Of a stretch of 64,000 bases of DNA, positions 1-64,000 are shown one piece after another; the first letter of the stretch is position 1; each line of letters opens with the position of its first letter. Source of the DNA: Bacillota bacterium (lineage in GTDB: Bacteria; Bacteroidota; Bacteroidia; Bacteroidales; Bacteroidaceae); assembly GCA_023664625.1 (NCBI GenBank), contig JAMPFD010000002.1, positions 261,248-325,247 of the forward strand, written 5' to 3'. A program made the position numbers and the translations under genes. Below the pieces are notes generated by a model. That model was not told where the DNA came from and made no database searches. It worked only from the letters and a program-made list of their open reading frames with translations.

Positions 1-34
1 CTCCGCACAAATGAGTATAAAACTGAAAATCACA

Positions 35-604
35 ATGCTGAAAACACATCTTATAATATTCGTTGCTTCTCTCTTGCTTATTGCTTCATGTAACGATAAG
101 CCTGAAAAGCAGGATATAATAGTGCCTGCCCCGAAAGCTGAGGTTAAGAAGGGGCCTCAACAGATGCCGCCTACACGCCAGGAACGGGATGTGGACTGGC
201 TTGGAAAAGAATATTCCGTATCCGTTTTAAGAACAGCGGACAAAACACTTCCACTGGTTAAGGACGAGAACGGCCAGGAATATTATGACAATACCATAGA
301 TGTGAAGATTCTTCGTACCGACGGGACGGAAGCTTTTCATAAGAAATTCACGAAGCAGAGCTTTGCTTCCTATGCCGGGAACAGCTCTTTGGTGAATGAA
401 GGGGTTTTGTTGGGCATTGTTTTTGACAAGGTGAAAGACGGCAATATTGTCTTTGCCGTCAGTGTCGGCTCCCCGGACATGCAGAGCGATGCCTTCATTC
501 CGTTGGTGATGAAAGTTGATAGAATGGGAAATCTTTCCATTTCTCTTGATACTCAGATAGATACGAATGCGGAAAACGGAAGTGATGAAGAGGATGGAGT
601 CTGA
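35..604 (+). CDS. DUF4738-type lipoprotein
   Basis: A 189-residue exported lipoprotein of unknown function. The start at 35 puts a short basic N terminus directly before a hydrophobic stretch ending in the lipobox LLIASC, so the mature protein should begin at Cys19 and be lipid-anchored. An in-frame ATG at 11 would add eight residues and is less likely. The body has a central segment beginning YYDNTIDVKILR that resembles the gene at 58723 (YYDNIINVCVYKG), so the two look like paralogues of the Bacteroidetes DUF4738 family. The C-terminal 15 residues are acidic. What lies upstream is outside the window. Family assignment is from memory of the family pattern, not from a search. Confidence 0.7.
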   Translation: MLKTHLIIFVASLLLIASCNDKPEKQDIIVPAPKAEVKKGPQQMPPTRQERDVDWLGKEYSVSVLRTADKTLPLVKDENGQEYYDNTIDVKILRTDGTEAFHKKFTKQSFASYAGNSSLVNEGVLLGIVFDKVKDGNIVFAVSVGSPDMQSDAFIPLVMKVDRMGNLSISLDTQIDTNAENGSDEEDGV

Positions 605-946
605 CACATATGTTTGCCGTACAATAATGATTCCTATGGAAAAATTATTGTATAATTATGGAAAAATCTTATAACCTCTTTATGCATAAGAGGCTGGAGA
701 GAATGGCAGAAATTCGGGTGACGAATTGGCAACCGTGTCTATTTCTGCGCTTTACTGTGAGTTGCTTAACTTAGTCACTCGTCTTGGTGCAAAGATTTGC
801 CTATTTTATAAAACAGCAAGTATAATCGTTTTGGATTTGAGTCCTATATCAACGATTTTTCAGGTTTTCCCATAAAACAGTCAGTTTACTTCTTTTAAGT
901 GAAAAGAAATCACTATATTTGCATGCAAATAACAAGTTTTATTGAT
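605..946. other. Intergenic region with surviving promoter
   Basis: No gene is visible here. An AT-rich hairpin with 8-bp arms at 621-651 may end transcription of the lipoprotein gene. A -7 box TATATTTG lies at 914-921, just before the broken XRE regulator, and has no convincing -33 partner. The rest shows no clear structure. Confidence 0.4.
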
Positions 947-1166
947 ATGGAAACTGACAAAAACCGTGAAAGTGGTTTTCGCAGATAAAAAGACGACAAA
1001 CAAATGGTTATGTGAGCAACTAAACGTTAATCCATCCACTGTATCCAAATGGTGCACGAATAGCTCCCAGCCAGATCTTGAGACTTTGGTTAAGATATAA
1101 AAGTTATTAGATGCTGAATTGAAAGAAATGTTCAAGAAACAATACATAGAATCAATAAAAATCTAA
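947..1166 (+). pseudogene. Broken XRE-family helix-turn-helix regulator
   Basis: Translation from 966 gives a typical short XRE/Cro regulator of the kind found beside restriction genes: an N-terminal KVVFADKK segment, then a helix-turn-helix with NPSTVSKWCTN, then a LETLVKI helix. Two lesions break it. The plausible start (ATG 947, reading METDKNR) is in another frame, so a shift has occurred near 966-969. A TAA stop at 1098-1100 interrupts the last helix, after which the frame continues with KLLDAELKEMF to a natural stop at 1164-1166. A -7 promoter box survives upstream at 914-921. The gene ends 5 bp before the GIY-YIG gene, so the pair was probably an operon. The product should be non-functional unless the fragment starting at an internal GTG is made. 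Confidence 0.72.
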
Positions 1167-1171
1167 TCCAA

Positions 1172-1837
1172 ATGAAAACAGCCGAGCAAGGATATGTGTA
1201 TATATTAACCAATCCCAGTTTCAAAGAGGATTGGGTGAAGATAGGGAAAAGTTCCAGACCGGTAGACGTAAGATCAAAAGAATTGGATAATACAGCAGTA
1301 CCATTGCCTTTTGAAATATTTGCAACGATGAAAACTTGCAAATATAATGAAGTAGAGAAATTAGTACACAAGACTATTGACCGCCTGACAGATTTTCGCA
1401 TTCGTCAAAATAGGGAGTTTTTCAATGTTGCTCCGCAGATGGCTCTGGATATTTTCCGTGACATTGCCATGACCATTGATGATGCCGAGGTTGTTTTGTA
1501 TCATGAAAATAAACCGATAATCAATAATACAGTAGAGATTCATACAAAACGAGAAGTCAAGCGTTCTCGTTTCAAGTTCAGTATATGTAATATTAAGATT
1601 GGTGAGAATATAACATTTATTCCGACAGGACAGATTGTAAAAGTTGCATCAGACGATTCTATTGAATACGAAGGACGAATATATAAACTCTCACCTTTTG
1701 TCAGTACATTTATGCCCGAAGATAAGCGAAATGCTTCCGGTGCATATCAAGGTGCAAAATATTTCTCTTATAACGGAATGGTCCTGGAGAATTTAAGGAA
1801 AAATAAAGAATCTGAACAAGTTGATAGCAATAATTGA
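1172..1837 (+). CDS. GIY-YIG nuclease-like protein with DUF4357-type C terminus
   Basis: A 221-residue intact protein. The N terminus has the GIY-YIG/T5orf172 pattern: GYVYIL at residues 7-12, VKIGKS at 22-27, then an Arg and a TAVPLPFE motif, as in Bacteroidetes accessory nucleases. Residues about 135-215 match the DUF4357 pattern, with a YEGRIYKLSP segment and a GAYQGAKYFSYNG motif near the end. Proteins of this build often sit with DNA methyltransferases and small XRE regulators in restriction or defence loci. That fits the broken XRE gene 5 bp upstream and the stub directly downstream. Catalytic activity is inferred, not shown. The gene may now be an orphan whose partner genes were lost. 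Confidence 0.7.
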   Translation: MKTAEQGYVYILTNPSFKEDWVKIGKSSRPVDVRSKELDNTAVPLPFEIFATMKTCKYNEVEKLVHKTIDRLTDFRIRQNREFFNVAPQMALDIFRDIAMTIDDAEVVLYHENKPIINNTVEIHTKREVKRSRFKFSICNIKIGENITFIPTGQIVKVASDDSIEYEGRIYKLSPFVSTFMPEDKRNASGAYQGAKYFSYNGMVLENLRKNKESEQVDSNN

Positions 1838-1845
1838 TATTAAGT

Positions 1846-1890
1846 ATGGCAAAGACAAAGGAAGAAATAGCTGAGCTACTCTCAACAGAG
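1846..1890 (+). pseudogene. N-terminal stub of a lost accessory gene
   Basis: Begins 8 bp after the GIY-YIG gene with ATG and reads MAKTKEEIAELLSTE before the sequence changes to RHS-type coding in a different frame near 1885. Such a start resembles the N terminus of a restriction/modification-locus protein, but too little remains to identify it. I interpret the junction as a deletion or recombination that removed the gene body. The open frame as such runs to a stop at 1944-1946. Confidence 0.4.
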
Positions 1891-2827
1891 CTATTAATTA
1901 TATCACAGACGATACGCTCAGCGTCATTCTCTGTCAGACTCCGTTAGGATCCCACACTCTCGTAAAGGCGGGCTTCTACTGTCCGAAAACTCTTGAAGGT
2001 GAGGAAACTGTTGACGAGGATGGCCATTCCTTGGTTGTCTTCAAAGATAGGCTCGGCAGAAAAGCACTTGAGCGCCGGAATGGAGACCATGACACATATT
2101 AAGCTTTCCGCTTTCATTATTAAATAATGATGATTCAGAACATTGGGGAAGTTGTTGAGAAAATCTTATTGGTTGTAGTGTATTGAGAATATACGGATAT
2201 GACTACATCACCAAGTTTGGCTATGACAAGTTCGAGCAGCGCAGCTATCTGAAGTATTGCAACGGTGCGGAGACTTTCTACACCTATGACAACCGCCGTC
2301 GCCTGAGTAATCTCGCTGTAAACAGCGGAGGCACATCCATCATGGACAACGTCTATATGTTTGACGCGGTGAGCAATGTTCTCTCGGTGGCAAACAACGC
2401 ATCGCTTCCGCAAAGTGGAAATGCCGGTGGACAGATGTCACACAGCTACACATACGATGGACTGTACCGCCTTGCATCGGCAACCGATACATACACCGGA
2501 GCTGACAGCAAATCGGTATCCTATACCTCGACATGGGCTATGATAATATGCACCGTATCACATCCAAGAGTCAGCATCTGACTCAGGATAATGTGCAGTT
2601 CAACGGTACTCTCAATGTAGGCTATGACATTTCTTACAGTTACAGTTCGGAAGAAGGCAAGAAATTCCAGCTTGAAAATGTAAAGGATGTTAATTATCAT
2701 ACAGAGGAAACTCCGGGTGACAATAATATCAAGAACAATTACGCTTATTTGTATGATAAAAACGGAAATTTCGTTCATATGAATACCGAACGTTTGAACC
2801 AGTGTACAATAACGAAGACTCGTTGAA
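1885..2827 (+). pseudogene. Decayed RHS/YD-repeat gene fragments
   Basis: Pieces of a Bacteroidales RHS protein lie in at least three frames. About 1885-2102 reads a TVDEDGHSLVVFKDRLGRK segment ending in a stop. From about 2183 a second frame has YD repeats including YTYDNRRRLSNL and HSYTYDGLYRLASATDTY. Near 2527-2533 the reading shifts to a third frame with MGYDNMHRITSKSQHLTQ and YLYDKNGNFVHMN, which ends near 2826. The C-terminal core and toxin tip are missing. Intact RHS proteins are large polymorphic toxins or surface proteins, and short relics like this are common donor fragments or leftovers. A further open stretch (2801-2893, about 30 codons) is not recognisable. Confidence 0.75.
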
Positions 2828-2965
2828 GGAGTTCGTGATAATTGATGAGACCAATTTTCTTATAATCCCAATAGATTTCACAAAAAAGATCTAAAATGTA
2901 TATTCAAAAACGAAGTGCAATAAATCCTTATATATAAGCGGATTTAAGGATTAACTAAATAAAAT

Positions 2966-3004
2966 CGTGGCAATGAGTATTTCGCAAATACACTCATTAC
3001 CACG
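2966..3004. terminator. Hairpin between RHS relic and pepT
   Basis: Arms at 2966-2978 and 2992-3004 are complementary at 12 of 13 positions around a 13-nt loop. It sits between the plus-strand RHS relic and the 3' end of minus-strand pepT, so it may end transcription of either. There is no strong T-run. The rest of 2894-3153 shows no gene. Confidence 0.4.
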
Positions 3005-3153
3005 AATGTTTTTATATAAAAAATGTTTGAATATGTATCTCTACAGGCTTGTGCCAGATGTTTGCTGAATGCAGGTTGGGGTTTTACCATACAGTGGATG
3101 GCTCATCCGCGTCCGTTTACCAGACTTGTTCTTTTTACGGTTACACTGTTTGT

Positions 3154-4380
3154 TCAGTCATTATATTGTGCTGTGATCTCGCAGATTTTTATGATGGTCT
3201 TCATAGCTTTTTCCATCACCTGGCATGATACGAACTCATACGGGCCGTGGAAATTCACTCCGCCGGCAAAGATGTTAGGGCATGGCAGCCCCATGAATGA
3301 GAGTTGTGCACCATCGGTGCCGCCACGAATAGGCTCGACGCGTGGCGGTACGTCGCATTCCTGCATGGCATGGAGTACAATGTCAATGACATGCATCTGA
3401 GGGTCAATCTTTTCCTTCATGTTGTAATACTGGTCCTTGACATCAACGGTGACTGTTCCCTCACCGTATTTGCTATTGAGCTGCTCGCCTATTTTCTTGA
3501 TGAAAGCCTTTCTGTCCTCAAATTTCTGCCTGTCGTGATCGCGTATGATATATGTGAGATTTGCGCACTCAATGCCACCGTCAATATGCAGCAGGTGATA
3601 GAAGCCTTCATATCCCTCGGTCGTCTCCGGCCGTTCATCGGCAGGCATCGTTCCTGCAAATTCCATGGCCACGACGTTTGCGTTGATCATCTTTCCTTTG
3701 GCATATCCCGGATGGACACTGACACCTTTGACTGTTATTTTTGCAGACGCGGCATTGAAGTTCTCGTATTCAAGGTCCCCGAGGTCTCCGCCGTCGATAG
3801 TGTATGCCCAGTCGCAACCGAATTTCTCAACGTCAAAATGGTGGGCACCCATGCCGATTTCCTCGTCAGGATTGAAAGCAACGCGTATCTTTCCGTGCTT
3901 TACTTCCGGATGTTCCTTGAGCCATACCATTGCCTGTATGATTTCCGCAATGCCGGCCTTGTCGTCCGCACCGAGAAGTGTGTGTCCGTCTGTGACGATA
4001 AGGTCTTCGCCCTTATGCTGTAATAGTTCCGGGAATTTCTCCGGGGAGGAAACAATACCTTCGGAAAGGATAATGTCGCCACCGTCATAATTCTCTACTA
4101 TGCGTGCCTTGACGTTTGCACCGGAGCAGTCAGGAGATGTGTCGTAATGTGAGATGAAGCCTATCGTCGGCACATCCTGCCTGATGTTGGAGGGCAGGGT
4201 GGCATAGACATATCCCTTGTCGTCCATTTCCACATCTTCGAGTCCTTCGTTCTCCAGTTCTTCTTTAAGGTAGCGTGCAAAAGCAAGTTGCTTTTCAGGA
4301 GTGCTTGGCACTGTCTGCGAGTCTTCGCATGACTGTGTGTCAAATTTCGTATAGTTAAGAAAGCGTTCTGTCAGATTCAT
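3154..4380 (-). CDS. pepT: Tripeptide aminopeptidase (peptidase T)
   Basis: A cytosolic zinc-dependent peptidase of family M20B that removes the N-terminal residue from tripeptides. The 408-residue length is normal for PepT. Metal-binding and catalytic motifs are all present: HYDTSPD, the LLGADDKAG segment, NPDEEIG with the paired catalytic and metal-binding acidic residues, then the TIDGGDLG and [10 protein letters not shown] segments. The dimerisation domain insert lies in the middle. The ATG start is preceded by an A-rich leader. It is 104 bp downstream of trmD on the same strand, so co-transcription is possible but not shown. Family identity is very clear. Confidence 0.95.
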
Positions 4381-4484
4381 TTCTTTTATATTTTATGTTG
4401 TTAGTGTAAACTTACTGCGGGCTGTGAAAGGTAAAAGGCTGATATGTAATTGTATATGCTTGTAGGTGCAATCTGTCATGTAGG

Positions 4485-5159
4485 CTATTTGAGGAGGTCC
4501 GGCCGCAATGCTTTTGTCCTTGCAATCGCCTGCTCCATTTCCCATTCCTTTATTTTAGCCTCATGTCCTGAAAGCAGAATGTCGGGTACGCGCCACCCCT
4601 TGTACTCAGCCGGTCGGGTATAGATAGGTGCGGAGAGCAGGTCGTCCTGGAAGCAGTCGGAGAATGCGGACTGTTCGTCACCGATGACGCCCGGTATGAG
4701 TCTTACGATAGCGTCAGCCATGACAGCGGCAGGCAGTTCTCCACCTGTCAGGACGAAATCGCCGATACTTATCTCACGTGTGATAAGATGGTCACGCACA
4801 CGTTGGTCAATGCCTTTGTAGTGTCCGGCAAGGATGATGATATTTTCCTTCATTGACAAGTCGTTGGCGACATGCTGGTTGAACTGTTCTCCGTCAGGAG
4901 AGGTGAATATGATTTCATCGTAGTTGCGCTCAGCTTTCAGTGCTGCAATACAGCGGTCAATGGGCTCAATCTGCATCACCATGCCGGCGAATCCGCCGTA
5001 CGGGTAGTCGTCCACGCGTTTCCACTTGTCAAGGGTATAGTCACGAAGGTTGTGGACATGTATCTCCACAAGTCCTTTTTTCTGTGCTCTTGCCAGAATG
5101 CTCTCATTCATGAAAGGCTCGAGCATTTGCGGTAATACTGTTATAATATCTATTCTCAT
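4485..5159 (-). CDS. trmD: tRNA (guanine37-N1)-methyltransferase
   Basis: Methylates G37 of tRNAs with S-adenosylmethionine, which prevents +1 frameshifting. The 224-residue protein has the SPOUT trefoil-knot pattern: [11 protein letters not shown] at the N terminus, [23 protein letters not shown], and the knot segment [13 protein letters not shown]. The start at 5159 is chosen because MRIDI is the conserved N terminus; a TTG at 5177 in the same frame lies within the promoter. A near-perfect minus-strand promoter has its -7 box at 5167-5174, so transcription should start only a few bases before the ATG. The mRNA would then be leaderless or nearly so. The gene diverges from the aldolase gene at 5280. 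Confidence 0.96.
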
Positions 5160-5166
5160 TTCTCTG

Positions 5167-5199
5167 CAAAAGTACAAAAGTTTTTTGAATTAACACAAA
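5167..5199 (-). promoter_or_regulatory. trmD promoter
   Basis: On the minus strand, a TTTG -33 box (5196-5199) and TACTTTTG -7 box (5167-5174) are 21 bp apart, an exact match to the Bacteroidetes primary sigma consensus. The start codon is at 5159, so the 5' untranslated region would be almost absent. Confidence 0.7.
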
Positions 5200-5237
5200 T
5201 TTAGCGTAGATTATGCAATTTTCTTTAAAAAAATTAT

Positions 5238-5245
5238 TAATTTTG
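5238..5245 (+). promoter_or_regulatory. -7 box before the aldolase gene
   Basis: TAATTTTG at 5238-5245 fits the Bacteroidetes -7 consensus and lies 35 bp before the start of the cluster's first gene. No good -33 box is seen at the right distance. I see no cobalamin riboswitch between this box and the start codon. Confidence 0.5.
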
Positions 5246-5279
5246 CAATCAAACTAACAATAACTAACTTATTTGAATT

Positions 5280-6221
5280 ATGATAGATTTGATGAAAACG
5301 CCGCTCAGCGGTATTGTGCCACCCCTTGTGACCCCACTTCTTGACAATGAGACTGTCGACGTAGCGAGTCTCGAGCGTCTTATCGAGCATCTCATAGCCG
5401 GTGGCGTCCACGGTCTTTTCGTACTTGGGACAACAGGTGAGGAACAGTCACTTTCTTTCAATGTGCGCGAGCAGATGATTCGTGAGTCCTGCCGTATCAA
5501 TAACGGCCGTCTTCCAATACTTGTCTGCATCACGGAGACATCTATTGTAGAGGCTGTCAATCTTGCCAACATAGCTAAGGAATGCGGTGCCGACGGTCTT
5601 GTTTCAGCTCCTCCTTATTATTTTGCAACAGGTCAGCCTGAGCTTGCCCAGTTCTATGAGGAGCTTGTTCCGCAACTCCCTCTTCCGGTATTCCTTTATA
5701 ATATGCCTTCTCATGTCAAGGTGAATTTCGCACCGGAGACGGTTGCCCGTCTAGCAAAGATGAAGCAGGTGGTTGGCCTGAAGGACTCTTCCGCCAATGC
5801 CGTGTACTTCCAGAGTGTCATGTATGAGGTTCGTAAGATCAATCCTGACTTCATGATGTTCTGCGGCCCTGAGGAGATAACAGGCGAGTGTGTTCTTATG
5901 GGTGCCAACGGCGGTGTCAACGGCGGTGCCAATATGTTCCCGGAGCTATATGTGGCAATGTACAATGCCGCAAAGGACAGGGACATTGAGAAGCTTATGG
6001 CGATGCAGAAGATTATCATGCAGATAAGCCGTACGATATATACCATAGGCCGTCATGGTTCAAGCTATCTGAAAGGACTGAAATGTGCATGTCAGCAGCT
6101 CGGTGTGATCAATGACGATTTCGTGGCTTCTCCTTTCTACAAGTTCGACACTCCGGAGCGCGACAAGATCACCCTTGCCCTCGCGAAGCTTAATATGGAG
6201 CATGGTAAATTGAAACTGTAA
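5280..6221 (+). CDS. DapA/NanA-family class I aldolase-lyase
   Basis: A 313-residue TIM-barrel enzyme of the dihydrodipicolinate synthase/N-acetylneuraminate lyase superfamily. The Schiff-base lysine is K168 in GLKDSS, the catalytic tyrosine is Y140 in LYNMPSH, and the carboxylate-binding loop is GTTGE at residues 50-54. These enzymes cleave or form 2-keto acids with pyruvate as one partner, so a sugar-acid aldolase is plausible. It heads a plus-strand cluster with an SSS symporter 28 bp downstream and L-fucose isomerase after that, which argues for sugar catabolism rather than lysine synthesis. An alternative start at Met5 (5292) is possible. The exact substrate cannot be read from the sequence; sialic acid, 2-keto-3-deoxy sugar acids or a new one are all open. 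Confidence 0.85.
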   Translation: MIDLMKTPLSGIVPPLVTPLLDNETVDVASLERLIEHLIAGGVHGLFVLGTTGEEQSLSFNVREQMIRESCRINNGRLPILVCITETSIVEAVNLANIAKECGADGLVSAPPYYFATGQPELAQFYEELVPQLPLPVFLYNMPSHVKVNFAPETVARLAKMKQVVGLKDSSANAVYFQSVMYEVRKINPDFMMFCGPEEITGECVLMGANGGVNGGANMFPELYVAMYNAAKDRDIEKLMAMQKIIMQISRTIYTIGRHGSSYLKGLKCACQQLGVINDDFVASPFYKFDTPERDKITLALAKLNMEHGKLKL

Positions 6222-6249
6222 AAGCCCGTACAACCTTAGAATCATTACT

Positions 6250-7776
6250 ATGCACATAATCGACATAATAGTATTCCTTATCTTCACCGGCGGCATCGTC
6301 CTTATGGGCAGCCTGTTCTACAGCAAGGACACCAGTGCCAAGGAATTTACCAATGCAGGAAGGAGCATACCGGGATGGGTCGTGGGAATGAGCATCTTCT
6401 CCACATACGTCTCCAGCATCTCCTATCTCGGTAATCCCGGCAAGGCGTATGCTTCCGACTGGAATCCTTTCGTTTTCGGTCTCAGTATCCCCATCGCATG
6501 TTGGATAGCGGCGAAATGGTTCGTCCCTTTCTACAGGAATCATGACAGTGTGTCAGCGTACGCTTTTCTTGAAGAGCGTTTCGGACCGTGGGCGAGAATA
6601 TATGCTTCCGCATGCTATCTGCTGACGCAGATAGCCCGCATGGGTTCAATACTTTTCCTCCTGGCTATGCCGATGAACATCCTGATGGGGTGGGATCTCC
6701 GCACCGTTATCATCATCACCTCAATAGCAATCATCTTCTATTCCATGCTCGGAGGCATGAAGGCGGTTATATGGACGGAGGCGATACAGGGCTTTATATT
6801 AATAGGTGGAGCGCTTGTGTGCCTCGGCGTATTGATGTTCTCAATGCCGGAAGGCCCGATGCAGGCTTTTCAGATAGGGTGGGACACTCTTGACGAGGCT
6901 GGCAGGAACAAATTCTCCTTAGGCTCGTTTTCGTTCTCCGATGTCGCACATTCCACATTCTGGGTCTGTCTCATCTATGGTGTGTTCATCAATCTCCAGA
7001 ACTATGGCATAGACCAGAACTATGTCCAGCGTTACCATACGGCAAAGACTGACCGTGAGGCGAAGAACGCCGCACTATTCGGCGGCTGGCTGTACATTCC
7101 TGTATCAGCGTTGTTCTTCCTGATAGGCACTTGCCTTTTCAGTTATTATAAGGTGTTCCCAGACGCGCAGATCGCAGCTTTCGACGCGGCAGGAAAGGCT
7201 GACTATGTTTTCCCGTATTTCATGGTTCATTCGCTGCCGACAGGATTGACGGGACTGCTCATTGCCAGTGTGTTCGCAGCCGGTATGTCAACGGTGGCGA
7301 CTTCCGTGACCTCATGCTCCACAATTCTTCTGACGGACTATTGGATGCGCATGCGCAAGCATGTCCACAGGAAAAGCAGTGACCGCAGCCGGGGTATCGG
7401 TGATAAGGAGCATCTCATGGTTCTGAAGCTCGGTTCCGTGCTTATCGGCGTGCTTGGAATCTGTGTGGCGCTTGCACTTGTGAATGTCAACAGTATCCTT
7501 GATGCATGGTGGAAACTTTCATCCATCTTCTCAGGAGGTATGCTCGGACTCTTTCTGCTCGGCTATCTTTCAACGAAGGTCAGGAATATCCACGCTGTCA
7601 TCGGTGTTCTCTGCGGATTCGCCGTCATAGCATGGATTTCGGCATGGAACTGGATAGGCCTTCCTGATCCGGGACTGCACGAATATCTTGCCATTGTGCT
7701 TGGCACGATGACAATCTTCATCGTCGGGTTCGCCCTTGTGCTTCTTGTTCCTGTGAAGAACAGGCAGGAGGCGTAA
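6250..7776 (+). CDS. Sodium:solute symporter (SSS family) 1
   Basis: A 508-residue polytopic inner-membrane transporter with about 13 hydrophobic segments, typical of the SSS/SLC5 family. Diagnostic features are the early NAGRSIPGWVVGMSIFST segment, LGGMKAVIWTEAIQG in the middle, the FINLQNYGIDQNYVQRY stretch, and AAGMSTVATSVTSCSTILL with the Na+-site small and hydroxyl residues. It probably couples sodium entry to uptake of the cluster's carbon source. It lies 28 bp after the aldolase gene and 89 bp before fucI, so it is likely in the same transcript. A second SSS member at 14059 is only distantly similar, which suggests two different substrates or forms. Substrate is inferred only from context. 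Confidence 0.9.
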   Translation: MHIIDIIVFLIFTGGIVLMGSLFYSKDTSAKEFTNAGRSIPGWVVGMSIFSTYVSSISYLGNPGKAYASDWNPFVFGLSIPIACWIAAKWFVPFYRNHDSVSAYAFLEERFGPWARIYASACYLLTQIARMGSILFLLAMPMNILMGWDLRTVIIITSIAIIFYSMLGGMKAVIWTEAIQGFILIGGALVCLGVLMFSMPEGPMQAFQIGWDTLDEAGRNKFSLGSFSFSDVAHSTFWVCLIYGVFINLQNYGIDQNYVQRYHTAKTDREAKNAALFGGWLYIPVSALFFLIGTCLFSYYKVFPDAQIAAFDAAGKADYVFPYFMVHSLPTGLTGLLIASVFAAGMSTVATSVTSCSTILLTDYWMRMRKHVHRKSSDRSRGIGDKEHLMVLKLGSVLIGVLGICVALALVNVNSILDAWWKLSSIFSGGMLGLFLLGYLSTKVRNIHAVIGVLCGFAVIAWISAWNWIGLPDPGLHEYLAIVLGTMTIFIVGFALVLLVPVKNRQEA

Positions 7777-7865
7777 ATATAAAAATGTAGATACAACGGC
7801 TGGCTATCCGCTTGAATGCCGGTCGTTGTCATTAAAAGAAACAGATAACAAAAAACATTACAGTT

Positions 7866-9686
7866 ATGGCTAACTATCCCAAAATAGGAATCCGCCCGAC
7901 AATCGACGGCCGTCAGGGCGGCATCCGTGAGAGTCTTGAAGAAAAGACAATGGCACTTGCCAATGCAGTGGCAAAACTCATCAGTGAAAATCTCAGAAAC
8001 GGGGACGGCTCTCCTGTAGAGTGCGTCATCTCCGATACAACCATCGGCCGTGTCACCGAGGCTGCGGCCTGCCAGGAGAAGTTCGAGCGTGAGAATGTCG
8101 GTTCCACAATTACCGTGACCTCATGCTGGTGCTACGGTTCAGAGACAATGGACATGGATCCGACCCATCCCAAGGCGGTATGGGGCTTTAACGGCACAGA
8201 GCGTCCCGGCGCGGTATATCTTGCGGCTGTCCTTGCTGCACACGCCCAGAAGGGACTTCCGGCATACGGAATCTACGGACATGACGTCCAGGATCTTTCT
8301 GACAATACAATCCCTGCCGACGTAGCAGAGAAGATTCTGCGTTTCGCACGTGCTGCCCAGGCTGTGGCAACAATGCGCGGCAAGTCTTACCTCAGCCTCG
8401 GCAACACCTGCATGGGCATTGCCGGCTCAATCGTCAATGCCGACTTCCTCCAGAATTACCTCGGAATGCGCACGGAATATGTTTCATTGGTTGAGATTCT
8501 CCGCCGTGTGGACTACGGAATCTATGACCATGAGGAGTTTGAGAAAGCCATGGCATGGGTGGAGAAGTTCTGCAAGACCAATGAGGGACATGACTATAAC
8601 GAGGACCGTGCTCTCTTCCCAGGCACGCCGATGACAACGTTCAACGGCAAGGGCAAGGGCAAGAACCGTGAGGAAAAGGATGCCGACTGGGAATTCACGG
8701 TCAAGTGCATGATGATTATCCGTGACCTTATGTGCGGTTCCGACAAACTTAAGGAGATGGGCTACCTTGAGGAGGCTCTCGGCCATAATGCAATCGCTGC
8801 CGGCGTGCAGGGACAGCGTCAGTGGACGGACTACAAGCCGAATTTCGACTTCCCGGAGTCCATGCTTTGCACGAGCTTTGACTGGAACGGTCCGCGTGAG
8901 GCAAAGATTCTTGCTACGGAGAATGATTTCCTCAACGGTCTGTCAATGCTTTTCGGCCATCTCCTTACAAACAAGGGGGCAATGTTCTCCGACATCCGCA
9001 CTTACTGGAGCCCGGAGGCTGTGGAGCGCGTGAGCGGCAAGCGTCCGGAAGGCGGTGCTGCCAACGGTTTCATACATCTCATCAATTCCGGTGCGACAAC
9101 ACTTGACGCTACGGGCGCGATGACTGACGCCGAGGGCAATCCGACAATCAAGTCCCATTGGGATATTACGGAGCAGGATATGGAGAACTGCCTGAATGCC
9201 ACAAGCTGGATGCCGGCTGACCGTGACTACTTCCGTGGCGGCGGCTACTCTTCCCACTTCCTTACAAAGGGCGGCATGCCGATGACCATGCTCCGTGTGA
9301 ACATCGTGGCAGGCCTCGGCCCTGTCCTGCAGCTTGCGGAAGGATGGACGGTAGAGCTTGACAAGGATGTCAACGACATGCTTGACAAGCGTACCGATCC
9401 TACGTGGCCGACAACATGGTTCGCACCGCGCCTCGACCCTTCGAAGGATGCGTTCAAGGACGTTTATTCTGTCATGAACAACTGGGGTGCAAACCATGGT
9501 GCCATCGTCCATGGCCATGTCGGAGCTGACCTTATCACGCTCTGCTCCATGCTCCGCATTCCGGTATGCATGCACAATATTGCTGACAAGGACATCTTCC
9601 GCCCGGCATGCTGGAACGCTTTCGGCATGGACAAGGAAGGCGCGGACTACCGTGCCTGTGCGAACTTCGGCCCGATGTACAGATAA
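7866..9686 (+). CDS. fucI: L-fucose isomerase
   Basis: Interconverts L-fucose and L-fuculose (also D-arabinose and D-ribulose) in the cytosol with a divalent metal. The 606 residues align closely with E. coli FucI from the [12 protein letters not shown] start to the end. The metal and catalytic residues are kept: Glu352 in ATEND, Asp376 in [10 protein letters not shown] and His544 in WGANHG. Long conserved blocks such as [16 protein letters not shown] leave little doubt about family. No fuculose kinase (FucK) or fuculose-phosphate aldolase (FucA) is found in the window, which is unusual, because they normally flank fucI. Here the neighbours are SSS symporters, a DapA-type aldolase and corrinoid methyltransferases. 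A hairpin terminator follows at 9702-9740. Confidence 0.95.
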
Positions 9687-9701
9687 GTCCGTGAGGGCAG
9701 G

Positions 9702-9740
9702 CATCCCTCCGCTCTTCTGAAAGGAACTGCCGGAGGGATG
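9702..9740 (+). terminator. Hairpin after fucI
   Basis: Perfect 10-bp arms (9702-9711 and 9731-9740) 16 bp after the fucI stop. No T-run follows, so it may act as an mRNA-stabilising or weak termination structure that separates fucI from the methyltransferase genes. Confidence 0.45.
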
Positions 9741-9791
9741 GCGATAGGATAGAAATATTTTGTTCACTTACAATACTTGACAAAGTTCTTG

Positions 9792-9839
9792 AAGGTGGGT
9801 TTGGAGATTAGGGAAATGATTTTTCAGACCCACCTTTTT
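9792..9839 (+). terminator. Terminator-like hairpin in the leader of the methyltransferase fusion
   Basis: Arms at 9792-9800 and 9828-9836 pair perfectly (GGTGGGT with ACCCACC) and are followed by a short T-run. Outer pairing of ACAAAG (near 9779) with CTTTGT (near 9845) may extend the stem. It lies 30 bp before the ATG at 9870. A terminator in this position suggests attenuation of the downstream genes, but I recognise no known riboswitch class in the sequence before it. Confidence 0.5.
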
Positions 9840-9869
9840 CGAGGCTTTGTTCAGGACTTTAGAAAAAGA

Positions 9870-12821
9870 ATGAAGACTTGGAAAGAAAATCTTGATGAAA
9901 CCAAGAAAAGATACGTCAACTGGTGGAATCATAAAGGCATCATCGTAAACATGTGGGAGCATTTCCAGGAGGGAGTTGCCCCACATGGTCCGTATTCGGG
10001 CGAACAGCCCATCCATCTTACGGAGGCAGCCCGCAATAATTATGGTACCGGCGCGTTCGGGCTTCCCGGAGCACCGCAGGCGAAGGACGGCAATCAGCGC
10101 TGGTTCGACCCGGAATGGCGCGCAGGGTTCCTGGACTGGTATGTCGGCCATTCCTGCCTGAAGGCTGACATGCTCCCCGTGGCGAACACACAGCTCGGCC
10201 CCGGCTCCCTTGCGTCAATCCTCGGCTCCAGAGTGGAGGGCGGGGAGGACACTATATGGATTCACCCGGACCCGGACTTCAAGGACAAGCTTACGTTCGA
10301 CCCGGACAATGAGCAGCTGCGCATTCATAAGGAACTGCTGAAAGCCTGCAAGCGCAAGGCCAACGGCAACTACTATGTCGGAATGCCTGACCTCATGGAG
10401 GGACTTGATGTCCTTGCCGCGCTGAAAGGTACGGACAAGGTCTTGCTGGACACTGTCATGCAGCCGGAAGTCGTGGAGGAACAGCTGCAGTTCATCAATG
10501 ATGTGTATTTCAAGGTCTTTGACGAACTCTACGACATAATCCGCGAGGGCGACGAGATGGCATTCTGCTATTTCTCTTCCTGGGCTCCGGGCAAGATGAC
10601 GAAGATACAGAGCGACATCTCCACGATGATTTCCGATGACGATTACCGCCGCTTCGTCCAGCCGTACCTGCGCGAGCAGTGTCAGAGGATTCCGTATACG
10701 CTATACCATCTTGACGGTGTGGGAGCCATGCACCATCTTCCGGCCCTCCTCGAGATAGAGGAGCTCAACGCCATTCAGTGGACGCCGGGTGTGGGCGAGC
10801 CGCAGGGCGGCGATCCTAAATGGTATGACCTTTACCGGAAGATTATTGCCGGAGGCAAGAGCATCATGGCCTGCTGGGTCACTCTTGACCAGCTCCGTCC
10901 GCTGCTTGACAATGTCGGCGGTGACGGCATACATCTCGAGATGGATTTCCACAACGAGGATGAAGTGGAGCAGGCACTGCGTATCGTGGAGGAATACCGG
11001 ACCAGCGAGGTGGAGCGCAAAGTCGACGAATGCCTGCATATCGGCGACATGACCACTTTCGAGGCAAAGAGGCCTGCGACACGTTTCCGCCCTCTCCGTA
11101 TCGGCGGCAGACAGGTTGTCATGCCGTGTGGAGAAACTTCCGGCACACCTGTTGCCGTAAGCAAGCCGGCGCTTGCGGAGATGATGGAGAGCCGCATGCT
11201 TGTCTTCGACGGTGCGATGGGCACTTCCATACAGGAATGCGGTTTGGGCAATGTGAGGAGCAATGAATATCTTTGCGTTGAGCAGCCTGAGATTATTTCT
11301 GAAATATACCGCAAGTTCCTGCTTGCAGGCTCTGATGTCATCACTGCAAACACTTTCAATGCGCAGAGCGTCTCCCTGAAAGCCTGCGGCTTGGAGGACA
11401 AGGCTGTGGAGATAAACACTGCCGCCGTGACTCTCGCCCGCAGCCTGGCTGATGCGTTCACCGTTGCCAACCCCGGGAAGCCGCGCTATGTGCTCGGCGG
11501 CATGGGACCGACACGCGAGACGCTTTCAATGCCTGACACGGCAAAGATAACGAAGCAGGAACTTTACGACTCATACAAGGAACAGGCCGCCGCACTCATC
11601 GGTGCGGGTGCCGACGGCATACTCTTTGAGACGGTCTTCGACCTCGTCAATCTTGAGATTGGCATTGATGCGGCGGAGAAAGCCATGGAGGAACTGGATG
11701 CCAGGGTGCCGATACTTGTCAGTGCGACATTCTCGACAGCCGACGGCAGCAACATGGTGGGGCAGAACGTCATCGAGTTCTTCCGCACGCTGAAGGACGA
11801 CAATGTCCTCGCCGTCGGAGTGAACTGCAATCCTGACATAAAACTTACCACGGATGTCATCGCGAAGATTGCCGCTGTCACACCTTATTATATTATAGCA
11901 TTCCCGAATGCCGGATTCCCGGATTCGAAAGGCCGGTTCCCTACAACGCCGCAGGAGTTCGGGCAGAAGATGTGGAAAATGATTGACGCCCATCTCGTGA
12001 ACCTTGTCGGCGGATGTTGCGGCACCACTCATGAGCATATCCGCAAGATTGCCGAGCTTGTCAGTCCTGCCGAAGGCTGTTTCGTGAGCGGCCATGTTCC
12101 AGGCGTTCTGCCGGCACAGGCAGCCGCACCGTCGGAAGACAAGGTAGTGGAGATTCCTGCACAGGTGGCACCTGCAGCCTCCGCACCGTCGGAGCTCGGT
12201 CTGAAGGACTCCATCATCGCCGGCAAGGAAGCTGCTGCCGTTGAGGCAACGAAGAAGGCGGTGGAAGAAGGTGCCAATCCTGCTGAACTGATTAACACTC
12301 AGATGATAGAAGCCATGTCCGTCGTCGGCCGGCGGTTCTCCGAGGGCAAGGCGTTTGTGCCGAACCTCCTCATGGCAGGACGCGCAATGAAAGCCGCGCT
12401 CGCAATCCTGAAGCCAATCATGGAGGCGAGCGGCGAGGGCATACAGTCCGCGGGAAAGATTGTCATCGGCACCGTAAAGGGCGACCTTCACGACATAGGC
12501 AAGAACCTTGTGGCATCAATGCTCGAAGGCTCGGGCTTTGAGGTGATAAATGTCGGCATAGACGTTGACGCAGACACTTTTGTCAAGGCTGTCGTCGAGA
12601 ATGACGCAGACATTCTCTGTCTCTCCGCACTGCTCACGACGACGATGACCTACATGTCCGACTGTCTCTCCGCCCTCGAAGCCGCAGGCATCCGCAGCAA
12701 GGTGAAGGTCATGGTCGGCGGCGCGCCGGTGACGGAGGAGTTCGCACGCGAGATAGGTGCCGACGGCTACAGTTCCAACGCCAACGAAGCTGTGGCTCTT
12801 GCCAAGCGTCTTATGGCATGA
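9870..12821 (+). CDS. Fusion: UroD-like methyltransferase, homocysteine methyltransferase, corrinoid carrier
   Basis: A 983-residue protein with three parts of a corrinoid methyl-transfer system. Residues 1-425 are UroD-like, of the type with an N-terminal RYVNWWNHKG motif, and carry YHLDG with His280 and Asp282 where MtaA-type enzymes have HxC. Residues 435-745 are a MetH/BHMT-type homocysteine methyltransferase: FDGAMGTS at 446, zinc ligand Cys653 in NCNPD, and Cys716 and Cys717 in GGCCGTT. After an Ala/Pro-rich linker (about 750-790) comes a helical cap, then a B12-binding domain with DLHDIG, where His874 is the expected cobalt ligand. The folate-binding and reactivation domains of MetH are absent. 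The likely reaction is methyl transfer from an unknown donor to corrinoid and then to homocysteine, giving methionine. The start at 9870 lies after a terminator-like hairpin; upstream in-frame starts would include that hairpin. Confidence 0.9.
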   Translation: MKTWKENLDETKKRYVNWWNHKGIIVNMWEHFQEGVAPHGPYSGEQPIHLTEAARNNYGTGAFGLPGAPQAKDGNQRWFDPEWRAGFLDWYVGHSCLKADMLPVANTQLGPGSLASILGSRVEGGEDTIWIHPDPDFKDKLTFDPDNEQLRIHKELLKACKRKANGNYYVGMPDLMEGLDVLAALKGTDKVLLDTVMQPEVVEEQLQFINDVYFKVFDELYDIIREGDEMAFCYFSSWAPGKMTKIQSDISTMISDDDYRRFVQPYLREQCQRIPYTLYHLDGVGAMHHLPALLEIEELNAIQWTPGVGEPQGGDPKWYDLYRKIIAGGKSIMACWVTLDQLRPLLDNVGGDGIHLEMDFHNEDEVEQALRIVEEYRTSEVERKVDECLHIGDMTTFEAKRPATRFRPLRIGGRQVVMPCGETSGTPVAVSKPALAEMMESRMLVFDGAMGTSIQECGLGNVRSNEYLCVEQPEIISEIYRKFLLAGSDVITANTFNAQSVSLKACGLEDKAVEINTAAVTLARSLADAFTVANPGKPRYVLGGMGPTRETLSMPDTAKITKQELYDSYKEQAAALIGAGADGILFETVFDLVNLEIGIDAAEKAMEELDARVPILVSATFSTADGSNMVGQNVIEFFRTLKDDNVLAVGVNCNPDIKLTTDVIAKIAAVTPYYIIAFPNAGFPDSKGRFPTTPQEFGQKMWKMIDAHLVNLVGGCCGTTHEHIRKIAELVSPAEGCFVSGHVPGVLPAQAAAPSEDKVVEIPAQVAPAASAPSELGLKDSIIAGKEAAAVEATKKAVEEGANPAELINTQMIEAMSVVGRRFSEGKAFVPNLLMAGRAMKAALAILKPIMEASGEGIQSAGKIVIGTVKGDLHDIGKNLVASMLEGSGFEVINVGIDVDADTFVKAVVENDADILCLSALLTTTMTYMSDCLSALEAAGIRSKVKVMVGGAPVTEEFAREIGADGYSSNANEAVALAKRLMA

Positions 12822-12855
12822 CAATCTTAAATCTTTCAAGAAACAATACGCTAAT

Positions 12856-13863
12856 ATGATTGATATGATAAAATGGCGGCAGGAGATCATCGCGCGTCCT
12901 GACCGCGTCGCAATGCCGGTGATGACACATCCCGGCATAGAGGAACTCGGATATACGGTGAAGCAGGCTGTCCTTGACGGAGAAATCCACGCCAAGGCAG
13001 TGGCATACCTCGCCGGCCGCTATGCCACCCACGCCGCCTCGGTAATCATGGACCTCACCGTCGAGGCGGAGGCGTTCGGCGCGGAGGTGATATTCCCTGA
13101 GGACGAGATACCGTCCGTCACGGGCCACATGCTCAGCAGCGTGGAGGACATCCGCCGCCTCGAAGTCCCTTCGCTCAGCACCGCCCGCATCCCGGAGTAC
13201 ATCAAGGCGAACGTCATCGCCCACCGCGAAATCTCCGACCGACCGGTCTTCGCCGGCTGCATCGGCCCGTTCTCCCTCGCCGGCCGTCTTTACGACATGT
13301 CCGAGATAATGATGCTCATCTACAGCGACCCAGAGGCGGCGCACGAGCTGCTGGAGAAATGCACGCTGTTCATCCTCAAATATGCCGCCGCACTGAAGGC
13401 GACGGGCGTGGAGGGAGTGCTCATGGCGGAGCCTGCCGCAGGACTGATGTCCAACGACGACTGCAAGACATTCTCTTCCAATTATGTCAAGCGCATCATT
13501 GACAGGCTGCAGGACGAGCATTTCATGATAGTCCTCCACAACTGCGGCAACACGGGCCAGTGTACGGAGGCAATGGTCATGACCGGTGCCCACGGCCTGC
13601 ATCTCGGCAACAAGTGCGACCTTGCACAGGTGGCGCGCGAGACTCCGGAGGACATCCTCGTAATGGGAAACCTTGATCCCGTCTCGGCATTCAAGATGTC
13701 CTCGCCGGAGGAGATGTACCGCCAGACGACGGAGCTGCTGGAGAGCACGCGCGAGTTCCCGCACGTAGTGCTTTCGTCAGGATGCGACACGCCGCCACAC
13801 ACGCCCCTCGCCAACGTTGACCGGTTCTTCAAAGCTCTGGAAGACTATAATGCAAGGCTATAG
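12856..13863 (+). CDS. MtaA/UroD-family corrinoid methyltransferase
   Basis: A 335-residue TIM-barrel protein of the MtaA/CmuA/uroporphyrinogen decarboxylase family. The zinc-site pattern of MtaA is present: His228 and Cys230 in LHNCGN, and Cys310 in SSGCDTPP, so it probably activates a thiol or binds a methyl donor through zinc. It is not a haem-pathway UroD, because the UroD arginine-rich start is absent and zinc ligands are present. The start at 12856 is 34 bp after the fusion gene, which makes translational coupling likely; MIDMIKW offers a second ATG at 12865. Together with the fusion it gives two UroD-fold methyltransferases with different active-site motifs in one operon. It could be a second donor-specific enzyme or move methyl groups to another acceptor. 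Confidence 0.88.
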   Translation: MIDMIKWRQEIIARPDRVAMPVMTHPGIEELGYTVKQAVLDGEIHAKAVAYLAGRYATHAASVIMDLTVEAEAFGAEVIFPEDEIPSVTGHMLSSVEDIRRLEVPSLSTARIPEYIKANVIAHREISDRPVFAGCIGPFSLAGRLYDMSEIMMLIYSDPEAAHELLEKCTLFILKYAAALKATGVEGVLMAEPAAGLMSNDDCKTFSSNYVKRIIDRLQDEHFMIVLHNCGNTGQCTEAMVMTGAHGLHLGNKCDLAQVARETPEDILVMGNLDPVSAFKMSSPEEMYRQTTELLESTREFPHVVLSSGCDTPPHTPLANVDRFFKALEDYNARL

Positions 13864-14058
13864 GGGCGGAAGGCTGTGGGGCATGCGGCGCGCGGTTCGC
13901 AAGATATAAGCATCAGCGCTCCATACACCGTAACCCACAGCCTGCACCCTGCGCCCTTTGACCCGCAACCGCAATACCGTACCGCCCCTATGGCCGTGCC
14001 GCCCCGGCAACAGTCCCGCCCCTGCAACCTAACCACCTAACCTTAACACCTGATAACA

Positions 14059-15666
14059 ATGATTTCCGAATCTCTTCAACTCCTTGACTGGACAATCCTC
14101 ATCGGATACTTCGTCATCCTCATCGCCATCGGCCTCTGGGCAAGCCGCAAATCCGAAGACGGCAAGGGCAAGTTCCTCGCCTCACGCTCACTGAAATGGT
14201 ACCATATCGGCTTCTCCATGTGGGGAACGAACGTCGGCCCCTCCATGCTCATCGCCTCCGCCTCGGCAGGCTTCACGACCGGCATCGTCTCCGGCAACTA
14301 CGCCTGGTACGCCTTCATCTTCATCGGACTCCTCGCCTTCGTCTTCGCACCGCGCTATCTCGGCGAGAAAATCCATACCCTGCCGGAATTCATGGGACGC
14401 CGCTTCGGACAGTCGACACGAAGCATCCTCGCATGGTACACCATCGTCACCGTCCTCATCTCCTGGCTCGCACTGACGCTCTTCGCCGGAGGCGTGCTCA
14501 TACGCCAGGTCTTCGGAATCCCGATGTGGCTCTCCGCACTCATCCTCCTCGCCATCTCCGCCTTCTTCACCATCCTCGGCGGCCTGAAAGCCGTGGCATA
14601 CACGAACGTCTACCAGATGGTCCTCCTCATCATCGTCTCCGCGACACTGACAATCGTCGGCATCTGCACCCTCGGCGACGGCACCTTCCTCGCCGGCATA
14701 CGCAAGCTCGCCGACCCGGACGTCGTGCCGCCGGAATACTGGAACCTCTTCCGCTCCGAGGACGAACTGCCGAACTACTACTGGCTGCCGATTCTCCTCG
14801 GATACCCTATCTCCGGCCTGTGGTTCTGGTGCACGGACCAGTCAATGGTCCAGCCCGTCCTCGCCGCCAAGGACCTCAACGAAGGGCAGAAGGGCACGAA
14901 CCTCACGGGATGGCTGAAAATCCTTGACGTCGCAATATACATCGTCCCGGGCATCGTCTGCTTCGCCCTCGTACGCACCGGCTTCTTCGGTGCCGCGACA
15001 ATAGAGCCGGACAACGCCTACATGACCCTCGTGCTCCATCTCTTCCCGATGGGAATGGTGGGACTCGTCATGGCAGTCCTCACGGCCGCCCTCGTCTCCA
15101 CGATAGGCAGCTCCCTGAACGCCCTCTCCACGGTGTTCACCATGGACATCTACGTCAAGAACGTCAACCCTGACGCCACACCGGCGGAAATCTCGCGCAC
15201 GGGACACATCGTCACCGTCCTCGGCGCACTCATCTCCATCGTCATCACCATCGCCGTCGACAACATCAAGGGCATGGACCTCTTCAACGTATTCCAGTCC
15301 GTCCTCTCCTTCATAGCTCCGCCGATGGCGGCAGTCTTCGTCATGGGAGTATTCTGGAAACGCTGCACGACGCTCGCCGCCAACCTCGTCCTCTCCCTCG
15401 GCACAATCTTCTGCATCTCCACGGGAATCTGCTACCTCTGGATAATCCCCGGCGCAACGGAGGCAATGCATTTCATGATGCTCTCCTTCATCCTCTTCTG
15501 CGTCCTCATCCTCATGATGGTCGCCGTCAGCGTCTTTGACAAGACCGCCGCCAAGCACCGCGGCATGCAGGTCGTAAGGGAACATACGTCCCGCGGCGTA
15601 ATCCTCTCATGGATGGTCCTCGCCGCCGTGATGGCCGGACTGTACGTATTCTTCAACGGCAACTGA
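14059..15666 (+). CDS. Sodium:solute symporter (SSS family) 2, SGLT-like
   Basis: A 535-residue inner-membrane transporter with about 14 hydrophobic segments. It shows the SGLT-like pattern: GTNVGPSMLIASASAG early on, LGEKIHTLPEFMGRRFG, the TILGGLKAVAYTNVYQM segment, and LVSTIGSSLNALSTVFTMD with sodium-site serines. Sugar/sodium cotransport is the most likely role, so it may be the carrier for the cluster's glycoside or sugar. Codon use is extreme: leucine is mostly CTC and isoleucine mostly ATC, and the coding strand is C-rich. This leaves long open frames in other phases (for example 14842-15585 minus), which I reject as genes. The leader before the ATG is C/A-rich with few Gs. Confidence 0.9.
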   Translation: MISESLQLLDWTILIGYFVILIAIGLWASRKSEDGKGKFLASRSLKWYHIGFSMWGTNVGPSMLIASASAGFTTGIVSGNYAWYAFIFIGLLAFVFAPRYLGEKIHTLPEFMGRRFGQSTRSILAWYTIVTVLISWLALTLFAGGVLIRQVFGIPMWLSALILLAISAFFTILGGLKAVAYTNVYQMVLLIIVSATLTIVGICTLGDGTFLAGIRKLADPDVVPPEYWNLFRSEDELPNYYWLPILLGYPISGLWFWCTDQSMVQPVLAAKDLNEGQKGTNLTGWLKILDVAIYIVPGIVCFALVRTGFFGAATIEPDNAYMTLVLHLFPMGMVGLVMAVLTAALVSTIGSSLNALSTVFTMDIYVKNVNPDATPAEISRTGHIVTVLGALISIVITIAVDNIKGMDLFNVFQSVLSFIAPPMAAVFVMGVFWKRCTTLAANLVLSLGTIFCISTGICYLWIIPGATEAMHFMMLSFILFCVLILMMVAVSVFDKTAAKHRGMQVVREHTSRGVILSWMVLAAVMAGLYVFFNGN

Positions 15667-15805
15667 TTGAATCCGGGCTTCAGGCTTAAGGGGCCGGTGG
15701 TCAGGCCAATATTCATCTTAATCCACAACCTAAGCCCTGTCCTCCGGCACCTGAAACCCATACCCGGCATCTCAAACCTACAATTCCCAACCCACAACCC
15801 TTCAA

Positions 15806-16390
15806 ATGATTTACACAAAGACAGGAGACAAAGGCACCACGTCGCTCATCGGCGGCCGGCGCGTGCCGAAATGCTGCGACAGGCTCGAGAGCTACGGCAC
15901 CATAGACGAACTCAACTCCCACATCGGCATGCTCGCCGCACTGTGCAAGGCGCAGGCGGACGCCGGGAGACAGCCCTCGGACGGCACACCGCCGCTTTCC
16001 GGCTCCTCCGCTGAGGAGACCATGCCGTTCGTCCTTTCCACACTCGCACGCATACAGCAGGAACTGTTCGCCGTCGGCGGATGGCTCGCAACGGACACCT
16101 CCGCCACGCCGCTCCATCCTTCGTGCATCGTCACGGAAGAAATGGTCGGAGCCATGGAACAGGCAATCGACCATGTCGACGCGCTCCTGCCGAAGCTCCG
16201 CTCGTTTGTCATTCCGGGCGGCACAGTCCCCGCGGCGCAGGCACACATCTGCCGCACCGTCTGCCGCCGGGCCGAGCGCAATATCCTGCGCCTTGCCGCC
16301 GGCGGGACGGAAATCGACGGTAATCTCGCGGCGTACGTCAACCGCCTGTCCGATTTCTTCTTCGTCCTCGCACGCCTCCTCGCCGGATAG
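15806..16390 (+). CDS. PduO-type cob(I)alamin adenosyltransferase
   Basis: A 194-residue enzyme that transfers the adenosyl group of ATP to reduced cobalamin. The PduO/MMAB signature is intact: YTKTGDKGTTSL at the N terminus (ATP binding), then ESYGTIDELNSHIG, FVIPGG, and HICRTVCRRAER near the C terminus. An insertion of about 20 residues (near 52-72) lengthens the loop after the first helices. Its position at the end of the corrinoid methyltransferase cluster suggests a role in corrinoid supply or redox handling for that pathway, since methyltransferases themselves do not use adenosylcobalamin. A normal housekeeping role in B12 assimilation is the alternative. A strong terminator follows at 16489-16535. 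Confidence 0.9.
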   Translation: MIYTKTGDKGTTSLIGGRRVPKCCDRLESYGTIDELNSHIGMLAALCKAQADAGRQPSDGTPPLSGSSAEETMPFVLSTLARIQQELFAVGGWLATDTSATPLHPSCIVTEEMVGAMEQAIDHVDALLPKLRSFVIPGGTVPAAQAHICRTVCRRAERNILRLAAGGTEIDGNLAAYVNRLSDFFFVLARLLAG

Positions 16391-16488
16391 GCGGGAACGC
16401 GCACAGACCGTCAGCACTCTACGCCCATGCTCATGCTTGGCAAAAAGCACGCCGCACAGCGGAAGACATGCCGCCGGAACTTCACGGA

Positions 16489-16535
16489 GATTCTCCGGAA
16501 ATGCAGCCTTCATGCGTTTCCGGAGAATCTTTTCC
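16489..16535 (+). terminator. Terminator of the corrinoid cluster
   Basis: Arms of 17 nt (16489-16505 and 16513-16529) pair with one G-T wobble around a 7-nt loop and are followed by a TTTT tract. It is 98 bp after the adenosyltransferase stop and most likely ends the cluster's transcript. Confidence 0.75.
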
Positions 16536-16577
16536 TGCCTCCTCCGGCCCTGATTCCCGGAAAATGCGTGTGAGAGC

Positions 16578-16619
16578 CATATATAATATAATGTACGCGC
16601 GTACATTATATTATATATG
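16578..16619. repeat. 42-bp perfect palindrome
   Basis: Every base of 16578-16619 pairs with its partner, centred between 16598 and 16599 on TACGCGCGTA, flanked by AT-rich arms of the TATAATATAATG type. It could extrude as a cruciform or bind a dimeric protein. There is no T-run, so it is not a typical terminator. It separates the corrinoid cluster's terminator from the tandem repeat. Confidence 0.9.
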
Positions 16620-16677
16620 ACCATTGGATTCCGCTCCGGATGCATCGGGAAAAATGCAACCGACGGGCATCTTTGAA

Positions 16678-16908
16678 TTTTCCAAGTCCTTTTCAGAATT
16701 TTCCAAGTCCTTTTCAAAAAAATCTAAGGCCTTTTCGAAATTTTCTAAGTCCTTTTCAAAAAAATCTAAGTCCTTTTCAAAATTTTCTAAGGGCTTTTCA
16801 AAATTTTCCAAGGCCTTTTCGAAATTTTCCAAGGGCTTTTCAGAATTTTCTAAGTCCTTTTCAAAATTTTCCAAGGCCTTTTTGAAATTTTCCAAGTCCT
16901 TTTCTTAA
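16678..16908. repeat. 21-bp minisatellite, 11 units
   Basis: Eleven head-to-tail units of exactly 21 bp with the consensus TTTTCCAAGTCCTTTTCAAAA, varying at a few fixed sites (TCC/TCT, AGT/AGG, GAA/AAA). Because 21 is a multiple of three, frames stay open on both strands. The plus strand reads an FSKSFSK-like repeat ending in the TAA at 16906-16908, and the minus strand reads an ENFEKxL heptad that would form a charged coiled coil. Neither frame has a convincing start or promoter, so I treat it as a repeat rather than a gene. A short coiled-coil peptide remains possible. Confidence 0.85.
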
Positions 16909-17092
16909 ACTTCCGGAGGAAGAATTTTCCCATACGCTTCTTCCGTCACTTTTTTCAGCAATGCCTGTCTGCGGATGTACGGCACTGCACGTTTCATGGC
17001 GGCGGAAAAAAGGGAAAGTGCAGGTGATGTCACTGTTTCTCACCGAGAAAAATTCACACGGCTAAAGGTATTTTGCACATTCGCGGGCGTGT

Positions 17093-17107
17093 TTTACATT
17101 ATGTAAA
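17093..17107. promoter_or_regulatory. Palindromic operator candidate
   Basis: TTTACAT-T-ATGTAAA, two perfect 7-bp arms around one base, about 60 bp upstream of the -7 box of the HU-like gene. It could be a regulator site; no protein can be assigned. Confidence 0.35.
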
Positions 17108-17166
17108 GCAAATTTTTCAAACTGCGTGCAAACAATGTTAATATGCGGAAAATAACTTACAAATTG

Positions 17167-17198
17167 TTGCTTGTTCTTGAAAATAATGTGTACTTTTG
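17167..17198 (+). promoter_or_regulatory. Promoter of the HU-like gene
   Basis: TTG at 17167-17169 and TACTTTTG at 17191-17198 are 21 bp apart and match the Bacteroidetes promoter. The start codon follows 57 bp later. Confidence 0.65.
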
Positions 17199-17255
17199 TC
17201 ACCGTGATTTAGGAGTTCACAAAAACATTATCAACCCTTTAAAATTTTTACGATT

Positions 17256-17933
17256 ATGGTAGAACTCACATGGTATCAGAACAGCAGGTATAACGTTAGC
17301 GAACCCGAAACGAGGTTTTGGTATGTTCGTCCGGTTATGAAACAGATGCTCAGCATCCACGATATGGCTCAGCACATGGCGGAACACAACACTCCGTTCT
17401 CGGCGGGCACGATAGAGGGTATTCTTACCGATTTCGTGAAGTGCATACGTGAGCAGGTTCTCAACGGCAATTCCGTGAAAATCGACAATCTTGCGATATT
17501 CAAGATTTCGGTTCACAGCAACGCCTACCGCTCTATCGGTGACATCGACCCGAAGACCGGTGTCGTCCGTGCCGCCGCAAAGCTCGGTTCGGCTGTGAGG
17601 GAGGTTAAGCTGCTGGCGCAGGCCTCCGGCGATTTCGTGCGCGCCGAACTTGCTCCTGACGCTCGCTTCTCCTGGGATACGGAGTCACAGGCGAAGATTG
17701 AGGCGGAGCGCAAGAAGGTTCTCGCCGGTCTGGAGAAAGCCGAGCAGCTTGGTCAGCAAGTTATGCAGCAGGAGGCTGAGGACAAGAAGCCGGCCGGCGG
17801 CAACGGGACGTCTGCGGACGAGGGTGACGGAAAGGTCTCCGGCGGCGTGACTGCGGCGGCAAGAGGAAAAGGACCTGTTGCGGACGGTGAAAAGCCTGCT
17901 TCCGGCGGAGCAGGGCAGGAGAGCGGCGAGTGA
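17256..17933 (+). CDS. HU-like DNA-binding protein with long acidic/glycine tail
   Basis: A 225-residue protein. Residues 1-125 have the HU-related (HU-HIG) pattern of Bacteroidetes, including HDMAQHMAEHNTPFSAGTIEG followed by a KCIREQVLNGNSVKIDNLAIFK strand region, so DNA binding is likely. Residues about 150-225 are rich in Ala, Gly, Glu and Lys and look disordered. Members of this family are abundant, variable and often single-gene units, as here: it has its own promoter and a strong terminator 25 bp after the stop. The target sites and role (nucleoid structure or local regulation) cannot be read from the sequence. It diverges in length from the usual family mainly by its tail. Confidence 0.85.
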   Translation: MVELTWYQNSRYNVSEPETRFWYVRPVMKQMLSIHDMAQHMAEHNTPFSAGTIEGILTDFVKCIREQVLNGNSVKIDNLAIFKISVHSNAYRSIGDIDPKTGVVRAAAKLGSAVREVKLLAQASGDFVRAELAPDARFSWDTESQAKIEAERKKVLAGLEKAEQLGQQVMQQEAEDKKPAGGNGTSADEGDGKVSGGVTAAARGKGPVADGEKPASGGAGQESGE

Positions 17934-17958
17934 GAGAAGGCATCATGCCAATACGGCA

Positions 17959-17995
17959 GAGGTGCGGCGGAGATTTTCCGCCGCACCTCTTTTTG
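17959..17995 (+). terminator. Rho-independent terminator of the HU-like gene
   Basis: Perfect 12-bp GC-rich arms (17959-17970 and 17978-17989) with a 7-nt loop and a following T-run. It also lies 25 bp from the 3' end of the convergent Crp/Fnr gene. Confidence 0.85.
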
Positions 17996-18019
17996 TGCTT
18001 TTTCCTGCCTGCGTCTGTC

Positions 18020-18694
18020 CTATTGTTGCAGGATTTTTATGTCCGGAACGTCGATTATGCCGCGCCGGAGCGTCAGTTTTCCTTCATTCTCGAGCGTGTT
18101 GAGCACCAGGGAGACCTCGTTTCGCGTCAGTCCCGTCTCGGCGGCGAGCTGGCGCATCTTTATGCGGAAGAGTTTCCTGCCCGAGGGTATTGCGCAGCGG
18201 GAGACGAGGAACCGTCTGATGCGCTCGCTGTCGTCGCCGGCGTGGCTGCGCCACTGCTCATGGAGGAATTTCTGCGACTGGGCGGAGAGGACGTTGAGGA
18301 GATTGAGTCTGAACACCATGAATTCGGAGGTGAGGAGCATGGTGTCGTCCTTTCTGATGTGGAGGAAATGGGCTGTGGAGCGTGTGCGGTAGGTGCGGAG
18401 GTAGTGCTGGCGCAGTCCGAAGACACGCTCGGGCTCTATGACGCAGGGGGCGGGGAGCTCTTCCGTCACGTTGTAGGAGCGGTCGGCGGCGGTGGAGATT
18501 ATTTCCGTCTCGCCGTCGAGGAGGAAGAGGAGGCCTTCGCAGGGCGTGCCCTCGCTGATGACGGTGGTGTTGCGGGAATGGCGCCGGAATCCGAAGCGTA
18601 TCCGTGAGACTATTTCCTGCAGGTCGCTGCTGCTCATTCCCTGAAAGAGTGGCAGTCTGAGGAGCGTGTCGTAGATTGTCAGCGTTTCCGGCAT
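18020..18694 (-). CDS. Crp/Fnr-family transcription regulator 1
   Basis: A 224-residue regulator with an N-terminal cyclic-nucleotide-binding-like beta-barrel (residues about 15-115, containing SEGTPCEGLLFLLDGE) and a C-terminal winged helix (about 150-218). The latter includes KMRQLAAETGLTRNEVSLVL as recognition helices and an LRRGIIDVPD wing. There are no cysteines placed as in FNR, so an iron-sulfur cluster is unlikely. The ligand is unknown. It is a lone minus-strand gene convergent with the HU-like gene. The 5' leader (18695-18770) is rich in A and C with few Gs, like those of several other genes here. Possible targets include the neighbouring apbE or the corrinoid cluster, but nothing in the sequence proves that. 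Confidence 0.85.
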   Translation of the reverse strand: MPETLTIYDTLLRLPLFQGMSSSDLQEIVSRIRFGFRRHSRNTTVISEGTPCEGLLFLLDGETEIISTAADRSYNVTEELPAPCVIEPERVFGLRQHYLRTYRTRSTAHFLHIRKDDTMLLTSEFMVFRLNLLNVLSAQSQKFLHEQWRSHAGDDSERIRRFLVSRCAIPSGRKLFRIKMRQLAAETGLTRNEVSLVLNTLENEGKLTLRRGIIDVPDIKILQQ

Positions 18695-18902
18695 TTGTCT
18701 GTAAATGTTTTGAAAATGGTTTTGGGGCGGTTTCTGGGTGTTGGGGCTTTGCGGTTATGAGGTTTCAGGGGATAGAATTTTACGGGCAGAAGATTTTGTC
18801 ATGAATGGGGCGATATGTTGCGTCCGCAAACTGATTGTATGCCATGTTTCCGTATAACCGTAAAGCAATGAACTCCTGAAGTCCCATAAGACTGTGACCG
18901 TA

Positions 18903-19904
18903 TTATTCCAGCCCTTCGGATTTCCATACTTTGTACTTACCGTTATCGTCGTAGATTATGTACGCCTTCAGATCCTTGTTGCGTGCGAGGACGTCCTTTG
19001 CCTTTTCGAGTCCCATGACCATGAATGCCGTGGCGTAGGCATCGGCGCGTGCGCATTCATTGGCGAGCACCGTTGCGGAGAGGATGTTGTGCTGTACGGG
19101 GAAGCCCGTCTTCGGGTCAATGGTGTGGGCGTATTTCTTGCCGTCCTTATAGTAGAAGTTGCGGTAGTTGCCGGAGGTTGCCATGGCGATGTCGGTGATG
19201 TTGAGGACGGTCTGCAGTTCCTTTTTCACGGCGAGGGAGTCGTCGACAGGTTTCTCCACGCCGATTTTCCACGGGAGGCTCTTCGGGGATTTGCCCTTTG
19301 CCACAATCTCGCCGCCGATGTCGACCATGAAGTTCTTGATGCCGAGGGAGGCGAGGTAGCGTCCGACGACGTCCACGCCGTAGCCTTTGGCGATGGCGGA
19401 GCAGTCGAGCATCACGTCGGGGCTGGTCTTGCGGATGGTTTTCCCGGCGAGGGATACTTTCTCCAGGCCGATGAACCGGCGCAGGGAGTCAACCGCCTCG
19501 CGTGTCGGCGGGCAGTCGTTCTTGAAGCCGAAGCCCCAGAGGTTCACGAGCGGTGCGACGGTGATGTCGAAAGCGCCGTCGGTGTCTTTGTTGATTTGTT
19601 TTGCGAGGTCGAAGACGTTGAGGAACATCTGGTCAATCTCCACGTTCTCGTTGCGGTTGATGGCGGAGATGATTGATTTTTTGTTGAACGGCGAGAGTGA
19701 GTTGTCGACTTTCTGCAGCTGGGCTTCGATTTCCTTTTTCAGGTTCTTGTCGTGCTGGTAGGTGATGCTGTAGAAGGTGCCGAAGACCATGCCTTCGTCG
19801 TGCTGGTAGGGCATGGCCTGCTGCTGGCGTGCGACGATTACGGTGCCGATGATGAGGATCAGGAGTGCCGGCAGCTGCCAGGCGAGGCGTTTTTTGCGGT
19901 TCAT
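18903..19904 (-). CDS. apbE: FAD:protein FMN transferase
   Basis: Attaches FMN covalently to threonine or serine in target flavoproteins such as NqrB, NqrC and RnfG, using FAD and magnesium. The 333-residue protein has an N-terminal membrane anchor (residues 8-25), no lipobox cysteine, and the ApbE core: EGMVFGTFYSITY, DGAFDITVAPLVNLWGFG, LDCSAIAKGYGVD, MVDIGGEI and HTIDPKTG, ending with the ARADAYATAFMVMG segment. It should face the periplasm. No Nqr or Rnf genes lie in the window, so its clients are elsewhere. The leader before the start is A/C-rich. Family identity is clear. Confidence 0.95.
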   Translation of the reverse strand: MNRKKRLAWQLPALLILIIGTVIVARQQQAMPYQHDEGMVFGTFYSITYQHDKNLKKEIEAQLQKVDNSLSPFNKKSIISAINRNENVEIDQMFLNVFDLAKQINKDTDGAFDITVAPLVNLWGFGFKNDCPPTREAVDSLRRFIGLEKVSLAGKTIRKTSPDVMLDCSAIAKGYGVDVVGRYLASLGIKNFMVDIGGEIVAKGKSPKSLPWKIGVEKPVDDSLAVKKELQTVLNITDIAMATSGNYRNFYYKDGKKYAHTIDPKTGFPVQHNILSATVLANECARADAYATAFMVMGLEKAKDVLARNKDLKAYIIYDDNGKYKVWKSEGLE

Positions 19905-20050
19905 GGGTTCGTGGGTTTTGAGGTTTTACGTTTGTGGTTTTTGCGGTTATATGGTTTTTTGTCTGTGTGGCTTGTATGTTGTAAGAGATGTGATGGTTCC
20001 GGACCTCACACTCCTGTGACCGTAGAACCACATGGCCCTATAGCCGCAAA

Positions 20051-20692
20051 TCAAAACTGCAGGCTGATGTTGTAGAGTGCCATCCATCGTGAGGATTCCG
20101 TTCCTCTGCCGTAGCCCGGGGCGTAAACGGGCAGGGCGGTGTAGCCGGTGCGGCTGAGTTTCCGGCGGTAGCGCAGTGACCATCCCATATGTAGCGGTCC
20201 CCATACTTTTGCGTCGGCGCCGAAGGTCAGTTCCGCCCATTGGAGCGTGCATTTCTCTGTCACGGTGGTGAAGGATGTCTGCTCTTCGTCGTCCGGTGTC
20301 GTCGTGTCGTAGCTGAAGGAGGTTATGCCGTAGCGTATGCCGGCGGTCAGGCGGTAGTCGTCGTGGCGGTTCTTGAGGATGTTGAAGTCGCAGCCGATGC
20401 GTCCGAACGGTGCTTTTGTCTTATATGACGTGAATGTATCGGCGTCGTATCTGTCCGCAGTGCCGTAGCCCACCTCGACGGTTGGCAGGAAGAGTCCCTT
20501 GATGTGTGCCTGTACAAATGCCTGATATTCGCCGCGGCCGCTCATGGCGCGCCGTATCGGCCCGGCGAGGTCGATGCCCACGGAGATGCTTTCGAGGAAT
20601 GGCGTTTTCTTTTCCGTCGGCTCTTCATTCTCCTGTGCGGAGATTGTGAGCGTGGAGAGAGCGGCCAGGAGGATGAGGACAGTCCTTTTCAC
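20051..20692 (-). CDS. Exported beta-barrel-like protein (DUF6048-like)
   Basis: A 213-residue protein of unknown function. With the GTG start at 20692 it begins with a clean signal peptide (KRTVLILLAALSTLTISAQ, cut before ENEE). A TTG at 20731 would add 13 residues and is the alternative. The mature part alternates short hydrophobic strands with polar turns, contains SVGIDLAGPIRRAM and GIRYGITSFSYDTT, and ends in LQF, the aromatic C terminus typical of outer-membrane beta-barrels. I associate the pattern with the Bacteroidetes DUF6048 family, with modest certainty. It lies 42 bp downstream of the glycosyltransferase gene on the same strand (counted to the TTG start), so it may share its transcript. 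Confidence 0.65.
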   Translation of the reverse strand: MKRTVLILLAALSTLTISAQENEEPTEKKTPFLESISVGIDLAGPIRRAMSGRGEYQAFVQAHIKGLFLPTVEVGYGTADRYDADTFTSYKTKAPFGRIGCDFNILKNRHDDYRLTAGIRYGITSFSYDTTTPDDEEQTSFTTVTEKCTLQWAELTFGADAKVWGPLHMGWSLRYRRKLSRTGYTALPVYAPGYGRGTESSRWMALYNISLQF

Positions 20693-20773
20693 TTGTCGGA
20701 GTTGCTTTTCGTTTTGTATAATGCGTGTCAATACCGGCTTGTGTGTCGCCGCGTATGTATATATAATAAGGTG

Positions 20774-21733
20774 TCAGACGGTCTTCTCTATCTGATAGTC
20801 GTTGCGTCCCTGCGACGTGCGCGAGATGAGGTCGCCGAGGAATCCGGCGAGGAACAGCTGCGTTCCTATAATCATCATTGTCAGGGAGATGAAGAAGTAT
20901 GGTGAATCGGTTATCAGACGCTGCGGTATGCCGGCGGAGAGACAGTAGAGCTTGTCCGCGCCGAGCAGCACGACGGCCACGAAGCCGAGGAAGAACATCA
21001 GCGAACCGAGGAAGCCGAAGACGTGCATGGGCTTGCGGCCGAAGGCGGAGAGGAACCATAAGGTCATGAGGTCAAGGTAGCCGTTGACGAAGCGGTTCCA
21101 GCCCATGAACTTTGAGGTGCCGTACTTGCGCGCCTGGTGGTGTACGAGTTTCTCGCCGATTTTCGTGAAGCCGGCGTTCTTTGCGAGGTAAGGAATGTAG
21201 CGGTGCATCTCGCCGTAGACCTCAATGTTCTTCACGACATCCTTGCGGTAGGCTTTCAGTCCGCAGTTGAAGTCGTGGAGGTTATGGATTCCCGACACTT
21301 TCCGTGCCGTGGCGTTGAAGAGTTTCGTAGGGATTGTCTTGGAGACAGGGTCGCCCTTTGAGCGGTTCATCTTGAATCCGCTGACAAGGTCGTAGCCGTC
21401 CTCCTTTATCATGCGGTAAAGCTCGGGAATCTCGTCGGGAGAGTCCTGGAGGTCGGCATCCATGGTTATTACGACATTGCCCTCGGCTTTGTCGAAGCCG
21501 CAGAAGAGGGCCGGGGACTTGCCGTAGTTGCGGCGGAACTTTATGCCGCGCACCTCCTGATGGTCTGCCGCCAGTTTCTCTATGATGTCCCACGAATGGT
21601 CCGTGGAGCCGTCGTTGACGAAGATTATCTCGTAGGATAGTTTGTTGGCGTTGCATACGCGAGCAATCCACGCATACAGTTCCGGTAGGGACTCTTCCTC
21701 GTTGAAGAGCGGTATGATGACGGAAAGGTTCAT
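20774..21733 (-). CDS. GT2 glycosyltransferase with two C-terminal membrane helices
   Basis: A 319-residue inner-membrane glycosyltransferase of the DPM1/GtrB/ArnC type. The catalytic domain is N-terminal: SVIIPLFNEEESLPEL, FVNDGSTDHSWD, the MDADLQDSPDEIP metal-binding motif and HDFNCGLKAYRKD. Two hydrophobic helices follow at about residues 235-260 and 275-300, which anchor it to the membrane. Such enzymes usually load a sugar (for example glucose, mannose or a phosphoribosyl group) onto undecaprenyl phosphate for use outside the membrane. A DUF4199 protein gene lies 67 bp upstream on the same strand, so the pair probably forms an operon. The sugar donor is not readable. Confidence 0.9.
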   Translation of the reverse strand: MNLSVIIPLFNEEESLPELYAWIARVCNANKLSYEIIFVNDGSTDHSWDIIEKLAADHQEVRGIKFRRNYGKSPALFCGFDKAEGNVVITMDADLQDSPDEIPELYRMIKEDGYDLVSGFKMNRSKGDPVSKTIPTKLFNATARKVSGIHNLHDFNCGLKAYRKDVVKNIEVYGEMHRYIPYLAKNAGFTKIGEKLVHHQARKYGTSKFMGWNRFVNGYLDLMTLWFLSAFGRKPMHVFGFLGSLMFFLGFVAVVLLGADKLYCLSAGIPQRLITDSPYFFISLTMMIIGTQLFLAGFLGDLISRTSQGRNDYQIEKTV

Positions 21734-21800
21734 TTCTGTTCTTGTGATTGTATGTATGTGATGATCGGTTTATTCCCTCCATGCCTGCGGCGGACTCTGT

Positions 21801-22358
21801 CTACTGTTGCCGGCGGTTGCCGCGTGGCGTGCTTCTCTTTGTGAAGAGCGCGATGAACCAGCTGAGGACTGCCCCGAAAAAGATGTTCATCCACATGAAC
21901 GTGAAGGCGAAGTCTATCGGGCGCGTCTCGGAGAGGATGTTCAGCTGTTCGAGAACCTCTTCCTTGGAAACATTGTAGGCTTCAAGGGCGGGGACGAACT
22001 CAGGAGAGTTGACCGTCGTGACCATGCTGCCGAGCATCCTGCCGTTGTCAAGAAATTCGAAATAGCCCCACTGTACTATGGCAAGCAGCAGTGTGGCGTA
22101 GAAGAACAGCAGTAGCGAGTAGCAGTATGCGCGCCTGAAACTGAGTATTCCGCCCAGAATCCTGTCGCGGTAGTAACGGACGAACGAGGCGGCGAGGAAC
22201 GGAATGAGGATGATTGTGAAATTAAAGAAAAAGGATAGGTAAGGTTCCGAGATGCTTCCCACGAAGCATGCGAAACTGGCAATCCACAGCAGTCCCATTG
22301 CGGTGCCCTGCTGACGGGCGTATGCCTTCAGTTGTATGTATTCCTGTCGTGTCAACAA
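21801..22358 (-). CDS. DUF4199 membrane protein
   Basis: A 185-residue integral membrane protein with four hydrophobic segments (about residues 20-35, 42-60, 78-100 and 150-170) and a polar C terminus rich in arginine. The arrangement and a central loop with VNSPEFVPALEAYNVSKEE fit the Bacteroidetes DUF4199 family, which has no known function and often sits before a GT2 gene as here. No ATG is available near the N terminus; I use the TTG at 22358 because it allows the family's usual TRQEYIQLKAYAR start. An ATG at Met21 would cut into the first helix. The start is therefore uncertain. Confidence 0.75.
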   Translation of the reverse strand: MLTRQEYIQLKAYARQQGTAMGLLWIASFACFVGSISEPYLSFFFNFTIILIPFLAASFVRYYRDRILGGILSFRRAYCYSLLLFFYATLLLAIVQWGYFEFLDNGRMLGSMVTTVNSPEFVPALEAYNVSKEEVLEQLNILSETRPIDFAFTFMWMNIFFGAVLSWFIALFTKRSTPRGNRRQQ

Positions 22359-22400
22359 GATTGTTTGTTTTTGTGATATGGATAAAGGTTTCTTTCAATC

Positions 22401-22436
22401 AAAAAAGGAACCACCTCACAGAGATGATTCCTTTTT
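22401..22436 (-). terminator. Terminator after the tRNA-Thr gene
   Basis: On the minus strand, AAGGAATCATCTC pairs with GAGGTGGTTCCTT through wobbles, followed by a run of six Ts. It lies directly after the tRNA 3' end and before the DUF4199 gene. Confidence 0.75.
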
Positions 22437-22439
22437 GTG

Positions 22440-22513
22440 AGCCTCTTGTCGGATTCGAACCAACGACCCCGAGATTACAAATCACGTGCTCTGGCCAACT
22501 GAGCTAAAGAGGC
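22440..22513 (-). tRNA. tRNA-Thr (anticodon TGT)
   Basis: A full cloverleaf can be drawn on the minus strand. The acceptor arm GCCTCTT/AAGAGGC is perfect, the D stem is GCTC/GAGC, the anticodon loop is TTTGTAA with TGT at 34-36, and the T arm is GTTGG-TTCGAAT-CCGAC. The anticodon stem has one T-T mismatch. CCA is not encoded. It is downstream of the SRP RNA on the same strand and probably processed from the same transcript. Confidence 0.93.
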
Positions 22514-22516
22514 AGG

Positions 22517-22615
22517 TGGACGAGCTACTCACATCGCACCGCTACAACCAAGTACCCTTGCTGCGATCAAGCCCTGGGGGAGTTCCGAGGGAGCTGGTCG
22601 TATGAGACTCGCCCG
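22517..22615 (-). ncRNA. ffs: Signal recognition particle RNA (4.5S type)
   Basis: A roughly 99-nt RNA that folds as one long hairpin. Its ends pair (GGGCGAG near 22614 with CTCGTCC near 22518). The apical part reads CCCCCAGG, a 10-nt tip, then AGCAAGGG, which corresponds to the CAGG/AGCA internal loop where Ffh binds SRP RNA. A -7 box TATCTTTG at 22671-22678 on the same strand would start transcription near 22665, with a 5' leader that must be removed. The tRNA-Thr follows within a few bases. Identity rests on motif and fold; a covariance-model search would settle the exact ends. Confidence 0.75.
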
Positions 22616-22670
22616 TGTGGAAATGACTTGCCATGACGGCTTGCCAAATATTGCTTTCGCAAAAGCGATG

Positions 22671-22678
22671 CAAAGATA
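22671..22678 (-). promoter_or_regulatory. -7 box of the SRP RNA/tRNA unit
   Basis: TATCTTTG on the minus strand fits TAnnTTTG. A -33 box is not obvious. The predicted leader contains a small hairpin around GCGAAAGC. Confidence 0.5.
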
Positions 22679-22757
22679 ATAAGAAATAATAATATCTGCG
22701 AATTTATTGTAATATAATTATGGTTTGTTAACTAAAAAGATTGTATTTGAGTTATTT

Positions 22758-22910
22758 TCATTCCTTACTTTTCTTCCGTAACCATTTTAATGTATACCAT
22801 AGTATCCAAATAATTAATATTCCCGGAACTATTGTGAATGTAAGTACAATGACTGTGCCGATTAATGAAATGTCCGGTGTCAGTACAGCAGGAAGGTTTG
22901 ATAAATCCAT
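22758..22910 (-). CDS. Small single-helix membrane protein
   Basis: A 50-residue protein starting MDLSNLPAVLTPDISLIG, then one long hydrophobic helix (about residues 16-42, VIVLTFTIVPGILIIWILWY), and a basic tail KWLRKKSKE. The positive tail should stay in the cytosol. It lies 52 bp beyond the terminator that ends the galK transcript, with no clear promoter, so expression may depend on readthrough. The sequence is not recognised. Small proteins of this shape are often accessory subunits or stress peptides, but no role can be assigned. Translation from farther upstream would run through the terminator and is unlikely. Confidence 0.5.
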   Translation of the reverse strand: MDLSNLPAVLTPDISLIGTVIVLTFTIVPGILIIWILWYTLKWLRKKSKE

Positions 22911-22962
22911 ATTGGTTATTATTTGTTTGTTGAGGGTGTTTTCATGGTGGCATTGTAAAAAC

Positions 22963-23008
22963 AGAGACTTCACCTGGCACGGGTGCACCGGCAACAGGTG
23001 AAGTCTCT
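22963..23008 (-). terminator. Terminator of the galactose operon
   Basis: Perfect 14-bp arms (22963-22976 and 22995-23008) around an 18-nt loop that itself contains GGTGCACC. On the minus strand a GTTTTT tract follows the stem, so it ends transcripts that come from galK. Confidence 0.8.
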
Positions 23009-23015
23009 TGTATCA

Positions 23016-23171
23016 TTGAATTTTATTCCACCTTTTCTCGCCATGGCAGAATTTAAGTAAACTTTACTCTGCTCATCCGGCTTAGCGAAAACGTTGAATT
23101 CCATTCCACCTTTTCTCGCCATGGCAGAATTTAAGTAAACTTTACTCTGCTTATCCGGCTTAACGAAAACG
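23016..23171. repeat. 78-bp tandem duplication
   Basis: Two adjacent copies (23016-23093 and 23094-23171) differ at only a few bases. Each contains GCAGAATTTAAG and AGTAAACTTTACT, the latter an inverted repeat of 6-bp arms around one base. The pair lies between the galK stop codon and the operon terminator, so it is transcribed as the 3' untranslated region. Confidence 0.9.
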
Positions 23172-23206
23172 TTCTTTTTCAGGCATGACCGCCATTATCC
23201 ATTTAT

Positions 23207-24373
23207 TCAGCAGACCTTTCGTGAGCCGTTGCCGATGACGACATCGATGACTACAGGCTCATGACCGTATTTTGCTGCGAATTTTTCTTTTGCGGTCTTT
23301 ATGAAATCGTCATAGATGTCAGCCTTCAGGAGGTTGATGGTGCATCCGCCGAAGCCGCCGCCCATGATGCGGCTGCCGGTCACGCCGCATTCGCGTGCGA
23401 TGTCGTTAAGGTAGTCAAGTTCCTCGCAGCTCACCTCATATTCTTTGGACAGTCCTTCGTGGGTAAGATACATCAGGCGGCCGACTTCCTCATAGTCGCC
23501 TTTTTGCAGTGCATCACACACACCGAGCACGCGGTCTTTCTCGCCGAGTACGAAGGTTGCGCGCTGTTTGTCCTCTGCGGAGACAGTGTCGCTGACGGCT
23601 TCAAGATGCTCCCATGAGCAGTCGCGGAGAGTCTTTGCGTCAAGGTCGGTGAATTTCTCATTGACAGCCTTCACCACGTTTTCGCAAGAGTTGCGGCGGT
23701 CATTGTAAGGGCTGCCGCAAAGTTCATGCTTCACGCAGGAGTTGAGGAGCACTACTTTATATCCTGCCTCTTCAGGGTTAAACGGGAAATACTCAAACTC
23801 GTGGCTGTTGCAGTCGAGGCACATCAGTTTGCCCTCCTTCCCGAAGACGCTGGCAAACTGGTCCATGATGCCACAGTTGCAGCCGATATATTTATGTTCT
23901 GTCGCCTGTCCGGCGAGCACCATGTCCCATTTTGATATCTTGTTGTTCCCGAAAAGGTCGTTGATGGCAAAGGCGAAGCAGCTCTCAAGGGCTGCGGAAG
24001 AGGACATGCCAGCTCCGAGCGGGATGTCGCCGGCAAAGGCTGTATTGAAGCCTTTCACGTCAACTCCGAGATTCTTCATTTCACGGCAGATGCCGTAGAT
24101 AAAGCGTGCCCAGGTTGCGTTCGGTCCCTTAGGATCATCAATGTCGAACTCCACGCGGTCTTTGAGGTCGATGGAGTAGGCGAGTACTTTGTTTGTTCCG
24201 TTCGGGCGAACTTCAGCCATGATGCAATAGTTCACGGCTCCTGGGAAAACAAATCCCCCGTTATAGTCAGTATGCTCGCCGATAAGATTTATGCGTCCAG
24301 GAGAGGCGTAGATGTTTCCTGTCTTGCCGTCGAAATGCTTTATGAAACGGCTTCTGATGTATTCGATGTCCAT
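23207..24373 (-). CDS. galK: Galactokinase
   Basis: Phosphorylates alpha-D-galactose at C1 with ATP, the first committed step of the Leloir pathway, in the cytosol. The 388-residue GHMP kinase has all family motifs: SPGRINLIGEHTDYNGG near residue 24 (galactose binding), the ATP loop PLGAGMSSSAALE near residue 117, and the C-terminal GGGFGGCTINL. It is downstream of galM on the same strand, 91 bp apart with a perfect hairpin in the gap. galT and galE are not in the window. The leader is A/C-rich (reading CCGTAAAACC just before the start). Identification is firm. Confidence 0.97.
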   Translation of the reverse strand: MDIEYIRSRFIKHFDGKTGNIYASPGRINLIGEHTDYNGGFVFPGAVNYCIMAEVRPNGTNKVLAYSIDLKDRVEFDIDDPKGPNATWARFIYGICREMKNLGVDVKGFNTAFAGDIPLGAGMSSSAALESCFAFAINDLFGNNKISKWDMVLAGQATEHKYIGCNCGIMDQFASVFGKEGKLMCLDCNSHEFEYFPFNPEEAGYKVVLLNSCVKHELCGSPYNDRRNSCENVVKAVNEKFTDLDAKTLRDCSWEHLEAVSDTVSAEDKQRATFVLGEKDRVLGVCDALQKGDYEEVGRLMYLTHEGLSKEYEVSCEELDYLNDIARECGVTGSRIMGGGFGGCTINLLKADIYDDFIKTAKEKFAAKYGHEPVVIDVVIGNGSRKVC

Positions 24374-24411
24374 GATTTGTAGGTTTTACGGTTAGTTTGG
24401 TTATGATTACG

Positions 24412-24460
24412 AAATGGACAAAAGAAGCCATGAAAGAAAGCAGGTTTCTTTTGTCCATTT
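24412..24460 (-). terminator. Hairpin between galM and galK
   Basis: Perfect 15-bp arms (24412-24426 and 24446-24460). No T-run follows on the minus strand, so it is more likely an attenuator or an mRNA-stability element than a full terminator of galM. Confidence 0.55.
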
Positions 24461-24464
24461 ATTA

Positions 24465-25535
24465 TTATAATGTGCCAAATTTATATATTGTACGCTGAGT
24501 GTATTCCTCTCCCGGATTGAGAACTACCGGCGGGAAGTACGGACGGTTTGGCGAGTCGGGAAAGTGCTGTGCCTCAAAGCATATGGCAGAACGGCGCGGA
24601 GCCGTGCATCCATGCTGTATGGCGTATCCTGTGGCATAGTTGTCGGTATACATCTGTACTCCAGGCTCCGTTGTCCAGCATTCCATTGTCCTGCCGCTGT
24701 GCGGTTCGACGATACGTGCGGCGAACGAAAGTTCTCCGACCTCTTTCTTGTTGAGCACGAAGCAATGGTCATAGCCGTTGCCGTTTCTTATCTGCTCATC
24801 GTCGGCATCAATGTCCTGTCCGACAGGTTTCTGTGTGCGGAAGTCAAACGGTGTGCCGTCTACTTTGAGAATCTCTCCTGTCGGAATTGAAGTCTCGTCG
24901 GTAGGGAGGTAGAAATCTGCGTTAACCTCACAGAGCAGGTCATCGACGGTCGGTGTCGGGTTGGCGACACCGGCGAGTGAGAAGAAGGCATGGTGAGTGA
25001 GATTGACGATAGTTTTCTTGTTTGTCGTAGCCATATAGTCCAGTACCAGTTCGTTGTCGTCAGTCCATGTGTACTCGACTGTTATGCTCATCTCACCCGT
25101 GAATCCCTCCTCTCCGTATGGAGAATTCAGTTTGAGTACAAGAGTCTGCTCGTTCATCTGTATGGCGTCCCATACCTGTGCGTGGTAGCCTGTCGGTCCG
25201 CCGTGGAGTGCATTGGGGCCGTTGTTTATGGCGAGCTGATAGTTCTTGCCGTTGAGAGTGAACCGTCCTTTGCAGATACGGTTGCCGAATCGTCCTATGA
25301 GTGTTGACAGATAAGGCTCGGCAGAGTTGATGACATCCTTGATGTTGTCATGTCCCTGTATGACATCGGCAATCTGGCCGTCCTTGTCAGGAACCATGAG
25401 TGAGACGATGGCTCCGCCGTAATTGGTTATGGCACATTCGTATCCCTTGCTGTTGCGCAGGATATACAGTTCCGTCTTCTTGCCGTTGACCTCTGTCTTG
25501 AAGTCTTTCGGGTTTAGGTTTGACAGGTTGTTCAT
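24465..25535 (-). CDS. galM: Aldose 1-epimerase (galactose mutarotase)
   Basis: Interconverts the alpha and beta anomers of galactose so that GalK can use it. The 356-residue beta-sandwich enzyme has the family pattern: ITNYGGAIVSLMVPDKDG, GRFGNRIC, NGPNALHGG, the catalytic-histidine segment NLTHHAFFSLAG, NGYDHCFVL, and a C-terminal glutamate region CFEAQHFPDSPN. No signal peptide is seen, so it is cytosolic. It is followed by galK and preceded by dedA, 27 bp upstream. Its leader is short and A/C-rich (CGAAACCTAAACC). Confidence 0.95.
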   Translation of the reverse strand: MNNLSNLNPKDFKTEVNGKKTELYILRNSKGYECAITNYGGAIVSLMVPDKDGQIADVIQGHDNIKDVINSAEPYLSTLIGRFGNRICKGRFTLNGKNYQLAINNGPNALHGGPTGYHAQVWDAIQMNEQTLVLKLNSPYGEEGFTGEMSITVEYTWTDDNELVLDYMATTNKKTIVNLTHHAFFSLAGVANPTPTVDDLLCEVNADFYLPTDETSIPTGEILKVDGTPFDFRTQKPVGQDIDADDEQIRNGNGYDHCFVLNKKEVGELSFAARIVEPHSGRTMECWTTEPGVQMYTDNYATGYAIQHGCTAPRRSAICFEAQHFPDSPNRPYFPPVVLNPGEEYTQRTIYKFGTL

Positions 25536-25562
25536 AAGTTATAGGTTTAGGTTTCGTTTTTT

Positions 25563-26192
25563 TTATTTTGCCTTTTTGAGCATTTTCTTCACAAGGAAGT
25601 AGCAGGCGGCGATGGCAATGATGACGAGTATGGCAATCTTTATATGCTCGCTGTACTCATTGACCTTGTCCATAAGCTGCTCTTTAGGTACGATAGTCTG
25701 GAGATACCAGCCGATGCCGGCGAGTATGCAGTTCCAAGCTCCGGCACCGATGGTCGTAAAGAGGATGAATTTGAAGAAGTTCATTCTTGCCAGTCCGGCA
25801 GGAATGGAGATAAGCTGGCGCACAACCGGCACGAGGCGTCCGGTCAGCGTGGCAAAGATGCCGTGTTCGTCAAAATATTTCTCAGCCGTCTGTATTTTCT
25901 CTTTGTTGAGCAGACAACGGTGTCCCCATTTGCTGTTTGCAAAGGCATAAATCATGGGTCTGCCGAGGTAGAGCGAGAGAAAATAGTTTATGGCTGCGCC
26001 GGTGTCAGCACCTGCTGTGGCGACAAGTATCAGAACGAAGATGTTCTGCTCACCTGTCGCATGGGCGTTATATGCCGCCGGCGGTAGGACTATCTCAGAA
26101 GGGAAGGGTATGAATGTGCTCTCAATGGTCATGAGGATGAAGACATTGAGGTAATTCAGCTGATCCAAGAGAAATCCGAATATTTCAGTCAT
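25563..26192 (-). CDS. DedA-family membrane protein
   Basis: A 209-residue inner-membrane protein of the DedA/SNARE-associated family with about five hydrophobic segments. Typical features are the early ESTFIPFPSEIVLPPAAY motif with its conserved Glu and Pro residues, the glycine-rich GADTGAAINYFLSLYLGRP, and GRLVPVVRQLISIPAGLARM, which holds the conserved arginines. DedA proteins are linked to undecaprenyl-phosphate or lipid flipping and to membrane homeostasis. It is located between glnS (90 bp upstream) and galM (27 bp downstream) on the same strand, so it may be co-transcribed with the galactose genes, though no functional link is obvious. Confidence 0.9.
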   Translation of the reverse strand: MTEIFGFLLDQLNYLNVFILMTIESTFIPFPSEIVLPPAAYNAHATGEQNIFVLILVATAGADTGAAINYFLSLYLGRPMIYAFANSKWGHRCLLNKEKIQTAEKYFDEHGIFATLTGRLVPVVRQLISIPAGLARMNFFKFILFTTIGAGAWNCILAGIGWYLQTIVPKEQLMDKVNEYSEHIKIAILVIIAIAACYFLVKKMLKKAK

Positions 26193-26227
26193 GATATTAA
26201 TGCTTAAAATCTTAAGTAACTTTTATA

Positions 26228-26259
26228 TTAGTATAAACTAATACTCAACAGTTATTTAT
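26228..26259. repeat. Dispersed 32-nt element, copy 1
   Basis: Begins with TTAGTATAAACTAA, an inverted repeat of TTAGT and ACTAA, followed by CAACAGTTATTTAT. A second copy at 53511-53542 matches at 28 of 32 bases. This copy lies in the gap between glnS and dedA. Confidence 0.6.
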
Positions 26260-26282
26260 AATTGATGTTCAAATATTACTGA

Positions 26283-28013
26283 TTACTTTCTCTTATTCTC
26301 TTTCAGTCCCACAGTGGAGTTGAACACAAGATGTTCAGCCGTGGAGTCCGTATCGACATTGAAGTATCCGATGCGGTTGAACTGGAGATATGAGAGTGCC
26401 GGAAGTCCCTGTGCAAATTTCTCGATGTAGGCATTCTTGTTTATGCTGAGCGAGTTAGGATTGATAAACGGACGCATGGCATCAATGCCGCGTACGCCGT
26501 TCTCTTTCTCATACTGCTTGATGGCATCACGAGGGTTCTCACATGTCCAAAGACACTCGTAGTTGCGTACCTCCGCAGGCATACAGTGGGCACAGCTGAC
26601 CCAGTGGATTGTGCCCTTTACCTTACGGTCCGCTCCGGGAGTTCCTGCCTTGGAGTCAGGGTCGTATGTACAGTATATTTCCTCTACATTTCCGTTCTCG
26701 TCGGCCTTGAAGCCTGTGCAGTTGAGTATGTATGCACCTTTCAGACGGGTCTCCTTGCCCGGATACATACGGAAGAACTTCTTGTCAGGCTCGGCCTTGA
26801 AGTCATCGCGCTCTATCCACAGCTCCCGTGAGAAGGTTATGGTGTGGGTGCCGTCCTCCGGCCGTTCAGGATTGTTGACGACCTCCAGTTCCTCGGATTG
26901 CCCTTCAGGATAATTCTCGATGATGACCTTGACAGGATCAAGGACACATGACACACGTGTGGCGCGCTCATTGAGGTCCGCGCGTGCGGCAGCCTCCATG
27001 AGTTTTATGTCGTTAAGGGCGTCAAACGTAGTATAACCGATGGAGTCAATGAACTTTAGTATTGATTCCGGCGAGTAGCCGCGGCGGCGTATGCCGCAGA
27101 TTGTCGGCATGCGGGGATCGTCCCATCCGTTTACGATACCTTCTTTTGTGAGAATGAGAAGGTTACGCTTTGACATCAATGTGTAATTGAGGTTCAGTTT
27201 GTTGAACTCAAACTGACGCGGACGGTTGTCCTCAATATTCTCTGTCTCGCCTTTCCATTCCTTTATCCATGTAACGAACAGGTCATAAAGATCGCGGTGA
27301 GGAACGAATTCGAGTGTACAGATGGAGTGTGTCACGCCTTCGAGATAGTCAGACTGTCCGTGAGTGAAGTCATACATAGGATAGGCGTTCCATTTGTTTC
27401 CGGTACGCCAGTGTTCCATGTTAAGTACACGGTACATGAACGGGTCGCGGAAGTGCATGTTCGGAGAGGTCATGTCAATCTTTGCGCGCAGCACCATTTT
27501 CCCCGGCTCCATCTTACCGCTGTTCATCTCCTCAAAGAGCCTGAGGCTCTCTTCTGCCGGACGGTCACGGAAAGGAGAGTTCGTGCCCGGAGTTGTCGGA
27601 GTGCCTTTCTGTGATGCTATGGTCTCCGCTGACTGTTCGTCAACATAAGCCTTGCCTGTCTTTATGCACCATACGGCGAAGTCCCATAGTTCCTGAAAAT
27701 AGTCAGAAGCATAGACAAGCTTGCCCCATTTGAAGCCGAGCCATTCGATGTCTTTCTTTATTGCCTCAACGTATTCGGTATCCTCTTTCTGTGGATTGGT
27801 GTCGTCCATGCGGAGGTTACATACTCCGCCGAACTTCTCAGCCACACCGAAATCCATGGCGATAGCCTTGGCATGTCCTATATGCAGGTAGCCGTTCGGC
27901 TCCGGCGGGAAGCGTGTCTGCAGGCGTCCGCCGTTCTTTCCTTCGGCAAGGTCTTTCTTTACTATCTGTTCGATGAAGTTCAAAGACTCCTTTTTCTCTT
28001 CTATATTTTCCAT
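26283..28013 (-). CDS. glnS: Glutaminyl-tRNA synthetase
   Basis: Charges tRNA-Gln with glutamine. The 576-residue class I enzyme has the HIGH motif in PPEPNGYLHIGHAKAI near residue 37, the KMSKS equivalent in LMSKRN, and the GlnRS-specific DDTNPQKEDTEYVE and RRRGYSPESI blocks, plus the C-terminal beta-barrels for anticodon recognition. In Bacteroidetes a GlnRS of this type was probably gained from eukaryote-like or gammaproteobacterial sources, and it makes the GatCAB route unnecessary for Gln. It begins 7 bp after the S9 peptidase stop, so the two are co-transcribed from the yidC promoter. Confidence 0.97.
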   Translation of the reverse strand: MENIEEKKESLNFIEQIVKKDLAEGKNGGRLQTRFPPEPNGYLHIGHAKAIAMDFGVAEKFGGVCNLRMDDTNPQKEDTEYVEAIKKDIEWLGFKWGKLVYASDYFQELWDFAVWCIKTGKAYVDEQSAETIASQKGTPTTPGTNSPFRDRPAEESLRLFEEMNSGKMEPGKMVLRAKIDMTSPNMHFRDPFMYRVLNMEHWRTGNKWNAYPMYDFTHGQSDYLEGVTHSICTLEFVPHRDLYDLFVTWIKEWKGETENIEDNRPRQFEFNKLNLNYTLMSKRNLLILTKEGIVNGWDDPRMPTICGIRRRGYSPESILKFIDSIGYTTFDALNDIKLMEAAARADLNERATRVSCVLDPVKVIIENYPEGQSEELEVVNNPERPEDGTHTITFSRELWIERDDFKAEPDKKFFRMYPGKETRLKGAYILNCTGFKADENGNVEEIYCTYDPDSKAGTPGADRKVKGTIHWVSCAHCMPAEVRNYECLWTCENPRDAIKQYEKENGVRGIDAMRPFINPNSLSINKNAYIEKFAQGLPALSYLQFNRIGYFNVDTDSTAEHLVFNSTVGLKENKRK

Positions 28014-28020
28014 TGTATAA

Positions 28021-30210
28021 TTAATCTTTTAACCATTTGTTTAACCAATCGAAGAATGTTCTCTGCCAAAGTATGCCGTTCTGCGGTTTCAATACCCAGT
28101 GGTTCTCGTCAGGGAATACAAGAAGCTGTGCTGGAACACCGCGCATGCGTGCGGCGTTGAACGCCCCGAGTCCCTGGTTCGTGTTGATGCGGTAGTCTTT
28201 CTCTCCCTGTATGCAGAGAATAGGCGTATCCCATTTGTCCACGAACTTATGTGGAGAGCTGTCGTAAGTTCTTTTTGCGCGTGCTGTCATGTCACTGTTC
28301 CAAGGTGCATCGTCGTACTCCCAGTTTGAGAACCAAGCCTCCTCCGTGTCTGTGTACATTGACTCGAGGTTGAATGCTCCGTCATGTGATATGAAAGCCT
28401 TGAAACGCTTGTCGTGGTTTCCGGCAAGCCAGTAGACGGAGAATCCGCCGAAACTTGCTCCTACGCATCCGAGACGGTTCTTATCAACGTAAGGAAGAGT
28501 GCATGCATCGTCAATGGCGGTGAGATAGTCCTTCATGCACTGGCCTGTCCAGTCGCCGGAGATTTCCTCAAGCCATTCCTGTCCGAAGCCCGGCAGTCCG
28601 CGGCGGTTAGGAGCCACGACGATATATCCGTTTGCCGCCATGATCTGGAAATTCCATCGGTAAGACCAGAACTGGCTGACGGGACTCTGCGGGCCGCCCT
28701 CGCAGAAGAGAAGGGTAGGATACTTCTTCTCAGGGTCGAAATTTGGAGGGAGGACAATCCATGACAGCATTTCCTTACCGTCAGTAGTCGTAGACCAGCG
28801 GGCTTCCACTTCTCCGAACTCCAGTTGCCGGTAGAAGTCTGAGTTCTCGTGGGTCAGCTGGCAGGCAGCTGTTGTCTTGATGTTCTTTCCCGGCGTGATG
28901 ATGTACAGTTCGTCACCCTGCGACATACTGTGACGGCTCATGAGAAGCTTAGACTTAATCATCTTTACGGAACCGAAGTCCATCTTGTCGTCCGTGAGCT
29001 GTACGACCTTGCCTTCGAGGTCTGTTCTGTAGAGGTTGACACATCCGTGCCATACACCTATATAATATAAGGTGCGTGAGTCATTGTTCCAGCAGAAGTC
29101 GTCAACGTTGGAGTCAAAGGATTCCGTGACATATCTTTTCTTGCCTGTGGCAAGTTCAAGGATACAGAGGCGGTTGCGGTCGGATTCATATCCGTCACGT
29201 GCCATTGACTGCCATGCAATATATTTGCCGTTAGGAGAGAACGCAGGGTTAGTGTCATATCCCATGTTCTCATCGGCATATTTCCCGGAATTGATCTCCT
29301 GTGTCGCCATGGTCTTTGTGGCATCCACTTCCGGCTGTTTGAAGTCTGCTGATTTGCAAAGATTTTTTGTCAGTCCCGTCAGAGTGTCGTAAAGGTATAT
29401 GTCGGAGTCAGTTGAAATGGCATAGTCGCGTCCAGTCTTCTTGCGGCATGTATATGCGATGCTTTTGGAGTCTGGGCTCCAGTTGAGCTGCTCCACACCT
29501 CCAAATGGAGCCATCGGACATTCGTAAGGCTCACCTTCGAGTATGTCCTTTCCTTCTCCGATTGCCGGCAGGCTCTTTTCCGTCCCGGAAGTGATGTCTT
29601 TGACATCAGCGACAAAAGGATGTGCGTTGGATGTCACATAATGGTCCCAATGGCGGTAGTTGAGGTCATTGATGACCATGCCTGAAGCCTTTGGTAAATC
29701 CTTGTGCTTAGGCTGTATGATGTCGTTGTAAGGGAGGGACTTTATGAGTATTACCTTCTTTCCGTCAGGAGAGAACCTGAAGCCCTCGATGTCTGTCTTG
29801 TCACTTGTCAGCTGCCTGCGGTCTGTGCCGTCAGGATTCATGGACCAAAGCTGTGAGCTTCCGCCGGTGTTTGAAAGGAATGCAATCCGTTTTCCTCCGT
29901 CAATCCATGCCGGGTCGGTCTCATTGTTGGCAGAGACTGTCAGGAGCTGTGCATTGCCGCCGTCAGCACTGATGAGATATAGTACATGATGGCTCTTGTT
30001 CTCCTTTAAGGAATAGTAGCCTACTTGATAGACGACCCACTTTCCGTCAGGAGACGGCGCGGACGCAGAGATTCTTCCCATAGCCCACAAAGCCTCCGGC
30101 GTCATGACTTTCGTCCCCAAAGTCGTGGCATCTGTCTTACCGATGATGTCTGCACCTGCTGTTGTTGCTGTCATGGTCAACAATATTGCTGTAATCAGTT
30201 CCTTTATCAT
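28021..30210 (-). CDS. S9 family peptidase (dipeptidyl-peptidase type)
   Basis: A 729-residue serine peptidase with a signal peptide (residues 1-20, ending TAGA), then a seven-bladed beta-propeller (about 40-470) and a C-terminal alpha/beta-hydrolase domain. The nucleophile is Ser586 in GASFGG; the aspartate lies in the GEKDYRIN segment and the histidine in DENHWV. This build matches bacterial DPP5/acylaminoacyl-peptidase-like enzymes that cleave dipeptides from peptides in the periplasm, a major nutrient route for protein-fermenting Bacteroidales. Its ATG overlaps the yidC stop (ATGA), so translation is coupled to yidC. Exact specificity is inferred from the family. Confidence 0.92.
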   Translation of the reverse strand: MIKELITAILLTMTATTAGADIIGKTDATTLGTKVMTPEALWAMGRISASAPSPDGKWVVYQVGYYSLKENKSHHVLYLISADGGNAQLLTVSANNETDPAWIDGGKRIAFLSNTGGSSQLWSMNPDGTDRRQLTSDKTDIEGFRFSPDGKKVILIKSLPYNDIIQPKHKDLPKASGMVINDLNYRHWDHYVTSNAHPFVADVKDITSGTEKSLPAIGEGKDILEGEPYECPMAPFGGVEQLNWSPDSKSIAYTCRKKTGRDYAISTDSDIYLYDTLTGLTKNLCKSADFKQPEVDATKTMATQEINSGKYADENMGYDTNPAFSPNGKYIAWQSMARDGYESDRNRLCILELATGKKRYVTESFDSNVDDFCWNNDSRTLYYIGVWHGCVNLYRTDLEGKVVQLTDDKMDFGSVKMIKSKLLMSRHSMSQGDELYIITPGKNIKTTAACQLTHENSDFYRQLEFGEVEARWSTTTDGKEMLSWIVLPPNFDPEKKYPTLLFCEGGPQSPVSQFWSYRWNFQIMAANGYIVVAPNRRGLPGFGQEWLEEISGDWTGQCMKDYLTAIDDACTLPYVDKNRLGCVGASFGGFSVYWLAGNHDKRFKAFISHDGAFNLESMYTDTEEAWFSNWEYDDAPWNSDMTARAKRTYDSSPHKFVDKWDTPILCIQGEKDYRINTNQGLGAFNAARMRGVPAQLLVFPDENHWVLKPQNGILWQRTFFDWLNKWLKD

Positions 30211-32108
30211 TTTCCCATGCGTTTGTTACGTAGTTCCTGACGCTTGCGTTCAAGCTCTGCCTGCTGCTCCTGCATCTTCTGCAGACGGCCTGCAAGTCCG
30301 CCGAGCTTCTTAGGGTTAGCCTCGTTCTCCTTATATTTTGCCTGAAGTTTGGCAAGGAGTTTTTCGTCATCGGTGGTCTTGCGCAGCACGAACATTATTG
30401 TCGCGGAGCAGAACAGTGAAACGAAATAGTAGAAGTTAAGACCGGAGGAGTAGTCGTTGAACATGAAGAAGAACATCAGTGGCATGAGGAACATCATGTA
30501 CTGCATCATCTTCATTGACTGTTGCTGTTCAGGAGTACCGAGCATCTGGTCCTTCTGCTGCTGCATTGTAAACCATGAATAGACGAGGTTCGCGATACAG
30601 AAAAGGATACATGTCAATGAGAGATGGTCGCCGATGAGCCACAGGTTGGTGTTCCACTCAATGATTGGATCGTATGTGGAAAGGTCCTCTATCCAGAGAA
30701 AGGACTGTCCGCGGAGCTGTATGGCGTTAGGCACGAAATTGAACATGGCAATCCAGATAGGCATCTGTATGAGCATAGGCAGACATCCTGACATCATGCT
30801 TACACCATATTTCTGTTGGAGAAGCATCATTTCCTGCTGCTTTTTCATCTGATCCTCAGGCTTGTTGAGATGCTTTGTCTTCTCGTTCAGGATAGGGCGC
30901 AGTACGCGCATCTTGGCCGAAGACATATAGCTCTTCTTAACCATCGGGAATGTGATGCCCTTGAGAATGAGGGTTATAAGGATGATTACGATGCCCATCG
31001 GTATGCCGAGTGCCGTGAGCCAGTCGAAGATGTAGAGCGTGAACCAGCGGTTGATGATGCGGAATAGAGGCCATCCGAGATATACAAGACGCTCCAGTTG
31101 CAGTGACTTTCCGAAAGTAGACTCTTTCTCCACATCCTGAAGCAGCCTGAAGTCGTTAGGTCCGTAATAGTACTCGAATTCTGAAGCACGTGCTCCGGTA
31201 GGGTCGAACGGGGTTTTCAGGCGTGCCGTGTAGTCCTTCAGGTATCCGCTGCCCTTTTCGTAAGGTATGCTGGACATAAGAGCATTTTCCTGATAGTTGT
31301 CGCGGGCAATCATCACTGCTGAGAAGAACTGGTTCTTGAATGCCACCCAGTCCGTCGCGTCCTCAACAGGCTCATCGACCTTCTCGCTGCTCTCGTTCAG
31401 ATAGTCTGTGCCTCCGTCTGTGAAATGGTATGTCAGGGATGCATAGCGGTTCTCGAAGGTAAAGCCTTTCTCCTGCTGCTTGCAACGCTCTGTCCATTCT
31501 ATGTCCATATACTTTGCTGACGGTGAGAACAGTCCTGCCATTCCTGTCACGCGGAGCTGTGAACGCAGAAGGTAGTCTTTTCCCAGTTGGTATGCGATTA
31601 CAATCTCCTTGCCCGGAGCTGCCTCGGCTGTGAATGTCACTGTGCTGTCGCTAACCTGTGACGGTGTGAAGAATAGCTCTGCCGTGTTGATGTTCTGTTC
31701 CTTTCCCTCGAACATGAACTTCAGCTGCTGGTCTTTACCTTCAAAGAGAGTGACATCCTTGTGACCGTCCTTGTCCTTGAAGTTCTTTATGACCGCTTTC
31801 CTGACCACCGCTCCCTGTGTAGAGAACGTCAGTTCAAGCTTGCTGTTCGTGAGCTTTATGTCCTGAGCAGAACCGTGGAGGGCTTTGTAGAACAGAACCG
31901 TCGTATCTGTATCCGCGAGTTCTTTCGCTTTACTTGCGGCGGCAGCTGCTTCTTGTTTCAGGCTCTCAGCCTTTTGTTTCTCAACTTTTGCGATAGAGTC
32001 CTGTCGTGCAGCCTCGGCAATCTGCTCCGCCGATGGCTGGTTGTACCAGCCGAAGCCGATGAGCAGTGCCGCAATGAGCACAAATCCTGTGATAGTGTTT
32101 TTGTCCAT
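30207..32108 (-). CDS. yidC: Membrane protein insertase YidC
   Basis: Inserts and folds inner-membrane proteins, alone or with Sec. The 633-residue protein begins MDKNTITGFVLIAALLIGFG (first membrane helix), then a large periplasmic beta-sandwich domain (about 60-340), then the five-helix insertase core with GIVIILITLILKG and MPIWIAMF, and a basic, coiled-coil C terminus that binds ribosomes. The start at 32108 is chosen because MDKN is the conserved N terminus. A good promoter lies upstream at 32243-32274. It heads the unit yidC, S9 peptidase, glnS, with overlapping or nearly touching genes. Confidence 0.96.
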   Translation of the reverse strand: MDKNTITGFVLIAALLIGFGWYNQPSAEQIAEAARQDSIAKVEKQKAESLKQEAAAAASKAKELADTDTTVLFYKALHGSAQDIKLTNSKLELTFSTQGAVVRKAVIKNFKDKDGHKDVTLFEGKDQQLKFMFEGKEQNINTAELFFTPSQVSDSTVTFTAEAAPGKEIVIAYQLGKDYLLRSQLRVTGMAGLFSPSAKYMDIEWTERCKQQEKGFTFENRYASLTYHFTDGGTDYLNESSEKVDEPVEDATDWVAFKNQFFSAVMIARDNYQENALMSSIPYEKGSGYLKDYTARLKTPFDPTGARASEFEYYYGPNDFRLLQDVEKESTFGKSLQLERLVYLGWPLFRIINRWFTLYIFDWLTALGIPMGIVIILITLILKGITFPMVKKSYMSSAKMRVLRPILNEKTKHLNKPEDQMKKQQEMMLLQQKYGVSMMSGCLPMLIQMPIWIAMFNFVPNAIQLRGQSFLWIEDLSTYDPIIEWNTNLWLIGDHLSLTCILFCIANLVYSWFTMQQQKDQMLGTPEQQQSMKMMQYMMFLMPLMFFFMFNDYSSGLNFYYFVSLFCSATIMFVLRKTTDDEKLLAKLQAKYKENEANPKKLGGLAGRLQKMQEQQAELERKRQELRNKRMGK

Positions 32109-32242
32109 TGTTATGTTTTGTTGTTTTTGTTGTTTCAGAAATATCCGTCCCGTCCACGGCAAAAGGACTCGCTGTTGTGGTGAAGGTTCCTTTTACTTCC
32201 GTCTGTATGCGGGATTTTTGTTATCTATAAGATAAATTCGTG

Positions 32243-32274
32243 CAAATTTACGAAAATAGAACAAATTATCCAAA
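32243..32274 (-). promoter_or_regulatory. yidC promoter
   Basis: Minus-strand TTTG at 32271-32274 and TAAATTTG at 32243-32250, 20 bp apart. It is divergent from the DUF3078 gene's promoter 64 bp away. Confidence 0.7.
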
Positions 32275-32313
32275 AAACTCAATTCCTAATTCTCCAATAT
32301 TAATTAAAATTAG

Positions 32314-32321
32314 TACCTTTG
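32314..32321 (+). promoter_or_regulatory. -7 box of the DUF3078 gene
   Basis: TACCTTTG at 32314-32321, 20 bp before the ATG. The -33 region is AT-rich without a clear TTTG, so the leader is very short and the match is partial. Confidence 0.5.
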
Positions 32322-32340
32322 CACCTATAATTTTGGATAA

Positions 32341-33531
32341 ATGTATAAAAAACAATTCATTTTTCTGCTGACGGTGCTTCTCTGTTCGGAAGTGTATGCC
32401 CAGAGAAGACTTTTCCCGGTGACATATTATTACGATGTCGCCCACCGTATATTCTCGCTTGACGGCAAGGATTCCCTGACCACGTCCTATGATACTCTGA
32501 TGATGAAGACATATATACTTCATCCTGAGCTTGTAAAGGAGACGGAAGGCAAGCTCAGGAAGGACGGAAAAATAGTTTTTTCTCCCGTCACCCCAGTGCG
32601 CCAGGATGTTGATTTCACGAGTCAGGCGGAGGATGACGACACTTTCAGGCCGTCCGTTAATGCCGGTCCTGAGCCTGCCGTGGATGCCGGCAAAGTGGAT
32701 TTGTTTGTGGCAAGACCTAATTTCTGGACATTCACAGGCGATTACTCTCTGCAGTTCCTGCAAAATTATGTCTCCGACAACTGGTATAAGGGCGGAGAGT
32801 CGAACTATGCCATGATTGGGGCGGTGACGTTGCAGGCAAATTATAACGACAAGGACAAGATTAAGTGGGATAATAAACTGGAGATGAAACTTGGCATGCA
32901 GTCATCCAGAGAAGACTCTGTCCATAAGTATAAAAGCAGTGAAGACCTGATACGCCTGACCTCAAAGCTTGGTGTGCAGGCAACGAAGAGGTGGTACTAT
33001 ACACTGCAGCTGATTGCGCAGACGCAGTTCTCACGCGGATTCAAGAACAATGACCTGACTGTTTACTCTGATTTCCTTTCTCCGCTTACCATGAACCTCT
33101 CTCTTGGTATGGATTACAAAGTCTCGTGGTGTAAGAACAGACTTACGGGAACGTTCAATATCTCTCCTGTCTCTGCCAACCTGAAATACTATGACCGCCT
33201 TGACTGTGCTGTGAGAAACAGCGTCTATGACTTGGTTGATGATGTGAAAGTCGGAAAGCACAGCCAGCTGGACTACGGTTCAACCCTCACTGCGGACCTG
33301 ACGTGGCAGTTCTCGAAGATTATTAAATGGCAGACACGTCTCTATGGCTTCACGTCATACAAGCGCAGCCAGGTGGAGTGGGAGAATACCGTTACATTAC
33401 AGGTCTCACGCTTTATTTCCACGAAACTGTTTGTCTATCCGAGATTCGACGACAGTGCAAAACGTGACGATGACTATGGGTATTTCCAGTTGAAGGAGTA
33501 TCTCTCTCTCGGGTTCAACTATTCTTTCTGA
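32341..33531 (+). CDS. DUF3078 outer-membrane protein
   Basis: A 396-residue exported protein. A signal peptide (about residues 1-20, ending VYA) is followed by a short N-terminal domain and from about residue 125 by many amphipathic strands. The region starting NFWTFTGDYSLQFLQNYVSDNWYKGGESN is the hallmark of DUF3078. The C terminus ends in the aromatic FNYSF expected of an outer-membrane barrel. The function of the family is unknown; it is widespread in Bacteroidetes. It is a single-gene unit with its own -7 box and a strong terminator, divergent from yidC. Confidence 0.88.
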   Translation: MYKKQFIFLLTVLLCSEVYAQRRLFPVTYYYDVAHRIFSLDGKDSLTTSYDTLMMKTYILHPELVKETEGKLRKDGKIVFSPVTPVRQDVDFTSQAEDDDTFRPSVNAGPEPAVDAGKVDLFVARPNFWTFTGDYSLQFLQNYVSDNWYKGGESNYAMIGAVTLQANYNDKDKIKWDNKLEMKLGMQSSREDSVHKYKSSEDLIRLTSKLGVQATKRWYYTLQLIAQTQFSRGFKNNDLTVYSDFLSPLTMNLSLGMDYKVSWCKNRLTGTFNISPVSANLKYYDRLDCAVRNSVYDLVDDVKVGKHSQLDYGSTLTADLTWQFSKIIKWQTRLYGFTSYKRSQVEWENTVTLQVSRFISTKLFVYPRFDDSAKRDDDYGYFQLKEYLSLGFNYSF

Positions 33532-33538
33532 AACTGTT

Positions 33539-33588
33539 ATCCGGCATCCTGTGTCAGTAATATGACGCAAGATGCCGGATATTTATTT
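33539..33588 (+). terminator. Terminator of the DUF3078 gene
   Basis: Arms of 18 nt (33539-33556 and 33563-33580) pair with two G-T wobbles around a 6-nt loop, followed by ATTTATTTT. It starts 8 bp after the stop codon. The rest of 33589-33802 has no supported gene. Confidence 0.85.
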
Positions 33589-33802
33589 TGATGCATGTGC
33601 TGAAAAAGAGGAGTGGCAGGTGGACATGATGAGTCTGCCGACAAAATCAGCCGGCATGGCATCTGCAAGTTTGCTTGTATCTTGTCCTTTGGACCATTGG
33701 TTTATTATTTCTTGTGCAGACATGCGGTGGCCATCGGTCATGCGATCTGCAATGATTCATGTTTTTCTTTTGGTCTTTCCTGAAAAAGAATGGTGCAGAA
33801 AA

Positions 33803-34555
33803 TCAAATTGACTTTGTTTGCAAACCTGCTTGTTCTGATGCAGCGGCACTGCCGTCGGTTTCAGCCTTGCAGTATTCCATTGCGGCAGTTTTTCTCTTCA
33901 TTGCCTCAAGACTGAACTCGCATCCGCAGTATTGCTGGTTGTAGAACCCGATCTCTTTCAGCAACTGGTTCCTTCTTTCTTGCAGACCGCCTTTCCTCCA
34001 GTTGCGGGTGTCGAAGGAAACGGCCGTTTTTTTGTGGGTTGCCGGGGAGGAAACCGCCGCGGCTTCCGCACATTGCTCGTGAGTCCCGTTCTCTTGTTCG
34101 TAACGGTATCCGTTGTTTACCTGCTCAGCGGCCCACAGTCCAGCTTCGTTTATTTGCTCAAGACTTTTCCAGCGGCTTGAAGCAAGGGTTGTCGTAAATG
34201 TCTCAAATCCTTCTTCCTTAGCGATTTGCGCGGTGCGTAGAAGGCGTAACTTGAAACATTTCAGACACCGTCTGCCACGCTCCGGCTCATCTTCAAGGCC
34301 GCAGATGGTATTAAGCCAGTCCTTATGGTATCTTTCCCAACCCTGCCAGTCGGGATGATGGTCGTCATCAATGACCCTGAGTCCGAGTTCTCCGGCATAT
34401 CGTGTCAGTTCGTTCTTGCGTATGATGTATTCCTTTTCGGGGTAGATATTCGGGTTGCAGTAGTACAGGGTGGGGCGCACGTCGTGATGCAGCATCCATT
34501 CGAGAATGGCGGATGAGCATGGGGCGCAGCAACAGTGGAGAAGTGTTTCTGTCAT
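33803..34555 (-). CDS. queH: Epoxyqueuosine reductase QueH
   Basis: Catalyses the last step of queuosine formation in tRNA, reducing epoxyqueuosine to queuosine, as the non-orthologous alternative to QueG. The 250-residue protein has the QueH cysteine pattern: HCCCAPCS at residues 7-14, CLKCF in the middle, and YCGC near residue 208, which hold the metal and 4Fe-4S sites. An insertion of about 35 residues (about 145-180, containing Asn, Glu and Ala) and an Ala/Ser-rich C-terminal tail of about 20 residues make it longer than usual. A queuosine-precursor transporter gene lies upstream on the same strand, so the pair supports salvage or completion of Q. A 22-bp-period repeat array separates the two. 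Confidence 0.93.
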   Translation of the reverse strand: MTETLLHCCCAPCSSAILEWMLHHDVRPTLYYCNPNIYPEKEYIIRKNELTRYAGELGLRVIDDDHHPDWQGWERYHKDWLNTICGLEDEPERGRRCLKCFKLRLLRTAQIAKEEGFETFTTTLASSRWKSLEQINEAGLWAAEQVNNGYRYEQENGTHEQCAEAAAVSSPATHKKTAVSFDTRNWRKGGLQERRNQLLKEIGFYNQQYCGCEFSLEAMKRKTAAMEYCKAETDGSAAASEQAGLQTKSI

Positions 34556-34612
34556 GTTGAAAATGGTGTCTGATAATCAGTGTTTTGTGGAATGGTGTCG
34601 TGTGACTTCATG

Positions 34613-34691
34613 AAAGGTTACCTTTTGCACAGCAAAAGGTTATCTTTTAGGGCGCAAACCGTTACTTTCTGTCTCATGAAAGGTAACCTTT
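34613..34691. repeat. Array of four GGTTACC-type units, 22-bp period
   Basis: Cores GTTAC, GTTAT, GTTAC and GTAAC begin at 34617, 34639, 34661 and 34683, exactly 22 bp apart, each within an AAAGG...CCTTT-like near-palindrome. The array fills the gap between queH and the transporter gene. A second four-unit array with the same period lies at 57731-57810. Confidence 0.75.
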
Positions 34692-34708
34692 CGTAAAGTT
34701 GGCTGATA

Positions 34709-35446
34709 TTAACTTTTGTATATTCTGTCGTCCGGACTGTCTGTCCGGCTGTCCGAAGGCTGCTCGAACACTTTGAAGATGTTGTATGTTATATTATCAT
34801 CATAGATGTCCTCGTGCTCGTATTTCTTTACCCACCGTACAATACGTATCGTCAGCGGAAGTGCGATTATTTCGTAACCGGTTTTCAGCATTACCTGGTA
34901 GCACATGAGCCACGGCAGTTCTTCGGCAGGAACGACTCCCGCCAGTGCCAGCGGGAAGAATATCAGAGAATCAACACTTTCTCCGAAGACTGTGCTGAGA
35001 ATGGCTCGAAGGGAAAAATTATGTCCTTTGCTCCATATTTTCATTTTCGACATTACGTATGCATTGACAAAGGAACCGCAGATGAATGCCGCGAAAGATG
35101 CAGCCGCGATGCGCGGCGCAAGTCCGAAAATGGCGTGAAAACCTTCGTCGCCGGTCCAATAGTCAGCACCCGGAAGCCAGTCGCACAATGCCCCCGCGGC
35201 AACGAAAAAGAAGTTCATGAGGAATCCGAGCCATATCAGGATGCGTGCCTTGCCATATCCCCACACCTCGCAGACAACATCATTGATGATGTAGCTTATG
35301 GGGAAGATGATGAGGCCTCCCGTCTGGCTGTGGGAGAAAAACTGTATCTGCTTTGTCTCGAAAAGGTTGGATGCGATAAGGCATACGGTAAAGAGCATGC
35401 TGAAAAGCATAAAAAGCAGGCTCACCTGAGAATTGTTTTTTTTCAT
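34709..35446 (-). CDS. Queuosine precursor transporter (YhhQ/QPT family)
   Basis: A 245-residue inner-membrane protein with six hydrophobic segments of the VUT_1/YhhQ family, which imports preQ0, preQ1 or queuine. Typical motifs are SNLFETKQIQ in the first helix region, FPISYIINDVVCEVWGYGKAR, and the FGESVDSLIFFPLA segment. A polar C-terminal tail of about 40 residues is longer than usual. Its gene precedes queH on the same strand (153 bp apart), which strongly supports the Q role. With QueH next to it, the cell probably takes up preQ1 or preQ0 and finishes Q on tRNA. No other que genes are in the window. Confidence 0.9.
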   Translation of the reverse strand: MKKNNSQVSLLFMLFSMLFTVCLIASNLFETKQIQFFSHSQTGGLIIFPISYIINDVVCEVWGYGKARILIWLGFLMNFFFVAAGALCDWLPGADYWTGDEGFHAIFGLAPRIAAASFAAFICGSFVNAYVMSKMKIWSKGHNFSLRAILSTVFGESVDSLIFFPLALAGVVPAEELPWLMCYQVMLKTGYEIIALPLTIRIVRWVKKYEHEDIYDDNITYNIFKVFEQPSDSRTDSPDDRIYKS

Positions 35447-35560
35447 GTTCTTGTTTTTATTTAAATGGGGTTACCAAGCACCCATTCCACAAAATTGATT
35501 GCAAAGTTACGTCTTTTATTCCGAAATGCATAAATTATTTCGTAAAAAGTATTAACAAAA

Positions 35561-35592
35561 TTGACAAATGTCATTTTTTATTCGTACATTTG
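35561..35592 (+). promoter_or_regulatory. lepA promoter
   Basis: TTG at 35561-35563 and TACATTTG at 35585-35592, 21 bp apart. The start codon follows about 100 bp later. Confidence 0.65.
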
Positions 35593-35695
35593 CAATGTAA
35601 TTTTGCCTTAATCGGTTTAGTCTTCTAAAGTGTAATTTGAAAACGTGTGTTTTAATAAACACATTTGCTATTGCGTCAATATCCAACACAAATAT

Positions 35696-37498
35696 ATGAA
35701 ACATATAAGAAACTTCTGTATTATAGCCCATATAGATCACGGTAAGAGCACACTGGCAGACCGTCTGCTTGAGTATACAAAGACCATAGAGGTTACACAG
35801 GGACAGATGTTGGACGATATGGATCTTGAACAGGAACGCGGCATAACAATCAAGAGTCATGCCATCCAAATGGAGTATGGATATGAAAATGAACATCCTG
35901 ACTTTGAGAAGGGGAATTATATATTGAATCTCATCGATACTCCCGGACATGTCGATTTCTCATACGAAGTGAGCCGTTCCATAGCTGCCTGTGAAGGCGC
36001 ATTGCTCGTTGTCGATGCGACACAGGGTGTCCAGGCGCAGACAATATCCAATCTTTATATGGCGATAGAGCAGGATTTGGAGATAATCCCTGTCATAAAC
36101 AAGATTGATATGCCTTCGGCCATGCCGGATGAGGTGGAGGATGAAATTATTGAACTGATAGGATGTAAGAGGGAGGATATTCTCCGTGCATCAGGAAAGA
36201 CGGGTGAGGGCGTTAAAGGCGTACTCGATGCAGTCGTAGAGCGTGTCCCTGCACCTGAAGGTGATAAGGATGCACCGTTGCAGGCATTGATATTTGACTC
36301 TGTGTTCAACTCTTTCCGCGGAATTATCGCTTATTTCAAGATTGAGAGCGGGTCGCTGAAGAAGGGTGACAAGGTGAAGTTCTTCAATACAGGAATGGAA
36401 TACGTGGCTGACGAAGTCGGCGTGCTGAAAATGGACATGGTTCCGAAAAAACAGCTCTCGACAGGTGAGGTCGGATATATTATAAGCGGTATAAAGAATG
36501 CAAAGGAGGTACAGGTCGGTGACACTATCACGCATATTGACAATCCTTGCGGCAAAGCCATCGCAGGTTTCCAGGAGGTGAAGTCCATGGTCTTTGCCGG
36601 TGTATATCCGATTGACCCTTCCGATTATGAGAATCTTCGTGCTTCGCTGGAGAAACTGCAGCTTAACGATGCTTCTCTGACATTTATGCCGGAATCCTCC
36701 GTGGCTCTCGGATTCGGATTCCGTTGCGGATTCCTCGGTCTTCTGCACATGGAGATTGTACAGGAACGCCTTGACCGTGAGTTTAACATGGACGTTATCA
36801 CGACCGTCCCGAACGTGTCGTACATGGTTTACGATAAGCATGGGGAACAGAAGGAAGTGCATAATCCTTCAGGACTTCCTGACATGATGTCCATTGACCA
36901 TATAGAAGAGCCTTATATATATGCTACAATCATTACGGATACGGCTTATATCGGTCCTATCATGACTCTTTGCCTTGATAAGCGTGGTGAGTTGATAAAG
37001 CAGGAATATATTTCCGGTAACCGTGTGGAGATTCATTTCCATCTCCCGTTAGGTGAGATTGTCATAGATTTCTACGACAAACTGAAGTCAATCTCCAAGG
37101 GATATGCTTCGTTTGATTATCATATTGACGGATTCAGACCGTCAAAGTTGGCAAAGCTGGATATACTGCTGAACGGCGAGAGTGTGGATGCTCTTTCTGC
37201 CTTGACGCATGTGGACAACGCTGTGGCATTGGGAAGACGTATGTGCGAGAAACTGAAAGAACTCATTCCGCGTCAGCAGTTTGACATTGCAATCCAGGCG
37301 GCCATAGGTGCGAAGATTGTGGCTCGCGAGACAATCAAGTGCGTAAGAAAGGATGTGACCGCAAAATGTTATGGCGGTGATGTCTCCAGAAAGCGTAAAC
37401 TTCTTGAAAAACAGAAGAAAGGAAAGAAACGCATGAAGCAGATAGGTAATGTTGAGGTGCCGCAGAAGGCATTCCTCGCAGTCCTGAAGCTTGACTGA
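35696..37498 (+). CDS. lepA: Elongation factor 4 (LepA)
   Basis: A ribosome-associated GTPase that helps translation initiation or back-translocation under ionic stress. The 600-residue protein has G1 [14 protein letters not shown], switch ERGITIKS, G3 DTPGHVD and G4 NKID, followed by EF-G-like domains and the LepA-specific C terminus with [22 protein letters not shown]. The start at 35696 is chosen because [17 protein letters not shown] is the conserved N terminus; an upstream ATG at 35645 adds 17 residues not seen in the family. It has its own promoter. The Crp/Fnr gene follows 142 bp later. Confidence 0.96.
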
Positions 37499-37640
37499 TG
37501 GATATGTGGTGCTGTGATGATGACTATGAGATAATTAATGAAGCGATTATAACTAAACTAAAATTACTATACTATTTGAAAGGCAACAGGAATCACTTGA
37601 CGACTAATAACAAAATTAACAACTAACGGGATTAACCACT

Positions 37641-38231
37641 ATGAAGCAACAAATCATTGCTACCAGAGATGTAGCACGCGAGCTGGCGCGAAAGTACAGT
37701 ACGATGACCCACGATGAGCTGGACGAACTGGAGAATATTCTTGTTCCGATGAATTTTCCAAAGGGAAAGAAGATTCTTTCTTCCGGTGAGGTATGTAAGT
37801 ATATATATTACATACATCAGGGACTTGTACGTCAGTTTTATATGAAGAACGGTAAGGAGGTGACGGAATGCTTCGGCGTTGACGGCACAATATGTATGAG
37901 TATACAGAGCTTGTTTGAGGAAATTCCTACTCAGCAGGAACTTACGGCTCTGGAAAACACATATATATTCGCACTGCCAAAGAAGCGTCTCGAACAGGTG
38001 GCTCTTCATAATAATAACATACAGATTCTGTATAGAAAAATTCTTGAAGAGTCTCTGATTAATTCGCAGATACATGCAGACCTTGTAAGGTTTGAGACTG
38101 CTCACGGCAGATATGTGCGTTTCTGTAAATTGATGCCGCAGGTCGCTCTGCGTGCTCCGCTGGTATTTATAGCATCATATTTGCAGATGACACCAGAAAC
38201 ATTGTCGCGTGTCCGCGCACAGCCGATGTAG
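37641..38231 (+). CDS. Crp/Fnr-family transcription regulator 2
   Basis: A 196-residue regulator with a cyclic-nucleotide-binding-like domain (about residues 25-125, containing FPKGKKILSSGEVCKYIYYIHQG) and a short C-terminal winged helix with ASYLQMTPETLSRVRA, which is common in Bacteroidetes Crp-like proteins and ends soon after the recognition helix. It differs clearly from the other Crp-type gene at 18020. The ligand is unknown. It stands alone between lepA and a strong terminator, with an A-rich leader. Targets cannot be assigned. Confidence 0.87.
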   Translation: MKQQIIATRDVARELARKYSTMTHDELDELENILVPMNFPKGKKILSSGEVCKYIYYIHQGLVRQFYMKNGKEVTECFGVDGTICMSIQSLFEEIPTQQELTALENTYIFALPKKRLEQVALHNNNIQILYRKILEESLINSQIHADLVRFETAHGRYVRFCKLMPQVALRAPLVFIASYLQMTPETLSRVRAQPM

Positions 38232-38277
38232 TCTGCCTGTAACGGATAGAGTCGGTAAAAAAATAATATTGCTTCAT

Positions 38278-38325
38278 AAAAGTAGAGTGGAGATGTTCGG
38301 TGATGAACGCCTCCACTCTACTTTT
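38278..38325 (+). terminator. Terminator after Crp/Fnr gene 2
   Basis: Perfect 15-bp arms (38278-38292 and 38311-38325) around an 18-nt loop. The arms end in AAAA and TTTT, so it can work in both directions. Confidence 0.85.
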
Positions 38326-38630
38326 GATAACGGGTATTTCATACTTACGTTAATCATATAGCTGACTATGTTGCTGGCTGCATGTATATTCTTATTTTCA
38401 ATGGTGCTTGGTTATGAGTATTCTATGATAGTGCGGAGGGATAATATCATGAGGGAAGATTGTGGAGGGAAGATTCCGTATTTATGCTTGTATAAGTCTT
38501 TGATGTCAGTGATCGCGTGATAGAATTATATAAAAGAATATTGGTGTCCAGGAAAAAAACAATGACGAGCATCAAAGTCCTTGCGTATTATACTCTTTTG
38601 ATATTTTTCTTAAAAGAGGCTGGTCTTATG

Positions 38631-38830
38631 AACCGCGTCAGCGGTGAGAAGAAGTTAGCCGTGGGTCCCCCCCCCGGATTATGATGCAAGTGCTGGACAA
38701 TGACCGGTTTATCGGTCGAATAAAGTAAAAATGGTATGCGTATTCGACCGATAAATCGGTTGAGCACAGAGCGTTAACGGATTCCGTGGGTACGGACCCA
38801 TGGCTACCATATTAAACCGCTGATGCGGTT
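38631..38830. repeat. REP/BIME-like nested palindromic element
   Basis: Two nested pairs of inverted modules. The outer left half carries AACCGCGTCAGCGGT and GTTAGCCGTGGGTCC; the outer right half carries the inverse, GGACCCATGGCTAC and AACCGCTGATGCGGTT. The inner pair is ACCGGTTTATCGGTCGAATA (38703-38722) and its inverse (38741-38761). Each module is also a small hairpin. A run of nine Cs lies at 38667-38675. The form is that of REP elements mobilised by a RAYT transposase, but no transposase gene is in the window. It sits in a gene-free stretch, 38326-39337, that shows nothing else clear. Confidence 0.65.
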
Positions 38831-39337
38831 TTACGCACAGAGTATCAGGACATCTGTATGTACATAATAAGAGATGCGTTGTATTTTGCAGGACACTAAT
38901 AATAAAAAATGCAGTTGTTCTTTTAGACGTTTATCGAATTTAATCGGCGGAGCAATTTTGGTATTATAAATGTATTTTTGTCATTGAACCACATTTGTAC
39001 AAAGGCAAAATTTGTTTCTGCTATACCGTGACGATAAAGAAACGATGAAGTTTGCATACCAAAACTTGCCTGAAGTATTAAGAGTAGGGACTTCTTATGT
39101 AAAAAAATGCGCATTGAATAGGTGAGGAGAGTGTTGTATGGTAGAAGAAGTGCAAGTGTTAGTGAAGAAATTATGTCATTGTAATATGTGATTTCAATAG
39201 TTGCGTATCACTTTATATGTAAGGTACAGTATTTTTATGTTCTGATTCTGCATACTATACGTCCTGAGATTCTATATTAAGCATGAATTTTATCATGCTT
39301 CGGAGTGCCGGAATTATATGGGGGATAAGGTATAAGA

Positions 39338-39370
39338 GAAATGGTGACAGTTTAGAACTGCCACCATTTC
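39338..39370 (-). terminator. Terminator overlapping the end of the HAD gene
   Basis: GAAATGGTG pairs with CACCATTTC and CAGTT with AACTG inside it, with one mismatch. The last codons and stop of the HAD gene (ending at 39352) lie inside the stem, so the terminator and the coding end share sequence. Confidence 0.6.
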
Positions 39371-39789
39371 TTCTTGGATTTTTCACTGAAGTCTGACTGC
39401 AGAGACCTGCTCTGGGCCGTTTCAAAGATAATGTCATCGTATGTCTTCTTTTCATTTATCATACGGTATATTGTTCCCCAGTCGGGAATTCCCCCGATAT
39501 TGCGGTCGTCAATGAACATGTCGACTTTAAGTTTTCTTGAATAGTTGTCATTGTTCTCACGTTCTTCTTCCGGGTAGTCTCTGTTTATCGCCCAAAATTC
39601 AAGTCCTCTTTCCCTGCACCATTGGACAGCCTCTTCAAGGAGTTTTCCCTCACGCACAGTCCATAGTATCAGCCGGTGCTTGTCTGCAGTGAGCATTTTC
39701 AATGTCTCTATGGCGAAAGGCCTCTCCTCGCCGATGTTCGGATAGTTATGGGTTACGATAGTTCCGTCAAAATCGATGGCTATTGTCAT
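39352..39789 (-). CDS. HAD-superfamily hydrolase, BT0820-like
   Basis: A 145-residue cytosolic HAD phosphatase of the small type without a large cap. The nucleophile motif AIDFDGTIV is at residues 4-12 (Asp6 and Asp8), and the C-terminal metal motif is FIDDRNIGG, near residue 93. Motif II may be in LILWTVREG. The substrate is unknown. It is downstream of the Wzc-type kinase gene with a 118-bp gap, so it may belong to the polysaccharide transcript. Its last codons form half of the terminator stem. The C terminus KSKKKWWQF is basic and aromatic. Confidence 0.82.
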   Translation of the reverse strand: MTIAIDFDGTIVTHNYPNIGEERPFAIETLKMLTADKHRLILWTVREGKLLEEAVQWCRERGLEFWAINRDYPEEERENNDNYSRKLKVDMFIDDRNIGGIPDWGTIYRMINEKKTYDDIIFETAQSRSLQSDFSEKSKKKWWQF

Positions 39790-39907
39790 TGGTTATGTAT
39801 TTAAGAAATGAGTTATATAAGTAATGTTGCGGTATATGGTTAGAATAAAGGTGTCCCTTTACATTTTACATTGTATAGGGACACCGTATCGCAGAATTTT
39901 CTGAAAA

Positions 39908-42409
39908 TTATTTCTTTACGGAATTATCATCCGGAGAGCCATAATGGCTGTTTGCGTAATTACCGTAGCTGCCATAATTTCCATATCGGCCGTATGAACC
40001 GTACTTTCCGTAGTTGCCATACTTTCCATATCCATATGTGTAGCTATGAGTCTTCTTGCTGAAGTCAATACCGTTGATTGCTATTGAAACATTGGTAAGT
40101 TTCTCCTCCGCTGCAAGTTGGTTGATATAGCTGAATGCAGCTTTCGGAGTATAGTCAGCCCTGCATATGCAGAGGGTTGCGTCTGCAAGGCGGGCTATGC
40201 TGAGAGTATCGGTGACAATGCCCACAGGCGGAGTGTCAATGATGATATAGTCATATATGTTTTTAAGATGGTCAAAGACTTCGTCAAGAGTTTCTCTTGT
40301 TACAAGCTCTGCCGGGTTTGGCGGGATAGGTCCTGCAAAGAGTACGTCAAGATTCCTGTTCGCTCCGGAGTTGACAATGTTGTCTCTTACATCTTGCTCA
40401 CAGACGTTGTCTTTTGTCAGCAATGGTGTGATACCATGTATCTTGTCATTTACTCCGAAGAGTTCTGCAAGACGTGGCTTACGGATATCAAGGCCGACAA
40501 TTATTACTTTCTTGCCAAGTAATGCAAGGCTTATTCCGAGGTTGGAGGCTATGAATGTCTTGCCTTCGCTGGCTGTGCTTGATGTAACCATAATGACTTT
40601 TTCTTTCTCCTTCATGGTGAAGAGAACATTGGTTCGCAAGCTTCTGAAGACTTCGGTAATCATATTGTTGGTGTTTTCGTGCACGACGATTCCTGACTTT
40701 GATTTCACAGTCTCGCTTGCTACAGGAATATCTCCGGAGATTGGGAGCTTGGTCAGTTTCTCCACATCGTCACGTACCTCAATCTTATAGCGCATAAGCT
40801 GGATGAGGATGAAAATTCCAAAAGGAATGGCAATTCCGAGGACAATGGCCATGAGGATTATGGTCTTCTCCTTTGGTGCTATTTTTCCGATGAGGTTTGG
40901 CTCGTCAATGATCTTTCCTTTATTGGCAGTTGCTGCAAGGGAAATGGAGTTCTCTTCACGCTTTTGAAGGAGCATCAGGTACAGACCGGAACTGACTTCC
41001 TGTTGTCTTCCTATTCTGTTCAGAATGCGTTCTTGGCTTGGAGACTCCTGTATTTGTGTATTATACTTGGCGAATTGTGTCTTGATTGCGTTACGCTGTA
41101 TCTGTAAGTTCTTCTGTGCCTGGATTATGGCGTTGTTGATACTTGTTGTGAGAACGTCAAGCTGGCCTGTAAGAGGTATTACGGTCGGGCTGTTCTCGCT
41201 TGCTGTACGCATAAGACGGCTACGGTCAAGTGCTATTTGGTTGTATTGGCTGATGAGTGCCGATGCTGTGGGGTCTGTAAGTCCTACGTTGGAAGGCAGT
41301 GTCTGGTACTTGTTCTGTGGTATGGACATATAGTCCTTGATGCTGCTTAGCAGGGAAAGTTGCGTGTTGATCTCTGCCAGCTGCTGGTCGTAAGTGTTTG
41401 TCTGCGTCATGGCATTGACAGCATTGGCATTGACTTCAAAGACTTGGCTTCTGCGTTTGTATGATTCCAGTTCATTTTCTGTCTCTCCAAGTTCCTGACT
41501 GATTTTCTCCAATCGGCTGTTTATGAACTCTTCTGTACGGATGGCAATGGTGTTCTTGTCTGCATTGGCCTCTTCATTGTAGCTTTTTACCAATTGGGTC
41601 AGATAATCCAAAGCTCTCTCCTGATTTTCATCATTGATGGTAATTAAAGCTATGGAAGATGTCTTATTGGTTGGCTCTACGGTGATTTTATTTACGTAAA
41701 TGTCTGCAATATCCTTTGGAGGGGTGATTGTCACATAGAGAGTCTTGCTTTCTTCCATGTTCCAGATGTTTTTCGGATTTGCTGTTATCTGTATGTTTCC
41801 GACAGACGTTGGGATCTTGGCAGGAACAGTTGAAATGCTTTTCTTTATTACATGTTCCTTTGCTTCTCCTTCTTTTGCATCAATGGTTGTATATTTGCCT
41901 TTTATGTTGTACTTGCCGTTCTTATAGTTTATTTCCATCTTAATAGGGAATTTCAGTACCTCAAGAGATGATTCGTCAAGGTCAACATTTAGTGGCTGGT
42001 TACCATATATGAGTTTGTTCTTTACACTTCCTTCTATTTTATAGGTAGTATAAAGTTTTAGTTCTTTGACGGCATTTTGTGCAATAGAATGAGATGCAAT
42101 GATTTCTATCTCATTGTCAATTCCGTTTGAATTTGAAATAAATCCAAGATTCTCAGCTTCGAGGAGAGCACCTTTTGCAGATGACTTGCTGTCGTTGTCC
42201 TGTATGAAAATTTTTGTATTGGCTTGGTATGTTGGTGTCTTGTATCTGATGTATATGATACTTATAGCCAAACATATAATGACAGAAAATATGAACCATT
42301 TCCAGTTAAGAATGAAAATGGACATTATGTTCTGCAAATTGAATGTAGAGTTCTCCTCAGCTTCTGTTGTGATATTATTTGCAGGATTTTGTATTGTATA
42401 TTCTTCCAT
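39908..42409 (-). CDS. Wzc-type polysaccharide co-polymerase/tyrosine autokinase
   Basis: An 833-residue inner-membrane protein that controls exopolysaccharide chain length and export. It has an N-terminal Wzz domain with a membrane helix near residues 35-55, a long coiled-coil periplasmic region (about 290-420), a second helix near 525-545, then a BY-kinase domain with Walker A STASEGKTFIA (Lys about 617), Walker A' VIIVGLDIRKP and Walker B YIIIDTPPVG. The C terminus is a tyrosine cluster of repeated YG(K/N/S)YG units, the expected autophosphorylation sites. It lies 32 bp after rfbA in an operon with the sugar-phosphate transferase. The outer-membrane exporter (Wza) gene is not in the window. 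Confidence 0.93.
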   Translation of the reverse strand: MEEYTIQNPANNITTEAEENSTFNLQNIMSIFILNWKWFIFSVIICLAISIIYIRYKTPTYQANTKIFIQDNDSKSSAKGALLEAENLGFISNSNGIDNEIEIIASHSIAQNAVKELKLYTTYKIEGSVKNKLIYGNQPLNVDLDESSLEVLKFPIKMEINYKNGKYNIKGKYTTIDAKEGEAKEHVIKKSISTVPAKIPTSVGNIQITANPKNIWNMEESKTLYVTITPPKDIADIYVNKITVEPTNKTSSIALITINDENQERALDYLTQLVKSYNEEANADKNTIAIRTEEFINSRLEKISQELGETENELESYKRRSQVFEVNANAVNAMTQTNTYDQQLAEINTQLSLLSSIKDYMSIPQNKYQTLPSNVGLTDPTASALISQYNQIALDRSRLMRTASENSPTVIPLTGQLDVLTTSINNAIIQAQKNLQIQRNAIKTQFAKYNTQIQESPSQERILNRIGRQQEVSSGLYLMLLQKREENSISLAATANKGKIIDEPNLIGKIAPKEKTIILMAIVLGIAIPFGIFILIQLMRYKIEVRDDVEKLTKLPISGDIPVASETVKSKSGIVVHENTNNMITEVFRSLRTNVLFTMKEKEKVIMVTSSTASEGKTFIASNLGISLALLGKKVIIVGLDIRKPRLAELFGVNDKIHGITPLLTKDNVCEQDVRDNIVNSGANRNLDVLFAGPIPPNPAELVTRETLDEVFDHLKNIYDYIIIDTPPVGIVTDTLSIARLADATLCICRADYTPKAAFSYINQLAAEEKLTNVSIAINGIDFSKKTHSYTYGYGKYGNYGKYGSYGRYGNYGSYGNYANSHYGSPDDNSVKK

Positions 42410-42441
42410 AGGAGAATTGAGTTTATAGTTGTGTGGAAAGT

Positions 42442-43314
42442 CTATTTAAGCAGGTTCATAAGGTATTTGCCATAATCGTTTTTTGCCATGGGGGCAGCTG
42501 CCTTTCGGAGTGTTTCTGATGTAATCCAACCATTGCGGAAAGCTATTTCCTCCAGACATGCGATTTTCAGACCTTGGCGTTTCTCTATTACCTCTATGAA
42601 GGTTGATGCCTCTGCCAGAGAGTCGTGCGTGCCGGTATCCAGCCACGCGAATCCTCGTGGTAGTGTCTGGACTTTAAGTGCCTTTTGTTCAAGGTATGTC
42701 TGGTTTACTGTTGTTATTTCAAGTTCTCCTCGTGCGGAAGGCCGGATGTTCTTTGCTATCTCCACAACAGAGTTCGGATAGAAATATAGACCGACAACAG
42801 CATAGTTTGACTTTGGATTCTCCGGTTTCTCTTCTATGGACATGCAGTTGCCGTTTTCGTCAAACTCTGCCACCCCATAGCGTTCCGGATCATTAACCCA
42901 ATAGCCGAAAACTGTTGCGTTTCCGTCTTTCTCTGCATTGTCTACGCTCTGCTTAAGCACATCCGTGAATCCTGTTCCATGGAATATGTTGTCACCAAGT
43001 ACGAGACAGACACTGTCATTACCAATGAATTCTTCTCCGATAATGAATGCTTGTGCAAGACCGTCAGGCGAAGGCTGCTCAGCGTATGTAAACCTTACAC
43101 CAATATCGTGGCCGTCGCCAAGAAGACGCTTGAATCCTGGAAGGTCATGTGGCGTTGAAATGATGAGAATCTCGCGGATACCGGCGTTCATCAGTACCGA
43201 GATAGGGTAGTATATCATCGGTTTGTCAAAAATGGGTATCAACTGTTTGCTGATACCTTTTGTAATAGGATAAAGACGTGTGCCGGAGCCTCCGGCCAAT
43301 ACAATACCTTTCAT
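42442..43314 (-). CDS. rfbA: Glucose-1-phosphate thymidylyltransferase
   Basis: Makes dTDP-glucose from glucose-1-phosphate and dTTP, the first step towards dTDP-rhamnose. The 290-residue protein has the nucleotide loop [15 protein letters not shown] at residues 6-20, [12 protein letters not shown], a VLGDNIFHG metal-binding motif and the VVGLYFYP segment. It lies between the sugar-phosphate transferase (33 bp upstream) and the Wzc-type kinase (32 bp downstream), so it feeds exopolysaccharide synthesis. rfbC is 15 kb away at 58058; rfbB and rfbD are not seen. Identification is firm. Confidence 0.96.
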
Positions 43315-43347
43315 TATGTATTTTTATTTTTGAAATTCTTACTTGAA

Positions 43348-44775
43348 TCAATAGGCGTGTTTGTCAGGATGTATAACTGACCATGCTGTGCGGAATATGA
43401 TTTCCATGTCAAGATTAAAAGACCAGTTCTCGTTGTACCAGATGTCTCGCTTAACACGTTCCTCCATCTGCCATAACTCTTTTGTCTCACCACGGTAACC
43501 TGTGACTTGTGCCCATCCTGTTATTCCCGGTTTGGAGAAATGGCGTACCATATATTGTGATATAACAGCCGAGTACATCTCTGTATGCAGGAGCATGTGC
43601 GGACGAGGACCTACAATGCTCATATCTCCTTTGAGTACATTAATGAATTGAGGAAGCTCGTCAATATTTGTCTTGCGCATGAAATTGCCGAAAGCAAATT
43701 TTCGCGGGTCATTCTTTGATGCCTGAACACGGTCTGCATCATCGTTGACATGCATGGAGCGGAATTTATATAATAGGAATGTCTTTCCGTCCATGCCTGT
43801 ACGCTCCTGTTTGAAGAACAATGGTCCGGGACTCTGTATCTTTATGAATATCCAGACAACAGGTATGATAGGTAATAGGCATATGCATGCTATGGATGAA
43901 AATGCAATGTCAAACACTCGTTTTATAATACGGTTGTCTATGCGGTTAATATTGTTCGTATGATTAGTGAACAGTGTGTAGTCGCCGAACGGTATCGGTG
44001 TGAGGTTCAGGCTCAGGTTGGAATAAATTCGTGGCACGAGGTAGAACTGTATGATATGCTTGTCGCAATAATGTATAATGTCATTGATGTCATCTCTGTC
44101 GTTTGTTGTTGACAGTGAGCACATTATCATGTCTGCCTCGATCGGGGCGGAACCGCTTCTCATTGCCTGTACAAGCTCACTGCGTGTCCCAAGTTTGTTG
44201 AAGCGTTCCGGTGCAGACTGAATCTCGTTATTGCTGTAATACCCCTTTACGTTATATCCGATGGTTGATAATTCTTTCATCTGTAAATAGATGTCAAGAT
44301 TGGCAGGGTCACTGCCGATGAAGACAACGGAACGCAGATTGTGTCCTGAATGTCTTATTTTATTGAGCAGCATACGCTCAATGAATCTGGAGAAAATTGT
44401 TGCTGCAAAATAGATTATTGCATAGGCGATGGAGAATCCTATGATATGGTCATGGGCATCAAGGGCAATATACAATATGATTATGAGTGCGAGCATCTGC
44501 ACTAATGTCAGGCGGAATACACGAAGGATAACGCTTGTGATATTAATTCTTCTCGCATGAATAATAGTCTTGTAAAATGATAAACTTATAATGGCTGCCA
44601 TCGTAGCATAAAGGGCTCCGTCTACGCTGTTCTCAATGATTCCCTGAGGAACCGAGATACTGTCGATATTAAGAAGGCACCAATAAGTGATGTTTGCCAA
44701 AATAATGTCCATCAGCGTAATGGAAATCAAGACCATTATGCTGCTGTTCGAATGAACTCTGTCAAAATTAGCCAT
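43348..44775 (-). CDS. Polyprenyl-phosphate sugar phosphotransferase (WcaJ/WbaP type)
   Basis: Starts a repeat unit by moving a sugar-1-phosphate from its nucleotide to undecaprenyl phosphate. The 475-residue protein has four N-terminal membrane helices, a CoA-binding-like middle domain (about residues 150-270), and the C-terminal catalytic domain with KRVFDIAFSSIACICLLP (membrane), SPGPLFFKQERTGMDGK, LYKFRSM, KTNIDELPQFINVL and VGPRPH. The start at 44775 (MANFDRVHS) is preferred over 44856 because the latter reads through the promoter. A strong promoter lies upstream at 44826-44857. It heads the minus-strand polysaccharide operon. Confidence 0.92.
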   Translation of the reverse strand: MANFDRVHSNSSIMVLISITLMDIILANITYWCLLNIDSISVPQGIIENSVDGALYATMAAIISLSFYKTIIHARRINITSVILRVFRLTLVQMLALIIILYIALDAHDHIIGFSIAYAIIYFAATIFSRFIERMLLNKIRHSGHNLRSVVFIGSDPANLDIYLQMKELSTIGYNVKGYYSNNEIQSAPERFNKLGTRSELVQAMRSGSAPIEADMIMCSLSTTNDRDDINDIIHYCDKHIIQFYLVPRIYSNLSLNLTPIPFGDYTLFTNHTNNINRIDNRIIKRVFDIAFSSIACICLLPIIPVVWIFIKIQSPGPLFFKQERTGMDGKTFLLYKFRSMHVNDDADRVQASKNDPRKFAFGNFMRKTNIDELPQFINVLKGDMSIVGPRPHMLLHTEMYSAVISQYMVRHFSKPGITGWAQVTGYRGETKELWQMEERVKRDIWYNENWSFNLDMEIIFRTAWSVIHPDKHAY

Positions 44776-44825
44776 GTTTCGTTTGTAGATAGTGTTATTT
44801 TTATTGTCAATAATATAATTCTGTG

Positions 44826-44857
44826 CAAATTTACATAAAAAAGGAGACATGGGCAAA
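44826..44857 (-). promoter_or_regulatory. Promoter of the exopolysaccharide operon
   Basis: Minus-strand TTTG at 44854-44857 and TAAATTTG at 44826-44833, 20 bp apart, about 50 bp before the sugar transferase start. Confidence 0.7.
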
Positions 44858-44895
44858 CTTTTTGGCTGTCATTTTGACGAAATGCATTCTTTTTC

Positions 44896-44926
44896 TTGTA
44901 TAATCCATAAAAAATGACTAATTTTG
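44896..44926 (+). promoter_or_regulatory. Promoter of the gene at 44959
   Basis: TTG at 44896-44898 and TAATTTTG at 44919-44926, 20 bp apart, divergent from the exopolysaccharide promoter 40 bp away. It excludes the in-frame ATG at 44914 as a start. Confidence 0.65.
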
Positions 44927-44958
44927 CTCTCGAAATATTTAACTTAAAAGAAACGAGA

Positions 44959-45573
44959 ATGGGATTTTTAGATAAAATTTTCGGAAAGAAACAAGATGTC
45001 AAAGAGCCGGGAATGGAGGATTTTATGACTCTTATAAGGGTCTATTTCCAAGCTTCTATAGCTGCCAATGCCGGAATAACCAATTTGGCTATGCTTCCTG
45101 ATTTGAGAGTGTTCAAGTCAACATTGAAAGTTGCAACAGTAAACAACAAACTGGGTGTCGGTGAGCGTACACGTTGCCGTAAAATGCTTTCGGATATGTA
45201 TGGGGTGGAAGACACATTCTATAAAGAAATAGATCAGAGTGTGAAGAAGAACTGCCGTAAGATGCAAGATGTACAAGTCTATCTTGTGCAGTTCCAGACA
45301 CTGACACAGGAATTGATGATGCTTATGAGCAACATAATGAAGTTTAAGCTGCGCCTGCCGTCTTTCTTTAAGGGAACCTTGCGTTCTATGACAGAAAAAA
45401 CTGTTAATGAGATTTTTACCAAGAATGATTATGATGATCCGGCAACAATGAAAACAGCTATGGATTTACGTAATCTTGCGAAACGCCTTGGATTATCTGA
45501 ACAGTGGATTGCGGACTTCGCCTTCCAGTTGATAATGCTTGCAAAGAAAGAACCCGTAACGAAGGAAAAATAA
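44959..45573 (+). CDS. Conserved Bacteroidetes protein of unknown function
   Basis: A 204-residue soluble, mainly helical protein starting MGFLDKIFGKKQ. It has no signal peptide and no membrane helix. The middle (about residues 50-130) is rich in Lys, Arg and Met, and the last 40 residues contain DLRNLAKRLGLSEQWIADF, which could be a helical hairpin. I do not recognise the family. It has its own promoter and is followed 78 bp later by the small gene at 45652, then zapA and rny, so a link to cell division or RNA metabolism is possible from context only. Confidence 0.7.
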   Translation: MGFLDKIFGKKQDVKEPGMEDFMTLIRVYFQASIAANAGITNLAMLPDLRVFKSTLKVATVNNKLGVGERTRCRKMLSDMYGVEDTFYKEIDQSVKKNCRKMQDVQVYLVQFQTLTQELMMLMSNIMKFKLRLPSFFKGTLRSMTEKTVNEIFTKNDYDDPATMKTAMDLRNLAKRLGLSEQWIADFAFQLIMLAKKEPVTKEK

Positions 45574-45622
45574 AAATAGTTAAACTTTTGCATGTTAGTC
45601 AATTAATATCATATTAAATAAC

Positions 45623-45630
45623 TAATTTTG
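45623..45630 (+). promoter_or_regulatory. -7 box before the zapA/rny unit
   Basis: TAATTTTG at 45623-45630, 22 bp before the ATG of the small coiled-coil gene. No good -33 box is visible. Confidence 0.5.
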
Positions 45631-45651
45631 CAAAAATAAATATTTATCTGT

Positions 45652-45957
45652 ATGGCATATTCTGAGCAAGAAATACAAGACTTTTCCTTACTCATAAGGC
45701 AGTTGCTACTCAAATATAACGAGACGCGACGGGAACTTTGTAATGTGAAAAAACAACTTGCTGCTCAGGAAAAGTATGTAAAGGATATGGAACTGCTCGC
45801 CAATGCATCCATGCATGACTATGATATGCTGAAAGCTGCCCGTATTATAGAAATTGGTGATGGCGACTTGGAAACGGCACGCAAGCATGTCAACAAACTT
45901 ATTCGTGATGTCGACAGGTGCATAACTCTGCTTACCGAGCAACAGGATGGTCTCTGA
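45652..45957 (+). CDS. Small coiled-coil protein upstream of zapA
   Basis: A 101-residue helical protein with heptad-like spacing of Leu, Lys and Glu from about residue 10 to 50 (LIRQLLLKYNETRRELCNV), suggesting a coiled coil. No membrane segment or signal is present. The gene directly precedes zapA (17 bp) and rny, an arrangement I associate with Bacteroidetes. It could be a ZapA partner comparable in role to ZapB, but that is a guess from position and shape. No family is recognised. Confidence 0.7.
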   Translation: MAYSEQEIQDFSLLIRQLLLKYNETRRELCNVKKQLAAQEKYVKDMELLANASMHDYDMLKAARIIEIGDGDLETARKHVNKLIRDVDRCITLLTEQQDGL

Positions 45958-45974
45958 TAAATATTGATAAAGCT

Positions 45975-46274
45975 ATGGTTGAAGAGAATAAACTTAATAT
46001 AAGATTGCATATATACGATACAGACATGGCGGTTAAGATAGACCGTCAGGATGAAGAGATGTATCGCCACCTTGCTTCACTTATAACGGAAGTTATCGGA
46101 AGTTATACCAGCTATTACAAGGGATTGAAGAGTGAAAAAGAAATACTCTATATGGCTCTTGTTGATATAGCACTGCGTTATGAGCGTGAAGCAAAGCGCA
46201 ATGATGTTACGCCAATCTCGGATGCCATCAAGAAACTCTCTGCGGAGATAACTGAAGTTCTGAAAGAGGGGTAA
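45975..46274 (+). CDS. zapA: Cell division protein ZapA
   Basis: A 99-residue cytosolic protein that binds FtsZ and promotes Z-ring bundling. It shows the ZapA layout: a short beta-hairpin start with [17 protein letters not shown], the [13 protein letters not shown] helix, and a C-terminal coiled coil (about residues 50-99). The start at 45975 is favoured, since the frame upstream overlaps the end of the small coiled-coil gene. It is followed 35 bp later by rny, so the three are likely one transcript. Sequence divergence from proteobacterial ZapA is large, as usual in Bacteroidetes. Confidence 0.82.
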
Positions 46275-46309
46275 CGTCGATTAATTTTCTTATATACAAA
46301 TATATTAAT

Positions 46310-47848
46310 ATGCTAATTCCAATTATTATAACAGCTGTTGCCGCATTGATTGTGGGAATAGGCGTTGGATACATCATTTTCCGATATGTATTGAAAGGCA
46401 AGTACGGTGAGATGATTGCCACTGCCGAGAAAGAGGCGGAAGTTATGAAGGAGAAAAAACTCCTTGAAGTAAAGGCGAAGTTCCTAAACAAGAAAAATGA
46501 ACTTGAAAAGGAATCACAGCACCGTAATCAGAAACTCCAGCAGAGCGAGCAGCGTGTTCGCCAGCGTGAGCAGGAACTGAACAAGCATCAGAGTGAACTG
46601 AACCGTAAAAGTCAGGAACTTGACAATGAATCCAAGAAACTGGATAGTGAGCGCAACCTGATTGCTGCCAAGACGGAAGAGCTCCAGGAAATGGAGAAGC
46701 AGGAATTATACAAGCTTGAACAGATTTCAGGACTTTCGGCTGATGAAGCAAAAGCCCGCCTTGTAGAAACTCTGAAAGATAAGGCACGTCTTGATGCACA
46801 GGCATATATCAATGATATTGTAGAGGAGGCAAAACTGAATGCTAACCAGCAGGCTCGCAAGATAGTCATTCAGACAATTCAGCGTACAGCTACAGAGACA
46901 GCCATAGAGAACAGCGTTTCTGTATTCCATATTGACAATGATGAGGTTAAAGGCCGTATTATCGGACGCGAAGGTCGAAATATCCGTGCCCTTGAGGCTG
47001 CCTGTGGCGTGGAAATAGTTGTTGATGACACACCGGAAGCTATTGTGATTTCAGCTTTTGACCCTATACGCCGTGAAGTCTGTCGCCTTGCATTACATCA
47101 GCTTGTTGCTGACGGCCGTATTCATCCGGCACGTATTGAGGAGGTTGTGGCAAAGGTTAAGAAGCAGTTGGACAATGAGATTATTGAGACAGGTAAGCGT
47201 ACCACCATTGACCTTGGCATTCATGGCTTGCATCCTGAGTTGGTGCGTATAGTAGGCAAGATGAAATACCGTTCATCTTACGGTCAGAATCTTTTGCAGC
47301 ATGCCCGTGAGACTGCGAATCTTTGTGCTGTTATGGCGAGCGAACTGGGGCTCAACCCTAAGAAAGCTAAGCGTGCCGGCCTGCTTCACGATATTGGCAA
47401 GGTGCCAGATGAAGAGAACGAGATGCCACATGCACTTTATGGCGCAAAGGTTGCCGAGAAATACAAGGAGAAACCGGATATCTGCAATGCTATTGGTGCA
47501 CACCATGATGAAATGGAAATGCAGACTCTTCTCGCTCCGATTGTACAGGTTTGTGATGCAATCTCTGGTGCTCGCCCGGGTGCCCGTCGTGAGATTGTGG
47601 AGGCTTACATAAAGCGTCTTAATGATCTTGAAGCTATAGCAATGTCTTATCCTGGTGTGACAAAGACATACGCTATTCAGGCGGGTCGTGAACTCCGTGT
47701 AATTGTCGGTGCAGACAAGATGACCGATGCTGAAACAGAGGCTTTGTCCGGTGAGATTGCTAACAAGATTCAGACAGAGATGACTTATCCAGGGCAGGTG
47801 AAGATTACTGTTATCCGTGAGACTCGTTCTGTAGCTTACGCAAAGTAA
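46310..47848 (+). CDS. rny: Ribonuclease Y
   Basis: A membrane-anchored endoribonuclease that starts mRNA decay. The 512-residue protein has an N-terminal membrane helix (residues about 2-25), a long charged coiled coil (about 35-190, many Lys, Glu and Gln), a KH RNA-binding domain with [18 protein letters not shown] (about 220-260), and an HD catalytic domain with [12 protein letters not shown] and [12 protein letters not shown]-terminal domain follows with a [19 protein letters not shown] segment. The length is typical for the family. It ends the zapA unit and is followed by a strong terminator. Confidence 0.96.
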
Positions 47849-47889
47849 GCTATTATATTGTACCAGAGTATTTTTATACTTTATAAATG

Positions 47890-47932
47890 AAATGCAGGAG
47901 CTGGTTCTTTACAGAATGCTCCTGCATTTTTT
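47890..47932 (+). terminator. Terminator of the zapA/rny unit
   Basis: Perfect 12-bp arms (47890-47901 and 47918-47929) with a 16-nt loop and a run of Ts. Confidence 0.85.
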
Positions 47933-48155
47933 GATTTCAGCTGTTGGAAATAGACTTTTCATATAGTATAACTGTAAATATGGAAAAGTCATGAGTGTGT
48001 GTCTTTGCAATTATTCTTATGACAATGGCATTCACTGCGAGCATATCAACCTGCCTTTATTGCTGATATGTAGCATAAAACTCTTTTTTTGCCTTGCCGT
48101 CTGTTACGATATACCAGCATATATGCATATTGAAGTTAAAGCTGCGTTTTTTTTG
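47933..48155. other. Spacer between rny and the urea transporter gene
   Basis: AT-rich sequence between two convergent genes. I find no convincing gene; a weak stretch near 47941-47970 (CTGTTGGAAATAG) recalls part of the dispersed element at 53511 but is too divergent to call. Confidence 0.4.
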
Positions 48156-49079
48156 CTAAACAACAATAATAGTATTGCATTCAGCTTCTTGATTGTTTAC
48201 TTTATTCTTGTTTGTTATTATTAACACAATCCATGTGGCAATACAAAATGGTGCTGTCAATTCAGGTATGCCAGCAGGTGAAAGTAGATGCGAAAGGGTT
48301 ATTTGAATGAAGACAGTTATAATGATTCCGATAATCGTAAGTACTGTGTTTTTGTGGAAAATAGTTCCCAAGGCAATGGCTGTCAGAGCCGGATTAAATC
48401 CGTAAAGTCCGTTTATTATTGCCGTGTGGTCTTGGTTTAAGGCAACAGCCAGCATTATACCTGTGGTTGCCCCAAATATGCACCATACAGCTGCACGCCA
48501 ATTGGCAATTAGCAATCCAACAAGGAAGAACGCTCCACAGACGTATGAGTTGATAAGGAATATCTGGGATACTCCGTTCATTAAGGCTTTGGCAAAAGTA
48601 AGAACGGTTATGCAGTGTATATGTTCTGGCAATGTTGCAGTTGCCTGTGGAAGGTCAAGACAGAAAGAGAGCCAAGTCAACAAAATGAAAGGAAATGTGA
48701 GAGCATTGACTCCTATGTTTTTTAAAGACTTGTTCATTAACTCTCTGAGCCACGGAGATATTGCAGAAAGGATTGTGAGTGAAATCCACATAAATATAGT
48801 ACTGTCAAAGATAGTCGGCAAGGCACATCCGATGAGTATTCCGTTGTATCCGCAAAGACCTTGGCCAGCATCCTCTTTTGTTTTATAGAGCAAGTATGCT
48901 GTGAGGGTTGATGCAATAAGACCCGTCATTGCTCCGACTGCTACAACAGCAGTCCCACTCATCCATGAGCCAATTATGATCCCGGCAAGAAATAATGCTC
49001 CGGTGTTTACATTGCCCATGAACATCACCTGACCTGCTCCACGCAATAGTGAACAGCAGAAACTACTTGTATTTTTCAT
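48156..49079 (-). CDS. Urea transporter (UT family)
   Basis: A 307-residue inner-membrane protein with about ten hydrophobic segments and the internal duplication typical of UT channels. The two halves carry GLCGYNGILIGCALPTIF and GLYGFNPALTAIALGTIF, which form the selectivity filter with the conserved asparagines. Facilitated urea (or short amide) uptake is the expected role, giving nitrogen or acid resistance when combined with urease. No urease genes are in the window. It is a single minus-strand gene. Its 5' region (49080-49243) has no clear promoter. Confidence 0.9.
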   Translation of the reverse strand: MKNTSSFCCSLLRGAGQVMFMGNVNTGALFLAGIIIGSWMSGTAVVAVGAMTGLIASTLTAYLLYKTKEDAGQGLCGYNGILIGCALPTIFDSTIFMWISLTILSAISPWLRELMNKSLKNIGVNALTFPFILLTWLSFCLDLPQATATLPEHIHCITVLTFAKALMNGVSQIFLINSYVCGAFFLVGLLIANWRAAVWCIFGATTGIMLAVALNQDHTAIINGLYGFNPALTAIALGTIFHKNTVLTIIGIIITVFIQITLSHLLSPAGIPELTAPFCIATWIVLIITNKNKVNNQEAECNTIIVV

Positions 49080-49243
49080 TGTTATATATGTTTATTTACA
49101 TTGGTTTGTAATAGGAAAGCTTGTTGAAAAGTTATTAAGTGGAACTGTAGAACAAAAGTGGAAATAAAATAAGAGACTGTCCAACATAAAAAATTGTCGA
49201 ATAGTCTCTTATAATTTATATCTGTTGTTTTGTCAGTATAATG

Positions 49244-50761
49244 TTACTGATGCTGGTCACGGAGGAGATCGTTGACTGTCTTCACAGGATTGAATGTACC
49301 GAGTGGAACTTCAACGAAGATTGTGTTCCAGTCAGACATTGCGCCATTCCACAAACCTGGGAGTTCAAGAGCCTGAAGTTCCTTGCCGTTCTTGGATTTT
49401 GAAGAAATGAATCCTGTTGTACGGTCTACATAGTCAGGAAGGTTAAAGGCATTGCCTTTATAGTCTTTTACAGCACATACAAGGTCAACAGGGTTAAAGT
49501 GTGTTCCCTCGGAGAAGTATTTCATGTACAGCTCATTATTCTTGTCAATTTGGCTTGATTCAAGAATCTGGAGCGAATAAGTGCCATCCTGATTATAAGC
49601 TAGGAACGGCCCTCCGCCTGGTTCTCCGACATTCTTCACCATACCTGCGACGCGCATCGGACGGTTCAGCTTCTTACGGAGATAGATAACAAGTTCTGCA
49701 TCTTCAAGTTCCTTGATGTCCAGTTTGCGGCAACATAGGCTGTTCTGTACGAACTTCACAATCTCGATAAGTTTGTCGTGGTCATACTTGCCGGAATCAA
49801 GAAGTTCAAGGTAGTCGAATACCTGTTTCTGCAATGTTACAAGCACCCCGGCAATGACCTGCTTCCATTCTACAGTCTCAGGTTTCAGACGGTCAGGTAC
49901 GACATTGTCTATATTCTTTACAAAGATGACGTCTGCGGATATGTCGTTAAGATTCTCTATAAGTGCACCGTGTCCGCCGGGGCGGAATAACAATGTTCCA
50001 TCCTCATTACGGAAAGGGGTGCCGTCTGGATTGGCGGCAACGGTGTCAGTTGAAGGCTTCTGCTCTGAGAAAGATATGTCATATTTGACACCATATTTCT
50101 TCGCATATCCGTCAGCTTTGTCTGCAACTTTCTGCTTGAAGAAATCAAGATGCTCGCTGGAAACGGTGAAATGTACGTTTGCTTCGCCGTTAGATGCAGC
50201 GTACAGAGCACCTTCCACCAGATGTTCCTCCATAGGAGTACGTGCCCCTTCGTCATATTTGTGGAAAAGCAACATTCCTTTTGGTAACTGACCATAGTTG
50301 AGACCGTCCTTGGCAAGCATGCCATTGGCAACCGATTTATAGTCACCCTCTGCAATAAGTTCTTTTATTCCTTTACCTTTCTGATTCTTAAGAAGTGCAT
50401 CAAGAGTTTCATAGAATGCGAAATTCTCGATATTGTCGAAATACTTCTTTTCGAAATCAGTTGTAGGCACATCATAGTCTGCATTGACAAAGGCAAACAT
50501 ATCCTTGAACATGCGTGAGGCGGCACCGGATGCCGGTACGAACTTAACAATCTTTTTGCCTTCGGCCTTATAGTCATTCCATGTCTTGACATACGTTTTC
50601 ACTTCGTCTGCGGACGGAGCCACAATGCCTTTGCCGATTACTGCGGAGCCCTCAAGTCTGAGGAATGGGAATCCTGTCTTGAATTCGTTGAGCTGCTGGT
50701 CAAGTTTCTCTGGTGTGATACCTTTGGCAGCAAGCTGCTGCAAATCTTTTTCTGATAACAT
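49244..50761 (-). CDS. DUF4301 family protein
   Basis: A 505-residue cytosolic protein of the Bacteroidetes DUF4301 family, whose function is unknown. The region KIVKFVPASGAASRMFKDM near residue 72 and the FRPGGHGALIENLNDI block near 260 resemble sugar-nucleotidyltransferase folds, so a nucleotide-binding role is possible. No signal peptide or membrane helix is seen. It is a single minus-strand gene and has a TAATTTTG -7 box on that strand at 50886-50893, divergent from relA. The assignment rests on family memory. Confidence 0.85.
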   Translation of the reverse strand: MLSEKDLQQLAAKGITPEKLDQQLNEFKTGFPFLRLEGSAVIGKGIVAPSADEVKTYVKTWNDYKAEGKKIVKFVPASGAASRMFKDMFAFVNADYDVPTTDFEKKYFDNIENFAFYETLDALLKNQKGKGIKELIAEGDYKSVANGMLAKDGLNYGQLPKGMLLFHKYDEGARTPMEEHLVEGALYAASNGEANVHFTVSSEHLDFFKQKVADKADGYAKKYGVKYDISFSEQKPSTDTVAANPDGTPFRNEDGTLLFRPGGHGALIENLNDISADVIFVKNIDNVVPDRLKPETVEWKQVIAGVLVTLQKQVFDYLELLDSGKYDHDKLIEIVKFVQNSLCCRKLDIKELEDAELVIYLRKKLNRPMRVAGMVKNVGEPGGGPFLAYNQDGTYSLQILESSQIDKNNELYMKYFSEGTHFNPVDLVCAVKDYKGNAFNLPDYVDRTTGFISSKSKNGKELQALELPGLWNGAMSDWNTIFVEVPLGTFNPVKTVNDLLRDQHQ

Positions 50762-51092
50762 AGTTTATAGATTTATAGTTTCAATAGATATTACAGTATT
50801 TGCGGAAATGCTTTTTTTTAGAGCCATGTTAAAAGGCTGTCATTATGTCTTTGCAAGCATTTCATGGTTAGTTTTATCATTGCTACAAAATTAGTGAATT
50901 TATTTTAAATCAAAAAAGAAATAATGAAAAAATATACGGGTGATAACAAATTTTATTATTTTTGCAACACAAATACAATCCTCGGAAGATATACCGGTTT
51001 CTTTCCATGGGATAATGACAGTATTGACAATAATTCGTACTGTTGGCAAATACCGGTGGCATTTTTTAGGACAATATAAATAGGTAAATGTT
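50762..51092. other. Divergent promoter region between the DUF4301 gene and relA
   Basis: No gene. The minus strand has TAATTTTG at 50886-50893 for the DUF4301 gene. The plus strand has TATTTTTG at 50957-50964 for relA, which gives a leader of about 120 nt. No structured element was recognised. Confidence 0.5.
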
Positions 51093-53348
51093 ATGGAGGA
51101 GAAACTTTTGTTTACAGATGCGGAACGTCAGGAAATTACCGTTCTTCTTGATCAACTGAAAGAGAAGACCGGCAATTTCCTGCACCCTGATGATGGACAT
51201 AATATAAGTCAGCAGATCATGCAGTCATTGGAAAATGGAGAAATGGAACGTGACATCTTTCATCTCAATCCCATACTGCATTCATTGCAGACAGCTGTAA
51301 TAGCCATTGATGAGATTGGTCTTAAACGTGATGGTGTCATAGCCATAATGCTTTATAGAAGTGTCATCAACGGTCATATTACGCAAGAGGATATTCTTAA
51401 TAAATATGGTTCCGGTGTGGCAGACATCATCAGCGGCATCATACGCATACAATCTCTTTATGAGAAGACCCCGACGATTGAATCGGAGAATTTCCGCAAT
51501 CTTCTGCTCTCTTTTGCAGAAGATATTCGTGTAATCCTTGTCATGATTGCCGATAGGGTGAACCTTATGCGCAATCTCAAGTGTTGTCCGGACGAGAAGG
51601 CCCGGCAGAAAGCGGCTGAGGAGGCTAACTATCTATATGCTCCTTTGGCGCACAAACTTGGCCTGTACAAGCTGAAGTCAGAACTTGAGGATTTGTCTTT
51701 GAAATACCTTGAGAGTGATGCTTATTATCATATCAAGGAAAAACTTAATGAGACGAAGAAACAGCGTGATGCATATATTCAGCAGTTTATTGTCCCTATA
51801 CAGAAGAAACTGGAGGAGCAGGGACTGAAATTCCATATTAAAGGCAGGACAAAGTCCATCCATTCCATCTGGCAGAAGATGAAGAAGCAGAAATGTCCGT
51901 TTGAAGGTGTCTACGACCTTTTTGCCATCAGGATAATCCTTGATTCCAAGCAGGAAAGGGAAAATATGGAATGCTGGCAAGTCTATAGCATAATAACGGA
52001 TATGTATCAGCCTAATCCGAAGCGTCTTAGAGACTGGCTTTCAGTACCGAAATCCAACGGTTACGAATCTCTGCACATAACAGTCCTTGGTCCAGAAAAC
52101 AAGTGGGTGGAGGTGCAGATACGTACAGAGCGCATGGATGACATAGCAGAGCACGGACTTGCAGCACATTGGCGTTATAAGGGTGTTAAAGAAGGGGGAG
52201 GCATGGACGAATGGCTTGCCTCCATCCGTGCCGCCATGGAGGCAGGCAATGACCTGGAAGTTATGGATTTCTTCAGGAAGTCTTTGAAAGATGAAGAAAT
52301 TTATGTATTTACTCCCAAGGGGGATCTATTTAAGTTGGCGGCAGGATCGACTGTCCTTGACTTTGCTTTCTGTATTCATTCCAAAGTCGGTTGTCATTGT
52401 ACTGGAGCGAAAGTGAACGGTAAGGTTCAGAATATGCGTTATGAACTGCATTCCGGTGATCAGGTTCAGATTGTCACGAATGTACAACAACGTCCGAAGC
52501 GAGAGTGGCTTCAGATCGCTCATACCTCACGTGCCAAATCCAAGATAAGACTTGCATTGAAGGAGACTGTTGTCAAGGAAATAGCCCTGACGAAAGAGAT
52601 GGTTGAGCGCAGGCTGAAGAACAGGAAACTGGATTTTGACGAAGCTATTATCCAGCAACTTGTGAAAAAGCTCGGACTGAAAGAAGTTGCAGAGTTTTAC
52701 CGTCAGTTAGGCGAGGGGCTTATCGATATGCAGGACGTTATAGAGAAATATGCCATCTTGAAGAATCCGAATCCGGTGCAAACATCTTTAATCGGTGACG
52801 AGCGCACAGACCCTGACCATCGGTCTGCCGCTGATTTCAAACTGACAGAGGAATACATCACCGGAACTGCTTCGGGCAACAACGGTACGGACAACTCACG
52901 CTCTGATGTCCTTGTCATAGACCAGAGTCAGAAAGGTCTTGACTACTCCCTTGCATGCTGTTGTCATCCTATATACGGCGATGAAGTGTTCGGCTTTGTC
53001 ACAGTCTCAGGAGGCATAAAAATCCATCGTTGTGACTGCCCTAATGCACCGGAACTGCGCCGCCGTTTCGGTTATCGTATCGTTGAAGCACAGTGGAAGG
53101 GCAAAGGTTGCGGACAATATGCCATCACACTACGTATAATAGGCAATGATGATATAGGCATTGTGTCGAACATTACGTCCGTAATCTCAAAGGAGGAGCG
53201 CATAATGATGCGTTCTGTCAACATTGATTCCCACGACGGACTTTTTGCCGGAACCCTCGTTGTCAATATTGATGATACAAGCCGTCTTGAGCAGTTGATA
53301 AAAAAACTGCGTGTAATCAAAGGTGTAAAGCAGGTGACAAGATTATAA
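51093..53348 (+). CDS. relA: RelA/SpoT-family (p)ppGpp synthetase with degenerate hydrolase site
   Basis: A 751-residue cytosolic alarmone enzyme. The synthetase domain (about residues 230-360) is intact, with GRTKSIHSIWQKM, YDLFAIRII, PKSNGYESLHITV and EVQIRT, so it should make (p)ppGpp from ATP and GTP/GDP. TGS (about 400-465) and C-terminal ACT domains follow, with a zinc-finger-like HRCDCPN segment. In the N-terminal domain the hydrolase HD pair is replaced by Tyr-Arg (IMLYRSV) and the DRLHNMRT motif reads DRVNLMRN. Hydrolysis is therefore probably lost, and this is the synthetase-only paralogue, with a bifunctional Rel/SpoT expected elsewhere. Confidence 0.93.
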   Translation: MEEKLLFTDAERQEITVLLDQLKEKTGNFLHPDDGHNISQQIMQSLENGEMERDIFHLNPILHSLQTAVIAIDEIGLKRDGVIAIMLYRSVINGHITQEDILNKYGSGVADIISGIIRIQSLYEKTPTIESENFRNLLLSFAEDIRVILVMIADRVNLMRNLKCCPDEKARQKAAEEANYLYAPLAHKLGLYKLKSELEDLSLKYLESDAYYHIKEKLNETKKQRDAYIQQFIVPIQKKLEEQGLKFHIKGRTKSIHSIWQKMKKQKCPFEGVYDLFAIRIILDSKQERENMECWQVYSIITDMYQPNPKRLRDWLSVPKSNGYESLHITVLGPENKWVEVQIRTERMDDIAEHGLAAHWRYKGVKEGGGMDEWLASIRAAMEAGNDLEVMDFFRKSLKDEEIYVFTPKGDLFKLAAGSTVLDFAFCIHSKVGCHCTGAKVNGKVQNMRYELHSGDQVQIVTNVQQRPKREWLQIAHTSRAKSKIRLALKETVVKEIALTKEMVERRLKNRKLDFDEAIIQQLVKKLGLKEVAEFYRQLGEGLIDMQDVIEKYAILKNPNPVQTSLIGDERTDPDHRSAADFKLTEEYITGTASGNNGTDNSRSDVLVIDQSQKGLDYSLACCCHPIYGDEVFGFVTVSGGIKIHRCDCPNAPELRRRFGYRIVEAQWKGKGCGQYAITLRIIGNDDIGIVSNITSVISKEERIMMRSVNIDSHDGLFAGTLVVNIDDTSRLEQLIKKLRVIKGVKQVTRL

Positions 53349-53510
53349 AGCTATTCTTTTTGATAAGTAACTATTGATAATTATTTTATAATATAATGTT
53401 TTATCGCTAAGACTTGTTCTTTTTTGTCAGTTAGTGCTTGTCACTCAGTCACAATGCCCGCATTGCTCCTTCGGTTCCGTACACTAACCGCATGAAAAAT
53501 AACTGCGTTT

Positions 53511-53542
53511 TTAGTATAAACTAATTTCCAACAGTTACTTAT
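53511..53542. repeat. Dispersed 32-nt element, copy 2
   Basis: TTAGTATAAACTAATTTCC followed by AACAGTTACTTAT, matching the copy at 26228-26259 at 28 of 32 positions. It lies in the spacer between relA and the OmpA-type gene. The rest of 53349-53593 shows no gene. Confidence 0.6.
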
Positions 53543-53593
53543 GACGGTGAGATGATGTTTCCGTCAATGTCACTCCCATTGTTGGCTTATAAG

Positions 53594-53650
53594 GCAAAGG
53601 TGGCGTTCCATATTCTGCCATAAAAACAGAATATGGAACGCCACCTTTGC
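53594..53650. terminator. 24-bp perfect-stem terminator
   Basis: Arms 53594-53617 and 53627-53650 are fully complementary over 24 bp with a 9-nt loop, then TTGTTTTTT on the plus strand. It can end relA transcription and lies 46 bp from the 3' end of the convergent OmpA-type gene. Confidence 0.85.
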
Positions 53651-53696
53651 TTGTTTTTTATATACGAACAGGAAAATATTGTACTCCTGATGCGCA

Positions 53697-55754
53697 TTAC
53701 TCTATATCGAAGAACTCTGTATCCGCCCCGCCGTCTTCTTTTTTCTGCTTCTTGGGAAGAGGTTTCAGGTTGCCTTTTTCGTCAAACATGCCGTATGTCG
53801 TACGCAGAACGACAAACTCTGTGCGGCGGTTCAGCTGATTGGCAATCTCCTGCTGTTCCTTAGGGAGATTTTCAATGAATTCCTGCGTAAGCTGATCGTT
53901 CTCTTTCAGCCATGTATATGTCTCTGTAAGTTTCTTGCGTATGGTTTTCGGCTTCTCCTTTCCGTATCCGCGCGGAGTTAGACGGTCTTCTGCAATTCCT
54001 TTGGATTTCAGGTATGAGCAGACGGCTTCGGCACGTTTCTGTGACAGAGTCTTGTTGTAAGCAGCGGAACCGCGGTAGTCGCAGTGGGCTGATAGTTCTA
54101 TGGTGATGTTCGGGTTCTCGTTCAGCAAGTCAGCAAGTTTGTCAAGGGCCTCCGTGGATTCAGATGTGAGTGTAGCCTTGTCAAACTCATAGTTGATATT
54201 GTTGATGAGAGTCGGAATTCCGATGTTCGGCAGTGGAAACTGCAACGTGTACTCCTCTGACTCTTCAGCCTTCTGCACTCTCAGTTCCTCTTTGTGGTTC
54301 AGAAAACCTGGACATGTGGCAAGGAAGATATAGTCAACGTCAGGATTGATCTTCTGCTCGAACGAACCGTCTCCTTTTACACTGAGTTTGAGGTTAGTAC
54401 CATCATTGCCAACCATGTACACAAGAGCTTTTGGCAACTCATAGCCGTCGTTCTCATATACCCATCCTTTTACAGTCTGAATGATTTCCGGATTCTCGAA
54501 AGAATATATCTTGTCCCAGCCATGTCCAAGGTCTGCTCTGTTAGAGGAGAAGAATCCTTTGTTCTGCAATCCCTCAAATGTCATGCCGAAATCGTCACCG
54601 TTGGAGTTCAGCGGGTAGCCGGGATGCTCTATTTTCAGTTTTCCGTTACTGTCCGTCGTGGCATAATAAATATCAAGTCCGCCCATTCCTGGCAGTCCGT
54701 CCGAAGAAAAATAAAAGTCGCCGTTAGGGCGGAAAGTCGGGAACATCTCATTTCCGGGAGTATTGATCTGCGGGCCGAGATTCTCCACACCTCCAAAGCC
54801 GGTCGCCGTTATGCGTGCCCGCCAGATGTCCAGTCCTCCTTGTCCTCCAGGCATGTCGCTTACGAAATAGAGCCAGTTGCCGTCAGGCGATATCGCCGGG
54901 TGTGCGAAACTGGACAATGTATCCTTTGTCAGTTCCGCAACAGTAGCCTTGCCCCATGCCGCATCTGAGCGGTTTGACTTGGCTATCTGTGCATAGCGTG
55001 GGTATTCTCCGTCATTAAGGCATTGGGTTATGTACATTTCCCTGCCGTCCGGTGAGAATGAGCACGTGCCCTCATCGTATTCCGTATTAATGCCGCCGGT
55101 GACTGCTTCGGGACGTGACCATTTCCCTTTGTCGTCTTTCTGTGAGACAAAGATGTCTCCCGCCTTTGTGCCGGTGATGCCGCTCAGTTCGTCTCCTTCC
55201 GCGTCATTACGTGTTGAAGTGAAGTAGAGCAGGTCATGCTGGTCACCGGCAAGCATTGGAGAAAAATCTGCACGGCGTGAATTGAATATGTCCTGTTTCT
55301 TTATGGTGTACCTGGAGCCCTCCTTCTTCCACTGGGGAGCCATCTTTGCCGATGTGAGACCATTCTTTGCCAAGATGTTGTCGGGCATGGAATCAAGAAC
55401 CATCTGTAATTCTGCGGCGGCGTTCTTGTAGTCTCCGATTTTCAGCATCTGTCTGCCGAGGCTCAGGCGGTCGTCAATTGTCGCCGTATTGTATCTTACT
55501 GCATTGCGGTATGCTCCCACGGCTTTCTGTGAGGCATTGATGCGCTCATAGCATCTGGCCGTTTTCAGTGCCAGCATGCCGCGTTTTTCACGTTCTTTTG
55601 CCGGGGTTTTCGAATAAGCTTTCTTGAACTGTTCTCCTGCGTCATAATATTCACCAAGGGCGAGATATGCCTCGCCCTTTTTTATGTTATTGTCTATTCC
55701 GCAGGAGATGAACAGCAACAACGAAAATAAAACAATATAAGGCCTATTCTTCAT
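53697..55754 (-). CDS. OmpA-family lipoprotein, PorE-like
   Basis: A 685-residue outer-membrane lipoprotein: signal peptide with lipobox LLLFISC (Cys18), TPR helices (about 20-140), PD40/WD40-like beta-propeller blades (about 155-420), a carboxypeptidase-regulatory-like domain with VKGWVYENDGYELPKALV, and a C-terminal OmpA peptidoglycan-binding domain with NYEFDKATLTSES and LSAHCDYRG. This domain order is that of PorE, a type IX secretion system component that anchors the machinery to peptidoglycan. The start at 55754 (MKNRPYIV) fits the signal peptide; it overlaps the FHA gene by 11 bp. Several OmpA-type proteins share this build, so the T9SS role is inferred. Confidence 0.85.
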   Translation of the reverse strand: MKNRPYIVLFSLLLFISCGIDNNIKKGEAYLALGEYYDAGEQFKKAYSKTPAKEREKRGMLALKTARCYERINASQKAVGAYRNAVRYNTATIDDRLSLGRQMLKIGDYKNAAAELQMVLDSMPDNILAKNGLTSAKMAPQWKKEGSRYTIKKQDIFNSRRADFSPMLAGDQHDLLYFTSTRNDAEGDELSGITGTKAGDIFVSQKDDKGKWSRPEAVTGGINTEYDEGTCSFSPDGREMYITQCLNDGEYPRYAQIAKSNRSDAAWGKATVAELTKDTLSSFAHPAISPDGNWLYFVSDMPGGQGGLDIWRARITATGFGGVENLGPQINTPGNEMFPTFRPNGDFYFSSDGLPGMGGLDIYYATTDSNGKLKIEHPGYPLNSNGDDFGMTFEGLQNKGFFSSNRADLGHGWDKIYSFENPEIIQTVKGWVYENDGYELPKALVYMVGNDGTNLKLSVKGDGSFEQKINPDVDYIFLATCPGFLNHKEELRVQKAEESEEYTLQFPLPNIGIPTLINNINYEFDKATLTSESTEALDKLADLLNENPNITIELSAHCDYRGSAAYNKTLSQKRAEAVCSYLKSKGIAEDRLTPRGYGKEKPKTIRKKLTETYTWLKENDQLTQEFIENLPKEQQEIANQLNRRTEFVVLRTTYGMFDEKGNLKPLPKKQKKEDGGADTEFFDIE

Positions 55755-56274
55755 TGTCATTAATGTGAAGAATGATGCTTGTGGCACCACATGTGAACAA
55801 TGTCCCATGTTCGATTACGCGCCGTTCTCTGTCACCGAGAATGTCATTGTCAACAAATGTTCCTGTGTTTGACGGACCGTCGCGGAGTATATACTTAAGC
55901 GCGCCTCTTTTGTTGCGTGAGATGTTCAGTATGCAGTGCTGAAGATCCATTGATGGGTCGCTTGTCTCCACAGGGCAATGAATTTCATTTCCTTTTGCAT
56001 ATTTCCCTATGATGTTGTCTCCAAGATGTAACGGCAAGACCTGCTTGTATCCGAAGACATTCTCTATGACATGGATGGAGCCGTACTCCGTCTGTTCTGC
56101 CTCTTCCTCCGGATTGGTTTCACGGCGGGTTCTTTGCAGTTTGGAGACTCCCATGCGGATGGCAAACTGCTTGCCGCATTCCTGACATTGGAAGACAAGC
56201 TGTTGTCCGTCTTCGTATTTTGTCTCATCAAAGATTATGTAATTATCGCATTTAGGGCAACGTACACGCTTCAT
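55744..56274 (-). CDS. Zinc-ribbon FHA-domain protein
   Basis: A 176-residue cytosolic protein. Residues 1-40 form a zinc ribbon with CPKCDNYIIFDE and CQECGKQF (two CxxC pairs). Residues about 70-175 are an FHA domain (GDNIIGKYAKGNEIHCPV, then SDPSMDLQHCILN and GPSNTGTFVDN), which binds phosphothreonine peptides. The conserved Arg of FHA (GR) is replaced by GK. It is upstream of the PorE-like gene with an 11-bp overlap, so the pair is translationally coupled. A role in phosphorylation-linked control of envelope assembly is a guess. Confidence 0.85.
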   Translation of the reverse strand: MKRVRCPKCDNYIIFDETKYEDGQQLVFQCQECGKQFAIRMGVSKLQRTRRETNPEEEAEQTEYGSIHVIENVFGYKQVLPLHLGDNIIGKYAKGNEIHCPVETSDPSMDLQHCILNISRNKRGALKYILRDGPSNTGTFVDNDILGDRERRVIEHGTLFTCGATSIILHINDNEE

Positions 56275-56415
56275 TTTGCAAATATTTTGTTTCGTTTATA
56301 AAAAAGCAGGGGCTTGCCGTGAATTCAGCCAACAGGTAAGCTGTTGCTGTCTGTTTCTGAAATGCGGAAATGTTGTTGGCTATGGCATGAAGTCATTGAC
56401 TGTGGCTGATGAGGA

Positions 56416-57504
56416 CTAAAATCTCATCACCCATCCGTCTGTAAAATATTCCGACTTGTTGCGTAGGTTGCGTAATGAGTCCTGGGCTTCTTTCTCAGAA
56501 GAGAAACGGCCGTAGATGACCTTTGTCCCGTTAGCGCGTGTCACTGCCTCTGCTTTCTCGAATCCTTGTCTTGCCAGCTGACGTACAAAATCTTCCGCAT
56601 TGCTTTTTGTCACTTTGCTTGCAAGGACAATACTGAAGAACCTTTCTTCTGTCTTTTGCTCTGCAACAGGATCTTTTGCCTGCTCGGAGGTTTCGGTGAC
56701 GGCGGTATCTGCCTTTTTTACCGGTTCCGCTTTTTGAAAGATTATGCTCTTCTTCGCTGTGTCAGCAGCACGCATCTGTTTTGGAAGAATGTTGTATAGA
56801 ATGCCGGTGTCCATGTAACTCTCAGAGACGGCCGGCTTGGATGTCTGTCCGACAGGGAGGGAAAAGATGAGCAATACAAGTATTGTCGCAGCTATTGTGC
56901 CGGTATACTTGAGTGTGCTGACGCGGATGGAAATGGTACGCTCGGACGGCTTGCCGTTCTGCTCGTTTTCTTCATGGTCAGGCAAGGCTGTGCTTTGTGC
57001 CGCAGCCAGTTGCGGAGCCGGTTTCGGCTCCTGCCGTGTAATAGATGCAGGCGCACCGAAGTTCTTTCCCGTAGCTGTAGGGGCGGAGAGTGGGGAGATG
57101 TCTATGGAATTGAGACCGTAAAGCTCAGGTGTCAGTATTCCTGCCTCGCAAGGCTCAAATTCGATTTTGCCGCTTTCGTTCAGTGAGAGCACGCCGATGT
57201 CGTTCAGCTCGCATTTTCCTTCGTTACGTATCTTTTGTTGCAATTCGGTCACCTCGTCCTCTATGCGCCGCAATGCCTCAGGATAGCTGATGTCATAGGC
57301 TTCTATATAAGATTGTGCAAGGAGAGAATCGTTGATTTGCAGCTGTGCATTAAAGCCCAACTGTCGTATCGGAGGTAGAAAAGACTGCGTTTCAATGTCA
57401 TATCGTGCACATACATGGTGCGCCATGAAGCCGCCAAGCCCGGGGACAATGACACAGTCGTTGTCCAAAAGAAGTATTTCGATATGTTTGTCTAATCTAA
57501 TCAC
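56416..57504 (-). CDS. HU-like and SPOR-domain membrane protein
   Basis: A 362-residue protein starting MIRLDKHIEILLLDNDCVIVPGLGGFM. The N-terminal 150 residues match the prokaryotic CCDC81/HU-like domains of Bacteroidetes, with the IPGLGGF-type segment. A hydrophobic helix (about residues 205-222, TIAATILVLLIFSLP) anchors it in the inner membrane, and the C-terminal 80 residues form a SPOR domain (ERFFSIVLASKVTKSNAEDF). SPOR domains bind denuded peptidoglycan at the division septum, so a septal role is likely, perhaps linking DNA and the cell wall. It is upstream of the FHA gene by 141 bp on the same strand. Confidence 0.87.
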   Translation of the reverse strand: MIRLDKHIEILLLDNDCVIVPGLGGFMAHHVCARYDIETQSFLPPIRQLGFNAQLQINDSLLAQSYIEAYDISYPEALRRIEDEVTELQQKIRNEGKCELNDIGVLSLNESGKIEFEPCEAGILTPELYGLNSIDISPLSAPTATGKNFGAPASITRQEPKPAPQLAAAQSTALPDHEENEQNGKPSERTISIRVSTLKYTGTIAATILVLLIFSLPVGQTSKPAVSESYMDTGILYNILPKQMRAADTAKKSIIFQKAEPVKKADTAVTETSEQAKDPVAEQKTEERFFSIVLASKVTKSNAEDFVRQLARQGFEKAEAVTRANGTKVIYGRFSSEKEAQDSLRNLRNKSEYFTDGWVMRF

Positions 57505-57730
57505 GATAAAATTTGCGGGAAATGAATTGCGAATGCAAAGTTAATAAAAAATGTTCAATGCGGCAAATAATCGGCAATAGTTTTTGATTTTTTATATCAA
57601 AGAATTCTTTTGCAAGTTTTTAGGATATGGATGAGTTTTCTTATTAAATTTGGCAAAATTAACTAAAAATCAGCAAATAAGAAGCCGTGCCTTGTCGGTT
57701 GGACTGCAATTTTTGTGGATTTTCATGGCA

Positions 57731-57810
57731 AACGGTAACCTTTTGTATGATGAAACGTCATCTTCCGGCTTGTTTCTGGTAACCTTTTGGCGGGTGAATG
57801 GTAACCTTTT
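57731..57810. repeat. Second array of GGTAACC-type units, 22-bp period
   Basis: Cores GTAAC, GTCAT, GTAAC and GTAAC start at 57735, 57757, 57779 and 57801, exactly 22 bp apart. Three of the four units read GGTAACCTTTT. It lies between the HU-SPOR gene and rfbC and repeats the pattern seen at 34613-34691. The rest of 57505-58007 has no supported gene. Confidence 0.75.
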
Positions 57811-57984
57811 ATACCTTATATTATTATATGATGGTTTGCGTAAATCGGCAAGTGGCAGAGAATCAGTCTGTTGGGGAAATGTGCGAAAAACGCGGATTTC
57901 GCTCTTTCCGGATGTCGGCGGGAAAATATTCAATTCTCACAGGGCAAGAAATGCTTGAGTTTTCTGTGAAAATATTCAAAATAG

Positions 57985-58015
57985 TTGCGTACGTAAAATA
58001 AAAAAGGTAACTTTG
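57985..58015 (+). promoter_or_regulatory. rfbC promoter
   Basis: TTG at 57985-57987 and TAACTTTG at 58008-58015, 20 bp apart, 42 bp before the rfbC start. Confidence 0.65.
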
Positions 58016-58057
58016 CAAGACAAATATCTATATGATTAAGAATGTCAAGATTTGATT

Positions 58058-58609
58058 ATGAAGTATATTAAGACAGCAATAGAAGGTGTGTATATTATTC
58101 AGCCAAAGGTGTTTAATGACCAGCGCGGATATTTTTTTGAGTCATTCCGTCAGTCTGATTTTGACGCAAATGTCGGCGGACATACGGAGTTTATCCAGGA
58201 TAATGAGTCGAAGTCAAGCTATGGAGTTCTCCGTGGTCTTCATTATCAGAAAGGGGAATTTTCTCAGGCAAAGCTTGTCCGTGTGATTAAAGGCAGGGTT
58301 CTTGACGTTGCCGTTGACATACGCAAGGGGTCGCCGACATTCGGCAAATATGTCATGGTGGAGCTTAGTGGTGAGAACAAGACACAGTTTTTTATACCGA
58401 GAGGCTTTGCACATGGATTCCTCGTGCTCAGTGACGAGGCTGTCTTTACATATAAGGTTGATAATGTATATGCACCGCAGAGTGAGGCGAGCATACGCTT
58501 TGATGACCCGGATATCAACATAGAATGGCCTGTCGATGCGAAAGATATTCTTACAAGCGAGAAGGATATGAAAGCCAAATGGCTGAAGGATGCTGAGGTC
58601 TTCGTATAA
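58058..58609 (+). CDS. rfbC: dTDP-4-dehydrorhamnose 3,5-epimerase
   Basis: Epimerises dTDP-4-keto-6-deoxyglucose at C3 and C5, the third step to dTDP-L-rhamnose. The 183-residue cupin has the family pattern: GVYIIQPKVFNDQRGYFFES, then GVLRGLHYQ with the catalytic histidine, KGRVLDVAVDIRKGSPTFGKY, and PRGFAHGFLVLSD. The start at 58058 (MKYIKTAIEG) is the conserved one; an ATG two codons upstream is possible. It has its own promoter and lies away from rfbA (42442), so dTDP-rhamnose genes are split over the region. rfbB and rfbD are outside the window. Confidence 0.96.
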   Translation: MKYIKTAIEGVYIIQPKVFNDQRGYFFESFRQSDFDANVGGHTEFIQDNESKSSYGVLRGLHYQKGEFSQAKLVRVIKGRVLDVAVDIRKGSPTFGKYVMVELSGENKTQFFIPRGFAHGFLVLSDEAVFTYKVDNVYAPQSEASIRFDDPDINIEWPVDAKDILTSEKDMKAKWLKDAEVFV

Positions 58610-58722
58610 GGCATATTGGTGACGCATTCTGTGAGCATATACTGTTCTGTCTGTTGACGGAAGAACATTGCGTCTGTAGAATGAAGGGAGAGAATGAGGA
58701 ATGATTAATTGATTTTTCAGTT

Positions 58723-59466
58723 GTGCGTAAGATATTTTTATTTATTGTTTCCGGTTTGCTGTCGGCATCGTGCTATGATGCCTGTAAGGATGGTGCTGTC
58801 ATTCTTGGGGAAGATAAGGATGCCAAGGCTCTTCTGCAAGGTATATGGGCAAGTGGTGACGACGGCGAAGTTACGATGATGGTGAAAGGGGACAGCATTA
58901 TTTATGCGGACTCAATGCTGTCACCCGTGTATTTTGCCATTATCGGCGACACGCTGATGCTGCGTGGAAACAGCGAGGCCCGATATGCCATAACAAGGCA
59001 GACGGAGCATCTTTTTGACTTTGAGAATCATAACGGAGATGCCGTGCACCTATGCAAGTCTGACAATCCGGACGACAGGTGTGTTTTCGATGGAAGGAAG
59101 CCTGTCGTGCTTAATCAGCGCCGGCTGATAAAACGGGATTCCGTAGTTGTCAGTGGTGATGACAGGTATCATGTTTATACTCAGGTCAATCCTTCCACGT
59201 ACAAGGTCGTCAGAACATCGTACAATGATGATGGAATATTGGTGGAGAATGTCTATTACGACAATATCATAAATGTGTGTGTCTACAAAGGTGCGCAACG
59301 CCTTTTCTCGGCTGATGTCCATAAGCGGGATTTTAGCATGTATGTTCCTTCGTCCTATCTTCAGCAGGCTGTGTTGAGTGATATATGTATAGATAAGGCT
59401 ACAAGTGGGGAGTGGAGCTTACTGCTTCAGTCTGTGTGCCGGACTCTCCTACGTCTTATAGAATAA
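58723..59466 (+). CDS. DUF4738-like lipoprotein
   Basis: A 247-residue exported lipoprotein beginning at a GTG (58723) with RKIFLFIVSGLLSASCYD, whose lipobox LSASC marks the lipid-anchored Cys (residue 17 of the start used). The central part carries strands and a late YYDNIINVCVYKG segment that resembles the gene at 35-604. No catalytic motif is recognised. It follows rfbC after 113 bp. A terminator lies at 59555-59592. The function is unknown; the two members in one window suggest a lineage-specific family. Confidence 0.7.
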   Translation: MRKIFLFIVSGLLSASCYDACKDGAVILGEDKDAKALLQGIWASGDDGEVTMMVKGDSIIYADSMLSPVYFAIIGDTLMLRGNSEARYAITRQTEHLFDFENHNGDAVHLCKSDNPDDRCVFDGRKPVVLNQRRLIKRDSVVVSGDDRYHVYTQVNPSTYKVVRTSYNDDGILVENVYYDNIINVCVYKGAQRLFSADVHKRDFSMYVPSSYLQQAVLSDICIDKATSGEWSLLLQSVCRTLLRLIE

Positions 59467-59554
59467 AAATGCTTGTGTCCAAGGATGGCAGGCTGACCAT
59501 GAAGGTGCTGTGAGTTTGTGGAACTTGACTGTTAAGATATTATCATAAGGAAAC

Positions 59555-59592
59555 ACGGGAAAGAGCCTTACGGGGAGCTTTCCTGTTTTTTT
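59555..59592 (+). terminator. Terminator of the DUF4738-like gene
   Basis: ACGGGAAAGAGC pairs imperfectly with GAGCTTTCCTGT around an 8-nt loop, followed by TTTTTT. Confidence 0.65.
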
Positions 59593-59630
59593 GCTACAAA
59601 AAAATATGGAGTATGGGAATGACGGGAAAA

Positions 59631-59868
59631 TAAAAAAGGGCCATACTGTGATTGTGATGAAAACTCCTTGATATAGGTAGAGTGCCTTATACCTTTGTAA
59701 TCCACCGGCTCTTAATACGGCTTGGAACAGGACAGAGGTGAGGTTTGAAGGACAAGTCTCGGCAGTGACCCCGCGATAACCGGCTCCGTTGTGGCCCGCC
59801 ATTGAGTATACGCGTTCTCAGTTTTCTTAATTTATTTGATGAGTTCCCCGATCTAACCAGTATGACCC
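59631..59868 (-). ncRNA. Candidate 6S-like regulatory RNA
   Basis: A minus-strand transcription unit of about 238 nt without an open frame. The promoter is near-perfect (TTTG at 59901-59904, 19 bp, TAATTTTG at 59874-59881). The RNA would start GGGTCATACTG (59868 downwards) and end CAGTATGGCCC followed by a T-run (59632-59637). The two ends pair over 11 bp with one wobble. A closed terminal helix, a long irregular middle and T-run termination fit 6S RNA, and the Bacteroidetes class (6S-Flavo) is my best guess. It lies divergent from aspS. Class identity is not proven. Confidence 0.55.
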
Positions 59869-59873
59869 GAGTG

Positions 59874-59904
59874 CAAAATTACAACATTTTTCCCTTATGG
59901 CAAA
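59874..59904 (-). promoter_or_regulatory. Promoter of the candidate ncRNA
   Basis: TTTG (59901-59904) and TAATTTTG (59874-59881) with a 19-bp spacer on the minus strand, among the best consensus matches in the window. Confidence 0.7.
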
Positions 59905-59920
59905 TAAAAACAACGGAAAT

Positions 59921-59952
59921 TTTGATTATTCCATAAATTTTTCTTAATTTTG
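59921..59952 (+). promoter_or_regulatory. aspS promoter
   Basis: TTTG at 59921-59924 and TAATTTTG at 59945-59952, 20 bp apart, 36 bp before the aspS ATG. Confidence 0.7.
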
Positions 59953-59988
59953 CATTCCGTAAACAAATATACATATTTAATATATAAG

Positions 59989-61746
59989 ATGTACAGAACA
60001 AATACCTGCGGTGAACTCCGCATAGAGAATGTCGGTCAGACTGTGACTCTCGCCGGTTGGGTACAGGGCGTGCATAACCTTGGCGCTTTGATTTTTATTG
60101 ATCTCCGCGACCGTTATGGCATCACGCAGCTTGCATTCAGCGACGATGCTCCTGAAGAACTTCGTCAGAAAGCCGGACGTCTCGGTCGTGAGTATGTCGT
60201 TCAGGCAACAGGTGTCGTAGCTGAGCGATATTCAAAGAATTCAAAAATTGCGACGGGAGACATTGAGATTGTCGTCTCTGAACTGAATATTGTCAGTGAG
60301 AGCCAGACACCTCCGTTCACTATAGAGGATAATACTGATGGTGGCGACGAACTTAGAATGAAGTACCGCTACCTCGATCTGCGCCGTTCCTGTGTGCGCA
60401 GAAATCTTGAGCTGCGCCATCGTATGGCAATCCTTATACGTAACTTTCTTGACTCGCGTGACTTCATTGAGGTGGAGACTCCAATCCTTATCGGTTCTAC
60501 CCCTGAAGGCGCACGTGACTTCGTGGTGCCTTCACGAATGAATCCTGGACAATTCTATGCTCTTCCTCAGTCTCCGCAGACTCTGAAACAGCTGCTTATG
60601 GTGTCGGGTTTTGACCGTTATTTTCAGATAGCGAAATGTTTCCGTGATGAGGATTTGCGTGCAGACCGTCAGCCGGAGTTCACTCAGATAGACTGTGAGA
60701 TGTCTTTTGTTGACCAGGAAGACGTAATCTCTATCTTTGAGGATTTGGCACGTTCGCTTTTCAAAGAGGTAAGAGGGGTGGAGCTTCCGGCTAAGCTGCG
60801 CCAGATGACTTGGAAAGAAGCTATGGAGAAATACGGCTCTGACAAGCCTGACCTGCGTTTCGGAATGGAGTTCAATGAACTCAAGGAAGCATTCCCTGAA
60901 GGACAGTTCGCTGTGTTCGACTCTGCCGGTTATATTGGTGGTATCGTTGCGGAGGGATGTGCAGGATATACACGCAAACAGCTTGACCAGTTGACAGAGT
61001 TCGTAAAGTCACAGCAGGTCGGTGCAAAAGGACTTGTTTATATCAAGATGAATGCAGACGGTACGATAAAGTCTTCCATAGATAAGTTCTATACTTCGGA
61101 GCAGATACAGGCAGTTGCAGACAAGTGTGGTGCAAAGAAGGGAGACCTGATTCTTATCCTTAGCGGAGAGCAGCCAAACAAGACACGTGTGCAACTTTGT
61201 GCTTTGCGTCTTGAAATGGGCAAGCGTCTCGGGCTGATGGATAAGAATAAGTTCGAATGTCTTTGGATTGTTGACTTCCCTCTCTTTGAGTGGAGTGACG
61301 AGGAGCAGCGTCTGATGTCGACACATCATCCGTTTACAATGCCTAATCCTGATGATATACCGTTGCTTGATACTGATCCGGCAAAAGTCCGTGCCAAGGC
61401 GTATGACTTTGTATGCAACGGCGTAGAAGTAGGTGGCGGCTCTTTGCGTATACATGACGGAAAGTTGCAGGCTAAGATGTTTGAGGTTCTCGGATTCACT
61501 CAGGAGAAGGCAATGCAGCAGTTTGGCTTCCTGATTAACGCTTTCAAGTTTGGCGCACCTCCACATGCAGGACTTGCATTTGGCTTTGACCGTTTTGTAA
61601 GTCTTATGGCCGGTCTTGACTCTATACGTGATGTCATAGCATTCCCAAAAAACAATAGCGGACGTGATGTCATGCTTGATGCGCCGGGATTCATAGACCA
61701 GAAGCAACTTGACGAACTGCAGCTCAAATTGGATATTAAGGACTGA
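59989..61746 (+). CDS. aspS: Aspartyl-tRNA synthetase
   Basis: Charges tRNA-Asp (and perhaps tRNA-Asn) with aspartate. The 585-residue class IIb enzyme has an N-terminal OB fold (about residues 1-105), then the class II motif 1 ([10 protein letters not shown]), the bacterial-type GAD insertion domain (about 280-410), and motifs 2 and 3 with [20 protein letters not shown] and [15 protein letters not shown]. The start at 59989 ([10 protein letters not shown]) is conserved; the ATG at 59950 lies inside the promoter region. Its promoter is divergent from that of the candidate 6S-like RNA. Confidence 0.97.
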
Positions 61747-61847
61747 AATTTTGATATTTAGCACCTCAAAGGCTTTGATGTTTGTCAAAAAAACTGCAAC
61801 TCCGCTGTCAAAATGACGTAAATACCTAAAATATTGTGCGTTTCCAG

Positions 61848-61878
61848 TTGTCTGTATCGGAAATAATTTTTACTTTTG
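61848..61878 (+). promoter_or_regulatory. Promoter of the winged-helix gene
   Basis: TTG at 61848-61850 and TACTTTTG at 61871-61878, 20 bp apart, 46 bp before the start codon. Confidence 0.65.
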
Positions 61879-61924
61879 CATCATAATTTCGAAAGAGACT
61901 TATATTTTCAGGTAAATAAAAATT

Positions 61925-62248
61925 ATGGCAGAAAAGAAAACGGCTGCAGCAACAACAAAGGCTGCGGCAACAACAAAGGCAGTGAAGGCTGCTCCGGTAA
62001 AGAAGGCTTGCACAACAAAGAAAGCTTGCGCAACGAAAGCAACTAAGACTGTGGACATGACAGTAGAGAATATAGGCTTCCGTGCTGGTGATGTTTATCA
62101 GACACTCGCAAGTGAAGCACAGCCTATGACAGTGGCGCAGATAGCCAAGACTGCAAAAATCAGCGAGACAGAAGTGCTTATGGGTGCAGGATGGCTGATG
62201 AAGGAGGGCAAAGTCTCTTCTGAGGCAGATAAGCTCATTCTTGCATAA
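61925..62248 (+). CDS. Winged-helix DNA-binding protein with histone-H1-like N terminus
   Basis: A 107-residue protein in two parts. Residues 1-45 are rich in Lys, Ala and Thr (AATTKAAATTKAVKAAPVKK), like histone-H1-type tails, and should bind DNA non-specifically. Residues about 46-107 fit the winged-helix DUF2582 pattern: VENIGFRAGDVYQTL, then MTVAQIAKTAKISETEVLMG and GWLMKEGKV. The protein may act as a small nucleoid-associated factor. It has its own promoter and a strong terminator, so it is a single-gene unit. Direct-repeat codons in the N terminus could make the tail length vary between strains. Confidence 0.85.
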   Translation: MAEKKTAAATTKAAATTKAVKAAPVKKACTTKKACATKATKTVDMTVENIGFRAGDVYQTLASEAQPMTVAQIAKTAKISETEVLMGAGWLMKEGKVSSEADKLILA

Positions 62249-62305
62249 TCAAAGGAATGACTCATATTGTGGACACGCTTTTGTGCTGTCTCACAACTTA
62301 ATATC

Positions 62306-62350
62306 AAAGGAGTTCTACCGGTCCGTTTTAGACAGGCAGAACTCCTTTTT
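62306..62350 (+). terminator. Terminator of the winged-helix gene
   Basis: Perfect 11-bp arms (62306-62316 and 62338-62348) with a 21-nt loop, then TTTTT. Confidence 0.8.
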
Positions 62351-62432
62351 GGTCTTTAATTGAACGGGAAAAGGCATCTTGGTTGACTGCTCTTCCTGTT
62401 TGTATTAACAAAATAGTATATTCACATATCAT

Positions 62433-62780
62433 TTGGCAGATTACAGTAAGGACATAACAGATTTGTTGCTGAGGGTTCCGGAGGGCTTGCCTTTAAGGAA
62501 GATTGTAAGGCATGTGTACAATGCCCACAATACTTTTTTTGAGACAATTCCTATTGAGGATGTCAGTCGTGATGTTGCTTCTTATTTGCAAAGACGGAGC
62601 AAAACTCCTGAATCTCCTATAGAGCGGGCCGGTCCGCGTGGAGTTTACCGTCTGAATCCTTATTCCTGTGAGTCCAGGCAGCTGATGCTTCAGTTTAAGG
62701 AACAGGAAGAAACAGAAAATGAGGAAAAGCCGTTTGATACAGTTGATGCTTCGCTTAACCTGTTTGAGGATTTCTTCTGA
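62433..62780 (+). CDS. Conserved small Bacteroidetes protein
   Basis: A 115-residue cytosolic protein of unknown function. The start is a TTG at 62433 (ADYSKDITDLLLRVPEGLPLRK); no ATG is near. The N-terminal half looks like a small helical DNA-binding fold with a LRKIVRHVYNAHNTFF segment, and RGPRGVYRLNP-like spacing (AGPRGVYRLNPYS) recalls a wing. The C terminus is acidic. No family is recognised, so the role is open. The gene is 102 bp upstream of the guanylyltransferase gene on the same strand and may share its transcript. Confidence 0.65.
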   Translation: MADYSKDITDLLLRVPEGLPLRKIVRHVYNAHNTFFETIPIEDVSRDVASYLQRRSKTPESPIERAGPRGVYRLNPYSCESRQLMLQFKEQEETENEEKPFDTVDASLNLFEDFF

Positions 62781-62881
62781 CAGAGGAACAGCATATTTAT
62801 CTTTAAAGAATAGCTTGGCACTACTGGTATGAAAGTGAATATTTTAATTTATATAGTGATAATTTTAACCCCTAAGATATT

Positions 62882-63937
62882 ATGAATAACAATCATCTTG
62901 TAATTATGGCTGGCGGCGTAGGTAGCCGATTTTGGCCTATGAGCACTGAAGAGACACCAAAGCAGTTTATAGATGTACTTGGTGTCGGCAAGTCCTTGCT
63001 TCAACTTACAATGCAGCGCTTTGCCGGTATATGTGCACCGGAGAATGTATGGGTTGTGACAAATGCCGCTTATGTTGAGAAGGTACATGACCAGTTGCCA
63101 GATATTCCACGTGAGAATATTCTCAGTGAACCTTGCCGTCGCAACACGGCTCCATGTATCTGTTATGTAAGCTGGCGTATCAAGACAAAAAACCCTAAAG
63201 CTAATATTGTTGTAACTCCAAGTGACCATATCGTCACAGATACGCAGGAGTTTCAGCGTGTGATAAAGTCTGCCTTGCAGTTTACAAGTGAGAGTGATGC
63301 GATTGTCACTCTTGGAATGAAGCCTACGCGCCCTGAAACCGGTTACGGTTACATACAGGCAGACTTATCATCAAATACTGTGCGTAACAAGGAAATCTTT
63401 GCCGTTGAGCAGTTTCGTGAGAAGCCGGATCTGGAAACAGCGAAAGAATATGTGAAGCATAACAACTATTTTTGGAATGCCGGAATATTCGTATGGAGTG
63501 CATCGACTATCATAACAGCGTTCCGCCTGTATGCTCCTACAATAAACCGTATATTCGAGGGGCTGGAGAACGTTTATGGAACAGACGGTGAACAGGCTAT
63601 GATAGATAAGATGTATCCTGAGTGTGAGAGTATATCCGTAGACTATGCCATTATGGAAAATGCTGAGGATATATATGTCCAGCCTTCTGATTTCGGATGG
63701 AGTGATTTGGGAACTTGGGGCTCCCTGTGGACTCTTACAAAGCATGATGTCAATGGTAACGGGTGCATAGGTGATAATGTCCGTATGATAGACTCACGTA
63801 ACTGTATAGTACATACGATGGAGGAAAAGCAGGTCGTTGTACAGGGGCTTGACGGTTATATTATTGCTGAGAAGGATGATACATTGCTTATATGTAAACT
63901 CTCAGAAGAGCAGCGTATAAAGAATTTCCATGATTGA
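62882..63937 (+). CDS. manC: Mannose-1-phosphate guanylyltransferase
   Basis: Makes GDP-mannose from mannose-1-phosphate and GTP for polysaccharide or GDP-fucose synthesis. The 351-residue protein has the nucleotidyl loop MAGGVGSRFWPMSTEETPKQF with its conserved Arg and Lys, VTPSDHIV, GYGYIQ, EKPDLETA, and NAGIFVW and DFGWSDLGTWGSLW, all hallmarks of the ManC/GMP family. The C-terminal isomerase domain of bifunctional enzymes is missing, so it is the single-function form. The start is the ATG at 62882. An IS3-type element end follows 9 bp after the stop. Confidence 0.95.
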   Translation: MNNNHLVIMAGGVGSRFWPMSTEETPKQFIDVLGVGKSLLQLTMQRFAGICAPENVWVVTNAAYVEKVHDQLPDIPRENILSEPCRRNTAPCICYVSWRIKTKNPKANIVVTPSDHIVTDTQEFQRVIKSALQFTSESDAIVTLGMKPTRPETGYGYIQADLSSNTVRNKEIFAVEQFREKPDLETAKEYVKHNNYFWNAGIFVWSASTIITAFRLYAPTINRIFEGLENVYGTDGEQAMIDKMYPECESISVDYAIMENAEDIYVQPSDFGWSDLGTWGSLWTLTKHDVNGNGCIGDNVRMIDSRNCIVHTMEEKQVVVQGLDGYIIAEKDDTLLICKLSEEQRIKNFHD

Positions 63938-63946
63938 TATGGTTTG

Positions 63947-64000
63947 TGAACTGCACCCCAAAAGTTAGACAAAAAACTTTTGTGGTGCTTTTTATGAAGT
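63947..64000 (+). mobile_element. Left end of an IS3-family insertion sequence (partial)
   Basis: The sequence after TGAACTGCACCCCAAAAG and its imperfect inverse CTTTTGTGGTGC matches the terminal hairpin seen at the ends of IS3-family elements in Bacteroidales. An ATG at 63994 begins what should be the transposase orfA, but the window ends there. Direct repeats cannot be checked. Confidence 0.6.

What the first reader, a model, noticed from the sequence alone, without database searches (positions are those of the whole stretch)
9870..12821. One polypeptide joins a donor methyltransferase, a homocysteine methyltransferase and their corrinoid carrier
In known corrinoid methyl-transfer systems the donor enzyme (MT1), carrier protein and acceptor enzyme (MT2) are usually separate, and MetH combines homocysteine, folate and B12 domains. 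Here a UroD-like domain replaces the folate domain and sits N-terminal to a zinc homocysteine methyltransferase (Cys653, Cys716, Cys717) and a B12 domain with DLHDIG (His874). The protein should move a methyl group from a small donor to homocysteine without folate. The MetH reactivation domain is missing, so another way to rescue oxidised cobalt is needed. This is the strongest candidate for an undescribed system in the window.
Basis: partly seen in the sequence, partly recalled or inferred. Interest (0 to 1): 0.85.

Follow-up and report, generated by a model that had tools for sequence, protein, structure and literature searches.

The report
B12-driven sugar demethylase feeding methionine synthesis
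A gut Bacteroidales protein joins three enzyme parts that probably strip a methyl group from an unusual methylated plant sugar (best guess 2-O-methyl-xylose of pectin) with vitamin B12 and hand it to homocysteine to make methionine, which would give methionine without folate and may explain how the hardest part of pectin is finished off.

Summary
Window 9870-12821 encodes one 983-residue protein: an unassigned N-domain, a zinc homocysteine methyltransferase (HMT) and a B12 carrier, with no folate or activation domain in cis. Two Palleniella isolate genomes carry the same fusion (94% identity in the N-domain), so it is no chimera.

The N-domain is a very divergent UroD-superfamily domain (profile-profile 91%; Pfam below cut-off; no PDB hit). 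Bacteroides/Phocaeicola relatives have N-B12 without HMT; more distant Bacteroidales have N as a separate gene.

In most relatives with enough flanking DNA, N lies near GH141, GH31 (alpha-xylosidase type) and an SGLT-type sugar symporter, often with an MtaA-like protein and a small MetH-activation-like protein. The GH141 homologue BT1002 releases 2-O-methyl-xylose-alpha-1,3-fucose from rhamnogalacturonan II. In the genus the GH31 orthologue is in 9 of 9 fusion genomes and 1 of 27 others. No MetH, MetE or MTHFR was found in the window's genome.

Best reading: a corrinoid O-demethylase of a methylated plant sugar, most likely 2-O-methyl-D-xylose, with homocysteine as acceptor. Substrate and activity are inferred. 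My paper searches found no description.

The parts
9870..11009 (+). N-domain: predicted sugar O-methyl:corrinoid methyltransferase (MT1), divergent UroD superfamily
   Evidence: No Pfam/NCBIfam match above cut-off; UroD by profile-profile, 91% against eight controls <1%; 81-97% identity to five fused relatives, 82% to Phocaeicola vulgatus
10707..10718 (+). HLDG motif (His280, Asp282) of the N-domain, at the place where the MtaA-like neighbour has HNCG
   Evidence: 89 of 89 N-domains have YHLDG; 48 of 48 MtaA-like have H-x-C; that the two motifs correspond is my reading
11199..12062 (+). Homocysteine S-methyltransferase domain (MT2) with Cys653, Cys716, Cys717
   Evidence: PF02574 E 9.7e-75; both Cys motifs in 72 of 72 fusions over 900 residues
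12201..12413 (+). B12-binding_2 (cap) domain of the carrier
   Evidence: PF02607 E 5.9e-19
12453..12794 (+). B12-binding domain with DLHDIG (His874)
   Evidence: PF02310 E 7.4e-28; D-x-H-x-x-G in 84 of 85
12856..13863 (+). Stand-alone MtaA-like zinc-type UroD methyltransferase just downstream; role open (second acceptor enzyme or part of reactivation)
   Evidence: PF01208 E 1.8e-61; best PDB match methylcobalamin:CoM methyltransferase 4ay7; only PF01208 match in this genome
14059..15666 (+). SGLT-type sodium:sugar symporter of the conserved cassette (SSS1)
   Evidence: PF00474; same cluster as relatives' SSS1; the P. vulgatus copy matches SGLT1 best, E 1e-67
7866..9686 (+). L-fucose isomerase, upstream gene; would use the fucose half of the disaccharide
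   Evidence: TIGR01089 1074 bits over cut-off 850; near N in 10 of 80 named loci
6250..7776 (+). Second sodium:solute symporter (SSS2), travels with FucI
   Evidence: PF00474; synteny
5280..6221 (+). DHDPS-family aldolase, travels with FucI and SSS2
   Evidence: PF00701 E 4.8e-61; synteny

Best explanation
The protein is a self-contained corrinoid methyl-transfer machine for a methylated plant sugar. Proposed path: periplasmic GH141 releases 2-O-methyl-D-xylose-alpha-1,3-L-fucose from side chain A of rhamnogalacturonan II; the SGLT-type symporter imports it; cytoplasmic GH31 splits it; fucose isomerase uses the fucose; the N-domain moves the O-methyl group of 2-O-methyl-xylose to Co(I) of the C-terminal B12 domain; the zinc HMT domain moves it to homocysteine, giving free xylose and methionine. 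When the cobalt is oxidised, the stand-alone activation-like protein (R-x3-G-Y plus four cysteines) restores it. Shown by sequence: domain anatomy, cassette, co-occurrence, no match to folate-dependent methionine synthesis in this genome. Inferred: the methyl-sugar substrate, the places and order of the steps, the direction of transfer, reactivation. In relatives without HMT the MtaA-like protein or a separate HMT would be the acceptor enzyme.
For: Cassette: GH31 lies near N in 51 and GH141 in 47 of 80 named loci; with at least 7.5 kb on both sides 29 and 26 of 39; in the 12 N-B12 loci both are there in 12 of 12 (same counts with identity limits). Same-strand gene runs with separate genes: G099 has GH141, GH2, a lone HMT, activation-like gene, GH31, N, Gfo/Idh, symporter; G254 has symporter, Gfo/Idh, N, GH31, corrinoid protein, GH141, activation-like gene. 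Within the genus the close GH31 orthologue (68-81% identity to the P. vulgatus one) is in 9 of 9 fusion genomes and 1 of 27 others (Fisher p 1e-7), in 5 of the 9 on another draft contig than N. GH141 of P. vulgatus is homologous to BT_1002 (E 5e-178), and both catalytic Asp are kept in 49 of 49 aligned GH141, both G000 copies included; BT1002 releases 2-O-Me-Xyl-Fuc (PMC10154630, passages). GH31 is nearest to 5f7c and then YicI and to the NCBIfam alpha-xylosidase model, 493 bits, below its cut-off 606. The symporter is SGLT-type. No MetH, MetE or MTHFR match in G000 and G004; LuxS present as a homocysteine source. Activation-like protein in 9 of 9 fusion genomes plus G041 and G054, in 0 of 8 same-genus genomes without fusion.
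Against: No activity data and no structure (prediction switched off). The N-domain has no characterised relative. In the window genome GH31 and GH141 are on contigs C27 and C30, not beside the fusion. 18 of 68 HMT-type loci (5 of 31 with at least 7.5 kb on both sides) show none of GH31, GH141, FucI or SSS1 nearby. G041 has N but no GH31 hit at E<=1e-100 and only sub-cut-off GH141 hits. G031 keeps GH141-GH31-symporter without N. The lone HMT of G099 is of another lineage than the fused HMTs, and no corrinoid gene was seen in its 18 kb. GH141 is a multifunctional family (a xylanase and endo-fucanases are known), so its product here is inferred. LuxS is in 22 of 23 genomes tested and does not discriminate. 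Five other genomes of the genus (G010, G012, G016, G026, G029) have no MTHFR match and neither fusion nor full MetH, so G000 may live on imported methionine. The MtaA-like partner is unexplained.
Confidence: 0.62

Rival explanations
1. Same machine, but the methyl donor is another RG-II methyl sugar, above all 2-O-methyl-L-fucose of chain B.
For: Fucose isomerase is next door in the window and near N in 10 of 80 named loci; RG-II also carries 2-O-Me-fucose, released by GH139 (PMC12282258, passages).
Against: The conserved glycosidases are GH141 and an alpha-xylosidase-type GH31, which fit the MeXyl-Fuc disaccharide; GH139 was not searched for as a family. Fucose from the same disaccharide explains FucI.
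Confidence: 0.17
2. The donor is methanol from pectin methyl esters or a methylamine, as in classical MtaB or MttB systems; B. theta BT_0340/0342/0343 are listed as 'Mta' methylamine proteins in print.
For: The label in PMC8941943 (passage); the carrier domain scores against methylamine/betaine corrinoid models, all below their cut-offs.
Against: The N-domain matches no methanol or amine methyltransferase family in Pfam or NCBIfam; a sugar symporter and two glycosidases are hard to explain for methanol.
Confidence: 0.08
3. The N-domain is not a methyl-donor enzyme but another acceptor or sensor domain, and the methyl comes from the MtaA-like neighbour (for example from a methyl thioether).
For: The MtaA-like protein has the H-x-C...C zinc pattern of thiol methyltransferases (pattern meaning recalled); Mlp proteins are proposed to act on methyl-sulfur or selenium compounds (PMC10418091, abstract and part 1 of Results).
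Against: N is the most conserved part of the protein, is present without any HMT and sits in the sugar cassette; in G009 and G027 no MtaA-like gene was seen in the 19 kb around N and the activation-like gene.
Confidence: 0.1
4. A degenerate or moonlighting MetH that uses free methylcobalamin or a folate enzyme in trans.
For: HMT and B12 domains resemble MetH parts (TIGR02082 408 bits).
Against: No MTHFR or MetH match in G000 and G004; the N-domain is highly conserved and linked to sugar genes.
Confidence: 0.03

Closest known systems
UroD-superfamily aryl O-demethylases and relatives (MtvB, OdmB, VdmB, MtoB, CdmB)
   Same: Same superfamily by profile-profile, paired with a corrinoid carrier and an acceptor enzyme; MT1-type O-demethylation is the chemistry of the aryl enzymes (PMC13222342 passages; PMC8630106 passages).
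   Different: Sequence too distant for any PDB hit; linked to sugar glycosidases; fused with HMT and carrier; homocysteine, not folate/H4MPT, as predicted acceptor; activation-like protein co-occurs (no family search for the ATP-dependent activase was made).
MetH (cobalamin-dependent methionine synthase)
   Same: Zinc HMT domain and B12 domains; fusion HMTs sit next to MetH HMTs in a quick tree.
   Different: No folate-binding domain, no activation domain in cis, TIGR02082 408 bits under the cut-off 1010.85.
CmuA (fused MT1 + corrinoid, chloromethane)
   Same: UroD-type donor domain fused to its corrinoid domain, as in the N-B12 form of Bacteroides (CmuA as MTI and CP: PMC13222342 passage).
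   Different: Here an acceptor enzyme stands between the two; sugar context instead of haloalkane.
Type 1 mlp gene clusters (MtaA-like proteins)
   Same: MtaA-like proteins and a corrinoid carrier without folate methyltransferase (PMC10418091).
   Different: The N-domain lacks the H-x-C site; one MtaA-like protein instead of several; sugar cassette; activation-like protein instead of (or besides) Ram/RACE.
B. thetaiotaomicron BT_0338-BT_0343
   Same: BT_0338 is called GH141 (PMC8264420), BT_0339 alpha-xylosidase (PMC10434189), BT_0340/0342/0343 'Mta' corrinoid proteins (PMC8941943): these labels fit the order of the P. vulgatus cassette.
   Different: Probably the same system in the N-B12 form; I did not fetch that genome, and I saw only labels and expression lists for it in print.

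Membership tests
MetH | Homocysteine S-methyltransferase domain with zinc cysteines | tested here: met
   PF02574 E 9.7e-75; GxNC and GGCC
MetH | Methyl-THF binding (Pterin_bind) domain | tested here: not met
   No match at E<=10
MetH | C-terminal SAM-dependent activation domain in the same chain | tested here: not met
   No Met_synt_B12 match in the chain; protein ends after the B12 domain
MetH | Passes the curated equivalog model | tested here: not met
   TIGR02082 408 bits, cut-off 1010.85
UroD-superfamily corrinoid O-demethylase (MT1) | UroD fold | tested here: inconclusive
   Profile-profile 91% over 336 columns, eight controls <1%; Pfam 12 bits below cut-off; narrow MtaA-like set 0.3%; no structure
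UroD-superfamily corrinoid O-demethylase (MT1) | Cognate corrinoid carrier | tested here: met
   Fused carrier here; separate corrinoid gene near N in G054 and in G254
UroD-superfamily corrinoid O-demethylase (MT1) | Methyl transfer from an O-methyl ether to Co(I) | not testable with these tools
   Needs anaerobic enzymology
UroD-superfamily corrinoid O-demethylase (MT1) | ATP-dependent corrinoid activase partner | not tested
   No family search for the activase was made; a Met_synt_B12-like protein co-occurs
SCMT/MtaA-like (Mlp) thiol methyltransferases, for the N-domain | H-x-C ... C zinc site (recalled as defining) | tested here: not met
   YHLDG in 89 of 89 N-domains; the pattern is in the neighbour 12856-13863
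RG-II side-chain A utilisation system | BT1002-type GH141 and alpha-xylosidase-type GH31 in the same genome | tested here: met
   G000 has GH31 on C27 and GH141 on C27 and C30, catalytic Asp kept in both GH141; enzyme specificity not tested
Met_synt_B12 activation domain (stand-alone protein) | Passes Pfam gathering score and keeps the R-x3-G-Y SAM signature (signature recalled) | tested here: met
   G000 protein 47.7 bits, cut-off 25; R-x3-G-Y-C-x-W and C-x2-C-x4-C in 45 of 45 of the cluster; of two further copies, L155 has both and L156 only the second

The most novel reading that the evidence does not exclude
An anaerobic, corrinoid-dependent sugar O-demethylase: the first B12 route that breaks an aliphatic sugar methyl ether, completing rhamnogalacturonan II catabolism (2-O-methyl-xylose to xylose) and, through a built-in homocysteine methyltransferase, turning a plant cell-wall methyl group directly into methionine without folate. 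In two species it would be the only possible methionine synthase. Its cobalt would be rescued by a new type of activation protein that joins a MetH-like SAM site to a four-cysteine, possibly iron-sulfur, site.
Probability: 0.5. Interest if true: 0.93.

Novelty: new variant of a known kind. Interest (0 to 1): 0.85.

Why it matters
B. theta is reported to break all but one glycosidic linkage of rhamnogalacturonan II (PMC12282258, passage); my recall, not checked, is that the missing one is the 2-O-methyl-xylose-fucose bond. This cassette offers both a candidate for the missing glycosidase (GH31, whose close orthologue 5f7c already has a crystal structure) and an answer to what happens to the methyl group. 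My searches of the paper library found no oxygen-free ether demethylation of sugars. It would link dietary pectin, vitamin B12 and methionine supply in gut bacteria (Prevotella, Bacteroides, Phocaeicola) and correct the 'methylamine methyltransferase' label seen for these genes. It also shows a three-way fusion of MT1, MT2 and carrier, useful for structural work on how one carrier visits two active sites.

Tried and rejected
Assembly chimera: rejected, same fusion in isolate and independent genomes. Methylamine/methanol donor: no family match for the N-domain. Cobalamin or SAM riboswitch near the gene: the Rfam gathering scan of the window and of four loci found none (3 matches in all, elsewhere in the window). 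Repeated independent HMT insertions: HMT is far more variable than N, but in a quick tree the 77 fusion HMTs form one side of a branch (support 77, neither shown nor rejected). HMT remnant in the linker of L111: none found. First profile comparison of N with a narrow MtaA-like set failed (0.3%); the broader set gave 91%. A plasmid search with the N-domain gave one distant 24% hit in Subdoligranulum, an unannotated record, not followed further. Papers: searches for sugar demethylation with corrinoids and for the triple fusion found no description; the 2017 RG-II study is not held, so description outside this library is possible.

Rows dropped: the matches at 40-42% identity (E 1e-121 to 1e-134) were set aside as a GH31 paralogue; the 9/9 versus 1/27 count uses matches of 68-81% identity among the 36 genomes G000-G035, several incomplete and related to each other. 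ORF-based searches missed genes hidden by longer antisense ORFs; (tblastn) replace those counts. A motif count of GH141 by pattern (30 with both motifs, 12 with the first only, 1 with none, 9 short) was too strict; the alignment shows both Asp in 49 of 49 (sequences of 450 residues or more).
Full report
WHAT IS THERE. The frame 9777-12821 (+) is real; relatives begin at the place of the ATG at 9870. Pfam gives S-methyl_trans, B12-binding_2 and B12-binding and nothing for folate, MTHFR or activation. The first ~380 residues match no Pfam or NCBIfam family above cut-off (URO-D 12.2 bits against 23.9), and the separate or distant members scanned match none either. No PDB chain matches, even with a 26-sequence profile (the two listed there are chance-level). 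A profile of 30 N-domain sequences against 36 UroD proteins (24 from other genomes, 12 MtaA-like neighbours) gives 91% over 336 columns (78% in global mode), and each of eight unrelated control families stays under 1%. An earlier test with 13 close MtaA-like proteins gave 0.3%. I take UroD-superfamily membership as likely, not proven. The motif YHLDG is in 89 of 89 N-domains; the MtaA-like neighbour has H-x-C in 48 of 48, with a further invariant Cys in the 13 aligned.

WHO HAS IT. A scan of one genome for each of 84,980 species found 313 related stretches and returned the best 80: Palleniella, Prevotella, Marseilla, Bacteroides, Phocaeicola and unnamed Bacteroidales, mostly gut or rumen by their titles. 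By tblastn all 80 hold N; 68 have HMT and 12 do not. The 12 are the N-B12 form of about 600 residues (one, L111, 715), including Phocaeicola vulgatus ATCC 8482 and Bacteroides faecis. Among 393 genomes of the order drawn evenly, 13 have a match at E<=1e-20, three of them distant (about 1e-44). Among 395 genomes of the phylum 2 have one, this genome included. In G054, G041, G099, G254, G143 and G419 the N-domain is a gene of its own of 354-355 residues.

THE CASSETTE. The recurrent neighbours are GH141, GH31, a sodium:sugar symporter, an MtaA-like protein and a small activation-like protein. Counts by tblastn over the 80 loci: GH31 51, GH141 47, symporter 51, MtaA-like 48, activation-like 39, FucI 10; contig ends cut many loci (unchanged with identity limits). 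With at least 7.5 kb on both sides: 29 of 39 GH31, 26 of 39 GH141, 33 of 39 symporter. In the 12 loci without HMT, GH31 and GH141 are there every time. 18 of 68 HMT loci, 5 of 31 with long flanks, have none of GH31, GH141, FucI or symporter near. Two same-strand gene runs with separate genes act as a Rosetta stone: G099 has GH141, a GH2, a lone HMT, the activation-like gene, GH31, N, a Gfo/Idh oxidoreductase and the symporter; G254 has the symporter, Gfo/Idh, N, GH31, a lone corrinoid protein (75% identical to the fused carrier of a Bacteroides), GH141 and the activation-like gene. Against a simple story: the lone HMT of G099 belongs to another HMT lineage than the fused ones, and no corrinoid gene was seen in its 18 kb.

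CO-OCCURRENCE. Among the 36 same-genus genomes the close GH31 orthologue (68-81% identity to that of P. vulgatus) is in 9 of 9 with the fusion and 1 of 27 without (Fisher p 1e-7; relatedness not corrected). In five of the nine (G000, G009, G027, G032, G033) it lies on another draft contig than the fusion, so this is probably not mere linkage. In the window genome GH31 and a GH141 are on contig 27 and a second GH141 on contig 30 beside a GH127-like and a rhamnosidase-like gene (names from matches to genes scanned). The exception G031 carries GH141-GH31-symporter without the N, activation-like and MtaA-like genes that stand between them and the upstream cluster in relatives. G041 is the opposite exception (N without a GH31 hit).

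WHAT THE CASSETTE DOES. GH141 of P. vulgatus matches BT_1002 at E 5e-178, and the two catalytic aspartates of BT1002 are kept in 49 of 49 aligned GH141, both G000 copies included. BT1002 releases 2-O-methyl-D-xylose-alpha-1,3-L-fucose from RG-II chain A (PMC10154630, passages; see also PMC12786026, passages). The family is multifunctional, so the product here is inferred. GH31 is nearest to 5f7c and then to YicI (that 5f7c is BT_0339 is recall), and its best NCBIfam model is alpha-xylosidase, below cut-off. Most of the complete GH141 copies shown start with signal-like sequences and the GH31 copies do not (by eye). The symporter matches SGLT1 at 1e-67, far ahead of iodide or choline carriers. 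FucI next to the fusion in the window would take the fucose. So a 2-O-methyl-xylose unit should arrive in the cytoplasm, and the conserved unexplained enzyme of the cassette is tied to a corrinoid carrier. The simplest reading is that N demethylates it.

WHERE THE METHYL GOES. The window genome has one S-methyl_trans match, this protein, and no MetE or MTHFR match; G004 likewise has only the fusion and neither of the two. The seven other fusion genomes have both MetH and MTHFR. LuxS is present in G000, but it is in 22 of 23 genomes tested. Thus in two species the fusion is the only candidate methionine synthase found. Five other genomes of the genus have no MTHFR match, no fusion and no full MetH (G016 only a 75-residue HMT fragment; G012 has a MetE-like match), so methionine uptake is also possible. 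In Bacteroides and Phocaeicola the MtaA-like protein or an enzyme elsewhere must serve as acceptor.

REACTIVATION. A stand-alone protein (open frames of 216-277 codons) with a partial Met_synt_B12 match is in 9 of 9 fusion genomes of the genus, in G041 and G054, and in 0 of 8 same-genus genomes without fusion that were tested. In G000 it is on C32 beside HemN-like and EF-G-like genes that flank N in other species. It keeps R-x3-G-Y and adds Cys in GYC-x-W and C-x2-C-x4-C in 45 of 45 (the divergent L156 copy lacks the first pattern), which suggests a metal or iron-sulfur site (inference). It differs from the full-length separate activation domain that goes with MetH in several genomes of this genus.

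EVOLUTION. Between the window and five fused relatives N is 81-97% identical, HMT 40-79%, carrier 65-92%: the donor domain is the core, HMT the loose part. A quick tree is compatible with one origin of the fused HMT near MetH HMTs (support 77).

LITERATURE. UroD-type corrinoid O-demethylases for aromatics are known (PMC13222342 and PMC8630106, passages). BT_0340/0342/0343 are labelled methylamine/trimethylamine corrinoid proteins (PMC8941943, passage); BT_0338 is called GH141 and rose with BT_1002 and BT_0984 in a co-culture (PMC8264420, passage). My searches found no description of corrinoid sugar demethylation or of this fusion; the founding RG-II paper is not held.

VERDICT. Observation confirmed; interpretation improved. 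Known kind of machinery, new architecture and probably a new substrate class.

Noticed in passing
L196 (G031) 2901-12746: GH141-GH31-symporter stand directly after the upstream cluster while the N, activation-like and MtaA-like genes found there in relatives are missing: a natural empty site.
   Followed up: partly
L152, L153, L154, L151: Distant N-domain relatives (about 25% identity) lie beside RhaT-like permeases (by eye) and melibiase- or GH95-like enzymes, with no corrinoid gene among the genes identified: perhaps a wider family of sugar-acting UroD-like enzymes.
   Followed up: partly
L155 9630-10676, L156 7613-8674: A Gfo/Idh/MocA oxidoreductase sits next to the separate N gene in both gene runs; role unknown.
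   Followed up: no
same-genus genomes G003, G009, G024, G028, G032, G035: No activation domain was matched in the MetH frame; a separate full-length one (open frames of 268-323 codons) is encoded elsewhere.
   Followed up: partly
L102, L115, L098, L114: Near the fusion in several Prevotella: aldo/keto reductase, zinc dehydrogenase and an amidohydrolase with weak L-fuconolactonase similarity, suggesting oxidative fucose use.
   Followed up: no
L111: MAG labelled Paenibacillus carries a Bacteroidales-like cassette with both the FucI and the GH31/GH141 sets, so probably mislabelled; its N-B12 has a linker of about 140 residues that does not match HMT.
   Followed up: partly
window 22440-22621 and 59633-59867: tRNA and Bacteroidales small SRP RNA; Bacteroidales-1 (6S-like) RNA, all on the minus strand.
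   Followed up: no
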